Positions 1 through 46,171 of a DNA stretch of 46,171 nt are shown here, piece by piece. The translations under genes were made by a program, and so were the position numbers. How positions within the stretch are numbered: position 1 is the first letter of the stretch; each line of letters begins with the position of its first letter. The notes under the pieces were generated by a model that was given only the letters and a program-made list of their open reading frames with translations, was not told the DNA's origin and searched no databases. The stretch is from Saccharicrinis aurantiacus (lineage in GTDB: Bacteria > Bacteroidota > Bacteroidia > Bacteroidales > Marinilabiliaceae), in contig NZ_LYBV02000028.1 of NCBI RefSeq assembly GCF_001660705.2, positions 1-46,171 on the forward strand, written 5' to 3'.

Positions 1-39
1 TTATCATAAAACATAAAAACAAATTAAAAATAGTTGAAA

Positions 40-321
40 ATGAGCAAAACAGTAGTAATAGTAGATGAGCATCTTTTTAATAAGCTAATGGGTAAAATTG
101 ATCACTTGAATGATAAGATAGAAAGTATTAGTGTGTCGAAGAATGATGGCTTTAAGGATCGTTGGTATGTAACAGAGGAGGTGTGTAAACTGTTAAATGT
201 AAGTAGGCGTACTTTGCAAAATATGCGCGATAATAAAGTGATAGCGTATAAAAAAACCGGGCGTAAGATTTATTATAAAGCCTCCGATATAGAGACCTAT
301 CTCGAAAGTATTGATGCGTAA
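40..321 (+). CDS. Excisionase/MerR-type helix-turn-helix protein
   Basis: A 93-residue protein. The C-terminal half is a winged-helix HTH of the excisionase/HTH_17 type: WYVTEEVCKLLNVSRRTLQN followed by a wing (KVIAYKKTGRKIYYKASDIE). The N-terminal third is charged and probably coiled. ATG at 40 is preferred over TTG at 34. Small HTH proteins of this kind sit beside primase-like genes in many Bacteroidota mobile elements, where they control excision or transcription. Here it is followed after 35 bp by a DUF3987 gene, which fits that role. Whether it acts as excisionase or only as a repressor cannot be told from the sequence. Confidence 0.8.
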   Translation: MSKTVVIVDEHLFNKLMGKIDHLNDKIESISVSKNDGFKDRWYVTEEVCKLLNVSRRTLQNMRDNKVIAYKKTGRKIYYKASDIETYLESIDA

Positions 322-356
322 ATTTCTTCTTGTATTAGTATGTAAAAAGTAATTTT

Positions 357-1712
357 ATGAATTTAAATAAAGAAGATAGCACAGAGCTAGGGAAAGCACA
401 CCTTACTTACGGTAAACTCTCTATAGATCAGGCCAACATCCGATTAAAACAAGAAGGGGAATCAGAGTTTCCTTTGGGAGTATTTTCTAAGTTTATTCAG
501 GATACCATACTTGAATTGTATGATAATGGAAATTATAACATCGATTACACCTCGGTAAGTGTTTTAACAGCCCTGGCAGGTATAATTGGCAATTCTTTTC
601 ATCTGCGTAAGCATATTGAATGGTGCGAGAATCCATCCATGTGGGTGGTATTGGTCGGTAAATCAGGACAAAATAAAAGTGCTCCTTTAAAAACAGCTTT
701 TAAAGCTGTGAAGAATCAGCAAAAACAGTTTGATAAGGAATACGAATCAGCGATAGCTAATTTTGATCCGGATGCTGGGCATAAAAAGCCCACAAAAAGA
801 AAGCTATATTCCACAGATCCAACATTTGAGGCACTGATAAATATGCACAAACAAAATCCCAATGGATTGATTTTGATGCCCGATGAATTTAAGAGTTTCA
901 TTCTTAATTTAATTGGATACAGCGGAGGCTCAAAGCAAAGTCAGTTTTTATCTATTTGGGATGGCGCTCCAATATCCTTGGATAGAAAAGAGGCAGAAAG
1001 TTCTTCCATTAGTATGCCATGCGTTTCAATTATAGGAAGCATTCAGGATGATGTTATTGCTTCCTTTAAGGCAAAGGATATTAAGGATGGTTTTTTCGAA
1101 CGCATATTATTTGCTATTCCTTTAAAGATGGAAAAGAAATACATCAAAAGAACCAATCCAAATGATTATATAATTGAGCAATTTCATGCCCAAATGAAAT
1201 CTTTCTTAGATACTGTATCCGAAAATGAAACTACCAAGGAGTTAATGCTTTCAGAGGGTGCAGAGGAACTTTTTATTACCGAAATAAATAAACATGTGAA
1301 ACCTTCCAATAAGGATTCTACTATCTCGGGTATCTTATCAAAGTTAGATCGCTATATGTTACGATTTGCTTTGGTTTTGGAAGTATCGAATTGTTTTTTC
1401 GCCAATAAAGCCATTGATAAAGTAAGTCGCGATTCCATGAAAAGTGCCATAATGCTTAAGGATTACTTTTATGCGAATGCCCTAAAGTTGAATCATATGG
1501 TTTTAAATGTTTATGAGGATAATTCGAAAGAAGGAAAGGTACTTCGTATCATTAAAAAGATTGGAAAAAAGGAATTCACCAATAAAGAATTTATCCAGAT
1601 AGCTGATCAAATAGGAATAGCTAAAGAATCATATGCTTATCAGTTATTAAGCAATACAAAGTTGGCACACAAAATACAAAAAGGCTTATACGAAACTGAT
1701 ATTCTTAATTAG
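357..1712 (+). CDS. DUF3987 family ATPase-like protein of a mobile element
   Basis: A 451-residue protein of the DUF3987 family, found in Bacteroidota integrative elements and usually linked to primase or replication modules. A P-loop-like segment GKSGQNKSAP lies at about residues 101-110, after a hydrophobic strand (WVVLV). A Walker-B-like segment (LILMPDE) lies near residue 175. The C-terminal 60 residues look like a winged helix (EFTNKEFIQIADQIGIAKES). The lysine and serine positions of the P-loop are kept but the loop is not the canonical GxxGxGKT. It probably takes part in element DNA replication or mobilisation together with the DUF6371 gene downstream. The biochemical activity of the family is not established. 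Confidence 0.8.
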   Translation: MNLNKEDSTELGKAHLTYGKLSIDQANIRLKQEGESEFPLGVFSKFIQDTILELYDNGNYNIDYTSVSVLTALAGIIGNSFHLRKHIEWCENPSMWVVLVGKSGQNKSAPLKTAFKAVKNQQKQFDKEYESAIANFDPDAGHKKPTKRKLYSTDPTFEALINMHKQNPNGLILMPDEFKSFILNLIGYSGGSKQSQFLSIWDGAPISLDRKEAESSSISMPCVSIIGSIQDDVIASFKAKDIKDGFFERILFAIPLKMEKKYIKRTNPNDYIIEQFHAQMKSFLDTVSENETTKELMLSEGAEELFITEINKHVKPSNKDSTISGILSKLDRYMLRFALVLEVSNCFFANKAIDKVSRDSMKSAIMLKDYFYANALKLNHMVLNVYEDNSKEGKVLRIIKKIGKKEFTNKEFIQIADQIGIAKESYAYQLLSNTKLAHKIQKGLYETDILN

Positions 1713-1777
1713 TCTCTCCAATACAAAAACATCTTATCTGCTAGTTTACTTAAGGAAAATATACATACAACTCTGTA

Positions 1778-1958
1778 GAGTTTGTGGAGTTGTGGAGTTT
1801 TATTGATACACAGTGCTTTAGCTGTGTAGTTTGAGTGTAGTATGTGTGTAGTATGTGTGTAGTAGTGGAGTAAGTAATTTTTTTTCTGTGTAGTGAGTGG
1901 AGTTGTATGGAGTGTTAAGTGTTTGATAAACAAGCATTCTACACAACTCCACAAACTC
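1778..1958. repeat. 17-bp inverted repeat enclosing an iteron-like array
   Basis: GAGTTTGTGGAGTTGTG at 1778-1794 recurs as its exact reverse complement at 1942-1958. Between the arms are G/T-rich direct repeats and a T-run at about 1878-1885. The interval has no convincing gene; the reading frame on the minus strand is an artefact of low-complexity sequence. It sits between the DUF3987 and DUF6371 genes, so an origin of replication or a control region for the downstream gene is plausible. This is an inference from layout. Confidence 0.6.
1824..1894 (+). repeat. Five GTGTAGT direct repeats, four at an 11-bp period
   Basis: GTGTAGT starts at 1824, 1835, 1846, 1857 and 1888. The first four are spaced exactly 11 bp apart, about one helical turn, so a protein would meet each copy on the same face of the DNA. 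Such spacing is typical of iterons or a cooperative operator. Short tandem slippage could also produce it. Confidence 0.65.
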
Positions 1959-1993
1959 CACAAAAACGTCTTACCTTTTTAATCTATCAACTT

Positions 1994-2965
1994 ATGCGTT
2001 ATTCATTGGAGAAGTATAAAGGTCGATCAACTCGCCATGATTGTCCAAGATGTCGACTAAGGGTATTTACCCGTTATGTGGATCATAAACTGAACAAATA
2101 TTTATCTGATCATGTGGGGCGATGTAACCGGGTAGAGAAATGTGCCTACCATTTTACACCCAAAATGTACTTTGAGCAAAACGGATATATGGTAGATGAT
2201 TCAGATCTATTTGTGCCCAGAGTAAAACCAATTAGTAAACCACCATCATGTATCGACAGAAAGCTGTTATTTGCCTCGTTAAGTCAATATCATAAAAACA
2301 ATTTTGCCGTTGGTCTGAGTCGATATTTTCCACAAGCTTTGGTTATAGAGGTGTTACAAAAATATTATGTGGGCACAGCCAAAGGGAATAAAACTATTTT
2401 TTGGCAAGTGAACCGATTAGGGCAAGTGCGCACAGGTAAAGTGATGCAGTATAATGCAGCAACTTTAAAGCGTGTGGGTTATATAAATTGGGTGCATCAT
2501 ATTGTGAAGCAAAAAGATTTTAATTTGAAGCAGGTTTTCTTTGGGGCTCATTTATTGGCTGATGAATCCACTCCCGTTGCCATAGCCGAGGGTGAAAAGA
2601 ATGCCATCTTCGGAGCCTTATATTATCCGCAATACAATTGGATCGCAGTAGGGTCGATTGAAATGCTGAACCTACAAAAGCTAAATGCGCTCAAAGCTTA
2701 CCAGGTCACTTTATTTCCTGATAAAGGAAAAGCATTTCAAAAGTGGAGCACTATTGCTCATAAGGCAAGTTTTGATGTAAGTGTTAATAGCATTTTAGAA
2801 GATACTAATTTAAACGAAGGTGATGATATAGCAGATCTAGTTATCGCCATCAAAAAGGATCGGTACAAAAGAAGCCCAGAAGCTATCGTAGACGCTTTTG
2901 TAGCTAAGAATAAAAATTTAAAAGGGTTGATGGATAAATTTGGTTTGGTGATTAATGCAGGTTAA
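1994..2965 (+). CDS. DUF6371 protein with CHC2-like zinc finger and toprim-like region
   Basis: A 323-residue protein when started at ATG 1994; a GTG at 1919 would add 25 residues that overlap the repeat region. The N-terminus has a zinc-ribbon-like pattern (CPRC, then GRCNRVEKCAYH) as in primase-type CHC2 fingers. The middle has toprim-like signatures: an acidic AIAEGEKNA at about residues 200-208 and FPDKG about 45 residues later. This makes it a primase-related protein of a mobile element. It follows the DUF3987 gene and the iteron-like array and probably works with them in element replication or transfer. The gene ends in a short direct repeat (GCAGGTTAAATGCCT, twice at about 2959-2988). 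Confidence 0.75.
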   Translation: MRYSLEKYKGRSTRHDCPRCRLRVFTRYVDHKLNKYLSDHVGRCNRVEKCAYHFTPKMYFEQNGYMVDDSDLFVPRVKPISKPPSCIDRKLLFASLSQYHKNNFAVGLSRYFPQALVIEVLQKYYVGTAKGNKTIFWQVNRLGQVRTGKVMQYNAATLKRVGYINWVHHIVKQKDFNLKQVFFGAHLLADESTPVAIAEGEKNAIFGALYYPQYNWIAVGSIEMLNLQKLNALKAYQVTLFPDKGKAFQKWSTIAHKASFDVSVNSILEDTNLNEGDDIADLVIAIKKDRYKRSPEAIVDAFVAKNKNLKGLMDKFGLVINAG

Positions 2966-3107
2966 ATGCCTGCAGGTTAAATGCCTGTAGGATATATTTT
3001 GACACTTTGTTGATGTAAAATTTAAAGGTTGCAAATTGAGATGTATCACTTTGGCAGCCCAACATATTTGTTATATTTATTCGCTTAAAACCATCATAGC
3101 ATAATAA

Positions 3108-4115
3108 ATGGCAACCAACAGAAATGCAACAGTAAGGTATGTTGCTCTCGATCAGTGCTTCCGTAATCCTGGACGCAAATATTTTATGGAAGATCTTATA
3201 GCGGTTTGTAATAATTCGCTTTTAGATCTTGATCCAGAGTCTTCTGGGGTAAAAAGACGTCAAGTATTTGAAGATATCAAATTCATGAAGGACTCAAGAG
3301 GATTTGAGGCACCCATTGAAAGTTATAAGGAAGGGCGAAAAGCCTATTATCGATATTCAGATATAAACTTCTCTATTAATAGCCAGCCTTTAAACGAGCA
3401 AGAAGCCCAACAATTAAAGGAATCTCTTTTAACCTTATCGCGTTTCAAAGGTTTACCACAGTTCGATTGGGTGGAAGAATTAAAGGCACGTTTAGAACAA
3501 ACCTTTAAACTAGGAGCAGAAGATAATATTATAAGTTTCGAAGAAAATCCTTTTCTCACCGGGCGTGAATACATTGGAGAGATATACAATGCTGTTGTTA
3601 ACAAAAAGGTGTTAATCATTAGTTATAAACCATACAAAAATAAACAAGAGCTACGATTTGATTTACATCCTTACCATCTAAAGCAATACAACAACCGGTG
3701 GTTTCTATTCGGATTAAACAATGAATACAATAATCTAACTACCGTAGCCCTCGACCGAATTCTAGAAATTCAAGAGAGTAAACTAAACTATATTCAAAAT
3801 ACAACTATAGATTTTTCTGAGCATTTTGATGATGTAATCGGGGTCTCAATTAATCCAGATCAAAATACCCAAAAGGTACTTTTAAAGATACATCCCGAAT
3901 TAGCACCATATGTAAGTTCAAAACCAATACACGGTTCCCAGATAATTAGAATGAACGACAGCCAATACCCAACTATGGAGCTTTTTTTACAAATAAATTA
4001 TGAGTTTGAATCCTTAATAATGTCATTTGGAGAAAAGGTTGAAGTGCTCCAGCCCACTGTATTACGTGAGAAAATAATATCACGAATTACTCAGATGCAA
4101 GAAAGATATTTTTAG
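3108..4115 (+). CDS. WYL-domain transcriptional regulator
   Basis: A 335-residue protein with an N-terminal winged helix (about residues 5-75; VKRRQVFEDIKFM) and a WYL domain at about 160-250, with VLIISYKPYKN, LHPYHLKQYNNRWFLFG and ALDRI. A short C-terminal extension (WCX-like) follows. WYL proteins are ligand-sensing regulators often found in phage-defence islands, where they repress or activate defence genes. It is the first gene of the cargo region and is followed on the same strand by RmuC, a PD-(D/E)XK nuclease and a type I restriction system, so it may control them. The target site and ligand are unknown. Confidence 0.88.
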   Translation: MATNRNATVRYVALDQCFRNPGRKYFMEDLIAVCNNSLLDLDPESSGVKRRQVFEDIKFMKDSRGFEAPIESYKEGRKAYYRYSDINFSINSQPLNEQEAQQLKESLLTLSRFKGLPQFDWVEELKARLEQTFKLGAEDNIISFEENPFLTGREYIGEIYNAVVNKKVLIISYKPYKNKQELRFDLHPYHLKQYNNRWFLFGLNNEYNNLTTVALDRILEIQESKLNYIQNTTIDFSEHFDDVIGVSINPDQNTQKVLLKIHPELAPYVSSKPIHGSQIIRMNDSQYPTMELFLQINYEFESLIMSFGEKVEVLQPTVLREKIISRITQMQERYF

Positions 4116-4181
4116 TGTGCACAATCAATGCACAGGTGTAGAATACTTTTACAGCATATAAATTTTAAAACGATTTTAATT

Positions 4182-5717
4182 ATGGAAATAATCCAAGTAA
4201 TCATCAGCAGTATTGTATTATGCCTGGCCTTGTTTTTAGCATTTAGAAAGGATAAAAAATCAAATGCCGAAGTAAATATCGAGTCTTTTAAAAAAGAGAT
4301 GAAAGAAGAATTCATTCAATCTCGAAGAGAGATGCGTGAAGTAAATCAAGAAAACAGACAAGAGATAAATAGCTTGTTTCAGAATCTACAAACAGCTGTT
4401 GTTGATCGCATTAAGGAAAGTCTAGATCTTCAAAAAGAACAACTGTCAGCCTTTTCTGAATCCCTTGATAAGTTCAAAAAAGAATTGGCGCAATCAACCA
4501 ACCAAGCACACGAGAGTATTAATACTAAGCAGGTTGAGTTTACCGATAAAACCAGTTTAAAGCTGAATGAGTTTGGTGAAAAACTAGTACAGGAAGGAAA
4601 AGAAAATAGAACCGAAATAGCCAGTGGTTTAAAAACCTCGAAGGAAGAATTAACGGCTACACTTAATACTTTTAAAGAAAGTCTACGTCAGAATTTTGAA
4701 GACCAAAATAAACAACAACATACTTCTCACAAACTTGCCATAGATGGCATTAAAGAAGTAAAATCAGCGGTAGAAAAACAATTGGTTGATATTCGTAAAG
4801 ACAACGAAAAACAGCTTAATGAAATGCGAAATACTGTTGATGAGAAATTGCAGTCTACACTAGAAAAAAGATTAGGTGAATCCTTTAAGCAGGTGAGCGA
4901 GCGACTTGAGTTGGTGCACAAAGGTCTGGGTGAAATGCAAACTATTGCCACCGGTGTTGGTGATTTAAAAAAGGTACTTTCTAACGTTAAAACACGTGGT
5001 GTACTTGGTGAGTATCAGCTGGGTAATATTCTAGAGCAAATACTGACCCCTGATCAATATGCACAAAATGTAGCTACTAAAAAAGGCAGTCAGGCCAATG
5101 TAGAATACGCCATAAAACTCCCAGGTAAAGATACTGATGAGGAAGTGTGGATGCCTATTGATTCTAAATTTCCCATTGAGAATTACCAACTATTATTGGA
5201 TGCTTACGAAGTAGGTGAACCCAATGAGATAGCTGCAGCACAAAAGGTGCTCATTAAAACAATCGAATCCTTTGCAAAAGACATTAGTGGCAAATATATC
5301 GATCCACCGCATACAACCGATTTTGGAATCATGTTTTTGCCTGTGGAGAGTTTATACGCTGAGGTGTTGCGTCACCCTGGATTATTTGAAACATTACAGA
5401 ATAAATACCGCATTACTATTACAGGACCAACTACGCTGTCTGCATTGCTTAATAGCCTTCAAATGGGTTTCAGAACCTTGGCCGTGCAAAAACGAAGCAG
5501 CGAAGTATGGAAGGTATTAAGTGCGGTAAAAACTGAGTTCGGTAAATTCTCTAACCAATTAACAATTGTACAAAAGCAATTAAATACAGCATCGGGTTCT
5601 CTAGAGAAATTGCAAACCACACGTTCCAACCAAATTGAACGTAAACTAAAATCTATTGAAACCATGGATGGTGACGAAGCTAATGAAGTTTTGGCTATCT
5701 CAGATAATAAAGAATAG
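4182..5717 (+). CDS. rmuC: DNA recombination protein RmuC homologue
   Basis: A 511-residue protein. It has an N-terminal membrane segment (about residues 1-21), a long charged coiled coil (about 30-270) and a C-terminal RmuC domain. The domain carries LGEYQLGNILEQIL, VWMPIDSKFP and GPTTLSALLNSLQMGFRTLA, which are characteristic of the family and its nuclease-like fold. ATG 4182 is chosen because it places the hydrophobic segment at the very N-terminus; an upstream ATG at 4128 adds a poor 18-residue leader. RmuC limits DNA rearrangement at inverted repeats in E. coli and has also been linked to restriction of incoming DNA. Its place between a WYL regulator and a nuclease is compatible with a defence role, but this is not proven. 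Confidence 0.92.
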   Translation: MEIIQVIISSIVLCLALFLAFRKDKKSNAEVNIESFKKEMKEEFIQSRREMREVNQENRQEINSLFQNLQTAVVDRIKESLDLQKEQLSAFSESLDKFKKELAQSTNQAHESINTKQVEFTDKTSLKLNEFGEKLVQEGKENRTEIASGLKTSKEELTATLNTFKESLRQNFEDQNKQQHTSHKLAIDGIKEVKSAVEKQLVDIRKDNEKQLNEMRNTVDEKLQSTLEKRLGESFKQVSERLELVHKGLGEMQTIATGVGDLKKVLSNVKTRGVLGEYQLGNILEQILTPDQYAQNVATKKGSQANVEYAIKLPGKDTDEEVWMPIDSKFPIENYQLLLDAYEVGEPNEIAAAQKVLIKTIESFAKDISGKYIDPPHTTDFGIMFLPVESLYAEVLRHPGLFETLQNKYRITITGPTTLSALLNSLQMGFRTLAVQKRSSEVWKVLSAVKTEFGKFSNQLTIVQKQLNTASGSLEKLQTTRSNQIERKLKSIETMDGDEANEVLAISDNKE

Positions 5718-5770
5718 AATCATATGATAAAATTACTGCAATTTATCTTAAGCTTATGATTGTACCTACA

Positions 5771-6376
5771 ATGAACGAAACTGAAATAAAGAAGGAAATA
5801 GTTGCTGATTTTAAGAATGCAATTAAAAAATCAGAATACTTCGATAACGATTTCAGAAGAAAAGTGCTTAAAGCAAAGTCTTACCCTACATTCTCCTGTT
5901 TCAACTACACTTCGCCATTAAAAAACAAATGGTTAATACTATTTGAGGCTCGCTCTAAAAAAGAATTCGGTAAAAAGAGTAGAGTTGTATTTGTAAGCTA
6001 TGTACAAACAACCGAGAGGATAAATGCATTTCAATTTGCATACAACTGTGTCAGCCCTCATATCTTATAGTACACACCTCACTTCTTTAAAAGGTACAAC
6101 CAAAGATGTAATATAAACAAAACCGGGTGCGAGCTCATAAAACAATACTTTACATACAATCACGCGTACAAATACGCCTACCGTACACATATAAAAGATA
6201 CCAACAACTATAAAAATGAAGTGTATGGTTCAACCAAAGATGGTGTAGCACTGGGTTGGCACACAACAGGCGGTAATGTACATTTCAAAACTTTTATAAC
6301 CTATGAGATGACAAAAGGCGATCAGATAGAAATATTTGCCCAAAACGAAAAAATAAGGCAAGAACTACACGGCTAA
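5771..6376 (+). pseudogene. Uncharacterised gene interrupted by an in-frame TAG
   Basis: Reading from ATG 5771 (or 5756) gives about 99-104 residues to a TAG at 6068-6070. The same frame then stays open for 101 more sense codons to TAA at 6374-6376. Both halves look protein-like, with motifs such as RRKVLKAKSYP and SRVVFVSYVQTTERINAF before the stop, and YTPHFFKRYNQR and GVALGWHTTGGNVHFKTFIT after it. The simplest reading is a roughly 200-residue protein recently inactivated by one point mutation. I do not recognise the family. A truncated but functional protein, or a sequencing error, is also possible. Confidence 0.6.
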
Positions 6377-6429
6377 TAAGTCTTTTGTCTAAAACCTAAC
6401 GATCTATTATTCAAACTTAAATAAACAAA

Positions 6430-7635
6430 ATGCTAGAAATACAATCCCTATTAAATCAAGTAAAAGCAAAAATTGAAGAGAGTGAAAGAATAGCTCAGCT
6501 AAAAGGCGAAAACTTTAATATATTCAGCATACTAAACATGGAAAGTGCCGAAAATAAAACGCACTCTGCATTTCTATGCGAACTATTAAATCCAGCAGGA
6601 ACCCATGCCTTTGGCGATGTTTTTTTAAAGCTGTTTATACACGCTTTATTAAAAGAAAATACTGAGCACCCCATTTTAAAAAACTTTGTTACGCAAGGGG
6701 CAAAAGTGAAGGCAGAACTCAGTATTGGCGGAATAGATAAAGAGACAAAAACAGGTGGAAGACTAGATATTATTATTACAGATACAGCAGGGCGAAACAT
6801 CATCATCGAAAATAAAATTTATGCCCCCGATCAGGATATACAAATAGAGCGTTACTGCAACTACCAAACACGACACAGTATAGTTTTTTATCTAACACTC
6901 AATGGTGATTCCCCTGGAGAAAAAAGCCGTGGCAATAAAAAAGTAGGTAACGACTTCTACCTTTTATCTTACAAAGATGATATAAAAAGTTGGTTAAGCA
7001 GCTGCCAAAAAGAAGCTACAGACAGCCCCATAGTGCGCGAATCCATTAAGCAATACAACATACTCATTAAAAAACTTACCAATCAATTAACGTCCGGTAC
7101 CATGTCACAAGAAATTAAAGAGATCATCAAACTAAACCTTAAAGGTGCACAAGGTGTATACGATAATTACGCAAATGTACTTGTTGATATCAGAACTAAT
7201 TTTAGAAATGCAATAAACGACCAACTTTCAACCATATTAACAAGTACTTCTATCACCTTTAACTCAATACACGAATCCAATGCTAATTTGGTAGTAAGCA
7301 CTCCAGCCAAGCATGTTTCAATTTATATTGAATCATTTAATCCAAAGTCGGAAATTACAGGTTTATGTGTAGGTTTTTTAGTCAATTTAGATTGTATCGA
7401 AGAAAATAAAAAAGCACTACTGTTTAATATCTTTAAAAAGTTTAGTTTAACTCAAGACGACTGGTGGTTTGGCAGAGTATCACTTGATATCGACATAGCA
7501 AATATCAATCATTTATCGACATTAGCCGATGATAAATACCTTATGAATAAAGCAAAAGAAATAGCACAGACTGTACAAAAATACATCAACGAAAATGAAG
7601 ATTTAATAGAAGAATTAACTAAACTACTATCTTAA
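6430..7635 (+). CDS. PD-(D/E)XK nuclease family protein
   Basis: A 401-residue protein. Residues about 30-160 carry a PD-(D/E)XK nuclease core: FSILNMESAENKTHSAFL, then GGRLDIIITD with the metal-binding Asp, then NIIIENKIYAPDQDIQIERY with the E-x-K pair and the following Q..QI.RY helix. This matches the PDDEXK_4-like family common in defence islands. The C-terminal 200 residues are helical and unrecognised. It lies between the broken 5771 gene and the type I restriction operon, on the same strand. It is likely a DNA nuclease acting on foreign DNA, but no partner is known and the target cannot be inferred. Confidence 0.82.
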   Translation: MLEIQSLLNQVKAKIEESERIAQLKGENFNIFSILNMESAENKTHSAFLCELLNPAGTHAFGDVFLKLFIHALLKENTEHPILKNFVTQGAKVKAELSIGGIDKETKTGGRLDIIITDTAGRNIIIENKIYAPDQDIQIERYCNYQTRHSIVFYLTLNGDSPGEKSRGNKKVGNDFYLLSYKDDIKSWLSSCQKEATDSPIVRESIKQYNILIKKLTNQLTSGTMSQEIKEIIKLNLKGAQGVYDNYANVLVDIRTNFRNAINDQLSTILTSTSITFNSIHESNANLVVSTPAKHVSIYIESFNPKSEITGLCVGFLVNLDCIEENKKALLFNIFKKFSLTQDDWWFGRVSLDIDIANINHLSTLADDKYLMNKAKEIAQTVQKYINENEDLIEELTKLLS

Positions 7636-7860
7636 ATATGCTGTTTTTGCTAGATTAACGGGCTGCGAATAAGCTAAGCCCAGCCATAGTAAATCACCCC
7701 AAAATTAACTACCTTCGCCATCCGCTTAAAAGCGCCAATAATAAAAGATTATTCAATTAAATTCTATTGTCTAATAGTCTCATTACCTAATGATCTTTTA
7801 TTAATTAAAACAATCAAGGGAATCATCTTGATACTTTGTACTTGATACTAAAAAAGAAAT

Positions 7861-9360
7861 ATGATTACAGGAGAATTAAAATCGCAAGTAGATAAAATAT
7901 GGGAGGCCTTTTGGACGGGAGGCGTATCGAACCCACTTACCGTTATTGAGCAGTTTACCTTTTTATTATTTATACGCAGGCTCGACGAAAAGCAGCGCCT
8001 CGACGAAAAAAAAGCCAACATAGCCGGCATACCCTTGCGCAATGTCATTTTTACCGAGGCACAAAGCCAAATACGATGGAACAGCTTTAAGCACAAAGAT
8101 GCCGAAAGTATGTTTGCCCTATTTACCACGCCACAAGAGGGCGAGTTAAGCGTATTCGACCACATGAAACAAGTGGGCGAGGCGGGAGGTGTGTTTGCCG
8201 AGTACATGAAAGGCGCCACCTTTATGATTCCTACGCCACGCTTGCTCGATATGGTGGTGCAGATGGTAGATAAAATTAAAATGGACGACCGCGATACCAA
8301 GGGCGACCTGTACGAATACCTACTCTCTAAAATAGCTACAGCAGGTACCAACGGACAATTCCGTACGCCGCGCCACATTATTAAAATGATGGTAGATATG
8401 GCACAACCCCACAAGGAAGAGACCATATGCGACCCCAGTTGTGGTAGCGCTGGCTTTTTAGTGGCGGCAGGTGAGTATTTTCAGCAGAACCATGCCGACT
8501 GGTTTCACGAGCGCGACTTCCGCGAGCACTTTAACAGCCATATGTTCTCGGGCATTGAGTTTGACCCTACCATGTTGCGCATTGGCGCCATGAACCTGCA
8601 ACTGCATGGCATAGAAACACCCACGCTTATTGGCAAAGACTCGCTAAGCGAAAGCAATGCCGATATACGCGAGGCTTACTCGCTAATACTGGCCAATCCG
8701 CCATTTAAGGGTAGTTTAGATTACGATGCCGTTGAGGGCAGCCTACTACAAACCGTAAAAACCAAAAAAACCGAACTCCTGTTTTTGGCTTTAATGTTAC
8801 GCATGCTTAAAACGGGCGGACGCTGTGCCGTTATTATACCCGATGGCGTACTTTTTGGCTCCTCAAAAGCACACAAGCAAATACGACAAGAAATTATTGA
8901 AAACCACAAGCTCGATGCCGTAATAAGTATGCCTAGTGGCGTATTTAAGCCCTATGCAGGGGTAAGTACCGCCGTTTTGTTTTTTACCAAAACCAATAGT
9001 GGTGGTACCGATAAGGTATGGTTTTACGATATGAAAGCCGATGGCTACACCCTCGACGATAAACGTACCGAGAGCAAAGAAAACGACATACCCAATATTA
9101 TTGCCCAATACCACAAAGTAAGTGCAGGACTAAGCCAAGCGGAAACCGTAGAGTTGAGTAAAGCACGCACCCAACAAGCCTTTTTAGTGCCCTTTGATGA
9201 GATTAAAAGCAACGACTGGGATTTATCCATTAACCGCTACAAAGAAATAGTGTACGAAGAAGTACAATACGATGCCCCAAAAGACCTTATAAACGACATT
9301 AAAGACCTAGACCAACAAAGAGCCGAGGCACTTAAAGTTTTGGAGGGACTGTTGGGATGA
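7861..9360 (+). CDS. hsdM: Type I restriction-modification system, methyltransferase subunit HsdM
   Basis: A 499-residue N6-adenine methyltransferase. It has the N-terminal HsdM helical domain (about residues 5-130), the AdoMet-binding motif DPSCGSAGF at 191-199 and the catalytic motif NPPF at 279-282. With HsdS it methylates adenine at an asymmetric bipartite site and protects the host from HsdR. The stop codon overlaps the hsdS start in ATGA, indicating translational coupling. The gene is noticeably richer in G and C than its surroundings, which suggests a separate origin from the rest of the island. Confidence 0.96.
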   Translation: MITGELKSQVDKIWEAFWTGGVSNPLTVIEQFTFLLFIRRLDEKQRLDEKKANIAGIPLRNVIFTEAQSQIRWNSFKHKDAESMFALFTTPQEGELSVFDHMKQVGEAGGVFAEYMKGATFMIPTPRLLDMVVQMVDKIKMDDRDTKGDLYEYLLSKIATAGTNGQFRTPRHIIKMMVDMAQPHKEETICDPSCGSAGFLVAAGEYFQQNHADWFHERDFREHFNSHMFSGIEFDPTMLRIGAMNLQLHGIETPTLIGKDSLSESNADIREAYSLILANPPFKGSLDYDAVEGSLLQTVKTKKTELLFLALMLRMLKTGGRCAVIIPDGVLFGSSKAHKQIRQEIIENHKLDAVISMPSGVFKPYAGVSTAVLFFTKTNSGGTDKVWFYDMKADGYTLDDKRTESKENDIPNIIAQYHKVSAGLSQAETVELSKARTQQAFLVPFDEIKSNDWDLSINRYKEIVYEEVQYDAPKDLINDIKDLDQQRAEALKVLEGLLG

Positions 9361-10541
9361 TGAAGGTGGTTGAATTAGGTAAAGAAGCAGAAATAATAAC
9401 AAAAGGAACAACTCCGACTTCAATTGGTAAAGATTTTGTTGAAGTTGGGATTCCTTTTTTGAGGGCCCAAAATGTTATAAATGGGAATGTTATTATAAAT
9501 AATGATATTTTATATATTAGTCCTGAAACACATAATAAAGAACTTAAACGCTCACGAATACTACCAGGTGATTTATTATTAACTATTGCAGGTACAATTG
9601 GTAGAACAGCCATTGTACCTATTGGTGCAAAAGAGTTAAATTGTAATCAAGCAGTTGCCATTATTCGGATTAATTCGATTGATATTGATAAAACTTATTT
9701 AAAGAGATTTATTGAAACGAACCATGCCCAGAAGCAATTTACTAAAGGAATGGTAACGGCAACAATTTCGAATTTAAGTCTCGCTCAGGTTAAAAAACTC
9801 CAAATCCCCCTACCGCCGCTAGCTACGCAAAAAAAGATAGCCGCCATATTAGACCAGGCCGATAAGCTCCGCCAGTTAAATAAGCAGCTCATTGCCAAAT
9901 ACGATGCCCTTACCCAAAGCTTATTTTTAGATATGTTTGGGGATCCGGTAACTAACCCAATGGGTTGGGAGAAGGTGAAGTTAGGGGAGCTTGGTTTATG
10001 GAAATCAGGAGGTACTCCATCAAGAAAGAATATACATTATTATTCAGGAGATATTCCATGGTTATCTTCTGGAGAATTAAATCACCTTTATGTTGGAGAA
10101 TCTAAAGAGCATATTACTGAGGAGGCAATAAAAGAGACATCAACACACTTAATTGAAGAGGGTAGCCTTTTATTAGGGATGTATGATACTGCTGCCTTAA
10201 AATCATCAATTACAACTAATGTAGTTACATGTAATCAAGCGATTGCTTTTTCAAAATTAGATAAGGAAAGAGTAAATGTATTATATGTCTACTATATTAT
10301 ACAAATAGGTAAGGAGCATTATCGTCGTTTACAAAGAGGTGTGAGACAGAAGAATCTTAACCTTTCAATGGTGAAAGGTATTGATATTTTTAATCCCCCA
10401 ATCGCCCTACAAAATCTTTTTGCGGAGCGCATCCAAGCCATTGAGGCACAAAAAGCGCAAGCGCAGCAAGCATTGTTAAAAAGCGAAGATTTATTCAACA
10501 GCCTATTACAGCGTGCCTTTAAAGGCGAGTTGGTGGGGTAG
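9357..10541 (+). CDS. hsdS: Type I restriction-modification system, specificity subunit HsdS
   Basis: A 394-residue protein with two target recognition domains (about residues 1-145 and 200-345). Each is followed by a conserved helical spacer: LPPLATQKKIAAILDQADKL after the first, and ALQNLFAERIQAIEAQKAQA after the second. HsdS chooses the bipartite DNA site for the HsdMS methylase and HsdRMS nuclease. The two recognition domains are AT-rich while the helical spacers are GC-richer like hsdM, so the gene is a mosaic of the kind produced by domain exchange. ATG at 9357 overlaps hsdM by four bases; ATG 9360 is an alternative. The recognised site cannot be predicted. Confidence 0.95.
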   Translation: MMKVVELGKEAEIITKGTTPTSIGKDFVEVGIPFLRAQNVINGNVIINNDILYISPETHNKELKRSRILPGDLLLTIAGTIGRTAIVPIGAKELNCNQAVAIIRINSIDIDKTYLKRFIETNHAQKQFTKGMVTATISNLSLAQVKKLQIPLPPLATQKKIAAILDQADKLRQLNKQLIAKYDALTQSLFLDMFGDPVTNPMGWEKVKLGELGLWKSGGTPSRKNIHYYSGDIPWLSSGELNHLYVGESKEHITEEAIKETSTHLIEEGSLLLGMYDTAALKSSITTNVVTCNQAIAFSKLDKERVNVLYVYYIIQIGKEHYRRLQRGVRQKNLNLSMVKGIDIFNPPIALQNLFAERIQAIEAQKAQAQQALLKSEDLFNSLLQRAFKGELVG

Positions 10542-10590
10542 TTTTATATACCCTTAACTCTTTATTACTATAATACTTTAATACTTTAAT

Positions 10591-10676
10591 ACCTAACAGG
10601 TTTCAAAAACCTGTTAGGTCTCCATACCATACTATTCTTTATTTCAACACCTCACAGGTTTCCAAAACCTGTGAGG
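10591..10676. repeat. Two REP-like palindromes (ACCTAACAGG and CCTCACAGG types)
   Basis: The first hairpin has 13-bp arms (10591-10603 with 10607-10619, ACCTAACAGGTTT and its complement). The second has 12-bp arms (10650-10661 with 10665-10676, CCTCACAGGTTT and its complement). Both loops are three bases. The pair lies 3' of hsdS and 5' of the SEC-C gene, and a related pair appears after that gene at 12361-12462. They may act as terminators for hsdS, but a long T-run is missing; REP-type mobile palindromes are more likely. Confidence 0.75.
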
Positions 10677-10749
10677 CATGTGCTATGCTATTTAAAATCT
10701 GTGCTATATTTGCTATCCATATCAAATAAAAAACAATAATCCATACAAT

Positions 10750-12333
10750 ATGAGCTCATCATCACAAAAGCTAATAAAAGTCACCAACGATTCTACCATT
10801 CTCGATACACTTTACGGCATTACCGAGCCAGTGCGTATTGAGCTCCAAAAGGCCTACAATATGGCACTAAATGGCAAAGCCGCCGATGTGGTTAAAATAC
10901 AACAACTCATTAATAAGTATCCCCACGTACCGCACTTTAAAAACTACCTAACAGCGCTATACAAAGGTATTGGGCAAATGGAAAAGTCATACGATTTAAC
11001 CTTACAAATAACCCTACAGCATCCCGCTTATTTATTTGGTAAGTTAAACTTGGCCAATAAATTACTCGACGAAGGTAAATTTAATTTGATACCAGAGGTG
11101 CTGGGTTCCGAAATGGAATTGGCCGCATTATATCCCGAGCGCGATACCTTTCATATAGATGAGCTTACCAAATACTACCACTTGGCGGCGCGTTACTATC
11201 TTAAAATTAACCAAGCAGAAGAAGCTGAAGCCTGTTACAATTATTTAAACGATTTGGCCCCTAATGACGAAGACACCAAGCAGGTTTTAAATATGCTAAC
11301 CACGCACAAAATGCTTGCTGGTATGCATCAATTATCAGAAGAAGGCAAACATAACATTGAGGTGCATGTAAAAGCGGAAGCTGAAACTAGTAAAGTAACC
11401 AAAGCACCAACCTTTGTGCACAAAGAGATAGATATGTTGTATCAGTACGATATGCGTATTGAAAAGCATATTTTACAAGAGATACTTACATTACCACGCC
11501 AAACACTTATTGCTGATTTAGAGCTTGTATTAAACGATAGTATTGCACGCTTTAATTATTTTGATGCCTTATACAGTGCGGATAAAGTAGAGGCAAATAC
11601 TTATTTTCCGCTTCATGCCCTATATTTATTAGGCGAGTTAAATGCTGTCGAAAGCACAGCTGTGGTATTTAAAATGCTATCGCAACACCAGGATTATTAC
11701 GATTTATATTTTGGCGATTGGATACACGATAATGTATGGGAGCCCATTTACCGAATGAATAATACCCACCTTGAGGAGTATAAAGCATTTATGCTTGAGC
11801 CCAATAAATATACCTATGCCAAAAATGTGCTTATTATATTGTTTGAGCAAATTGTGGTGCATCAGCCACAGCGCAAGCAAGAGATAGTGGATTGTTATAA
11901 AGAACTATTAGAAGCGTACAATAAGTGTAGCATTGAGGATAATATTATTGATAGCGAACTAATAGCCTATATAGCTTGCTCAGTATGCGATATGGCAGGT
12001 ACTGAAGCCAGCGAGCAGCTAAAGCCACTATTTGATAAAAATTGGGTGGCCCAAGGTATATGCGGTAGCTATAGCGATATTATGAAATCCAAACCCAACA
12101 GCATACGCGAGCTTGACTTACTAAATATAGAGGATCGTTACACTGAAATTGGCAAGTGGTTTGCAAAAAGTGAATCAGATGCTGAATTTATACCAGAGGC
12201 ACTAAGCGATGCCAACTTTAATCCATTTGGGGCTTTGGTAAAGCCCGTAACTAACGAAACAAAAATTGGCCGAAACGACCCTTGTAGCTGTGGGAGTGGT
12301 AAAAAATACAAAAAGTGTTGTATCAATAAGTAA
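10750..12333 (+). CDS. DUF1186 / SEC-C zinc-motif protein
   Basis: A 527-residue protein. The N-terminal half has TPR-like helical repeats (about residues 20-190). The middle matches the DUF1186 type (about 225-440; [36 protein letters not shown]). The last 20 residues form a SEC-C zinc-binding motif ([19 protein letters not shown]). SEC-C motifs bind zinc and often mediate contacts with protein or nucleic acid. The gene lies between hsdS and hsdR and is bracketed by similar palindromic repeats, so it may be an inserted cassette rather than a true component of the restriction system. Its function is unknown. Confidence 0.85.
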
Positions 12334-12360
12334 TACCAAACTAACAGGTTTGCAACAAAC

Positions 12361-12462
12361 TTAACAGGTTTCAAAAAACTGTTAGGTCTCCATACAATAC
12401 TATTCTTTTTTCAATACCTCACAAATCTTCAACACCTCACAGGTTCTTAAAACCTGTGAGGT
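12361..12462. repeat. REP-like palindromes repeating the 10591-10676 pair
   Basis: An imperfect hairpin of the CTAACAGGTTT type (about 12361-12386) is followed by a near copy of the linker found after hsdS (AGGTCTCCATAC, then AATACTATTCTTT). A 12-bp-arm hairpin of the ACCTCACAGGTT type follows at 12434-12462. With the copy upstream it frames the SEC-C gene in direct orientation. Confidence 0.7.
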
Positions 12463-12795
12463 ATAAATTCACATACCAAAAAACATCGCCCAACTTATTT
12501 AAAATAATTTTAAATTGCACCAACTACTAGTCTACATCATTTTATAATTATATTTTAATAGGCAAAATTTAAGGTTTTATTAATCAGCACATAACCCTTT
12601 TGAATGAGTAAACTTATTATTGCCTCAACTAACGTATCTACTTACCTACAACAAAGGAGCTATAGTACAATTCGCGCACTGCACCTTCTATATTTATCAG
12701 CTAGTACCCATTTACCTTTGGCTCCTATAAAAGAGCGCAGCAAGGCGCTAATAAATGTCAACAAGCCATAGCAATTTCGTTCAAGGTTATCCGTA
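12463..12795. other. Intergenic stretch, no supported gene
   Basis: AT-rich sequence. A 55-codon frame from ATG 12604 to TAG 12769-12771 has no recognisable domain and no sign of being coding. Irregular copies of the 21-bp repeat begin at about 12773. Confidence 0.5.
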
Positions 12796-12984
12796 AATCA
12801 TTCAAAGGCATTGGTTAATGCCTTAAGGCCATATCAGAATCATTCAAGGTCATTCAAAAATCATTTCAGGTCAATCAGGAATGGCTCCAGGTCATTCAGA
12901 AATGATTTTTGGTGGTGCCAGAATCATTTCGGGTCACTTGGGAATCATTCCAGGTCACACAGAAATTGTTTCAGGTCATTATTT
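12796..12984 (+). repeat. Nine degenerate 21-bp tandem repeats
   Basis: Units start at 12796, 12817, 12838, 12859, 12880, 12901, 12922, 12943 and 12964, exactly 21 bp apart. The approximate consensus is AATCATTTCAGGTCATTCAG. The period equals two helical turns. It is also seven codons, so a 65-codon frame (from 12811) runs through it as a repetitive NHSRSFK-like peptide that is probably not made. The array ends 35 bp before the start of the next gene, so it may be a regulatory array for it. Confidence 0.8.
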
Positions 12985-13019
12985 AAACAGATCGTCCTAA
13001 TCAAATAAAAATATAATTT

Positions 13020-13667
13020 ATGAGTAAAGAAATCGATGAATTAATCAGCAAAGCCAGTGTAGCCATTACAAACGGTATACAACAAGAACCCATTGCAGCC
13101 TTATTGTTGCAGTTTGGCTATACACCCGAGCGCCTGGCAGTAGGCGAGGGATTGTTAAACACCACCGAGGAATTAAACAGACTGCAAATAAAAGAAGATG
13201 GTGAGCAAAAGGAAGCCACTTCAGTTTTAAATCAGAGTATTAAAAAGGCCAATACAGTGTATGTGCCACATTTAAAAATTGCCCGTATAGCCTTTAAAAA
13301 TGATACCAACCTAAGCACACAGCTTGAGTTACGAGGAGAGCGTAAGCAACGACAATCGGCTTGGTTGCAGCAAACCAAGGTATTTTATAATAACCTATTG
13401 GGTAACCCTGATGCCTTAGAAAAAATGGCCGCATATGGTCAGAGTAACGAGAAGCTAGAGGCAGGTCTTCAGCTGGTGAAAGCAGTAGACGCGCAGTTGG
13501 CAGTACGCAAAAAAGAAATGGGCGAGGCACAAAATGCCACCGAAACGCGCGATGCCGCTGCCGATGAGCTGCAAGAGTGGTATTCCGATTATATTGAGAT
13601 TGCCCGCATAGCCTTGGCCGATCAGCCGCAGTACCTCGAAATGTTGGGCATCATCAGTCCATCGTAG
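13020..13667 (+). CDS. Uncharacterised all-helical protein downstream of the 21-bp repeats
   Basis: A 215-residue protein, soluble and predicted mostly helical, with no signal peptide or membrane segment. It begins MSKEIDELISKASVAITNGI. Its C-terminal region (EWYSDYIEIARIALADQPQY, then LEMLGI) seems to me typical of hypothetical proteins of this size in Bacteroidota, but I cannot name the family. ATG 13020 is preceded by an A/T-rich leader and the repeat array. It sits inside the hsdS-hsdR interval on the same strand and is followed by a hairpin terminator, so it is probably an independent unit. Confidence 0.7.
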   Translation: MSKEIDELISKASVAITNGIQQEPIAALLLQFGYTPERLAVGEGLLNTTEELNRLQIKEDGEQKEATSVLNQSIKKANTVYVPHLKIARIAFKNDTNLSTQLELRGERKQRQSAWLQQTKVFYNNLLGNPDALEKMAAYGQSNEKLEAGLQLVKAVDAQLAVRKKEMGEAQNATETRDAAADELQEWYSDYIEIARIALADQPQYLEMLGIISPS

Positions 13668-13680
13668 TTAAACTATAATA

Positions 13681-13723
13681 ACCTTCCCTGCAGTAATGGA
13701 CGATAAAGCAGGGGAGGTTTTGT
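13681..13723 (+). terminator. Probable rho-independent terminator
   Basis: A stem of CCTTCCCTGC (13682-13691) pairs with GCAGGGGAGG (13708-13717) with one G-T wobble, followed by a short T-run. It lies just after the 13020 gene. Confidence 0.65.
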
Positions 13724-13763
13724 TAATACCTATTAGCTTAATCATTTTAATAATTAGCCACTG

Positions 13764-13918
13764 CTACCGCACGAGTCCCCACGTGTGGTAAAATTATAAT
13801 TGAGCAATAAATCATTACTAAAAGCTGCAAATCATCCCCCTTTAAGGGCTTAGGAGAGTGAAGCAAGCTGAAGGAGCAAACAAAAAAGAAAAACCACACG
13901 AGAGGACTCGTGCGGCAG
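13764..13918. repeat. REPIN-like unit, copy A
   Basis: A 155-bp unit. The left palindrome CCGCACGAGTCCCCACGTGTGG and the right palindrome CCACACGAGAGGACTCGTGCGG each form a roughly 9-bp hairpin and are inverted relative to each other. The inner part contains AAATTATAATTGAGC and GGAGCAAACAAAAAAG, shared with the other copies. Confidence 0.8.
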
Positions 13919-13946
13919 CCCAGGTGTATGAAAAGAAATAACCTCG

Positions 13947-14571
13947 CTGCCGCACGTGTCCCCACGTGTGGTAAATTATATAGTTAATCAAAAAATAAAT
14001 GAGTCGTAATTATAAGTTCCATAATCCAGTAGGAGTATACTTTGTAAGCTTTGCAGTAGTAGAGTGGTTAGATGTATTTACACGTAATGAGTATAAACAT
14101 ATTCTGCTAGAAAACTTAGTTTATTGCCAAAAACAAAAAGGCATGGAAATTTATGCTTGGTGTATCATGAGTAATCATATGCATTTAATATTTAAAAGTA
14201 CAAAGGGTTTAAAACCAGAGATTCTATTGGGCGATTTTAAGCGTTTTACAAGTAGGGTTTTAGTAAAGGCTATACAGGAAAATGTACGAGAGAGCAGAAA
14301 AGAGTTGTTGTTAGGGCAGTTTAAAAAGGCAGGAGAAAAATCGTCTAATGTAAAGCATTATCAGTTTTGGCGTCATGATAATAAGCCAATAGAATTATGG
14401 AGCAATAAAGTAATAGATGAGAAAATAAACTATATCCATAATAATCCGGTAGAAGAGGGCTTGGTATTTCAACCAGAAGATTATGTGTATAGTAGTGCAA
14501 GAGATTATAGTGGAGAACTGGGGATGTTAGAAGATGTGGTGGTAATAAAGTAAAACCACACGAGAGGACTC
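13947..14571 (+). mobile_element. REPIN/RAYT element: transposase gene between the two palindrome ends
   Basis: The left palindrome (13947-13971) and the first part of a right palindrome (14556-14571) flank the transposase gene in the positions they hold in the short units. This suggests the short units are internally deleted forms of this element. The right palindrome lacks its last bases, where it abuts the next copy. Confidence 0.65.
13999..14553 (+). CDS. REP-associated Y1 (HUH) transposase, RAYT type
   Basis: A 184-residue single-strand transposase of the IS200/REP-associated tyrosine family. The N-terminal YFVSFAVVEW strand, the metal-binding HUH-type motif NHMHLIF (about residues 54-60), the WRHDNKPIELW segment and the C-terminal KINYIHNNPVEEGLV followed by YVYSSARDYSG are all present. 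The catalytic tyrosine should lie in the segment after the HUH motif. RAYTs are thought to mobilise the REP/REPIN palindromes that surround them. Here four such units flank the gene within 1.4 kb. It is on the same strand as hsdR but interrupts the hsdS-hsdR interval, and it appears intact. Confidence 0.9.
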   Translation: MSRNYKFHNPVGVYFVSFAVVEWLDVFTRNEYKHILLENLVYCQKQKGMEIYAWCIMSNHMHLIFKSTKGLKPEILLGDFKRFTSRVLVKAIQENVRESRKELLLGQFKKAGEKSSNVKHYQFWRHDNKPIELWSNKVIDEKINYIHNNPVEEGLVFQPEDYVYSSARDYSGELGMLEDVVVIK

Positions 14572-14573
14572 AG

Positions 14574-14730
14574 CTACCGCACGTGTCCCCACGTGTGGTG
14601 AAATTATAATTGAGCAATAAATCATTACTAAAAACTGTAAATCATCCCTCTTTAGGGAGTTAGGGGTGTGGAAGCAAACTGAAGGAGCAAATAAAAAAAG
14701 AAAAATCACACGAGGGGACTCGTGCGGCAG
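14574..14730. repeat. REPIN-like unit, copy C
   Basis: A 157-bp unit in the same orientation as copy A. The left palindrome is intact (14574-14598); the right palindrome (14706-14730) differs by a C-to-T change at its first base and an A-to-G change in its loop. It directly follows the truncated right end of the transposase unit. Confidence 0.78.
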
Positions 14731-14811
14731 CCTGGGTTATCCATTGAAAAAAAAGTAAGGGTTTGCAACCTGTTAAGTCAACAATATGTCAGATAAATAT
14801 AAGCTACACTG

Positions 14812-14957
14812 TTACCGCACGTGTCCTCACGTGTGGTAAAATTATAATTAAGCAATAAAAGCTGCAAATCATCCCCCTTTAGGGCTTAGGGGTGTGGAAG
14901 CAAGTTGAAGGAGCAAACAAAAAAAAGAAAAACCACACGAGAGGACTCGTGCGTCAG
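14812..14957. repeat. REPIN-like unit, copy D
   Basis: A 146-bp unit in the same orientation. The inner part is about 10 bp shorter than in copy A, missing an AATCATTACTAA-like segment. The right palindrome carries one change near its end (GCGTCAG for GCGGCAG). Confidence 0.76.
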
Positions 14958-14981
14958 CACCAAAGTAACAAAGTATAAGTT

Positions 14982-15027
14982 CGGCATAGCGTCTCGCTAT
15001 GTCGTATTTGGCAAGGCTTCTAGCCTC
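14982..15027. repeat. Two further short palindromes between REPIN units
   Basis: CGGCATAGCG-TCT-CGCTATGTCG (14982-15004, one mismatch in 10) is followed by AGGCT-TCT-AGCCT (15014-15026). Both loops are TCT. They do not resemble the REPIN palindromes and seem to belong to another repeat family. Confidence 0.55.
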
Positions 15028-15029
15028 AG

Positions 15030-15184
15030 CTGCCGCACGTGTCCCCACGTGTGGTGAAATTATAATTAAGCAATAAATCATTACTAAAAGCTGCAAATCA
15101 TCCCCCTTTAAGGGCTTAGGGGAGTGAAGCAAGCTGAAGGAGCAAACAAAAAAGAAAAACCACACGAGAGGACTCGTGCGGTAG
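15030..15184. repeat. REPIN-like unit, copy E
   Basis: A 155-bp unit, nearly identical to copy A across its inner part, with the left palindrome at 15030-15054 and the right at 15160-15184. A half-palindrome of the CCTGTGAGGT type (about 15220) lies between it and hsdR. Confidence 0.78.
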
Positions 15185-15276
15185 CCCGGTGTGTAGGTAT
15201 TTAGGTTTGTAGGTTTAAAAACCTGTGAGGTATTATTATCTTTTACTATATTCGCTCATTCTCAAAATCAAGCGTA

Positions 15277-18200
15277 ATGAGCAACTTTCAATTTCTACAT
15301 ACTTCGTATAATGCCCTTTTCAATACCATGCAAAAGGCCGAGCAACGTGTAAATACCGAGCCTGTTTCCACAGCTAGTTATTGCCGTTTGGTGCTCGAAG
15401 AAGTTATCCATAAAATATATGAGTATGAGCAATTAGAATATCCCTACAATAAGGAGTTGGTAAATTTAATGACCAACGAAGAGGTGAAAGTTATTATTCC
15501 ATTTGTGCATCAAAATGGAATTCATTTGGTACGTAAAATTGGGAATAGTGCAGCACATTATGGGCGCAGAGTGAGCAGTAAAGAAGCGCTCGAAAGTATT
15601 AAATACATCTATGGCTTTTTAAAATGGTTTGCGGGCACCTATAGTCTTGAGAAAATAGACTTGCCCGGTTCTTTTAACGAGGGCTTAGTGCCTAAAATTG
15701 GTGCCGATCAGCGTAAGCTAAAAGAGTTACAAGCCGAAAATAAAAAGGCACAAGAACAACTGCAAGCACAAGTAGAAAAGTTGTTGGCCGAGAAAGAAGC
15801 CATACTACAACGTGCCAAAGAGAGTGATGCAGCCTATATAAAGTTTAAGGAAGAGGCTGAGCTAGCCAAGCAGAAACTACAAAAGCAAAAGGCCGAACGT
15901 CAGATAAAAGTACCATCGGAATACAACGAGGCCGAAACACGTCAGCATATTATCGATGCCAACTTGCTTGAGGCAGGATGGAGCGATTTAAAAGCAGGTC
16001 GCGATACCGAATTTCCTGTGGTGGGCATGCCTATTACCAACGATAATCCCAAGGGCAATGGTTACGCCGACTATGTATTGTGGGATGATAATGGTAAACC
16101 CCTGGCGGTAATAGAAGCCAAGCGTACCTCAAAAGATATTGAAGCAGGGAAACATCAGGCATCGCTTTATGCCAATTGTTTGGAGCAGATGTATGGGCAA
16201 CGACCTATTATATTTTACACCAATGGTTACGAAATAAAAATCTGGAACGATACATTTTATGCCACTCCACGTCAAATATTTGGTTTCTATACCAAAGAGG
16301 AGTTGCAATGGCTCATACAACAGCGCAATACACGTAAGGATATACGCTCTGCCAAGGTAAACCTCGATATAGCAGGCCGTCCTTATCAGACTGAGGCCAT
16401 ACAACGCCTGTCCGAATCCTTTGTGGTGGATGGCCAAACAGGCATTATGGGCAATAAGCGCGAGGCATTATTGGTAATGGCAACCGGTAGCGGTAAAACC
16501 CGAACAGCCGCAGCTATTGTAGAGGTGTTTTTTAAGCACAATTGGGTAAAACGCGTGCTGTTTTTAGCCGACAGAACGGCGCTTGTATCCCAAGCCAAAA
16601 AGAGTTTTGGCGAGCACCTAAAGGAATACTCGTCCATCGACCTAAGTAAAGAAAAAGAGTCGGACACCACGCGCTTGGTATTTAGTACTTATCCAAGTAT
16701 GATGCACTGCATCGATAGAGCTCGCGAAAACAACGAGCGTTTTTATGGTGTAGGCCATTTCGATATGATTATTGTTGATGAAGCACACCGTTCGGTATAC
16801 AACCGTTACAAAGCTATTTTCGATTATTTCGATGCCTTGGTGGTGGGCTTAACGGCTACACCTAAGGATAGTATCGACCACAATACCTTTGAGTTGTTTG
16901 GTTGCAGTAACGATGATCCTACCTTTGCCTTTGAGCTCGATCAGGCGGTACCTACCTACTTAAAAGCGTATAAAAACATTGATGTTTCAACCGACTTTTT
17001 ACGCGAGGGTATTAAATACAATGCTCTGTCGGACGAAGAGAAGAAACAATACGAAGAAACCTTTCAGGATAAGGCTACAGGTCTGTTTCCTGAAGAGATA
17101 CAAGCCAATGCCATGAATAAATGGCTCTTTAATAAAGACACTGTGAACAAGGTATTGGATGCCTTAATGCAGAATGGTATTAAGATTGAAGGCGGCGATA
17201 AAATAGGGCGCACCATTATTTTTGCAGTAAACCAAAAGCACGCCAAGTTTATTGAGGATTGCTTTACCGAGCGTTATCCGCATTTTCCGGCCGGGTTTAT
17301 CACCAGTATTCACAATGGTATTAGTCATGCACAAAGTTTAATAGAGGACTTTTGCGATCATCATAAAGAGAATAATCCACAAATAGCCATTTCGGTTGAT
17401 ATGATGGATACAGGGGTTGATGCGCCTCGTGTATTGAACCTAGTATTTTTTAAGGTAGTGCGTTCCTATGCTAAGTTTTGGCAAATGATAGGTAGAGGCA
17501 CACGTTTGTGTCCGGGTATTTTTGGTCCTGAGCAAGACAAAGACCATTTTCTTATCTTCGATGTGTGTCAGAATTTTGAATTCTTCGAGTTGAATAAAAA
17601 AGGCGTAGATAATTCGGTAGTTAAACCCGTTACCCAACAAATTTTTGAGGCTCGTTTGCAATTAACACGTCTGTTAGCCGAAACGGGCGAAGCCGATAAT
17701 ATAGACTTATCCAATACGCTACTAGATGGTTTACACAAATCGGTTCAAACATTAGATAAGGATCGTTTTCAGGTGCAAATGAATCTGCGATATGTAGAAG
17801 AGTTTGAAAAGCGTAAACGATGGAATAACCTAAGTGCCGATGATGTGCACCATATAGAGCAACATCTATCGGGCTTACCCATACCTGAATCTATTAACGA
17901 AACCGCCCGGCGTTTCGATTTAATGATGCTTAAATTGCAATTGGCCAATTTACTTATGTTGGGCTCAGAAAAGAAGTATCACGAAAACCTAATTGAAATA
18001 GCCACTCAGTTGGGTAAAATGTATACGGTTCCGCAAGTATTACGCTCCAAATCACTGATTGAGCAAATGAAAGATCCTGATTTTTACCAAAAGCTATCGC
18101 AAAAAAGACTTGAGGAAGTTAGGGAAGAAATAAGAGAGCTTGTATCTTTTATTGAGCGTAATAAACAGCAAACTTTTTATACCAACCTAGCCGATTCGGA

Positions 18201-18714
18201 TGTTGTACTAAGTGCTGCAGAACCTTACGTACCTACACACTCGCCAAGTATATACAAGCAGCGTGTAGAAAGCTTTATACGTGAGAATAAACACCATCTG
18301 ACCATATCTAAATTGTCGAGCAATAAACCCATCACTACCGATGAATTATCGCAATTAGAAAAAATACTGTTCGATGGCGATGAACGAGGCTCCAAGGACG
18401 ACTTTATAAAAACCTTTGGAGAGCAGCCATTGGGTACTTTTATCCGTGGTATTATTGGACTTGATATACAGGCAGCCGAGGAAGCATTCTCCGAGTTTTT
18501 GCAAGCAGGCAACCTAAGAGCCGATCAAATTACCTTTGTACAAACCATTATCAGCTACCTAAATAAAAATGGCACTATAGATAAGGGAATGCTGTTTAAG
18601 GCACCCTTTACCGATATGAGCGACGATGGCCTATTTGGCTTATTTGACGACGGGGATGCCGTTAAAATTATATCTATCATAGATGTTATTAATGAGAATG
18701 CAAGCGTTGGGTGA
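15277..18714 (+). CDS. hsdR: Type I restriction endonuclease, motor/nuclease subunit HsdR
   Basis: A 1145-residue protein. The N-terminus (about residues 1-125) is a DUF4145-like helical domain and is followed by a coiled coil (about 145-205). The nuclease domain has YADYVLW (Asp 265) and VIEAKRTSKD (Glu 280, Lys 282). The SF2 translocase has ATGSGKT at 402-408, VDEAHR near 504, and the later helicase motifs MDTGVDAPRVLNLVF and QMIGRGTRLC. The C-terminal 350 residues match the EcoEI-type R subunit. It cleaves unmethylated DNA after translocation, with HsdM and HsdS encoded 4.7 kb upstream on the same strand. Because repeats and other genes intervene, it probably has its own promoter. It looks intact. 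Confidence 0.95.
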   Translation: MSNFQFLHTSYNALFNTMQKAEQRVNTEPVSTASYCRLVLEEVIHKIYEYEQLEYPYNKELVNLMTNEEVKVIIPFVHQNGIHLVRKIGNSAAHYGRRVSSKEALESIKYIYGFLKWFAGTYSLEKIDLPGSFNEGLVPKIGADQRKLKELQAENKKAQEQLQAQVEKLLAEKEAILQRAKESDAAYIKFKEEAELAKQKLQKQKAERQIKVPSEYNEAETRQHIIDANLLEAGWSDLKAGRDTEFPVVGMPITNDNPKGNGYADYVLWDDNGKPLAVIEAKRTSKDIEAGKHQASLYANCLEQMYGQRPIIFYTNGYEIKIWNDTFYATPRQIFGFYTKEELQWLIQQRNTRKDIRSAKVNLDIAGRPYQTEAIQRLSESFVVDGQTGIMGNKREALLVMATGSGKTRTAAAIVEVFFKHNWVKRVLFLADRTALVSQAKKSFGEHLKEYSSIDLSKEKESDTTRLVFSTYPSMMHCIDRARENNERFYGVGHFDMIIVDEAHRSVYNRYKAIFDYFDALVVGLTATPKDSIDHNTFELFGCSNDDPTFAFELDQAVPTYLKAYKNIDVSTDFLREGIKYNALSDEEKKQYEETFQDKATGLFPEEIQANAMNKWLFNKDTVNKVLDALMQNGIKIEGGDKIGRTIIFAVNQKHAKFIEDCFTERYPHFPAGFITSIHNGISHAQSLIEDFCDHHKENNPQIAISVDMMDTGVDAPRVLNLVFFKVVRSYAKFWQMIGRGTRLCPGIFGPEQDKDHFLIFDVCQNFEFFELNKKGVDNSVVKPVTQQIFEARLQLTRLLAETGEADNIDLSNTLLDGLHKSVQTLDKDRFQVQMNLRYVEEFEKRKRWNNLSADDVHHIEQHLSGLPIPESINETARRFDLMMLKLQLANLLMLGSEKKYHENLIEIATQLGKMYTVPQVLRSKSLIEQMKDPDFYQKLSQKRLEEVREEIRELVSFIERNKQQTFYTNLADSDVVLSAAEPYVPTHSPSIYKQRVESFIRENKHHLTISKLSSNKPITTDELSQLEKILFDGDERGSKDDFIKTFGEQPLGTFIRGIIGLDIQAAEEAFSEFLQAGNLRADQITFVQTIISYLNKNGTIDKGMLFKAPFTDMSDDGLFGLFDDGDAVKIISIIDVINENASVG

Positions 18715-19036
18715 GTTACCGTTGTTAATGTAATTAACTGTTAAGTATGGTATGTACTAACCAGTTTTTGCAAATAGATTATGCGCCTTTTATTTGTTTT
18801 TTTAGATACAATTTTTCATATCCCAGAAGAAATTCAAGGAACAAAAGAAATCGTTTAAACCCGGATTATGCATTAGGACATCGTTATGAACATTGAAAGT
18901 GTAATAAAACAAAGCTTTATCGAGACGAGGCATAGCACTGTTCTGGTGAGTTGAGATGAAGCAACCAAGTGATTTGTTTTGAAGCAATATCAATGTGTAA
19001 TAGGTTTTCTAATGCATATTGCGTGTTAAAATAGAA
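18715..19036. other. Intergenic stretch after hsdR, no supported gene
   Basis: No convincing gene. A 63-codon frame on the minus strand (18802-18993) has atypical composition and no domain. No strong terminator follows hsdR directly. Confidence 0.5.
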
Positions 19037-19059
19037 AGCCGAGTTTTTATGGCTCGGCT
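19037..19059 (-). terminator. Hairpin downstream of the 19110 gene
   Basis: AGCCGAG (19037-19043) pairs with CTCGGCT (19053-19059). It lies about 50 bp after the stop of the minus-strand gene and probably terminates it. The U-tract is weak (TTTCTATTTT). Confidence 0.5.
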
Positions 19060-19109
19060 CTTCATAGTTCAACTTAGTTAGTAAAATATACCCTTTGGGT
19101 CATTACTAT

Positions 19110-19316
19110 TTAGCTGGTATGGCAGGGTCTACTGCAATAATAACATCCGTTACTTTTTGCATAATAACTTTTTGCGGCAGTGACAGCTCCGCTACAAGAA
19201 TAGAATTCACCTAAGTAAGTTCTATTTTCAAAAGCTGGCATATAGCTACAACCTTCTTTATGTACTTCGTGATCACCATTGTTTTGTGCATTTTTGTTTA
19301 CATAGTACTTCGGCAT
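19110..19316 (-). CDS. Small conserved cysteine-containing protein of unknown function
   Basis: A 68-residue protein beginning MPKYYVNKNAQNNGDHEVHK and followed by EGCSYMP, with later CSG, GCYYCSRPCH segments. Four or five cysteines plus histidines (HEVH, PCH) suggest a small metal-binding fold. Its regular composition and start context (a run of A after a typical Bacteroidota leader) support it being real, and I believe close relatives occur widely as short hypothetical proteins. It is alone and divergent from hipBA. No function can be assigned. Confidence 0.7.
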   Translation of the reverse strand: MPKYYVNKNAQNNGDHEVHKEGCSYMPAFENRTYLGEFYSCSGAVTAAKSYYAKSNGCYYCSRPCHTS

Positions 19317-19480
19317 CTTTTTAAAATTTAAAAATGTTAATATTATTTTGACAATACAATATTAATACAGATATGTGCAGTGGATGTGCATAGACAGTAA
19401 TTAGAGAAACCTGAAGTAATACTATTTAAACAAATTTTCTTTTGAGGTGCTCAGCACCCCAACTGATTATATTAGACTTT

Positions 19481-19513
19481 TTTGAACTATGGTTCTCAGC
19501 ACCATAGTTCAAA
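19481..19513. repeat. 13-bp perfect hairpin, loop TCTCAGC
   Basis: TTTGAACTATGGT (19481-19493) pairs with ACCATAGTTCAAA (19501-19513). A similar GGTGCTCAGCACC palindrome lies at about 19446-19458. Both centres contain CTCAGC. It sits between two divergent genes, so it is unlikely to be an ordinary terminator for either. Confidence 0.6.
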
Positions 19514-19592
19514 TAACTGATACAATTGAAATAATACAATGACCACCGTCTGAAATATTTTGGCTAAATAAATTAGTGTCTCAAGTAAGTGT

Positions 19593-19649
19593 GGTTAATA
19601 TATTAGCTATTTATGTATGTAATGATTATATTTGGTTAAGATATTAGCT
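19593..19649 (+). promoter_or_regulatory. Direct repeat upstream of hipB, possible autoregulatory operator
   Basis: GGTTAATATATTAGCT (19593-19608) recurs as GGTTAAGATATTAGCT (19634-19649) with one change in 16. The starts are 41 bp apart, and the second copy ends 2 bp before the hipB start. HipB-type antitoxins normally repress their own operon through repeated sites. The exact promoter was not identified. Confidence 0.5.
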
Positions 19650-19651
19650 GT

Positions 19652-19930
19652 ATGTACTCAATAAATCCAACACCAAACGATATTTCTAAGGAATTGGCCA
19701 AACGCCACAAAGCCTTACGAAAACAATTAAAGATATCTCAAGCAGAGCTTGCAGAACGCTCAGGTGTATCTTTAGGTAGTTTAAAAAGATTTGAAACTAC
19801 TGGACAGATATCACTTGAATCACTGCTTAAATTAGCAAACCTTCTTAATAGATTGCAAGATTTTAATTCTGTTTTCCAAGCAAAGGAGGATATGAGCAAA
19901 ATCGAAGGACTTTTCACTACTAATTCATGA
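19652..19930 (+). CDS. hipB: HipB-like antitoxin, XRE-family HTH
   Basis: A 92-residue protein with a Cro/CI-type HTH at about residues 15-70 (ISQAELAERSGVSLGSLKRF, then ISLESLLKLANLL). It is the antitoxin and repressor of the HipA kinase encoded 7 bp downstream. Start ATG 19652 is 2 bp after a direct repeat that may be its operator. In this family the antitoxin binds both DNA and the toxin. Confidence 0.9.
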   Translation: MYSINPTPNDISKELAKRHKALRKQLKISQAELAERSGVSLGSLKRFETTGQISLESLLKLANLLNRLQDFNSVFQAKEDMSKIEGLFTTNS

Positions 19931-19937
19931 ATTTGCT

Positions 19938-21173
19938 ATGGGTAATGTTAAAAATATTTTAGTCTCATTAGATATTGAAGGCCTCTCTCATGACCTTGGA
20001 GAATTAGTACTAAACAATAGGACTATCTACTTTCGTTATAATACTAGTTTTTTAAAATTAGGCATAAATATTTCACCTATTAAGTTGCCTTTGAGCAGCG
20101 AAATAGCAACTGCAGGTCCAGAACCATTCGAAGGATTATTTGGTGTTTTTAGTGATTCGTTGCCCGATGGTTGGGGTAGGTTATTACTCGATAGAACGCT
20201 TGCATCTAAGAAAGTGGATTTACAAAGTTTGACTCCCTTAGATCGTTTGTCTTATGTTGGAGATAAAGGAATGGGTGCCTTGTGCTATAGACCAAAGTTT
20301 GATGAAGATCTTAATGTTTTATCAAAAATAGAGTTAGATACAATAGCACAGGAGATGGGTTATATTTTAAAGGGTATTGATTCAGATATTATAGAAGAAT
20401 TATTTACACTCGGAGGTTCCTCAGGAGGTGCTCGCCCAAAAATATTTGTTGGTTATAATAAGGATACCAACGAAATAGTGCATGGGCACCATCAATTGGC
20501 TGAAGGTTTTGAAGATTGGATTATAAAATTTCCATCTTCTTCAGATAACAAAGAGATTGCCAACGTTGAGTATGCCTACCAAAAGATGGCTTTAAAAGCA
20601 GGGCTTAATATGAGCGAATGTAAATTATTTACAGGTCGCTCAGGGCAAACTTATTTCGGTACAAAGCGCTTTGATCGCATTAAAGGCAAAAGAATCCATA
20701 TGCACACAGCTAGTGGTTTAATGCATGATAACTTTAGGATGAGTACTATGGATTATGGACATCTAATGGATTGTGCATTTCAGATGGAAAAACATGTTGA
20801 AGCCTATGAAAAGGTTCTGCGTTTAGCTGCATTTAATGTGTTTGCACACAATAGAGACGATCATAGTAAGAATTTTTCATTTTTAATGGATGCCAAAGGT
20901 CGTTGGAATTTTGCACCAGTCTATGATTTAACATTTTCAAATTCTGCGTACGGTTTCCATAGTACTATGATTGCAGGAGAAAGTAAGAATCCTGGAAAGA
21001 AACATTTATTAGAGCTTGCTAAACATTTTGGGATAAAAAAACCACATCAACTGTTGGAGGAAGTCCAAGAAGCCATTTGTCAATGGAATACAATAGCTAA
21101 AGAATGTGGTGTTTCTAAAACCCTAATTAATAATATTGAAAAGGTAATGAACGATGTAAATAAAAATGCCTGA
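19938..21173 (+). CDS. hipA: HipA-like serine/threonine kinase toxin
   Basis: A 411-residue single-chain HipA. The N-terminal subdomain spans about residues 1-120. The glycine-rich loop GGSSGGARPK lies at 159-168, the catalytic region HNRDDHSKNFSF at 304-315 (Asp 307/308) and APVYDLTFS at 326-334. HipA kinases phosphorylate a translation component (glutamyl-tRNA synthetase in E. coli), causing growth arrest, and are held by HipB. The catalytic residues are present, so it is probably active. It is followed by a hairpin terminator shared with the convergent integrase gene. On the island it may stabilise the element or take part in defence. Confidence 0.93.
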   Translation: MGNVKNILVSLDIEGLSHDLGELVLNNRTIYFRYNTSFLKLGINISPIKLPLSSEIATAGPEPFEGLFGVFSDSLPDGWGRLLLDRTLASKKVDLQSLTPLDRLSYVGDKGMGALCYRPKFDEDLNVLSKIELDTIAQEMGYILKGIDSDIIEELFTLGGSSGGARPKIFVGYNKDTNEIVHGHHQLAEGFEDWIIKFPSSSDNKEIANVEYAYQKMALKAGLNMSECKLFTGRSGQTYFGTKRFDRIKGKRIHMHTASGLMHDNFRMSTMDYGHLMDCAFQMEKHVEAYEKVLRLAAFNVFAHNRDDHSKNFSFLMDAKGRWNFAPVYDLTFSNSAYGFHSTMIAGESKNPGKKHLLELAKHFGIKKPHQLLEEVQEAICQWNTIAKECGVSKTLINNIEKVMNDVNKNA

Positions 21174-21199
21174 ATTTCCCCCAAAAAGGGGAAATTCAG
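21170..21199. terminator. Bidirectional hairpin between hipA and the integrase
   Basis: A perfect 12-bp stem (CTGAATTTCCCC at 21170-21181 with its complement at 21188-21199, loop CAAAAA). It overlaps the hipA stop and lies 15 bp after the integrase stop. There is no long U-tract. Confidence 0.65.
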
Positions 21200-21213
21200 T
21201 TCATCCACATCCA

Positions 21214-22428
21214 TTAGTACAAATCTTTAATCTTCTCCATATTTTTTTGAATTAAAGCTTCTGTCGTTCTTGCATAACGCTGCGTCATTTTAGTGCTTGA
21301 ATGACCAAGAGTTTTTGAAACAACTTCGAGAGGCATATTATTCTCTAAAGCAACAGTAGTGGCAAAAGTATGCCGTGCCGTATGTGTTGAAATGGGTTTA
21401 TCAATACTACATAAAATACCAATCTCTTTTAAATAAGCATTCATCTTTTGATTACTTAATACAGGAAGTACGGCATCTTTATCAATTAAATCAGGGTCAT
21501 TTTGATATTTTCTCATAAGTTTTTTAGCAGCATCAATTACAAATATGGTACTCATCTGCTTTGTTTTTGTTCTCTTTTTATGAATCCACGTAACTCCCTT
21601 TGAGTCGCTTGTAATATGTTCGCGTTTCAATGTTTTTACATCAGAAAAGGCCAATCCTGTGAAACAACAAAACACGAATACATCGCGTACCTGCCTTATT
21701 CTTTCCATACTAATATCTTTATTGATGACAGTATTAAGTTCCTCTTTTGTCAGATATACTGCATCAACAGGTTTAAGCTTAAATTTAATGGTTGCAAAAG
21801 GATCTTTATTTATCCAACCATTGGCTAAAGCAATTCGCACAATCTTCTTAAAATTCTTCAGATATTTAATGGTAGTGTTATGTGCACATTTACGCTCTGT
21901 TTTTAAGTATAGCTCATAATTACGCACAAACTGATGATTTAGGTCTTCCAGTGCTAGGTCTTCGCGTTTATACTGCCATTTAATGAATTCTTTAGTATGC
22001 ATATAAGAGGTTTCGTAACGCTGAACCGTATCAGGGGCAAAGTCAATACCAATTAACTTCTTGGCATTATTGTTATGTTCCCGAAATACTTTTAAGATGG
22101 TTCTTCGTGTTTCTTTTTTGCCAACTATTTTTTCTTTTATAATCCTTGGTGAGATAGATTGTTTATCCATAGTCATAAAATCAAAGTAGGATTTGATTTT
22201 TGATATATGAAGTTCTATAAGTTGATTGATTTCTGTGGATTTTATCGAATTTCCTTTGGCTAATTGTTTTGTTTCATTCCATTGTTTAGGAAGAATGCTT
22301 TTCTTCAAGGCATATTCTGCTCTTTCTTTATTAATAATGATTCGAACAAAGATCGGAGCCTCTCCACTTTTAAGTAATTTAGTCTTCTTGATAAAGAAGT
22401 TGATTTTGATTGTTTCAAGTCTACTCAT
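21214..22428 (-). CDS. Tyrosine site-specific recombinase (integrase)
   Basis: A 404-residue integrase with the Bacteroidota layout. It has an N-terminal arm-binding domain (about residues 1-100), a SAM-like core-binding domain (about 110-200) and a catalytic domain (about 215-404). FCCFTGLAFSDVKTLKREH carries the first conserved region, HTARHTFATT the H-x-x-R box and MTQRYAR the nucleophilic Tyr. ATG 22428 is chosen because the upstream extension to 22494 is poor. It lies next to a tRNA-Ser 3' end, the usual target of such enzymes, and would catalyse integration and excision of the island. It appears intact. Confidence 0.92.
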   Translation of the reverse strand: MSRLETIKINFFIKKTKLLKSGEAPIFVRIIINKERAEYALKKSILPKQWNETKQLAKGNSIKSTEINQLIELHISKIKSYFDFMTMDKQSISPRIIKEKIVGKKETRRTILKVFREHNNNAKKLIGIDFAPDTVQRYETSYMHTKEFIKWQYKREDLALEDLNHQFVRNYELYLKTERKCAHNTTIKYLKNFKKIVRIALANGWINKDPFATIKFKLKPVDAVYLTKEELNTVINKDISMERIRQVRDVFVFCCFTGLAFSDVKTLKREHITSDSKGVTWIHKKRTKTKQMSTIFVIDAAKKLMRKYQNDPDLIDKDAVLPVLSNQKMNAYLKEIGILCSIDKPISTHTARHTFATTVALENNMPLEVVSKTLGHSSTKMTQRYARTTEALIQKNMEKIKDLY

Positions 22429-22529
22429 AACGATAATTTTTTTTGTTAAAATTATTTTTATAAGCTCATTGTGCGGCGATCTAAAACCAAGCAATACAGC
22501 GCAATACGGCGTTTTTTTGAACTATCTCT

Positions 22530-22578
22530 GGTGGACTAAAATTCGACTTTCTAAGTCCACCAAAAGTCCACCCAAAAA
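22530..22578. promoter_or_regulatory. AGTCCACC repeats, possible integrase arm sites
   Basis: AGTCCACCCAAA occurs twice in tandem at 22554 and 22566, and AGTCCACC occurs inverted at 22530-22537. These short sites lie between the integrase start and the tRNA-Ser, where arm-type integrase binding sites or the integrase operator would be expected. This is an inference from position. Confidence 0.45.
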
Positions 22579-22617
22579 CTGCCTTTTTCTGCTTTTTATT
22601 GCACACTTTTGCGCATA

Positions 22618-22650
22618 AAAAAACCCTGTAAGTGTTGACTTACAGGGTTT
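22618..22650 (-). terminator. Rho-independent terminator of the tRNA cluster
   Basis: A perfect 13-bp stem (AAACCCTGTAAGT at 22621-22633 with its complement at 22638-22650, loop GTTG). It is followed on the minus strand by a run of U. It terminates the Trp-Ser-Ser tRNA transcript. Confidence 0.85.
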
Positions 22651-22675
22651 TACTTTAAATTGCTTTCGCACTCAG

Positions 22676-22760
22676 CGGAGAGAGAGGGATTCGAACCCCC
22701 GGTACCTTGCAGTACAATAGTTTTCAAGACTACCGCATTCGACCACTCTGCCATCTCTCC
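22676..22760 (-). tRNA. tRNA-Ser (UGA)
   Basis: An 85-base cloverleaf with acceptor stem GGAGAGA/TCTCTCC, anticodon loop CTTGAAA giving anticodon UGA, a long variable arm typical of serine tRNAs, T-loop TTCGAAT and discriminator G. The CCA end is not encoded. Its 3' end faces the integrase gene and is the likely attachment site of the island. Confidence 0.95.
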
Positions 22761-22812
22761 AGTGTTGTAATGTAACCTGAAAACGTTTATTCAAGTTTTG
22801 ATTTTAATATTG

Positions 22813-22897
22813 CGGAGAGTGAGGGATTCGAACCCCCGGTACGTTGCCGCACAATAGTTTTCAAGACTACCGCATTCGACCACTCTGCCAACTCTCC
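22813..22897 (-). tRNA. tRNA-Ser (UGA), second copy
   Basis: An 85-base cloverleaf with acceptor stem GGAGAGT/ACTCTCC and the same anticodon loop. It differs from the first copy in the acceptor stem and in the variable arm. The CCA is not encoded. It looks like a tandem duplicate of the neighbouring tRNA-Ser. Confidence 0.95.
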
Positions 22898-22915
22898 AAT
22901 ATTATTTTCACTCTG

Positions 22916-22988
22916 CACGGAATAAGAGACTCGAACTCCTGACACCTGGTTTTGGAGACCAGTGCTCTACCAACTGAGCTAATTCCGT
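22916..22988 (-). tRNA. tRNA-Trp (CCA)
   Basis: A 73-base cloverleaf with acceptor stem ACGGAAT/ATTCCGT, D-arm GCTCAGTTGGTAGAGC, anticodon stem CTGGT/ACCAG with loop CTCCAAA (anticodon CCA) and discriminator G. The CCA end is not encoded. It is the first of the three tRNAs after the promoter. Confidence 0.93.
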
Positions 22989-23023
22989 GTTTCCATCATC
23001 ACAACATTTCGTGATTGCGGATG

Positions 23024-23053
23024 CAAAAGTAGAACTAATATTTACATAAGCAA
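23024..23053 (-). promoter_or_regulatory. Promoter of the tRNA-Trp/Ser/Ser cluster
   Basis: On the minus strand a TTG (23051-23053), a 19-base spacer and TACTTTTG (23024-23031) match the Bacteroidota primary sigma consensus TTG-N19-TAnnTTTG. It lies about 36 bp before tRNA-Trp. The rest of 22989-23350 holds no gene. Confidence 0.8.
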
Positions 23054-23350
23054 CACCCATACGGTAAAAAAAAGCACCTTTTTTTTGAGTGTTTTTATAA
23101 TTTACTGATTAGGTTATTGTTAACTGATAAACTTTTTTTCAATTATTTTTGAAATGCATTTTGCCATCTATTCGTTAGAGTTTTTAAGTGAAATATTGCC
23201 GTTACAGAGTTGTTGTTTGAATATCAGGGGTATCTATCTTTTTTACTGAATAATATGTTTTATTTCTATAGGAAGCCGGTAAAATTGTCTCGAATTAAAA
23301 TTATAGAAATACATGTATTTTTAAACAGCTACCATATATAATGTGGATAC

Positions 23351-23382
23351 TTTAGCTTTAAATTAGCTTTTTTTTATCTTTG
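23351..23382 (+). promoter_or_regulatory. Probable promoter of the TPR lipoprotein gene
   Basis: A TATCTTTG (23375-23382) fits the TAnnTTTG element, with a TTTA about 20 bases upstream as a weak -33 box. It lies about 85 bp before the start of the 23468 gene. Confidence 0.55.
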
Positions 23383-23467
23383 TGCACAGTTATACAACTG
23401 ATGCTGATCTACAGATATTGTATTTTCATTAATCAGTTACTTTTATATTTAAGAATACGAACGAAAA

Positions 23468-24340
23468 ATGAATAGAATAATATTATCTCTTACAGCATTA
23501 ATTTTAATTACTAGCTGTAATCCTTTAAAACAAATTAATACAACTTATCAAACAGCAGAAAGTAATTATAGTAGTCAAAGTTATGAGACTGCTTATAATA
23601 ACTACAATTCTTTAATTCAGCTTTATAAAGGTAAAGGAATGGATATTCCTAATGATATATATCTTAAAGCTGCTGAGTGTGCTTCAAAGTTAGGTAACAC
23701 ATCTGATGCAAGTGGTTTGTTTCAGGATGCAATGAAGGATTCTTTATCTGTGGTAGCAGTTAAGGGGTATATTAATTCATTAAAGAAAGAACAAAATTAT
23801 ACAGATGTTGTTAAAGTGCTTAGTGATAAACAAGATTTTTTAACAGAAAATGGAGAGGAAGCATATCTAAAACTTGAAAAGTTTGAAGTTGCAATAGCTC
23901 AAAATGATACTAAAGAAATATTAGCTACATATTCAGATATTGACACATTGAGTGAGTCACAAGTGCTTGCTGTTATTAATGCAATGCAAGAATCGGATAA
24001 TGATAAGGGAGCTATGAATTTAGCTAATAAGACCTTAAAAACGAATCCTAAGTTTTATGATATAAAAGAGTGGAAAGCCGTTTATCATTATAAGTTTGCT
24101 GAGAAGTGGTACAAAAGTGAAATGGATAAGTATAACAAGGATAAGAATTACACAGCCTATGTTTATCTGAAAAGAGAGTTAAAAAAGATATCAGCTAATT
24201 ATAGAGTATCAAAAGATCTGTTTGAGGAATTACATAAGGTTTATCCAAGCGAAACTAAATATATTAAATACCTAAAAAACACTTACCTGCGTCTTGAGCT
24301 TGATAAGCAAGCAGAAGCAATGGATAAGTTGTTGAAATAG
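23468..24340 (+). CDS. TPR-repeat lipoprotein
   Basis: A 290-residue lipoprotein. It has a signal peptide with a lipobox ending at Cys 17 (ALILITSC), then repeated helical TPR-like segments (YETAYNNYNSLIQLYKGKG, ECASKLGNTSDASGLFQDA). No enzymatic motif is visible. It is probably anchored to the outer or inner membrane, facing the periplasm, and may act as a scaffold. It is followed 41 bp later by purC on the same strand and may be co-transcribed with it. Confidence 0.8.
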   Translation: MNRIILSLTALILITSCNPLKQINTTYQTAESNYSSQSYETAYNNYNSLIQLYKGKGMDIPNDIYLKAAECASKLGNTSDASGLFQDAMKDSLSVVAVKGYINSLKKEQNYTDVVKVLSDKQDFLTENGEEAYLKLEKFEVAIAQNDTKEILATYSDIDTLSESQVLAVINAMQESDNDKGAMNLANKTLKTNPKFYDIKEWKAVYHYKFAEKWYKSEMDKYNKDKNYTAYVYLKRELKKISANYRVSKDLFEELHKVYPSETKYIKYLKNTYLRLELDKQAEAMDKLLK

Positions 24341-24381
24341 AATAACAATTGTAATATAGAAATAATAATAATTGAGCTAAG

Positions 24382-25329
24382 ATGAGTAAAGCTATTGTTG
24401 AGAACAAATTTCAGTTTCCTAATCAAAAAGGACATTACGTTGGTAAAGTAAGAGACGTTTATAATATAAACGACGAGTATTTAGTAATGGTTGTTTCTGA
24501 TAGAATTTCAGCATTTGATGTTGTTTTGCCTAAAGGAGTACCATTTAAGGGACAAGTATTAAATCAGATTGCTGAAAAGTTTTTAGATGCTACTTCTGAC
24601 ATTGTACCAAATTGGAAAATCGCAACTCCAGATCCAATGGTTACAGTTGGACATTTCTGTGAGCCTTTTAAAGTTGAGATGGTAATCAGAGGATATTTAA
24701 CAGGTCATGCTTGGCGCGAGTATAAGTCAGGTAAGAGATCATTATGTGGCGTAGCTTTACCAGATGGAATGGTTGAAAACCAAAAGTTTGATACCCCAAT
24801 TCTTACTCCTACAACAAAAGCTGATGTTGGACATGATGAAGATATTTCACGTGAAGAGATTTTAGCACAAGGTTTAGTAAGTGAAGAGGACTATGTTGCT
24901 TTAGAAAAGTATACCTTGGAGTTATTTCAACGTGGTACTGAAATGGCCGCTGAGAAAGGTCTTATCTTAGTTGATACAAAATATGAATTCGGTAAAAAAG
25001 AAGGTAAAATTTATCTTATTGATGAAATTCATACACCTGATTCTTCACGCTACTTTTATACAGAAGGATACCAAGAGCGTATCGATAAAGGCGAACAACA
25101 AAAGCAATTATCAAAAGAGTTTGTGCGTCAATGGTTAATTGAAAATGGTTTTCAAGGAAAAGATGGGCAAGCAATTCCAGAAATGACTCCAGAATATATC
25201 GAAAGTGTTTCTGATCGTTATATTGAATTATTTGAACAAATTACAGGCGATAAATTTGAAAAAGCAAATGCTGATGATGTAATGTCGCGTATTGAAAAGA
25301 ATGTTAATGATTATTTAGCTTCTATGTAA
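24382..25329 (+). CDS. purC: Phosphoribosylaminoimidazole-succinocarboxamide synthase
   Basis: A 315-residue enzyme of purine biosynthesis that joins aspartate to CAIR using ATP, giving SAICAR. Signatures include GKVRDVYN near the start, the phosphate-binding [13 protein letters not shown], the substrate loop [15 protein letters not shown] and [13 protein letters not shown]. Length and order are normal for the single-domain cytosolic enzyme. ATG 24382 is the only sensible start. A clear terminator follows at 25354. It is a chromosomal housekeeping gene and marks the region outside the island. Confidence 0.97.
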
Positions 25330-25353
25330 GCCAATTATCAAACAAATTATAGT

Positions 25354-25387
25354 AGCCAGTTTATTTTATAATAAGCTGGCTTTTTTG
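25354..25387 (+). terminator. Rho-independent terminator of purC
   Basis: AGCCAGTTTATT (25354-25365) pairs with AATAAGCTGGCT (25370-25381) with one G-T pair and is followed by six T. Confidence 0.88.
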
Positions 25388-25612
25388 TTTTAAATATTGT
25401 CTTTCCGAGTACCTTCTATTTTCTCCCCTATATAGAAAATGAAATACCTCCCTCATTGTTTAAGTGCACGGCTTATCCACCAAGCTTATAAAAAACACCG
25501 CCCAAGTATCAGAGTCCTTATTTGCAAATTGTACACATAAAATAAATTAAGCATTCTGCTTTTGGTACTAGTACCTTTAAAAAGACTTGAGTGTTTGTGT
25601 AAAAATATATTT

Positions 25613-26830
25613 ATGAAGAATAGAGCAATAATTTTAAGTATCCTTGGATTCTTTTTCTTTGGAGTATTGATAGCGTGTAGTGATGAATCGGATAATATTT
25701 CCGATAATAACCAAGAATCTAGTGAGGTAATAAAACCAACAATCTCATGCACAGATCCAATAGAAGTTTCAGCAGCTGAAGGAGCAGAGACTATAACTGT
25801 TACATACGATGCACCAACAGCTTTGTTAAATAATGAACCTATTGCTACCACTCAAATAACTGGCCTTTCATCAGGTAGTGAATTTCCAATAGGAGTTACG
25901 AAAAACACTTTTAGCGCAACTGATGGAGAAGGAAACACAGTAACGTGTTCTTTTACAGTAACAGTTAATGCTACGGTTATTAGTGAACCATCAGATGAGC
26001 AACCATATGCTTTTCAAAATGGAGTGAAAGCACCCGAAGGTAAAAAATGGGTAAAGGTAGAGGAGTTATCTGATGAATTTAATGGCGCAGAGTTTGATGA
26101 TAATAAATGGCATAGAAATCCGGCAAGTGATGGGTTTTCTTGGTATGGTCGTCCTCCTGCATTATTTGAGGCCGAAAATGTAAGTGTTAGTAATGGATGC
26201 ATGAATGTTACCACCTTAAAATATGCCGAACCAAAGGAATTTAGAGATATTACATGGACCCATGGAGGTGCTATTGTACGTTCAAAGGCACAAGCCGGTT
26301 ATGGTAAATATTACGAATGCAGAATGAAGGCCAATAAAACTATCATGTCTTCTACATTTTGGATTGCCATGAAACAAAACTGTAATAACGAGGAAAAGCG
26401 TAAGTTAGAATTAGATATTCAAGAATGCGTAGGGCGTGTTCATGAGGGTACTCACACATGGGCTCAACATTGGGATAAAATATTCCATTCAAATGCCATT
26501 CGTCATTATCGCGATTGTGATACTGAGGAAGACCAAGAAACAAGAGCATCAGGTGTGAAAAATCTTGACGAATCAAATCACGATAGATTCTTTGTATATG
26601 GTTGCTGGTGGAAATCACCTACTGAAATCTTGTTTTATTTAGATGGTGAATATGTTTATTCAATTACCCCAACTACAGATTTTGATATTGATGGATACAT
26701 TACCATGGCAATTGAAACCTACGATTGGAATCCGGTTGATGAAGCAGGAAGTATTTTTGAAACAGGTTCGTTTGATGATTTGACCACTAAATACGATTGG
26801 GTTCGTACATGGGAATTAACTGATGAATAG
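25613..26830 (+). CDS. GH16 family lipoprotein, probable red-algal galactan hydrolase
   Basis: A 405-residue protein. A signal peptide ends in a lipobox (GVLIAC, Cys 22). It is followed by an HYR-like Ig domain (about residues 41-120) and a GH16 catalytic domain (about 130-405). The active-site strand ELDIQE (266-271) has the ExDxxE spacing used by agarases, porphyranases and kappa-carrageenases rather than the ExDxE of some other GH16 groups. Glu 266 would be the nucleophile and Glu 271 the acid/base. The exact substrate (agarose, porphyran or a carrageenan) cannot be decided. ATG 25613 places the signal peptide at the N-terminus; the upstream start at 25562 does not. It is surface-exposed or periplasmic. 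Confidence 0.88.
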   Translation: MKNRAIILSILGFFFFGVLIACSDESDNISDNNQESSEVIKPTISCTDPIEVSAAEGAETITVTYDAPTALLNNEPIATTQITGLSSGSEFPIGVTKNTFSATDGEGNTVTCSFTVTVNATVISEPSDEQPYAFQNGVKAPEGKKWVKVEELSDEFNGAEFDDNKWHRNPASDGFSWYGRPPALFEAENVSVSNGCMNVTTLKYAEPKEFRDITWTHGGAIVRSKAQAGYGKYYECRMKANKTIMSSTFWIAMKQNCNNEEKRKLELDIQECVGRVHEGTHTWAQHWDKIFHSNAIRHYRDCDTEEDQETRASGVKNLDESNHDRFFVYGCWWKSPTEILFYLDGEYVYSITPTTDFDIDGYITMAIETYDWNPVDEAGSIFETGSFDDLTTKYDWVRTWELTDE

Positions 26831-26989
26831 AGAAAAGTGTTATTGATAAAGAGTTTTGGAGTATAGGGTAGGTGTTGCTTATACTTATGCCAAAAAAAAT
26901 GTGATAAAAAATCAAAAACTACTATCAATAACATTGGCATTATTGCAAAAAATCCTTTGCTTTGCAGCAAAAGAAATAAACAAATTACA

Positions 26990-27505
26990 ATGATTAAAAA
27001 GAATATACGTTTAATTTTCGGAGGAATTTTCCTGATTGCTGCAATAGCCATGTTTATTAAAGGGATAATAGGATGGGGAGTCATGGCGGTACTTACTGCC
27101 GGTATTTTTATTCTGTTACATTTTAAAAATGAGATGAATTTAATGGCTTTCTTATTTGTAAGAAAAAATAATTTCGATAAAGCTGAGCTTTTTTTGAGTA
27201 AAGTAAAGCATCCTGAAAATTTAGTAAAGAGTCAAGAGGCTTATCATTACTTCCTAACAGGATTGGTTTATTCTCAGAAACATCAAATATCCAAAGCTGA
27301 AAAGAGTCTTAAAAAGGCAGTTTCTGTAGGATTAAGAATGAAGAACGACCAAGCGATGGCTAAGCTTAATTTAGCAAGTATATATTTATCAAAACGTAAT
27401 AAAAAATTGGCTGCATATTATTTAAAAGATGCTAAGCAATTGGATAAGCAAAAAGTGCTAACAACACAAATTAAAGAAATAGAACATATGATGAAGCGTA
27501 TATAA
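26990..27505 (+). CDS. Small membrane protein with TPR-like repeats
   Basis: A 171-residue protein with two adjacent N-terminal membrane segments (about residues 7-24 and 26-44), followed by TPR-like helices (FDKAELFLSKVKHPENLV, ISKAEKSLKKAVSVGL, NKKLAAYYLKDAKQL). ATG 26990 is preferred over an upstream TTG at 26957. The C-terminal part would lie in the cytoplasm. Function unknown; it is a stand-alone gene with its own terminator, between two polysaccharide-related genes, and shows no obvious link to them. Confidence 0.75.
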   Translation: MIKKNIRLIFGGIFLIAAIAMFIKGIIGWGVMAVLTAGIFILLHFKNEMNLMAFLFVRKNNFDKAELFLSKVKHPENLVKSQEAYHYFLTGLVYSQKHQISKAEKSLKKAVSVGLRMKNDQAMAKLNLASIYLSKRNKKLAAYYLKDAKQLDKQKVLTTQIKEIEHMMKRI

Positions 27506-27533
27506 TTACGTTTACATTACGATTTTTATAAGT

Positions 27534-27567
27534 AGAGGCTGTCTTTTTCGACAGCCTCTTTTTTTTG
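27534..27567 (+). terminator. Rho-independent terminator after the 26990 gene
   Basis: GAGGCTGTC (27535-27543) pairs with GACAGCCTC (27550-27558) and is followed by nine T. Confidence 0.92.
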
Positions 27568-27956
27568 TCTCATACTTAAGCTATCTAGTCTCGTTTAGTT
27601 CCTTATACCAAATGCATTATTGAATGATTGATAAGAAATTGAAATATTTAAAGGTTCTACAATGAATAAAATAGAGATATAGCCGTAGCAACATTGATAT
27701 TTTATGAAGCAGTAGACGTTTTATAGAAGCAATTTATATCAATCATTTGATGATGTTTTTGGTATTACTGGTTTTAAGTGGGTAAATGAGCAAAATGCAC
27801 ACCATATAATTAAAATTATTCCCTGCTGCTTTTATAAATGCGATTCTATCTTTGGTAAGGTTCAAAAGTTTTCAAAAAATATACTTTATGAATTTGTAAT
27901 TACTAGTTTTTGTATTCACTCGTATTATTAATCATGTCTTGATAGAAGTTAAAAAT
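27568..27956. other. Intergenic stretch before the beta-helix gene
   Basis: AT-rich, no supported gene. It must contain the promoter for the 27957 gene, but no clear TTG-N19-TAnnTTTG match was found. Confidence 0.5.
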
Positions 27957-30359
27957 ATGAAAGTCATCTACTTATTATGTATTTTGTTTTTAACCAACAC
28001 CCTATGTGCTCAAACTGTTTTTGAAGAGAACTTTGAGGATAAAGTAACAGGATTGGACTTAAGTACTGAAGCTTATGTGCTTTCGCATAAAGATTCCTAC
28101 ACAGGTACTGTAGCAGCCACCGTTTCCGAGGATGCGGGGAACAAGTTTGCTCGTATGGTGGCCGATGTTAATGCAGGTGCTGATATGCAAATAGCCAAAA
28201 CCATTGATGTGGAAGCAGGGAAAAGTTATTTGTTTAAAGTAGAAAGCAGAGGGCTTTTTAAAAGGCAGTTACGGGTTTTATCTATGACCGATGAGGTGTT
28301 GGCATCTTCAGCTGATTATAAACCCAGTACTGATGCAGAAGGTGCAGCGTGGAAAAGTATGGAACTAAGTTTTACTGTACCTTTAAATACCAGCCAGGTT
28401 AAAATTGCATTTTTACATTATTGGTCGGGCACAATTGATTTGGATAACTATCAAGTAGAGCAAACTATCCGACAAACGGCCTATTATTTGAATAGCTCTG
28501 AAGGGGACGATGATAATGCAGGAACAGAAGCAGAACCTTGGCTTACTCTTGATAAAATATCAGCAACTACATTAATGCCCGGTGATACTGTACTTTTTAA
28601 ATGTGGAGATGAGTTTAAAGGACATTATTCGGTTAATGGTTCAGGAAGTGCAGATGATCCTATATTGATTACTGCTTATGATGAAGGTGATAGGCCTATA
28701 ATTAATGGACAAGTAGGAGCAGAAGCTGGTGGTGATTTTCAAGAAGCCATTAGAGTTGAGAACTGCGACAACATTATTTTTGATGGTATTGAAGTGAAAA
28801 ACGAACGTTTAGTAACAAGAGCTGGAGTGCGAGACACAGATGCCTTTGGTATTTCTATCCATAATAGCGGAAGTAAAACTATGAATAATATTGTTTTTCG
28901 TAATCTTACCGTTAAGGATGTATTTGCAGTTCAGCCTATGCTGAGTCATGAAGATTTTGATGCCATTCAGGTTTCGGGTATCCGATTTACAACGGCTAAA
29001 AATACTGTGGTAGGAGAAGAGAGAACTATAGATGGCGTTTTAATAGAAGATAGTTATTTTACCAATCTACAGCGCTTAGGAATACAATTTAGAGGCGGAG
29101 GAGGTAATGAGGGTATTGGTAACGACTCCATTAATAGAATCATGAATATTGAGGTTCGTAACAACGAGTTTTATTACAATGGAGGAACAGCTGTATTACC
29201 CAATGGCACTTATAATTGTTTAATCGAAAATAATATATTCGATCATCCGGGTGCATCAACAGACCCACGTATGCCAGCACGTGGGAGTTCGGTATGGACT
29301 TACAAGGCTATGAATACCGTAGTGCAATACAATATGTGTTTGAGTACACGTGGCTATCTAGATTCTTACGGAATTCATATAGATAAGCACAACACCAACA
29401 CTTTTGTACAGTATAATTATATGGATGATTGTATTGGCGGATTTGTTGAAATATTAGCGAATAATATTGATGCGGTTTATCGTTTTAATGTGAGCGTAAA
29501 TAGTGGTTTTAGATATACTGATGGTGTGTCGGATTGGAAAGCTGGCAGTAGCACCATTTACATTTATTCTGACAGGTGGGTAGATGATGGATTAATGTTA
29601 AGTGATGGCGTTTATGTGTATAACAATACCGTAGTTATTGATAAGCCATTTACCACCACTTTTAATGTGGATGCGAAGAACATGTTTATTTACAACAACA
29701 TTTTTTCATCTACCAATGGGGCTACCATGGGGCATTTACAATATGCAGTTAGAGATAATGATACTCCTTTTACAATGACACATAACCTTTACGAAGGAGA
29801 TGTAAATGAAGAGTGGGTAAATAATGATGATAACCCTATTCAGGGAAATCCAAAATTTACGGGTGTGGGAGAGGATAAAATGCCTTATGAGTTGAAGGAA
29901 GGTAGTCCTGCTATAAACACGGGAACTAATATTACTGGTCCCGAAGTGAATAATGCAGGCTACGGCGTATTTAAAAATATTACGCCATTTCCGACAGTAG
30001 ATTTTTATGGAAACCCTATTGATTTGGCATCAGGAAAAGTAAATATAGGTGCGTTTAATGGTAAGCCAAATGATGTTTCTGTTGATGATCAATTTGCGGC
30101 TAATACGGATTGGTTGGTTTACCTTAATCAGGATAGTACTGCATTTAATATTACTAGTAAAAGTGATTATTCGGGTGATGTAGAAGTGTCTTTGTTTAGC
30201 TTAAATGGGACATTAATAAAGAACGACAAGCAAAGTATTGACCCTTCAAATAACAGTTTTATTATGAGTGTTGATAGCAATGTGAGTAATGGTATTTATA
30301 TATTAAGATTTACTGGCGATGGAATATCGCACAGCAGAAGGATTTTGCTGTACAGATAA
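27957..30359 (+). CDS. Secreted parallel beta-helix protein with T9SS sorting tail
   Basis: An 800-residue protein. A signal peptide (TNTLCAQ end, about residue 19) precedes a jelly-roll-like carbohydrate-binding segment (about 20-170). The typical entry YYLNSSEGDDDNAGTEAEPW and GDTVLFKCGDEFKG lead into right-handed beta-helix repeats (about 180-680; many N-n-I-F/N-N-x-F rungs). The last 75 residues (VSLFSLNGTLI, NGIYILRF, ending in RRILLYR) match a type IX secretion C-terminal domain. The fold and start pattern are shared by polysaccharide lyases and several glycoside hydrolases, so an extracellular polysaccharide-active enzyme is likely. The family is not recognised and the substrate is unknown. 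ATG 27957 is chosen for the signal peptide. Confidence 0.75.
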   Translation: MKVIYLLCILFLTNTLCAQTVFEENFEDKVTGLDLSTEAYVLSHKDSYTGTVAATVSEDAGNKFARMVADVNAGADMQIAKTIDVEAGKSYLFKVESRGLFKRQLRVLSMTDEVLASSADYKPSTDAEGAAWKSMELSFTVPLNTSQVKIAFLHYWSGTIDLDNYQVEQTIRQTAYYLNSSEGDDDNAGTEAEPWLTLDKISATTLMPGDTVLFKCGDEFKGHYSVNGSGSADDPILITAYDEGDRPIINGQVGAEAGGDFQEAIRVENCDNIIFDGIEVKNERLVTRAGVRDTDAFGISIHNSGSKTMNNIVFRNLTVKDVFAVQPMLSHEDFDAIQVSGIRFTTAKNTVVGEERTIDGVLIEDSYFTNLQRLGIQFRGGGGNEGIGNDSINRIMNIEVRNNEFYYNGGTAVLPNGTYNCLIENNIFDHPGASTDPRMPARGSSVWTYKAMNTVVQYNMCLSTRGYLDSYGIHIDKHNTNTFVQYNYMDDCIGGFVEILANNIDAVYRFNVSVNSGFRYTDGVSDWKAGSSTIYIYSDRWVDDGLMLSDGVYVYNNTVVIDKPFTTTFNVDAKNMFIYNNIFSSTNGATMGHLQYAVRDNDTPFTMTHNLYEGDVNEEWVNNDDNPIQGNPKFTGVGEDKMPYELKEGSPAINTGTNITGPEVNNAGYGVFKNITPFPTVDFYGNPIDLASGKVNIGAFNGKPNDVSVDDQFAANTDWLVYLNQDSTAFNITSKSDYSGDVEVSLFSLNGTLIKNDKQSIDPSNNSFIMSVDSNVSNGIYILRFTGDGISHSRRILLYR

Positions 30360-30452
30360 AATTGCTACTAATAGTTTAAGCTATTTAATTATAGGTCAGT
30401 TTTAAGAGCTGACCAAGCTCTTAGCGGAGAATCTATAGCTAAAAATTTGGGC

Positions 30453-30485
30453 AAAAAAATACCGCAAACTTTTCAGATTGCGGTA
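30453..30485 (-). terminator. Rho-independent terminator of rplS
   Basis: On the minus strand TACCGCAA pairs with TTGCGGTA (+ strand 30460-30467 and 30478-30485) and a run of seven U follows. Confidence 0.88.
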
Positions 30486-30502
30486 CCTTTATGAAGAATA
30501 AC

Positions 30503-30853
30503 TTATAATCTTCTTTCTTTGATTCTGGCTTTTTTACCAGTTAAATCACGTAGATAGTAAATACGTTTTCTACGTACTTTACCATGACGGTTTACTTCTA
30601 CATTGTCAATTAAAGGTGAGTTGATTGGAAAAATTCTCTCAACACCAATGTTACCAGAAATTTTACGAACAGTTACCATTTTAGTAGCTCCTGTACCTTT
30701 AGTTTGGATAACAACTCCTTTAAAAATTTGGATACGCTCTTTATTTCCCTCTTTAATTTTGTAAGAAATAGAAACTGTGTCCCCTGATCCAAAAGCAGGC
30801 CATTCTGCAGTATCAGTTTTAAATGCGCTTTCAGCAACTTTAATTAAATCCAT
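30503..30853 (-). CDS. rplS: 50S ribosomal protein L19
   Basis: A 116-residue bL19. It has FGSGDTVSISYKIKEGNKER, FKGVVIQTKGTG and FPINSPLIDNVEVNRHGKVR, then KRIYYLRDLTGKKARIKE. It lies at the interface of the two ribosomal subunits. ATG 30853 gives the normal length; an upstream start at 30889 adds 12 atypical residues. It is monocistronic here, with a clear terminator and a consensus-like promoter. Confidence 0.97.
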   Translation of the reverse strand: MDLIKVAESAFKTDTAEWPAFGSGDTVSISYKIKEGNKERIQIFKGVVIQTKGTGATKMVTVRKISGNIGVERIFPINSPLIDNVEVNRHGKVRRKRIYYLRDLTGKKARIKERRL

Positions 30854-30946
30854 TTTAATAAATCTTAAGCATTTAACAAATACATGCAATATTACGTAAA
30901 CAACTTGTTTAATAAGAGATTACATGCAGATTATATTAATCGGGCG

Positions 30947-30977
30947 CAAAATTAATGTTTTTATATTGTAAATGAAA
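30947..30977 (-). promoter_or_regulatory. Probable promoter of rplS
   Basis: TAATTTTG on the minus strand (30947-30954) is preceded at 19 bases by TTTC (30974-30977), one base from the TTTG box of the Bacteroidota consensus. It lies 94 bp before the rplS start. Confidence 0.6.
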
Positions 30978-31023
30978 TATTTATAGCTGTTTATTTTTTA
31001 ATAATTTCATTGTCGTTATTCAG

Positions 31024-34000
31024 TTAAAATAAAGAACCTTGTGTCGCTTCATTCTTTACCTCCGTAATTTTATCCAGACTAATGTACCAAATGTAGCCTA
31101 TTACATTTTTATAGCCCATTTTGTTGAGCTGTTGTATGTAAAACAGTACTTGTTTTGTGTGGGATGCATCTTCTAGTTCACCAAACTTATAATCAATTAC
31201 GTATGTTTTGTCTTTTACAATAACTACTCTATCCGGACGAGCGGTACTATTTTTAGCTAAGATATCTACTTCGTTTTTTATTTCGTTAGCGCCATTAAAC
31301 CATTCAGATACTTCCGCTTTATTTAAGAGGTTTTCAATTTCTACAGTTAAATTCTGCTTTTCAGTATGGTTTATTTTTCCTTCAAATACTAACTTATCCA
31401 AGGCAAAACTAATGTCTTCTTTGGTTTGGATATATTCAAAAGCGGAGTGCATTATTTTTCCGTAATCTACTTTACTAGTTGTTCCATCGGTGTTAAAATA
31501 TTGATCGCCATTTCTTTTGATGCTTATTTCACCATCCTCTAATAAACGGTTGTTAAAGGGCTCTAGTTTCTGGGTAGTAATTTCACTTTCTGTATGGTTC
31601 GATGAAGCTTGCATTTTTAGTTCGCCATAATTAAAAGCGATGCTTTCTGTATCAAAATATTCATTAAGAGCCACTTTTTCATCATCCTCAGTATGCAAAG
31701 CGCTTGAGTTATTAATGGTGAAGTAGAGTAAATCAGCAATTGAATTAAGTCCCTTCTTAAATGCTGTGTCTGTAGGCTTATTGCTGAAGGTAATTAGAGA
31801 TTTACAGGCTCTGGTAAATGCCACATAAAGCATATTAATACTATCAACATATTGATAAAGAAGCTCAGTAAAGTACTCTTGTTTAAAAATTGAATCTTGC
31901 AATTTTGAGGTGTAGTTAAGCGGAAGCAGTTTGATGTTATTGAATGGTTCCGTTTTTGGAGCACACCAAATTGTACCTGACTTTATTTCGGCATCTAAGG
32001 GCCAATTACAAAAGGGAAGAAGCACAACCTCAAATTCAAGCCCTTTAGACTTGTGAATCGTCATTACTTTTATGGCATCTTGCTCCTCGGGAATGGCAAC
32101 AGATTCGGAAATACCTTTGTCATCCCACCATTCAATAAAGGCACTAATATTCGGATATGCATCTGCAATAAATTGATTGGTACAATTGATAAAAGCCTGT
32201 AAAAAGGTTCCTTGCTCAGTTTTAACCGCAGTTGGTAATTGGTTTACTAAATATTCAACTAATTCTAATAGGGGTTTTTGTTTTTGTGTTAAAAGTGTGT
32301 CAATCCAGCTATCTTGATCGTCACTATCATTCAAAAATTGCCCAATCTCCTGTTGCAATTCATTACTATCATTAAATAGTAAGTTTTTCAGAAGTATAAT
32401 TTCTGAACGTATAATTTTATTATCGGTGTTTTGTAAATATTTTACTTGCGCTACAATAAAACGAATGGCACTGGATGATGATAAGAACAAAGATTCGTTG
32501 GAGATTACAGGGATGGGTTCTCCGTTTGGTGCGTATTCTCCAGAGAGTAAACTTTTGGTAACAATCTCACCTTCTCCTTTTTTACGTACCAGAATACAAA
32601 TGTCTTTGTAATCAAAACCATTTTCTTTGGCATTAAAAATGGCCTCCGTTAATCGCGGAAGCATCTGCTCAGTGTAATTCTCCTCTTCCTTTTTGGCAAT
32701 AAAATTTACTTGTACATTTCCGCCACTATCGAGGTTGCTAGCACCAATGTGCTGATGAACGCTTGAGTAGGCATTTATAATTTTTTGCTTTAAATCATCG
32801 GCATAAGGTTCCTCGGTATTTAGCTTGCTTTCGAATACCGTATTAAAGGCATTTTGAAGAAATATAACGCCGTGTGAAAAAATAGTGTTGTTAAACTTAA
32901 TTACATTTTCGGCACTTCTGTAATTGTAATCTAGGGTATTTAAGTTGTAATCAAAGTCGTGCATTATTTCGCTGTTCAGAAGATTCCAATCGGAATTACG
33001 CCAACGATATATCGACTGCTTTACATCGCCTACAATAAGGCTTTTGTTAGCCGTAGAAAGCGAGTGTTCAATGAGTGGTTTAAAGTTATTCCATTGTAAT
33101 TTAGAGGTATCCTGAAACTCATCAATCATGTAATTATTGATGTGTGTGCCAATCTTCTCATAAATAAAAGGCGTGTCGTTTTGATCAATTATTTTATTTA
33201 AAAAGTTAGAAGCATCAGCAATTAAAAATAAACTCTCGTCTCGGCATATTTGCTTTATCTCTTCAGATATTTGATTAATAATGCCCAGTGCAAAATAGTT
33301 CTGTTTTATTAAAAGAGCGGTGATGTATTTCTCATGATCTTGCTCAATAATATGTAGCGCCTGCTTAAGGTTTTTATTGAGAAGCGGATATATTTCTTCT
33401 ATTTGGCTAGCCGTTTGTGCTGAGTTGTCCTTGCGTCCCCATTTAGTAGGCTCGTCAATTAAGGTGAGCACTCTTTTGTTTTTATCAGGCGTGATATCAG
33501 TTAAATTCCTCAGCTTATCAAAGTACTTACTTGTGCCGGCTCCTTTATAATAGAAATCTTCAAACTCTAGCCCGATTTTCTTTATCGCATCACAGCTCTC
33601 ATTTCCAATGGTTTTAATTTTATCCTCAAAATCCTTAATAATGGCGTTGATGCTTTTTAGGTAATTGGCCAAAGTATCCGAGTCATCGTATAAATTATGA
33701 ATAGATTGATTGTTGAATTGTACAATCTCGTTAAACAGTTCGGCACCCAATTTATTAAGGTCGGTTTTTAAACTCCAGTGCTTACCAAGGTTTAGTTTTT
33801 GCTCGGCAAACAGAATCAGCCATTCTTTGAGTTTTTTATTCTCGGGCAAATCCACCTTCATTAATAGGTGATCAATGGCTTTTTGTAATATTTTGTTGGT
33901 ATTCAGTTCAATTTTAAAGCTGCTATCTAAGCCTGCTTCACGAGCAAAGGATCTTATTATTCGTTGAAAAAAACTATCAATGGTACTTACCGAAAAGTTA

Positions 34001-34299
34001 GAAAAATCGTGTAGCAGGTGACTTAAGTAAATACGTGCTCTTTTTCTAACATCTGTTTCAGAAAGCTTAAATGTACTACACAAATCATCCACATAATCGT
34101 TTGATTTTTTACTGGCAATTTGAAATAACTTTTCAAGGATACGATGCTTCATTTCGGCCGTAGCCTTGTTTGTAAAGGTAACTGCTAATGTTTGTCTGTA
34201 ATTGCTTGGCTCGGCATATAATAGAAAAAGGTACTCTTTGGTTAGTGTGTAAGTTTTTCCCGATCCAGCGGAAGCTTTGTATATTTTTAATTCAGACAT
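31024..34299 (-). CDS. UvrD/Rep-type helicase-nuclease, AddA/RecB-like
   Basis: A 1091-residue protein. SF1A helicase motifs are present: ASAGSGKT at 9-16, LAVTFTNKATAEMK (Ia), IDEFQDTSKLQW (II), VGDVKQSIYRWRNSDW (III), VMTIHKSKGLEFEVVLLPF (V) and YVAFTRAC (VI). The C-terminal 120 residues form a PD-(D/E)XK nuclease (YGKIMHSAFEYI, ARPDRVVIV and VIDYKFGE). This fits the AddA-type subunit that processes double-strand breaks for recombination. An AddB partner is not in the window; the minus-strand neighbour further upstream may lie elsewhere. It is a chromosomal repair gene and looks intact. Confidence 0.92.
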   Translation of the reverse strand: MSELKIYKASAGSGKTYTLTKEYLFLLYAEPSNYRQTLAVTFTNKATAEMKHRILEKLFQIASKKSNDYVDDLCSTFKLSETDVRKRARIYLSHLLHDFSNFSVSTIDSFFQRIIRSFAREAGLDSSFKIELNTNKILQKAIDHLLMKVDLPENKKLKEWLILFAEQKLNLGKHWSLKTDLNKLGAELFNEIVQFNNQSIHNLYDDSDTLANYLKSINAIIKDFEDKIKTIGNESCDAIKKIGLEFEDFYYKGAGTSKYFDKLRNLTDITPDKNKRVLTLIDEPTKWGRKDNSAQTASQIEEIYPLLNKNLKQALHIIEQDHEKYITALLIKQNYFALGIINQISEEIKQICRDESLFLIADASNFLNKIIDQNDTPFIYEKIGTHINNYMIDEFQDTSKLQWNNFKPLIEHSLSTANKSLIVGDVKQSIYRWRNSDWNLLNSEIMHDFDYNLNTLDYNYRSAENVIKFNNTIFSHGVIFLQNAFNTVFESKLNTEEPYADDLKQKIINAYSSVHQHIGASNLDSGGNVQVNFIAKKEEENYTEQMLPRLTEAIFNAKENGFDYKDICILVRKKGEGEIVTKSLLSGEYAPNGEPIPVISNESLFLSSSSAIRFIVAQVKYLQNTDNKIIRSEIILLKNLLFNDSNELQQEIGQFLNDSDDQDSWIDTLLTQKQKPLLELVEYLVNQLPTAVKTEQGTFLQAFINCTNQFIADAYPNISAFIEWWDDKGISESVAIPEEQDAIKVMTIHKSKGLEFEVVLLPFCNWPLDAEIKSGTIWCAPKTEPFNNIKLLPLNYTSKLQDSIFKQEYFTELLYQYVDSINMLYVAFTRACKSLITFSNKPTDTAFKKGLNSIADLLYFTINNSSALHTEDDEKVALNEYFDTESIAFNYGELKMQASSNHTESEITTQKLEPFNNRLLEDGEISIKRNGDQYFNTDGTTSKVDYGKIMHSAFEYIQTKEDISFALDKLVFEGKINHTEKQNLTVEIENLLNKAEVSEWFNGANEIKNEVDILAKNSTARPDRVVIVKDKTYVIDYKFGELEDASHTKQVLFYIQQLNKMGYKNVIGYIWYISLDKITEVKNEATQGSLF

Positions 34300-34496
34300 G
34301 CAGTTAATTTTTTGCTAAAATGAGGATTAATTGGCAATCTTAAAAATATTGAAAGGTTTATCCCGATATCAATATCATGTGATCAGCAATTATTGGATAA
34401 AATACTGCTATTGGAAGATAAAAATGAGCAATTGCATTATTGATAAAGCTTGTTTATTTGTATACAGATTATTAATACATACTAATAGGAGGAGAT

Positions 34497-34850
34497 ATGA
34501 GAAGAATTTTAGCAAGTTTAGTATTAGCAACATTATTTATGGTGTCTTTTGCACAATCGCCTGCAGAAAAAAAGTCGGAGTACTTTATTAAAGCTGCAGT
34601 TGAGGAATTTGATTTAGATAAAAAGCAAAAGAAGACCTTAACCAAAGAACGGTCGGAATACGTATCAGAATTGCAAGCCATTTATAAGGCGAAGAAAAAT
34701 GGCGATTTGAACCAAGAAGAGTTTAAGCCGAAGTTAAATAAGATAAATGCTGATTTTAAGCAGACGATGTGTGAGATTACGGGTAAAACCAATGCTGAAT
34801 TAAAACCGTTTTTTACGCGCATGCAAAAAGAGATGAAAGACATAAAGTAA
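34497..34850 (+). CDS. Small secreted protein of unknown function
   Basis: A 117-residue protein with an N-terminal signal peptide (ASLVLATLFMVSFAQ, about 19 residues) and a charged, helical mature part (KKQKKTLTKERSEYVSELQA, then ITGKTNAELKPFFTRMQKEM). Unusually for Bacteroidota, the ATG is preceded by a clear AGGAGG-type ribosome-binding site (34487-34494), which supports this start. A terminator follows. The mature region resembles small periplasmic helical proteins, but no family is recognised. Confidence 0.75.
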   Translation: MRRILASLVLATLFMVSFAQSPAEKKSEYFIKAAVEEFDLDKKQKKTLTKERSEYVSELQAIYKAKKNGDLNQEEFKPKLNKINADFKQTMCEITGKTNAELKPFFTRMQKEMKDIK

Positions 34851-34893
34851 GGATTATTAAACAACTTCAATAATAGTTTTAGAGATCGGGATG

Positions 34894-34933
34894 GCCGTAA
34901 CCGCATATTTGTAGTTACGGCTTTTCTGTTTTT
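34894..34933 (+). terminator. Rho-independent terminator after the 34497 gene
   Basis: GCCGTAAC (34894-34901) pairs with GTTACGGC (34914-34921) and is followed by a T-rich tail. Confidence 0.8.
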
Positions 34934-35016
34934 AATGCCATTACTACTGCAGTATTTGCTCAACTGAAGAACCAATTTGCACTAGGCTTGTTTTAACAAC
35001 TCAAATAGAATGAAGC

Positions 35017-36054
35017 ATGAGCATATTAATTGTAGGGCATGGTTTAGCGGGTGCCACACTAGCGTATCAGTTGTATAAAAAAGGGGTTGACTTTACCATT
35101 GTTAGTGGCAATAAGCCAACGGCAAGCAGGGTAGCGGCAGGAATGATTAATCCGATTGTATTTCGCCGGCTGAACAAAAGTTGGGCAGTGGAGGAGTGTT
35201 TGCCTCTTATGCATACCTTTTATAAGGAGTTGGAGCGCGATTTGCAAAGTGAATTCTATTACAATGTAGCCATATCGAAGTTGCTTAGTCAGGAGGAATT
35301 TGATTTTTGGACGAATAAGATTAGTGAGGATAATTCGCTTACATCTTATTTGGCTGATCCGAGTGATGCAATAAGTGAGAGGGGCTTAAAACCTTTTTAT
35401 GGTTCGGGTATAGTAAATAAAGGCGGTTACGTTGATTTAAATGTAATGTTGGATACCTTGCAACAAAAATGGAAAGCTTTAGATTGTTTTATAGAGGCTA
35501 CTATTAATTACGATGATTTTGTAGCAAGTGCCAATAGTTGCATCTGGAAAGGGAAAGAATATACCAAGGTGGTGTTTTGCGAGGGCGTGGGAGTTACGGA
35601 TAATCCGTTTTTCGATTTAGAGATGATGAAGCCTGTAAAAGGGGAGTTGTTGACTATTTATTCTGAAGGATTGCCTCAAGATAAAATACTAAACAAAAAC
35701 ATGTTTGTGCTCCCGGTAGGTAATCATTATTTTAAAGTTGGCGCCACTTATAATTGGCAAGATTTAAGTGAACGAAACACAAATGAAGCCTTGGAAGAAC
35801 TCAAGCTGAAGCTGGAGAAGATTATTGATGTTCCTTACAAAGTGGTAAATCAGCATGCAGGAGTGCGCCCAACAGTAAAAGACCGCAGACCTATTTTAGG
35901 ATATAATAAACACTTTAGGTCAGTAGCAATTTTCAATGGATTAGGAGCTAAAGGGGTTATGCTCGCTCCTTATTTTTCTGCCCTTATGGTGGATAGTATC
36001 TTGAATTTAGCTAATGTGCCAAATGAAGTTGATGTGAAGCGATTTGAGAAATAA
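35017..36054 (+). CDS. FAD-dependent oxidoreductase of the DAO family
   Basis: A 345-residue flavoprotein. The N-terminal dinucleotide-binding motif is VGHGLAGATLAYQL (GxGxxG at residues 7-12). The DAO-type fold shows SRVAAGMINPIVFRR and the C-terminal GVRPTVKDRRPILGY, NGLGAKGVMLAPYFS. It would oxidise an amine or amino acid with FAD; the substrate is not predictable. Its last 84 bases recur about 2.8 kb downstream (38809-38892), on the other side of a GH82-like gene, as a fragment of a second copy. Confidence 0.87.
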   Translation: MSILIVGHGLAGATLAYQLYKKGVDFTIVSGNKPTASRVAAGMINPIVFRRLNKSWAVEECLPLMHTFYKELERDLQSEFYYNVAISKLLSQEEFDFWTNKISEDNSLTSYLADPSDAISERGLKPFYGSGIVNKGGYVDLNVMLDTLQQKWKALDCFIEATINYDDFVASANSCIWKGKEYTKVVFCEGVGVTDNPFFDLEMMKPVKGELLTIYSEGLPQDKILNKNMFVLPVGNHYFKVGATYNWQDLSERNTNEALEELKLKLEKIIDVPYKVVNQHAGVRPTVKDRRPILGYNKHFRSVAIFNGLGAKGVMLAPYFSALMVDSILNLANVPNEVDVKRFEK

Positions 36055-36131
36055 CTTACGATTATATCTAAAACTTTTCATCAATATTATTACTTGCTAA
36101 ATACTCCTACTACAATTTTGGACTAGAATAA

Positions 36132-36335
36132 TTATTGAGCGCCATAGTGAGAGCGTTTTAATCGATGCTTATAGATTCGTCTATTAATAATAGCAATTAT
36201 TACCCCAGATATTGGAGTTACTATTAAACCATAAATTATAAAATTATCGTTTGGGGTGATAAATATTCCATATACCATGAGGGATAATCCTATTGCTGCA
36301 AGTATCATGGTAATTATTTTTATTGTTTTAATCAT
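36132..36335 (-). CDS. Small two-helix membrane protein
   Basis: A 67-residue protein with two hydrophobic segments (about residues 8-25 and 31-50) and a basic C-terminus (RRIYKHRLKRSHYG). The start is preceded by an A-rich stretch as in neighbouring genes. It is located between the two copies of the oxidoreductase 3' end. No function is known; it could be a spurious frame, but the clean membrane topology supports it. Confidence 0.5.
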   Translation of the reverse strand: MIKTIKIITMILAAIGLSLMVYGIFITPNDNFIIYGLIVTPISGVIIAIINRRIYKHRLKRSHYGAQ

Positions 36336-36983
36336 TTCTTTTAGGGTTAGTTATTATTAAAGTATAGCAACCTATTAGATTGCTTCAACTACAGTTTTTA
36401 AACTATTAATTGAAGTTATCTTCAGAGTATAATTAATTACTATCAATTAAAAGGGAATAATTTTTAAGGTTTTGGGTATTGGTTTGACTCTCATATTTTT
36501 TTAGCTTCTTGATGTTTTAAGCATTGTGTTCATGTGCGTAATAGTAGTTTGCGCTAGTCGTAACACTGCAAAAAAAACAGGTATCGTTAAAGATTTTTAG
36601 TTAATATTTTAATTATCAGTATATAAAAATATAACTTTTATGTGTAATAGCAAGTTGGTGGAGTGAAAATTAGTAGTTAAAAGTAAATTATTAGGGTTAT
36701 TTACAGTTGCTTCCAGTTAATTGTAGATCACAGTACTTGAACTAGAAAACGTATTTAGAATGCAGCTTGAGTAGTTTTCAGAAGAGAAAAAATAGAAAGA
36801 TTATTGATGGATATTGTCTTGGGATTACTTTTTGATTAACGAAGTAATAATATAAGTTCTATATAAATAGATTATTTTTTATTGATTACAATTGCTAGCT
36901 ATGCCAGAATTTATTCTTTACAAAGAAAAACTAAATGTAATATACATTACGCAATGTTATTTCATGATAGTATACTATACAGA
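36336..36983. other. Intergenic stretch, no supported gene
   Basis: About 650 bp of AT-rich sequence without a recognisable gene or strong repeat. Confidence 0.5.
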
Positions 36984-37027
36984 AAAGGCACAAAGAACCT
37001 ATACTAAATAGGGTTCTTTGTGCCTTT
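36984..37027 (-). terminator. 16-bp perfect hairpin downstream of the GH82-like gene
   Basis: AAAGGCACAAAGAACC (36984-36999) pairs with its exact complement (37012-37027) around a 12-base loop. It lies 54 bp after the GH82-like stop; the minus-strand tail is TTTTC. It probably acts as terminator. Confidence 0.75.
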
Positions 37028-37081
37028 GCGGTAAGGATTAAGTTGGTTAATAAAATTCAATTTTAGACATTTAACACCCCA

Positions 37082-38620
37082 TTAAAATGAAGCATTGTAA
37101 GTGTTAATTGTATTAGGATTGTTATTAGATAACGCTGCCGTATTGTACTTAATATTTTGTATGTGTGACGATGGAAAATTATTAAATTTCTGATTATTTA
37201 GTCTGATAATATAATTGCCATCTTTTGAAGTTCCGTTGGTGGCATCAATACTTAATGCTACGGATGGGCCATGGTATTCGAATCCATTAAACATACCTAA
37301 GGAGGTAGTTGGATTTTTAATTTTTGTCCACTGGTTAGAGGGGATGTATTTTAATTGAGATTGTTTAATTTTAGCTCCGTTATTGTTTTTGTAAGTGGCT
37401 GTAATATCAGTAATGTTTGAGTTAGAAAACTGACCTGCTATTAAGTTACCTAACTGTTTCTTAACATATGTATTTCTGTTTGCATTAATGGCTGCCGCCG
37501 ATAATCTAATGGCCCACTGTGTTCCATTGTTGCGTTTGTATGCACTGCCCGTAGTTGCCTTCACTCCAGAAGGTAAGTTAAACTGACTTTCAATAAAGTT
37601 TTTAAATAAATTTCCATTGCTTTGGTTATTTGTGCTATAGGTATTATCCTCGTCAAATAACTCTATAAAACCATGCTCAATTCTCACAGCAAAAGCACAT
37701 CCCGTAGCCTCTATTTTTTGCATTGTAACTTTTCCATTAGTGGTAAAATGCGGCGAAAACATAAGTGGTGCAATTCCTGAAGTACATTTAATATTGTAGG
37801 CAAATATATTACTGATACCGCCTTTCTTTTCACCGTTTTTAATTTCATTTTTCATGGTCCTATCATCTGTTTCACATCTTAATGTAACTCCACCTCGACA
37901 GCTCAGGCCTTTAAATAAAATATTATCGCCACCATAACATTGTATCAGTCCATAACCGGTGTGCGAATTGGTTTGGTTAATATTTTGGATTACTCCGTTT
38001 GACGCCCATGGTTTTATTTCGTCGGTACCGCCAATGTATGCCAAAACAATAGATGCCACTGAAGATCTTCTATCTATAATCGTAAAGTTGTTGAGTTTAA
38101 AGTTGTCTACTCTACCTAATTTAACTATTGTAATGTTCTTATTTGTAAAGTTAGCATTTGATATATCAACGGTAAATCGACCACCATTGCCAACGATGCT
38201 TACGTTCTCAATACGTCCATTATTTGTACTATTACCTCCTAGGTTAAAAATACGGCTTGTAGAGTTCGTTTCAGGCTTAATAATTACATCCTTATCTATT
38301 TGCAGGTGTATGTTTGATTTTAGTTGTATGTTGTTCCATTTATAGGTGCCTTTGGTGATGGTAATAATTGCGCCACCACTCCGGCTTTTTGTGTTAATGA
38401 GGTTATTAAGTTCAGCACTTGTACTGCCGCTAAATGTTACCTTGTTTATATTGGCTGACGGACCTTTATAAAAATGACCATTGTTGTAAATAGTAGGTAC
38501 TGATGTGGCTTTTAATTCGTAAATACTTTCTTCTTGATCGGGGTGTTCTAATTCGTTAGAACAAGATAAGGCTAAAATAGCCACTAAAGTTAAGTAAAGA
38601 CTCTTGTAGATGATTTTCAT
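37082..38620 (-). CDS. GH82-like lipoprotein, probable iota-carrageenase
   Basis: A 512-residue protein. A lipoprotein signal ends at Cys 20 (LAILALSC). The rest is a right-handed parallel beta-helix (about residues 60-400). The segment CRGGVTLRCETDDRTM gives Glu 250 and Asp 252, the same E-x-D spacing that I recall for the catalytic pair of the Alteromonas GH82 iota-carrageenase (Glu 245, Asp 247). The phrases SHTGYGLIQCYGGDNILFKG and NNFTIIDRRS also fit. The identification rests on recollected motifs, not a search. The start is ATG 38620; a TTG at 38626 is less likely. The gene is bounded by an 84-bp direct repeat, which suggests an inserted segment. It would cut iota-carrageenan at the cell surface. 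Confidence 0.7.
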   Translation of the reverse strand: MKIIYKSLYLTLVAILALSCSNELEHPDQEESIYELKATSVPTIYNNGHFYKGPSANINKVTFSGSTSAELNNLINTKSRSGGAIITITKGTYKWNNIQLKSNIHLQIDKDVIIKPETNSTSRIFNLGGNSTNNGRIENVSIVGNGGRFTVDISNANFTNKNITIVKLGRVDNFKLNNFTIIDRRSSVASIVLAYIGGTDEIKPWASNGVIQNINQTNSHTGYGLIQCYGGDNILFKGLSCRGGVTLRCETDDRTMKNEIKNGEKKGGISNIFAYNIKCTSGIAPLMFSPHFTTNGKVTMQKIEATGCAFAVRIEHGFIELFDEDNTYSTNNQSNGNLFKNFIESQFNLPSGVKATTGSAYKRNNGTQWAIRLSAAAINANRNTYVKKQLGNLIAGQFSNSNITDITATYKNNNGAKIKQSQLKYIPSNQWTKIKNPTTSLGMFNGFEYHGPSVALSIDATNGTSKDGNYIIRLNNQKFNNFPSSHIQNIKYNTAALSNNNPNTINTYNASF

Positions 38621-38808
38621 TTTCAATTGTTTTAAATTTTTAATAAGTGTTTAATAGTATGAAAATAAGATGATAGGTGTTTGAGAATTTATCTCTGCGT
38701 TTATTTTGTATAATACTGCGTACAAAGAGGTTGGTGTTGTTGCTTAACAAGCAGGAATTGATGTTTATTATTTAGCAGCAAAGTTAAAAAGGGATGTCTT
38801 TACTTTGA

Positions 38809-38892
38809 TATTTTTCTTCAGTGTTGGTGGATAGCATCCTGAATTCAGTTGATATACCAAATGAAGTTGATGTGAAGCGATTTGAAAAATGA
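38809..38892 (+). pseudogene. 3' fragment of a second DAO-type oxidoreductase gene
   Basis: An 84-bp stretch aligns without gaps to 35971-36054, the end of the FAD oxidoreductase gene. It encodes YFSSVLVDSILNSVDIPNEV followed by DVKRFEK and a stop, against YFSALMVDSILNLANVPNEV in the intact gene. Many differences are silent. No intact upstream part is present. Confidence 0.85.
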
Positions 38893-38909
38893 GGTGCTGT
38901 GCCTTTCAA

Positions 38910-40796
38910 TTATAATACGATGGCTATGCGCATATAAACTTGCCAATTATTATTAATAACACCACTTTTGATACTTGCGTTGTTGTTTATTGTGTACTCG
39001 ATATTGGCATTGTTTAATGGTTCATTAGCTGTTGTTTTAAAAAATACATTTGCTTCTTTAAGGTATAGTGTTTCTTCTGTTTTGTTGGGTGAAAAATATC
39101 CTCCACCAACAGTGAAGTAAAGTATGTTTGTTACTTGAAATAGTACACTAATATTGGCTTGGTATCCATTTTGTTTTAAACCCGTGTAAGCTTTTACATC
39201 ATTTGAATTAAAGGATTTGCCTCCGAACTTAAAATCCTCCACTATTTTACTTTTACCTATATATTGACCATAGTTGAGCCAGCTATATCCTAGCTGAGTA
39301 TCAATAAAAATATTTTTGCCTATTGTTTTAACAGGTAGCCTATAATTGTAGCACAGGCTATAGTTGTTTACAAGTTTATTTTTATCACTGCCAAAGTTGG
39401 AAACATCATCGTAGGTAATTCCATGGTATTTTGTTAGTTTCAGAAGAATAGATGTAGCGAATAGTATGCTGCCAGCAGAGTTGTTAATTTGATTTTCAAA
39501 TTGCAAATTATTGTAGCTTAACTGATGTAAGCCTTTTTGTTTTTGGTAAGCTGAGTAACTAATTCCTGCTGAAAATTCAAAACGTTGCAATACGCTTACT
39601 ACTATACTAGTAAATGTTGGTTTTGGAGCAGGAGCATTAAAAACAGAACTTGTTTGTAGAGTATCTAGTTTTATCACATCAGCCAGTGTCGCGTAATTTT
39701 TCCAGTCGCTATTTGCATAGTTTGTTGCTTCAACGCTCGGAATGTATGAAATGGGTACTTGTTGATCGTATTTGATTTTTTGAGCAATGTTTACTTGTAC
39801 TGAACTCACCACTGCATCGGCAAATGTGGTGTAAATTGAATCATTATTTCTCTTTACAGATTCTTCATGGTGTATTGATTGAAAATAAGCAACGGAATCT
39901 TTTATGGTATAATTAATGGTAGATTCGATGCCCAGACACTTGTAACCAGGTCTTTGAGTATAACGTTTCTTTTCTCGATAATTGGTAGAATGTGTCTCTA
40001 TTTTTATGTAAGCCAATGTTTGTGCATCAATATAAAAGCGACCGTAGTTCTTTTTGATTCTATTGGGTTTAGGCGTAAATCCTATAATGTATACATCTCT
40101 ACCATTGTATTTATCAATGCCAATTAGCTCGTAGTTGTAACTATTGTGCGGCTTTAAAAAGTCAGTGCGTGCTTTTACATCATCTGACGAATGCGTTAAA
40201 TGGATGCCCCCATAATAAACCAGTTTAAACTCTTTAGCTCTTTTAGTATTGTTGTACTTGCGCGATTGGTGCACCTCAATGGTGCCATCCTGATTATTTT
40301 TGTATGATGATTTATAGGCAGTGCCCAATATCTCGGTTAATCGCAAATAATTGGCATTGCTATCCTTTAATCCTTCGCGATAGAAAATTTCATAGGAGCT
40401 AGGTTCTGATGGGTAATTATCGGGTATCTTTTTATAAGCCTTGCGTAAAAAACTACGCAATGTACTATCGGGCATTACCACAACCTCGCCAATGTTGGTA
40501 AAGGATGCTTGCAAGGCAATGTTTGGCTGCTTTAAGAGCTGTTCTTGCTCAATTTCTATGGTTTCGTAACCAATGCAGCTAAAACATAGGGTATAAGTTT
40601 TTTTGCTAGGGATATTAATTTTATAATCGCCATTACTATCCGATACCGTTCCGTTATAGGTTCCTTTTAGGCTTACATTAACAAAGGGAATGGCCTCTTT
40701 GGTTTCCTTATTTGAGATACGCCCTTCAATGGTTTGGGCAGATAAACAAAAGGGTAGGAGTAGAAAGAGAAGTGTGGCTAGTTTATTGAATTGCAT
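38910..40796 (-). CDS. Carboxypeptidase-D regulatory-like domain protein
   Basis: A 628-residue exported protein. The signal peptide ends at LSAQ (about residue 21). An N-terminal carboxypeptidase-regulatory-like domain (IEGRISNKETKEAIPFVNVS, then GTVSDSNGDYKI, about residues 22-105) resembles the start of SusC-type proteins. The remaining 500 residues are beta-rich and probably form an outer-membrane or periplasmic domain of unknown role. Decayed copies of its 5' end lie at 41630-41671 and 42585-42710, so the gene belongs to a locally duplicated family. No TonB box or plug domain is visible. Confidence 0.8.
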   Translation of the reverse strand: MQFNKLATLLFLLLPFCLSAQTIEGRISNKETKEAIPFVNVSLKGTYNGTVSDSNGDYKINIPSKKTYTLCFSCIGYETIEIEQEQLLKQPNIALQASFTNIGEVVVMPDSTLRSFLRKAYKKIPDNYPSEPSSYEIFYREGLKDSNANYLRLTEILGTAYKSSYKNNQDGTIEVHQSRKYNNTKRAKEFKLVYYGGIHLTHSSDDVKARTDFLKPHNSYNYELIGIDKYNGRDVYIIGFTPKPNRIKKNYGRFYIDAQTLAYIKIETHSTNYREKKRYTQRPGYKCLGIESTINYTIKDSVAYFQSIHHEESVKRNNDSIYTTFADAVVSSVQVNIAQKIKYDQQVPISYIPSVEATNYANSDWKNYATLADVIKLDTLQTSSVFNAPAPKPTFTSIVVSVLQRFEFSAGISYSAYQKQKGLHQLSYNNLQFENQINNSAGSILFATSILLKLTKYHGITYDDVSNFGSDKNKLVNNYSLCYNYRLPVKTIGKNIFIDTQLGYSWLNYGQYIGKSKIVEDFKFGGKSFNSNDVKAYTGLKQNGYQANISVLFQVTNILYFTVGGGYFSPNKTEETLYLKEANVFFKTTANEPLNNANIEYTINNNASIKSGVINNNWQVYMRIAIVL

Positions 40797-40851
40797 TTTT
40801 AAGATAAATGGTTGTGTTAAGTAATTAATGTGAGTGAATTGGTTTGTAAAG

Positions 40852-41577
40852 TTAAAGACTACTTATTGCTTCTAATAAATATTCACCTAGGTTCCATACG
40901 TAATCAATTCCAAGATTGGACAGTATATGTATTACTATTGATGCCCATAAACCAATTTTCATTCTAGCGAAACTGAATATTAAAGCGCCTAAAAACTGAA
41001 CTGAAGAGAATGTGGTGGCCATAATGAAAACGAAAACTGAATTTATTTCGAACTCTATGGCGTGAACTAATGAGAATAGAATCGCACTTGTGAAGAAAAT
41101 ATATTTAAAATTTTTAGTCCAAAAAGATTTTAGCAGATCATTAAATTTATGATTTTTATAAGCAAAATAGAATAACGTTGAAACAATCAAAGTAATAACT
41201 ATAGCGGAGACTTTTGCAAGGACATGTTCCATTCCTAAAAAGTGTCGTAAAAATGTTAGTGAAAAAATTAGTATTAAGCACAGCAATAGCGGAGGCGTAT
41301 AGGTGCTATACTTTAAAGGTGCTCTGAATATTATTTCCTCTGCAACTCCTAATATAATAATTTGAAATAGGAGAAAATTTGATTCATTGGAGTTTTGTGA
41401 ATGACCGAATATATCTTGGCTTAATCCTGTTTTTTCAAAGCTAATTCCGATTAGATATGTGATTGCAATGTCTACTAATAGCAAAAATAGAATCCACTTA
41501 ATAACAAGCAATGGTTTTGTGTATTTTGCTATATAATGATGAGGTGATACTATATAATTGGTCAATTCTTTGATCAT
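40852..41577 (-). CDS. CPBP family intramembrane metalloprotease
   Basis: A 241-residue protein with about seven or eight membrane segments. The CPBP (Abi) family motifs are in order: EEIIFR (about residues 79-84), FSLVHA (about 168-173) and HILSNLG (about 217-223), which together form the putative metal site. Related proteins process CAAX-type peptides or give self-immunity to bacteriocins. A short double-glycine-leader peptide gene lies 760 bp upstream on the same strand, so an immunity or processing role is possible. Not proven. Confidence 0.85.
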   Translation of the reverse strand: MIKELTNYIVSPHHYIAKYTKPLLVIKWILFLLLVDIAITYLIGISFEKTGLSQDIFGHSQNSNESNFLLFQIIILGVAEEIIFRAPLKYSTYTPPLLLCLILIFSLTFLRHFLGMEHVLAKVSAIVITLIVSTLFYFAYKNHKFNDLLKSFWTKNFKYIFFTSAILFSLVHAIEFEINSVFVFIMATTFSSVQFLGALIFSFARMKIGLWASIVIHILSNLGIDYVWNLGEYLLEAISSL

Positions 41578-41629
41578 GAGTTTATATTTCTTATGGATAT
41601 TTGAGTATTCCTTTAGCTATTATAAAAGG

Positions 41630-41671
41630 TTAGAGGAGAAAGAGAAGTGTAGTTAGCTTGTTGTAAATCAT
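41630..41671 (-). pseudogene. Decayed 5' end of a 38910-type gene
   Basis: ATG 41671 opens MIYNKLTTLLFLL and then a stop, matching the signal-peptide start of the 38910..40796 protein (MQFNKLATLLFLL). Comparison at the DNA level suggests a one-base deletion that shifts the frame. The rest of the copy is missing. Confidence 0.6.
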
Positions 41672-42285
41672 CCCTTTTGTTTTGACCTTAATTTTAAAGA
41701 ACGTTAAATTATAGTATAGCTTGCACCTTGTTAAAAGTCATTAGAGGTATATTGTTATGTCAAATTAGCTTCATGTTTTCATACAATTCAATCCTAAATA
41801 TTTACATTCATAGTTCTGTCTGTTTAATGCCAAGTAAAGGCATTAGATAGAGAGCGAAAAGATAGCTTTAAAATGACAGTAAGGGAACTTTATAAGTTCG
41901 AAAATATGTGTTTTTAGGCAATTCCAGACATTAAACCTATTTTTTAAATATGGGTGCTGTTGACGGCCTTTTAGACCTGTCTATGCCTTCAAGTAAATTC
42001 CCTTTCTTACTATAGAAAAATGTAAGAGATTGCAAGGCTTGAGTGAGAAAAACTAGTACAGTATTATTATATCTTTTAAGTTTACTTGCTTGAAGTAGAG
42101 TATTCTAAAAGTAATTAGGCAATATGTGATATAATATTAGACATTAATTAGAAATCCAACCCTCGTTAGTTTTTCAATTATATAATCTAAGGCTCTTTAC
42201 CACATACAATATGTAATATTTGCCTACAGCTAACTTCTTTGCGTTTATTTCTTCAAGTTTAGTTCATTTTTCTATAATACTTATC
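41672..42285. other. Intergenic stretch, no supported gene
   Basis: About 610 bp of AT-rich sequence. A 21-codon plus-strand frame from 41950 and a small TAATGCC hairpin at about 41825 were noted but have no support. Confidence 0.45.
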
Positions 42286-42319
42286 ATAAAAAACGACTAA
42301 CTCGATAGAGGAAGTCGCT
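42286..42319 (-). terminator. Weak hairpin terminator after the double-glycine peptide gene
   Basis: On the minus strand GCGACT pairs with AGTCGT (centred near 42306) and is followed by six U. It lies 18 bp after the stop of the peptide gene. Confidence 0.6.
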
Positions 42320-42336
42320 TTTGTTAAGTTGTCATT

Positions 42337-42462
42337 TTATGCAAAGTAATCCCATACAGCATCTACTATCTTATGAACCCAAGCTGGGGCAGACCCTCCA
42401 TCAATAAGTGTTAATTCATTAGATTTGATTTCTGTTACGTTTAAATCATTTAAATTTTGCAT
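42337..42462 (-). CDS. Double-glycine-leader peptide (bacteriocin/pheromone-like precursor)
   Basis: A 41-residue peptide. Residues 1-23, with MQNLNDLNVTEIKSNELTLI followed by DGG, form a classic double-glycine leader, with Glu at -8, Leu at -7, Ile at -4 and Gly-Gly at -2/-1. This matches ComC/class II bacteriocin leaders. The mature part would be 18 residues, SAPAWVHKIVDAVWDYFA, a short amphipathic helix with two Trp. A terminator-like hairpin follows. The leader implies export and cleavage by a peptidase-containing ABC transporter, which is not in this window; the ABC ATPase encoded upstream has no peptidase domain. The function could be a bacteriocin, a signal or a modified peptide. Confidence 0.75.
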   Translation of the reverse strand: MQNLNDLNVTEIKSNELTLIDGGSAPAWVHKIVDAVWDYFA

Positions 42463-42584
42463 TTTCTTAAGATTAAATATTAATAATAGTGCTTTACTAT
42501 TTTGGCCAAATTTTAAAGCTTTGCGATAATAATATATTATCTGTCCATAAGAATGGACAATGTTGGAAATAATCTTATGGTTAA

Positions 42585-42710
42585 CTAATAGATAATAAAA
42601 GGGGTATCTAGTTTTGTTTCATTGTTTGTAATGTGTCCTTGAATGCTCTGGGCAGATAAACAAAAGGGTAGTATTAAGAGTAGGAGAGTTGTTAGTTTGT
42701 CGTAATTCAT
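42585..42710 (-). pseudogene. Truncated 5' copy of the 38910-type gene
   Basis: ATG 42710 opens a 41-codon frame, MNYDKLTTLLLLILPFCLSA, followed by QSIQGHITNNETKLDTPF and a stop at 42585. It aligns to the first 38 residues of the 38910..40796 protein (MQFNKLATLLFLLLPFCLSA, QTIEGRISNKETKEAIPF) and then breaks off. It lies between the ABC ATPase gene and the double-glycine peptide gene. Confidence 0.8.
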
Positions 42711-42756
42711 TGCTCTTGGTTGATATTTAGTTGGGTAAAATTATTGATTTAAGTTC

Positions 42757-43428
42757 TTATAAATAGTTTTTAATATGATCTGTAATTTCAGTAAACGACG
42801 CGTTGATATCATCCTCAATTAAATGGAAATTATTTTTCTGATATGAATTTGAAATGACACTATTATTGAGGTAGAATATTTTGTCGCATGTATTGGTAAG
42901 TTGCGATGTAATGTGAGATGATATAATTATGGTGTCGTATTGTTTCTTTAATAGAAACATTAGTTCTGAACAAATGTGTTGCGCTTCAATATCTAATCCA
43001 TTAAAGGGTTCGTCTAAGAGTAATATATCAGCACTGGATAGATAGAAGCTAAGTAAAGCGAGCTTTTGTTTCATACCAGTAGAATAATTGGCCGCATATT
43101 TTTTTAGTGGCAACTTTAAAAAGGAATTTAAGTGCTCTAATTTGGTGTAATCTACCTTTTGTTTTTTTGCGCCACATATAAACTCAATATACTCAATGCC
43201 CCTAATGCGCGGGTAGAAATATAAGTTAGAGGGCAAATAAGAAATGGATGAAGATCTATTTATTATTCCTTCATATTTTTCGGTGCCAAAAATGCAGTTA
43301 AACAAAGTGGATTTGCCAGCTCCATTTTTTCCTATTATGCCGTTAATACCCTTGCTAAAGCTGTGCGAAAAGTTATCGAATACAGCGCAGTTGTTGTACT
43401 TTTTCGATAGTTTATTAATCTCTACCAT
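42757..43428 (-). CDS. ABC transporter ATP-binding protein
   Basis: A 223-residue ABC ATPase. The Walker A is GKNGAGKST (33-41), the signature is YSTGMKQK in place of LSGGQ, and the Walker B is ILLLDEPFNGLD. A switch histidine region follows (IIISSHIT). It is short and has no membrane or peptidase domain, so it needs a partner; the gene overlaps by seven bases the end of the upstream membrane-protein gene (43422..44363), the likely permease. This pairing resembles CcmA/YhaQ-type exporters or self-protection transporters. The substrate is unknown. Confidence 0.93.
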   Translation of the reverse strand: MVEINKLSKKYNNCAVFDNFSHSFSKGINGIIGKNGAGKSTLFNCIFGTEKYEGIINRSSSISYLPSNLYFYPRIRGIEYIEFICGAKKQKVDYTKLEHLNSFLKLPLKKYAANYSTGMKQKLALLSFYLSSADILLLDEPFNGLDIEAQHICSELMFLLKKQYDTIIISSHITSQLTNTCDKIFYLNNSVISNSYQKNNFHLIEDDINASFTEITDHIKNYL

Positions 43429-44363
43429 TGGTATCTACTTTTAAGTGCGTTGTATGTGTAAAAGCTTAGTGCAGTTAATACAATGAGCTGAAATATTAAA
43501 GTATAAGGCAGTTTGAAACTCATGAAAATGCAGCTTACACTAACTAAATGTGTAATAATTGTAAGTAGTTTATTGGAGGCAAAAAGTGTTGATGTAATGC
43601 TATTTATATTGATGGAGAGTAATCCTGATAAGGAAATAATTATATAAAAACTGAGTGTATTACTAAGGATAAAAGGCACAATGCATGCAATACCAATTAT
43701 AGTAAATGTTATACTTAAATCTTTCAGCCTTTTTAATAATATGTTTTTGGGTGAACCAAACATTTTGATGTGCCAACTATTATCCGCTTCGCTAGGTAGT
43801 AGGCATACAAATAAAAGCAATACTTGGTATATGTAAACCTGAATATGATGCTCGCTATCGAAAAATACTGAGAAATGTAATAGTGCCATTAAACTTGCCA
43901 TTACTACAGAATTCTTTCTAATATTTGATTTAATAATAAGGTTAAGTTGGCTTATTCTTTTTAAGGGAAAATTTAAGACGGAAGTTTTATCAATATGTGG
44001 TGCTGTTAAAAATAGCACACTTAACAATGCTATATAGACTGCTAAATGCATTAGTTTTCCCTCAATTAATAAACGTACAATTATGGGGGTGCTTAATAAA
44101 ATACAATCTATGCCAATGATGATACTCGCGTATTTAGATTGTAAAGCTAAAAAGGGCTTGTCTTTTCGAGAGCTTAAAACAAGGGCTACTAATAAGAAGT
44201 TTAACAGAGCAGCAATAATTACATTTTCTGTGGCGAATAATACACTTACACCCACGCAAGCAATCAATAAGGTAATAAGCGTATACCTTATTCCTAAATC
44301 AATTATAAAACGAATTAGTAAATTGAAGTATAGTTTGTAGGTGTGTTTTATAAAAGTGAGCAT
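43422..44363 (-). CDS. Polytopic membrane protein, probable ABC permease
   Basis: A 313-residue protein with about ten membrane segments spread along its whole length. There is no domain of a known permease family. Its stop codon lies inside the start of the ABC ATPase gene, so the two are co-translated and probably form one transporter. The MutS-like gene ends 31 bp upstream of its start, suggesting a three-gene operon. Confidence 0.7.
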   Translation of the reverse strand: MLTFIKHTYKLYFNLLIRFIIDLGIRYTLITLLIACVGVSVLFATENVIIAALLNFLLVALVLSSRKDKPFLALQSKYASIIIGIDCILLSTPIIVRLLIEGKLMHLAVYIALLSVLFLTAPHIDKTSVLNFPLKRISQLNLIIKSNIRKNSVVMASLMALLHFSVFFDSEHHIQVYIYQVLLLFVCLLPSEADNSWHIKMFGSPKNILLKRLKDLSITFTIIGIACIVPFILSNTLSFYIIISLSGLLSININSITSTLFASNKLLTIITHLVSVSCIFMSFKLPYTLIFQLIVLTALSFYTYNALKSRYQW

Positions 44364-44394
44364 TTTATTAGAGTAGTTATGTTGTTGTGGCTGT

Positions 44395-45873
44395 TTATTG
44401 CATACTCAATTCTGTATAAAGTTTATTGGCATCGCTAACAATTTCTTTATCAAGTTTATGTATCTCAGCAAGTTTAATGGCATTTTTAGGCATTAAATTT
44501 CCCTTTTGTATTTTGTAATCGAAAAAGTAATTGTTGCTATCGTACTTCATCTCAAAATAGTAATTCTCAAAATCATTCAGCAAATTAACCAATTTAATAT
44601 CGTGGGTTGAGGCAAATGTGTTTGCAGCAGTTTTGCTTAAGTGTTTTAATACACTGCATCCCATGGCAACCTGTTCGTTACGGTTGGTGCCTTTAAAAAT
44701 TTCATCTATAATAACTAAGCCAGGTTTCTTTTTACAACTAGCAATAATGTGTTTAATTCTATTTAGTTCGCTTGAGTAATAGCTTTCTCCCTCAGCTAAA
44801 CTATCCGAAATGCTAATGTATGAATAAACAGGTACTTTAGGTACAATAGCGTGCGTGGCAAAGCAAAGGTTTAGCTTCTGTGCTAGGTAGATATTAATAG
44901 CCAATTGTTTCAAGAAAATGGTTTTGCCACTCATGTTAGCCCCCGTAATCAATACTCTACCATTCTCGGAATAAATAGAGTTGGTAACGCAGTTTTCTAT
45001 TAAAGGAAGATAGGCATCTTTTAAATCAATTTTACTTTTATCAGTAAATTGTGGTTTACATGTATTGTAACATTCCTCAATAGAGGAAAGGGATAGAAGC
45101 ATATCGATGTAGCCTATGTAATTGTATTGATCTAACAATAATTTGTTGTTGTCTTGTATTTTGCTGATGCAATACCAATACGAATAGAACTCGATATTTG
45201 TAATTAGTTTAAGCGTTTCAATTATGGTTCCTGTAATGGGTTCTTTGCCTGCAGAATTATTAAAATCTTGAAAGAATAGTGCTGTTGAAATACTTAAATT
45301 CGGTGCGCTATCAGATTTAATACCTTTTAGATCTGATTTTATTTGATGGATATGTTTGGCTATTTTAATAAACTTTCGAAGTGCCGAGAGGCCAAACATA
45401 TGATATAATAGTTCCCTTTTACTCCAAATATATATGATAGTATTGCAGCAAAGTGCAGCGGGGATGCTTAAAATTAATAGGTTATTCTGGAGTATGCCTA
45501 CAAATCCAATAGCGTATAATAATATTGGTACTATGGCCAATATTTTAATCCATTTGGGGAGTTCGAGTTTGGCGTGTAATAAATCAATTACATGTGAATC
45601 TCTATAGGTATTGGCTTTCTGTAATAAGTTATCGAGCTTTGGCGTTCTCAGATTTTCAATCTTACGCTGATCTTCCTCAATCATACCTGTATCAATAAAG
45701 TAATTGGTAGTAAGCAGGTAATTGTATAAGAACTGAGCGCCGTAAGCCGATTGTGTTTTATTTATTTTGGCGAATACTTCTTCAATATTTAAATCGTTAT
45801 TTATATCAGTTTCAAAGTTGCTGAGAGGTTTTGAATAATTGAAGAGTTTAGAGTTTGTATGATCGTTTAGCAT
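44395..45873 (-). CDS. Membrane-associated MutS-like ATPase
   Basis: A 492-residue protein. The C-terminal 190 residues are a MutS domain V ATPase: LITGANMSGKT (Walker A at about 308-318), DSLAEGESYYSSELNRIKHI, VIIDEIFKGTNRNEQVAMG (Walker B) and FASTHDIKLV. The N-terminal half has no mismatch-binding domain. Instead it has MutS-III-like helices and two membrane segments (about residues 108-125 and 128-148). It is therefore not a canonical MutS; similar proteins are common in Bacteroidota but uncharacterised. It starts the operon with the permease and ABC ATPase genes. Confidence 0.88.
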   Translation of the reverse strand: MLNDHTNSKLFNYSKPLSNFETDINNDLNIEEVFAKINKTQSAYGAQFLYNYLLTTNYFIDTGMIEEDQRKIENLRTPKLDNLLQKANTYRDSHVIDLLHAKLELPKWIKILAIVPILLYAIGFVGILQNNLLILSIPAALCCNTIIYIWSKRELLYHMFGLSALRKFIKIAKHIHQIKSDLKGIKSDSAPNLSISTALFFQDFNNSAGKEPITGTIIETLKLITNIEFYSYWYCISKIQDNNKLLLDQYNYIGYIDMLLSLSSIEECYNTCKPQFTDKSKIDLKDAYLPLIENCVTNSIYSENGRVLITGANMSGKTIFLKQLAINIYLAQKLNLCFATHAIVPKVPVYSYISISDSLAEGESYYSSELNRIKHIIASCKKKPGLVIIDEIFKGTNRNEQVAMGCSVLKHLSKTAANTFASTHDIKLVNLLNDFENYYFEMKYDSNNYFFDYKIQKGNLMPKNAIKLAEIHKLDKEIVSDANKLYTELSMQ

Positions 45874-46171
45874 ATTATGTGAGTAAAAGATGGTTATTGT
45901 GTACGATTTTCAATTTTCGGAGATTATTATTGGAGTTAATGTCTTAGTCTCGATTTCTAATGAAATTAATGGTAATATGTATAAGTTATTTCTGGTTTCG
46001 AATGATTAATATTGCCTCAAGTGAATGGTGTTTAGAGGTTATTGTAAGGTGTATCTAATGATTAAATGGTTTGTATTTACCTTTTATTAATTGGCTTCTT
46101 AATTTGAGCATAACGGTATTGTAATTATAATTGCTAGTCATTATGTTGTGGATGGATAATTTCTCCTCGTT
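45874..46171. other. Upstream region of the MutS-like gene, to the window edge
   Basis: AT-rich, without a recognised gene. It should contain the operon promoter; no clear consensus was found. Confidence 0.45.

Follow-up and report, generated by a model that had tools for sequence, protein, structure and literature searches.

Does a 41-codon open frame in intergenic DNA encode a genuine double-glycine (GG) leader peptide, and, if so, how did it come to lie apart from the C39-peptidase exporter that accompanies such genes in relatives? The window analysed here, 46,171 nucleotides long, constitutes the entire contig C21 of the 5.88-Mb genome of Saccharicrinis aurantiacus, assembled in 69 contigs. 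The initial annotation had pointed to a minus-strand frame with Glu -8, Leu -7, Ile -4 and Gly-Gly in the leader and an 18-residue Trp-containing core, and we found all of these features as described. The gene and its two parts are:

42337..42462, minus strand: gene of the 41-aa GG-leader precursor, MQNLNDLNVTEIKSNELTLIDGG followed by SAPAWVHKIVDAVWDYFA; coordinates include the stop codon; recognised by profile match and leader model
42394..42462, minus strand: leader MQNLNDLNVTEIKSNELTLIDGG, 23 residues; 3.8e-11 with profile A3, 17.7 bits with a window-free model
42340..42393, minus strand: core SAPAWVHKIVDAVWDYFA, 18 residues, predicted amphipathic helix, about -1.5 net charge at pH 7, no Cys

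The leader residues (Glu -8, Leu -7, Ile -4 and Gly-Gly at -2/-1) reproduce the pattern of C39-matured peptides, i.e., hydrophobic positions -4 and -7, an acidic residue at -8 and Gly-Gly at -2/-1. Profile A3 holds the leaders of the window, G019, G016, G006 and Aureibacter, and its value for MQNLNDLNVTEIKSNELTLIDGG therefore includes a match to itself, while the 17.7-bit model excludes the window. The core SAPAWVHKIVDAVWDYFA contains two Trp, has an average mass of 2075.3 Da and is amphipathic (permutation P 0.0025), and the helix proposed for it agrees with the AlphaFold2 single-sequence model, which predicts with moderate confidence one helix at residues 27-40 of the precursor (mean pLDDT 69.9).

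The leader model was built from 37 relatives' leaders out of 40 candidate rows, with the window left out and three rows removed beforehand (two Cys-rich peptides of L136 and one spurious frame of L122). With this model the window frame scored 17.7 bits, as against 3.3 for the runner-up frame of the window and 12.1 for the highest-scoring of 278,929 frames drawn from 5.88 Mb of simulated sequence, a control of window-like composition rather than a real genome. The simulated DNA contained six motif-bearing short ATG frames (the 46-kb window contains one), which, together with the shortness of the gene and the AT-rich DNA ahead of it (22% GC), speaks for a chance open frame in intergenic DNA; yet this frame exceeds every simulated one, its similarity to the family spans the whole leader and its gene neighbourhood is common to the relatives' loci, so that we regard a chance origin as highly improbable. 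The relatives come from searches that started from the leader of the window, which is part of alignments A1 and A3, and their leader likeness is thus partly built in; their position beside exporters and their neighbour genes are not, and provide independent evidence. Judged from its sequence, the frame is a genuine GG-leader prepeptide gene of a class-II-like system. Promoter-like sites number 5, compared with 3.3 (sd 1.8) in shuffles, and no terminators were found in the same scan.

The lactobin A/cerein 7B family of class IIb (TIGR03949) has a GG leader of the same shape. One of seven relatives' peptides tested (L065:9362-9568) passes its cut-off (24.6 vs 21.5 bits), and the Aureibacter pAT1 peptides, whose leader is similar, are annotated as this family; the window peptide, however, gives no match up to E 1 and is single and short, with no partner peptide seen. 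Its sole NCBIfam match, over residues 13-40 (E 3.6e-4), is with lactococcin G-beta/enterocin 1071B (NF038034), at 20.7 bits against a cut-off of 37 and with no alpha partner seen, and it scores 13.2 bits with Bacteriocin_IIc (PF10439; gathering cut-off 27.1). Neither PDB (up to E 10) nor PADLOC yielded anything for it. According to Coyne et al. 2019 (PMC6671954), bacteroidetocins possess a leader of 15-16 aa and at least two Cys, with a TM protein (mostly a thiol oxidoreductase) and an exporter alongside, and in 45.7% of bacteroidetocin regions the peptide was unannotated; the window peptide, with its 23-aa leader, no Cys and no C39 exporter in the window, falls outside that description. On plasmid pAT1 of Aureibacter tunicatorum (L047:5923-8471), 15 annotated tandem copies, mostly 174 bp apart, encode nearly identical 39-40-aa GG-leader peptides.

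No second GG leader was found in the window's own genome by protein and profile searches. A DNA pattern scan of that genome, restricted to Asp/Asn at -3, returned 29 places, among them a short frame at L039 with a formal motif fit and just three residues after Gly-Gly, which was rejected; the places other than this one and the window frame lie within long frames or lack a start and were likewise rejected.

The search of related genomes that had been suggested for this leader did return homologues. Among 71 genomes of the family Marinilabiliaceae, to which the genus Carboxylicivirga belongs, profile A3 has matches in 20 at E <= 0.1 and, at E <= 1e-3, 28 leader matches in 15 genomes. All 15 leader genomes contain a C39 match, compared with 25 of the 56 others (Fisher 4.4e-5, kinship not corrected). 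The same leader precedes varied cores, 18 to 49 residues long once a spurious row is excluded, and often adjoins a C39-peptidase ABC exporter, HlyD and winged-HTH proteins, as well as accessory genes like those around the window peptide. A C39 gene is found within 10 kb of 20 of the 28 leaders; the window leader is one of the eight without. The seven further leaders more than 10 kb from any C39 match include three on one 4.2-kb contig; as for the genomes with such leaders, G019 and G068 hold the usual exporter elsewhere and G072 a 50% homologue. Conservation at the codon level stands in part: compared with 22 equal-length relatives' leaders, the window leader shows 0.37, 0.25 and 0.54 differences per site at first, second and third codon positions, a pattern that is partly built in, as those leaders were chosen by protein likeness, and that covers the leader, not the core. 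No core orthologue was found.

The neighbours of the peptide gene are:

44395..45873, minus strand: MutS-family-like ATPase, with homologues in L061, L062 and L128
43422..44363, minus strand: putative ABC permease, no Pfam match; relatives in 2 other of 71 genomes at E <= 1e-5
42757..43428, minus strand: ABC ATPase (PF00005, 6.8e-17), with homologues in L061 (60%, leader broken) and L121 (47%)
42585..42710, minus strand: truncated copy of CarbD, 41 aa, 61.5% to CarbD, E 3e-7
40852..41577, minus strand: CPBP (Rce1-like) intramembrane protease-like protein, below both curated cut-offs
38910..40796, minus strand: CarbD, a CarboxypepD_reg_2 protein of 628 aa with a possible C-terminal beta-barrel (by eye)

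An ATPase and a permease, the latter putative, do lie upstream of the peptide on the same strand, as had been claimed, with the CPBP-like protein downstream. The nearby CPBP-type protease holds as a like protein, its Pfam Rce1-like score of 20.6 bits falling just under the cut-off of 22.4; CPBP proteins above the Pfam cut-off are encoded in the relatives' loci L061, L066 and L131. The truncated CarbD copy, which the initial annotation did not mention, sits between the ABC ATPase and the peptide, with the junction to the peptide's upstream stretch just behind it, so the peptide gene has this copy on one side and CPBP and the full CarbD on the other. PADLOC matches of the ABC ATPase appear to reflect general ATPase likeness and were set aside. 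Elsewhere in the window, three tRNA genes stand in a row at 22676-22988 of the minus strand (Rfam, gathering scores).

CarbD, CPBP, ATPase, permease and MutS-like genes recur in the relatives' leader loci. In many relatives we found a fuller cluster, which consists of an HTH protein, HlyD, the C39 ABC exporter, often a second HTH and one to several GG peptides, followed by one or more of CarbD, CPBP, the MutS-like ATPase and the ABC ATPase with its permease, the parts varying by locus. The layout closest to the window is L121 of G031, with HlyD, exporter, an HTH protein with a GG tail (HTH-GG), a 52-aa GG peptide, permease and ATPase. The permease is rare, being present in 3 of 71 genomes including the window's, and the other two copies adjoin one GG-leader gene and one broken leader. 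Full-length CarbD (>200 bits) was detected at 12 places in the 71 genomes, 11 of them outside the window. At six of these 11 it stands beside a GG leader and a C39 exporter (G003, G007, G013, G016, G023 and G070, with the G003 exporter and the G070 CarbD each read in two frames), at one beside a broken leader (G005), at one beside an HTH-GG gene and a 48-aa HlyD-like stub (the second place in G003) and at three alone (G001, G004 and G008). The G003 exporter, at L064:6732-8889, consists of two adjoining open frames and may be broken.

The congener G005 (L061) carries the window's whole accessory set of CarbD, ATPase, permease, MutS-like and CPBP genes. Its leader is frameshifted and without Gly-Gly, on account of which we dropped it as a working gene, and its genome (90% complete, 310 contigs) has no C39 match. 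In G001, CarbD adjoins the same two following genes as in G005 (judged by eye, probably aspartokinase and the gene beside it), and the intervening segment is absent. L152:5157-8869 and L061:1-8460 seem to be one chromosomal site in two congeners, without and with the ATPase-permease-MutS-leader-CPBP segment beside CarbD, respectively.

No C39 match lies in the 46-kb window, in agreement with the initial annotation; both C39 matches of the genome are on contig C33. That the processing enzyme would be elsewhere holds insofar as the genome has one C39 ABC exporter (C33:108094-110271), located on that other contig beside a C39-VKOR-thioredoxin protein; that it would be a fitting enzyme found no support, since it is of the VKOR-linked kind, with 31% identity to the exporter accompanying these peptides in G016. 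The region C33:105595-110271 (L004, L005) encodes, in all, the C39-VKOR-thioredoxin protein, a 240-aa HlyD-like protein and the C39 ABC exporter. No peptide cargo was recognised near this exporter, the two small GG ORFs returned by pattern there being unconvincing.

Maturation in trans is possible, and we give some, rather low, credence to a working small bacteriocin or pheromone that would be processed and exported by the VKOR-linked exporter on C33. The C39 domain of this exporter is complete (117 bits), with Cys, His and Asp motifs recognisable by eye, and both the leader and the amphipathic core of the window peptide are intact. Moreover, in the congener G006 an exporter of the VKOR kind (43%) lies near a 123-aa protein with MTLIGGAAPPAWLYRLIV and no Cys, which resembles LTLIDGGSAPAWVHKIV, although this likeness is weak (E 0.13). 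The low identity to the usual exporter and the short HlyD-like partner argue against trans export, as does the Cys-rich nature of the GG peptides that accompany such exporters in G015 and G016; the window peptide has no Cys.

ABC transporter and CPBP genes are associated with bacteriocin self-protection, and both kinds of neighbour suit that role better than signalling. The earlier proposal of a small bacteriocin or signal of marine Bacteroidota stands as far as the GG-leader gene, the marine family and the bacteriocin-like setting are concerned; the peptide may be a bacteriocin, a signal or no longer made. If it were a pheromone, sensed by the HTH proteins of the family, the 18 residues and mild negative charge of the core would be in keeping with that role, as would the HTH proteins near many of the relatives' exporters; as the two HTH homologues of this genome lack a GG tail and lie on other contigs, we consider a signal unlikely.

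In the fuller clusters, C39 exporters are adjoined by winged-HTH proteins, about 110 aa long, whose C-terminus consists of a GG-leader-like motif and a short tail (L062:9035-9370, L063:5722-6066, L065:9829-10140 and others). Among 83 HTH matches with E below 1e-8, 28 of the 38 that extend into the GG tail (position 91 or further) are located at most 10 kb from a C39 match, against 18 of the 45 shorter ones (Fisher 0.002; tails not checked singly, kinship not corrected). The model of one HTH-GG protein shows a winged HTH whose tail is of low confidence (mean pLDDT 67.6). The same clusters possess a three-hairpin element, with 26 matches in 13 of 71 genomes (e.g., L125:9228-9320 and L062:9444-9541). 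It lies within 25 nt of a listed leader in 21 cases, mostly ending at the base before the start codon, and four of the five other copies are within 400 bp of an HTH gene. In the model, built from 14 of those copies, 5 of 21 pairs are changed on both sides, and the covariation score is above all 500 shuffles, with relatedness not excluded. In Rfam, four relative loci match no family at gathering score, with a single sub-gathering match to a microRNA model. Among titles and abstract openings, the literature returned nothing on HTH proteins with GG tails, on these clusters or on the cis-element. The novelty lies more in this wider system, with its GG-tailed HTH proteins and covarying three-hairpin element, than in the window peptide.

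Neither an HTH-GG gene nor the three-hairpin element was found in the window, the latter giving no match at E <= 1 in a search of 29 sources, in which G005 (L061) gave a weak one (22.2 bits, E 0.097). In the rest of the genome we found no HTH-GG gene, the two HTH homologues there being 77 and 75 aa long, and no three-hairpin element at E <= 0.01, under filter settings by which weak matches are lost. It is conceivable, at a low probability, that the window peptide strayed as a cassette from a system not yet described, in which HTH-GG regulators beside the C39 exporter would act on three-hairpin elements before peptide genes, the cut and exported regulator tail would report the state of the exporter to transcription, and the repeated elements would allow cassette exchange.

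The DNA directly upstream of the peptide gene bears on its history:

42493..42577, minus strand: upstream stretch, 72% over 85 bp to congener G007 (L063 9426-9508)
42491..42559, minus strand: three short hairpins (42542-42559, 42525-42541 and 42491-42519)

Its counterpart in G007 lies where the C39 exporter gene ends, ahead of a GG peptide, and the stretch may be a trace of an exporter locus; at 43.7 bits, the likeness was reached by none of 500 shuffles, but the best of them came close at 41.9, so that it is no more than suggestive. The fold of 42463-42602 has a z-score of -3.34, with 1 of 200 shuffles as stable, compared with -0.20 to -1.70 for four relatives' stretches in the same analysis. 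The locus looks like the rearranged remainder of a larger cluster.

We favour, as probable, the explanation that a genuine GG-leader prepeptide gene, once part of a Marinilabiliaceae secretion system of the class II bacteriocin kind, was orphaned by rearrangement. In the full system, as we infer from the gene content of relatives, the C39 domain of the peptidase-ABC exporter would bind the leader and cut after Gly-Gly, the core would then leave through the exporter and HlyD, and self-protection would come from the ABC ATPase/permease and the CPBP protein nearby. A deletion that began inside CarbD and stopped where an exporter gene ends would have produced the present gene order. The absence of a usual-kind exporter from the assembly, the truncated CarbD at the junction and the G007-like upstream DNA speak for orphaning, as does the parallel of G005, where accessory genes of the same kinds accompany a frameshifted leader in a genome that gave no C39 match. 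Against orphaning, the peptide frame itself is intact, the upstream likeness is barely above shuffles and tblastn revealed no exporter coding remnant in the window, its sole strong match being the ABC ATPase. Furthermore, since seven other leaders lie over 10 kb from a C39 match, remoteness alone does not mean loss, and, as the window is a whole contig of a 69-contig assembly, the exporter could sit in a gap. As the searches of this genome yielded neither a dedicated exporter nor an HTH-GG gene or three-hairpin element, the 18-residue peptide would mature only if the C33 exporter accepts it; otherwise the gene would be heading to decay, as in G005.

With 41 codons, the gene is short enough for annotation to overlook. 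It extends a GG-leader family of varied cores in marine Bacteroidota, and its study revealed fuller clusters with regulators and a cis-element. The orphan or solo remnants in G005, G001, G004, G008 and the window form a natural series on how such clusters break down and which genes stay.
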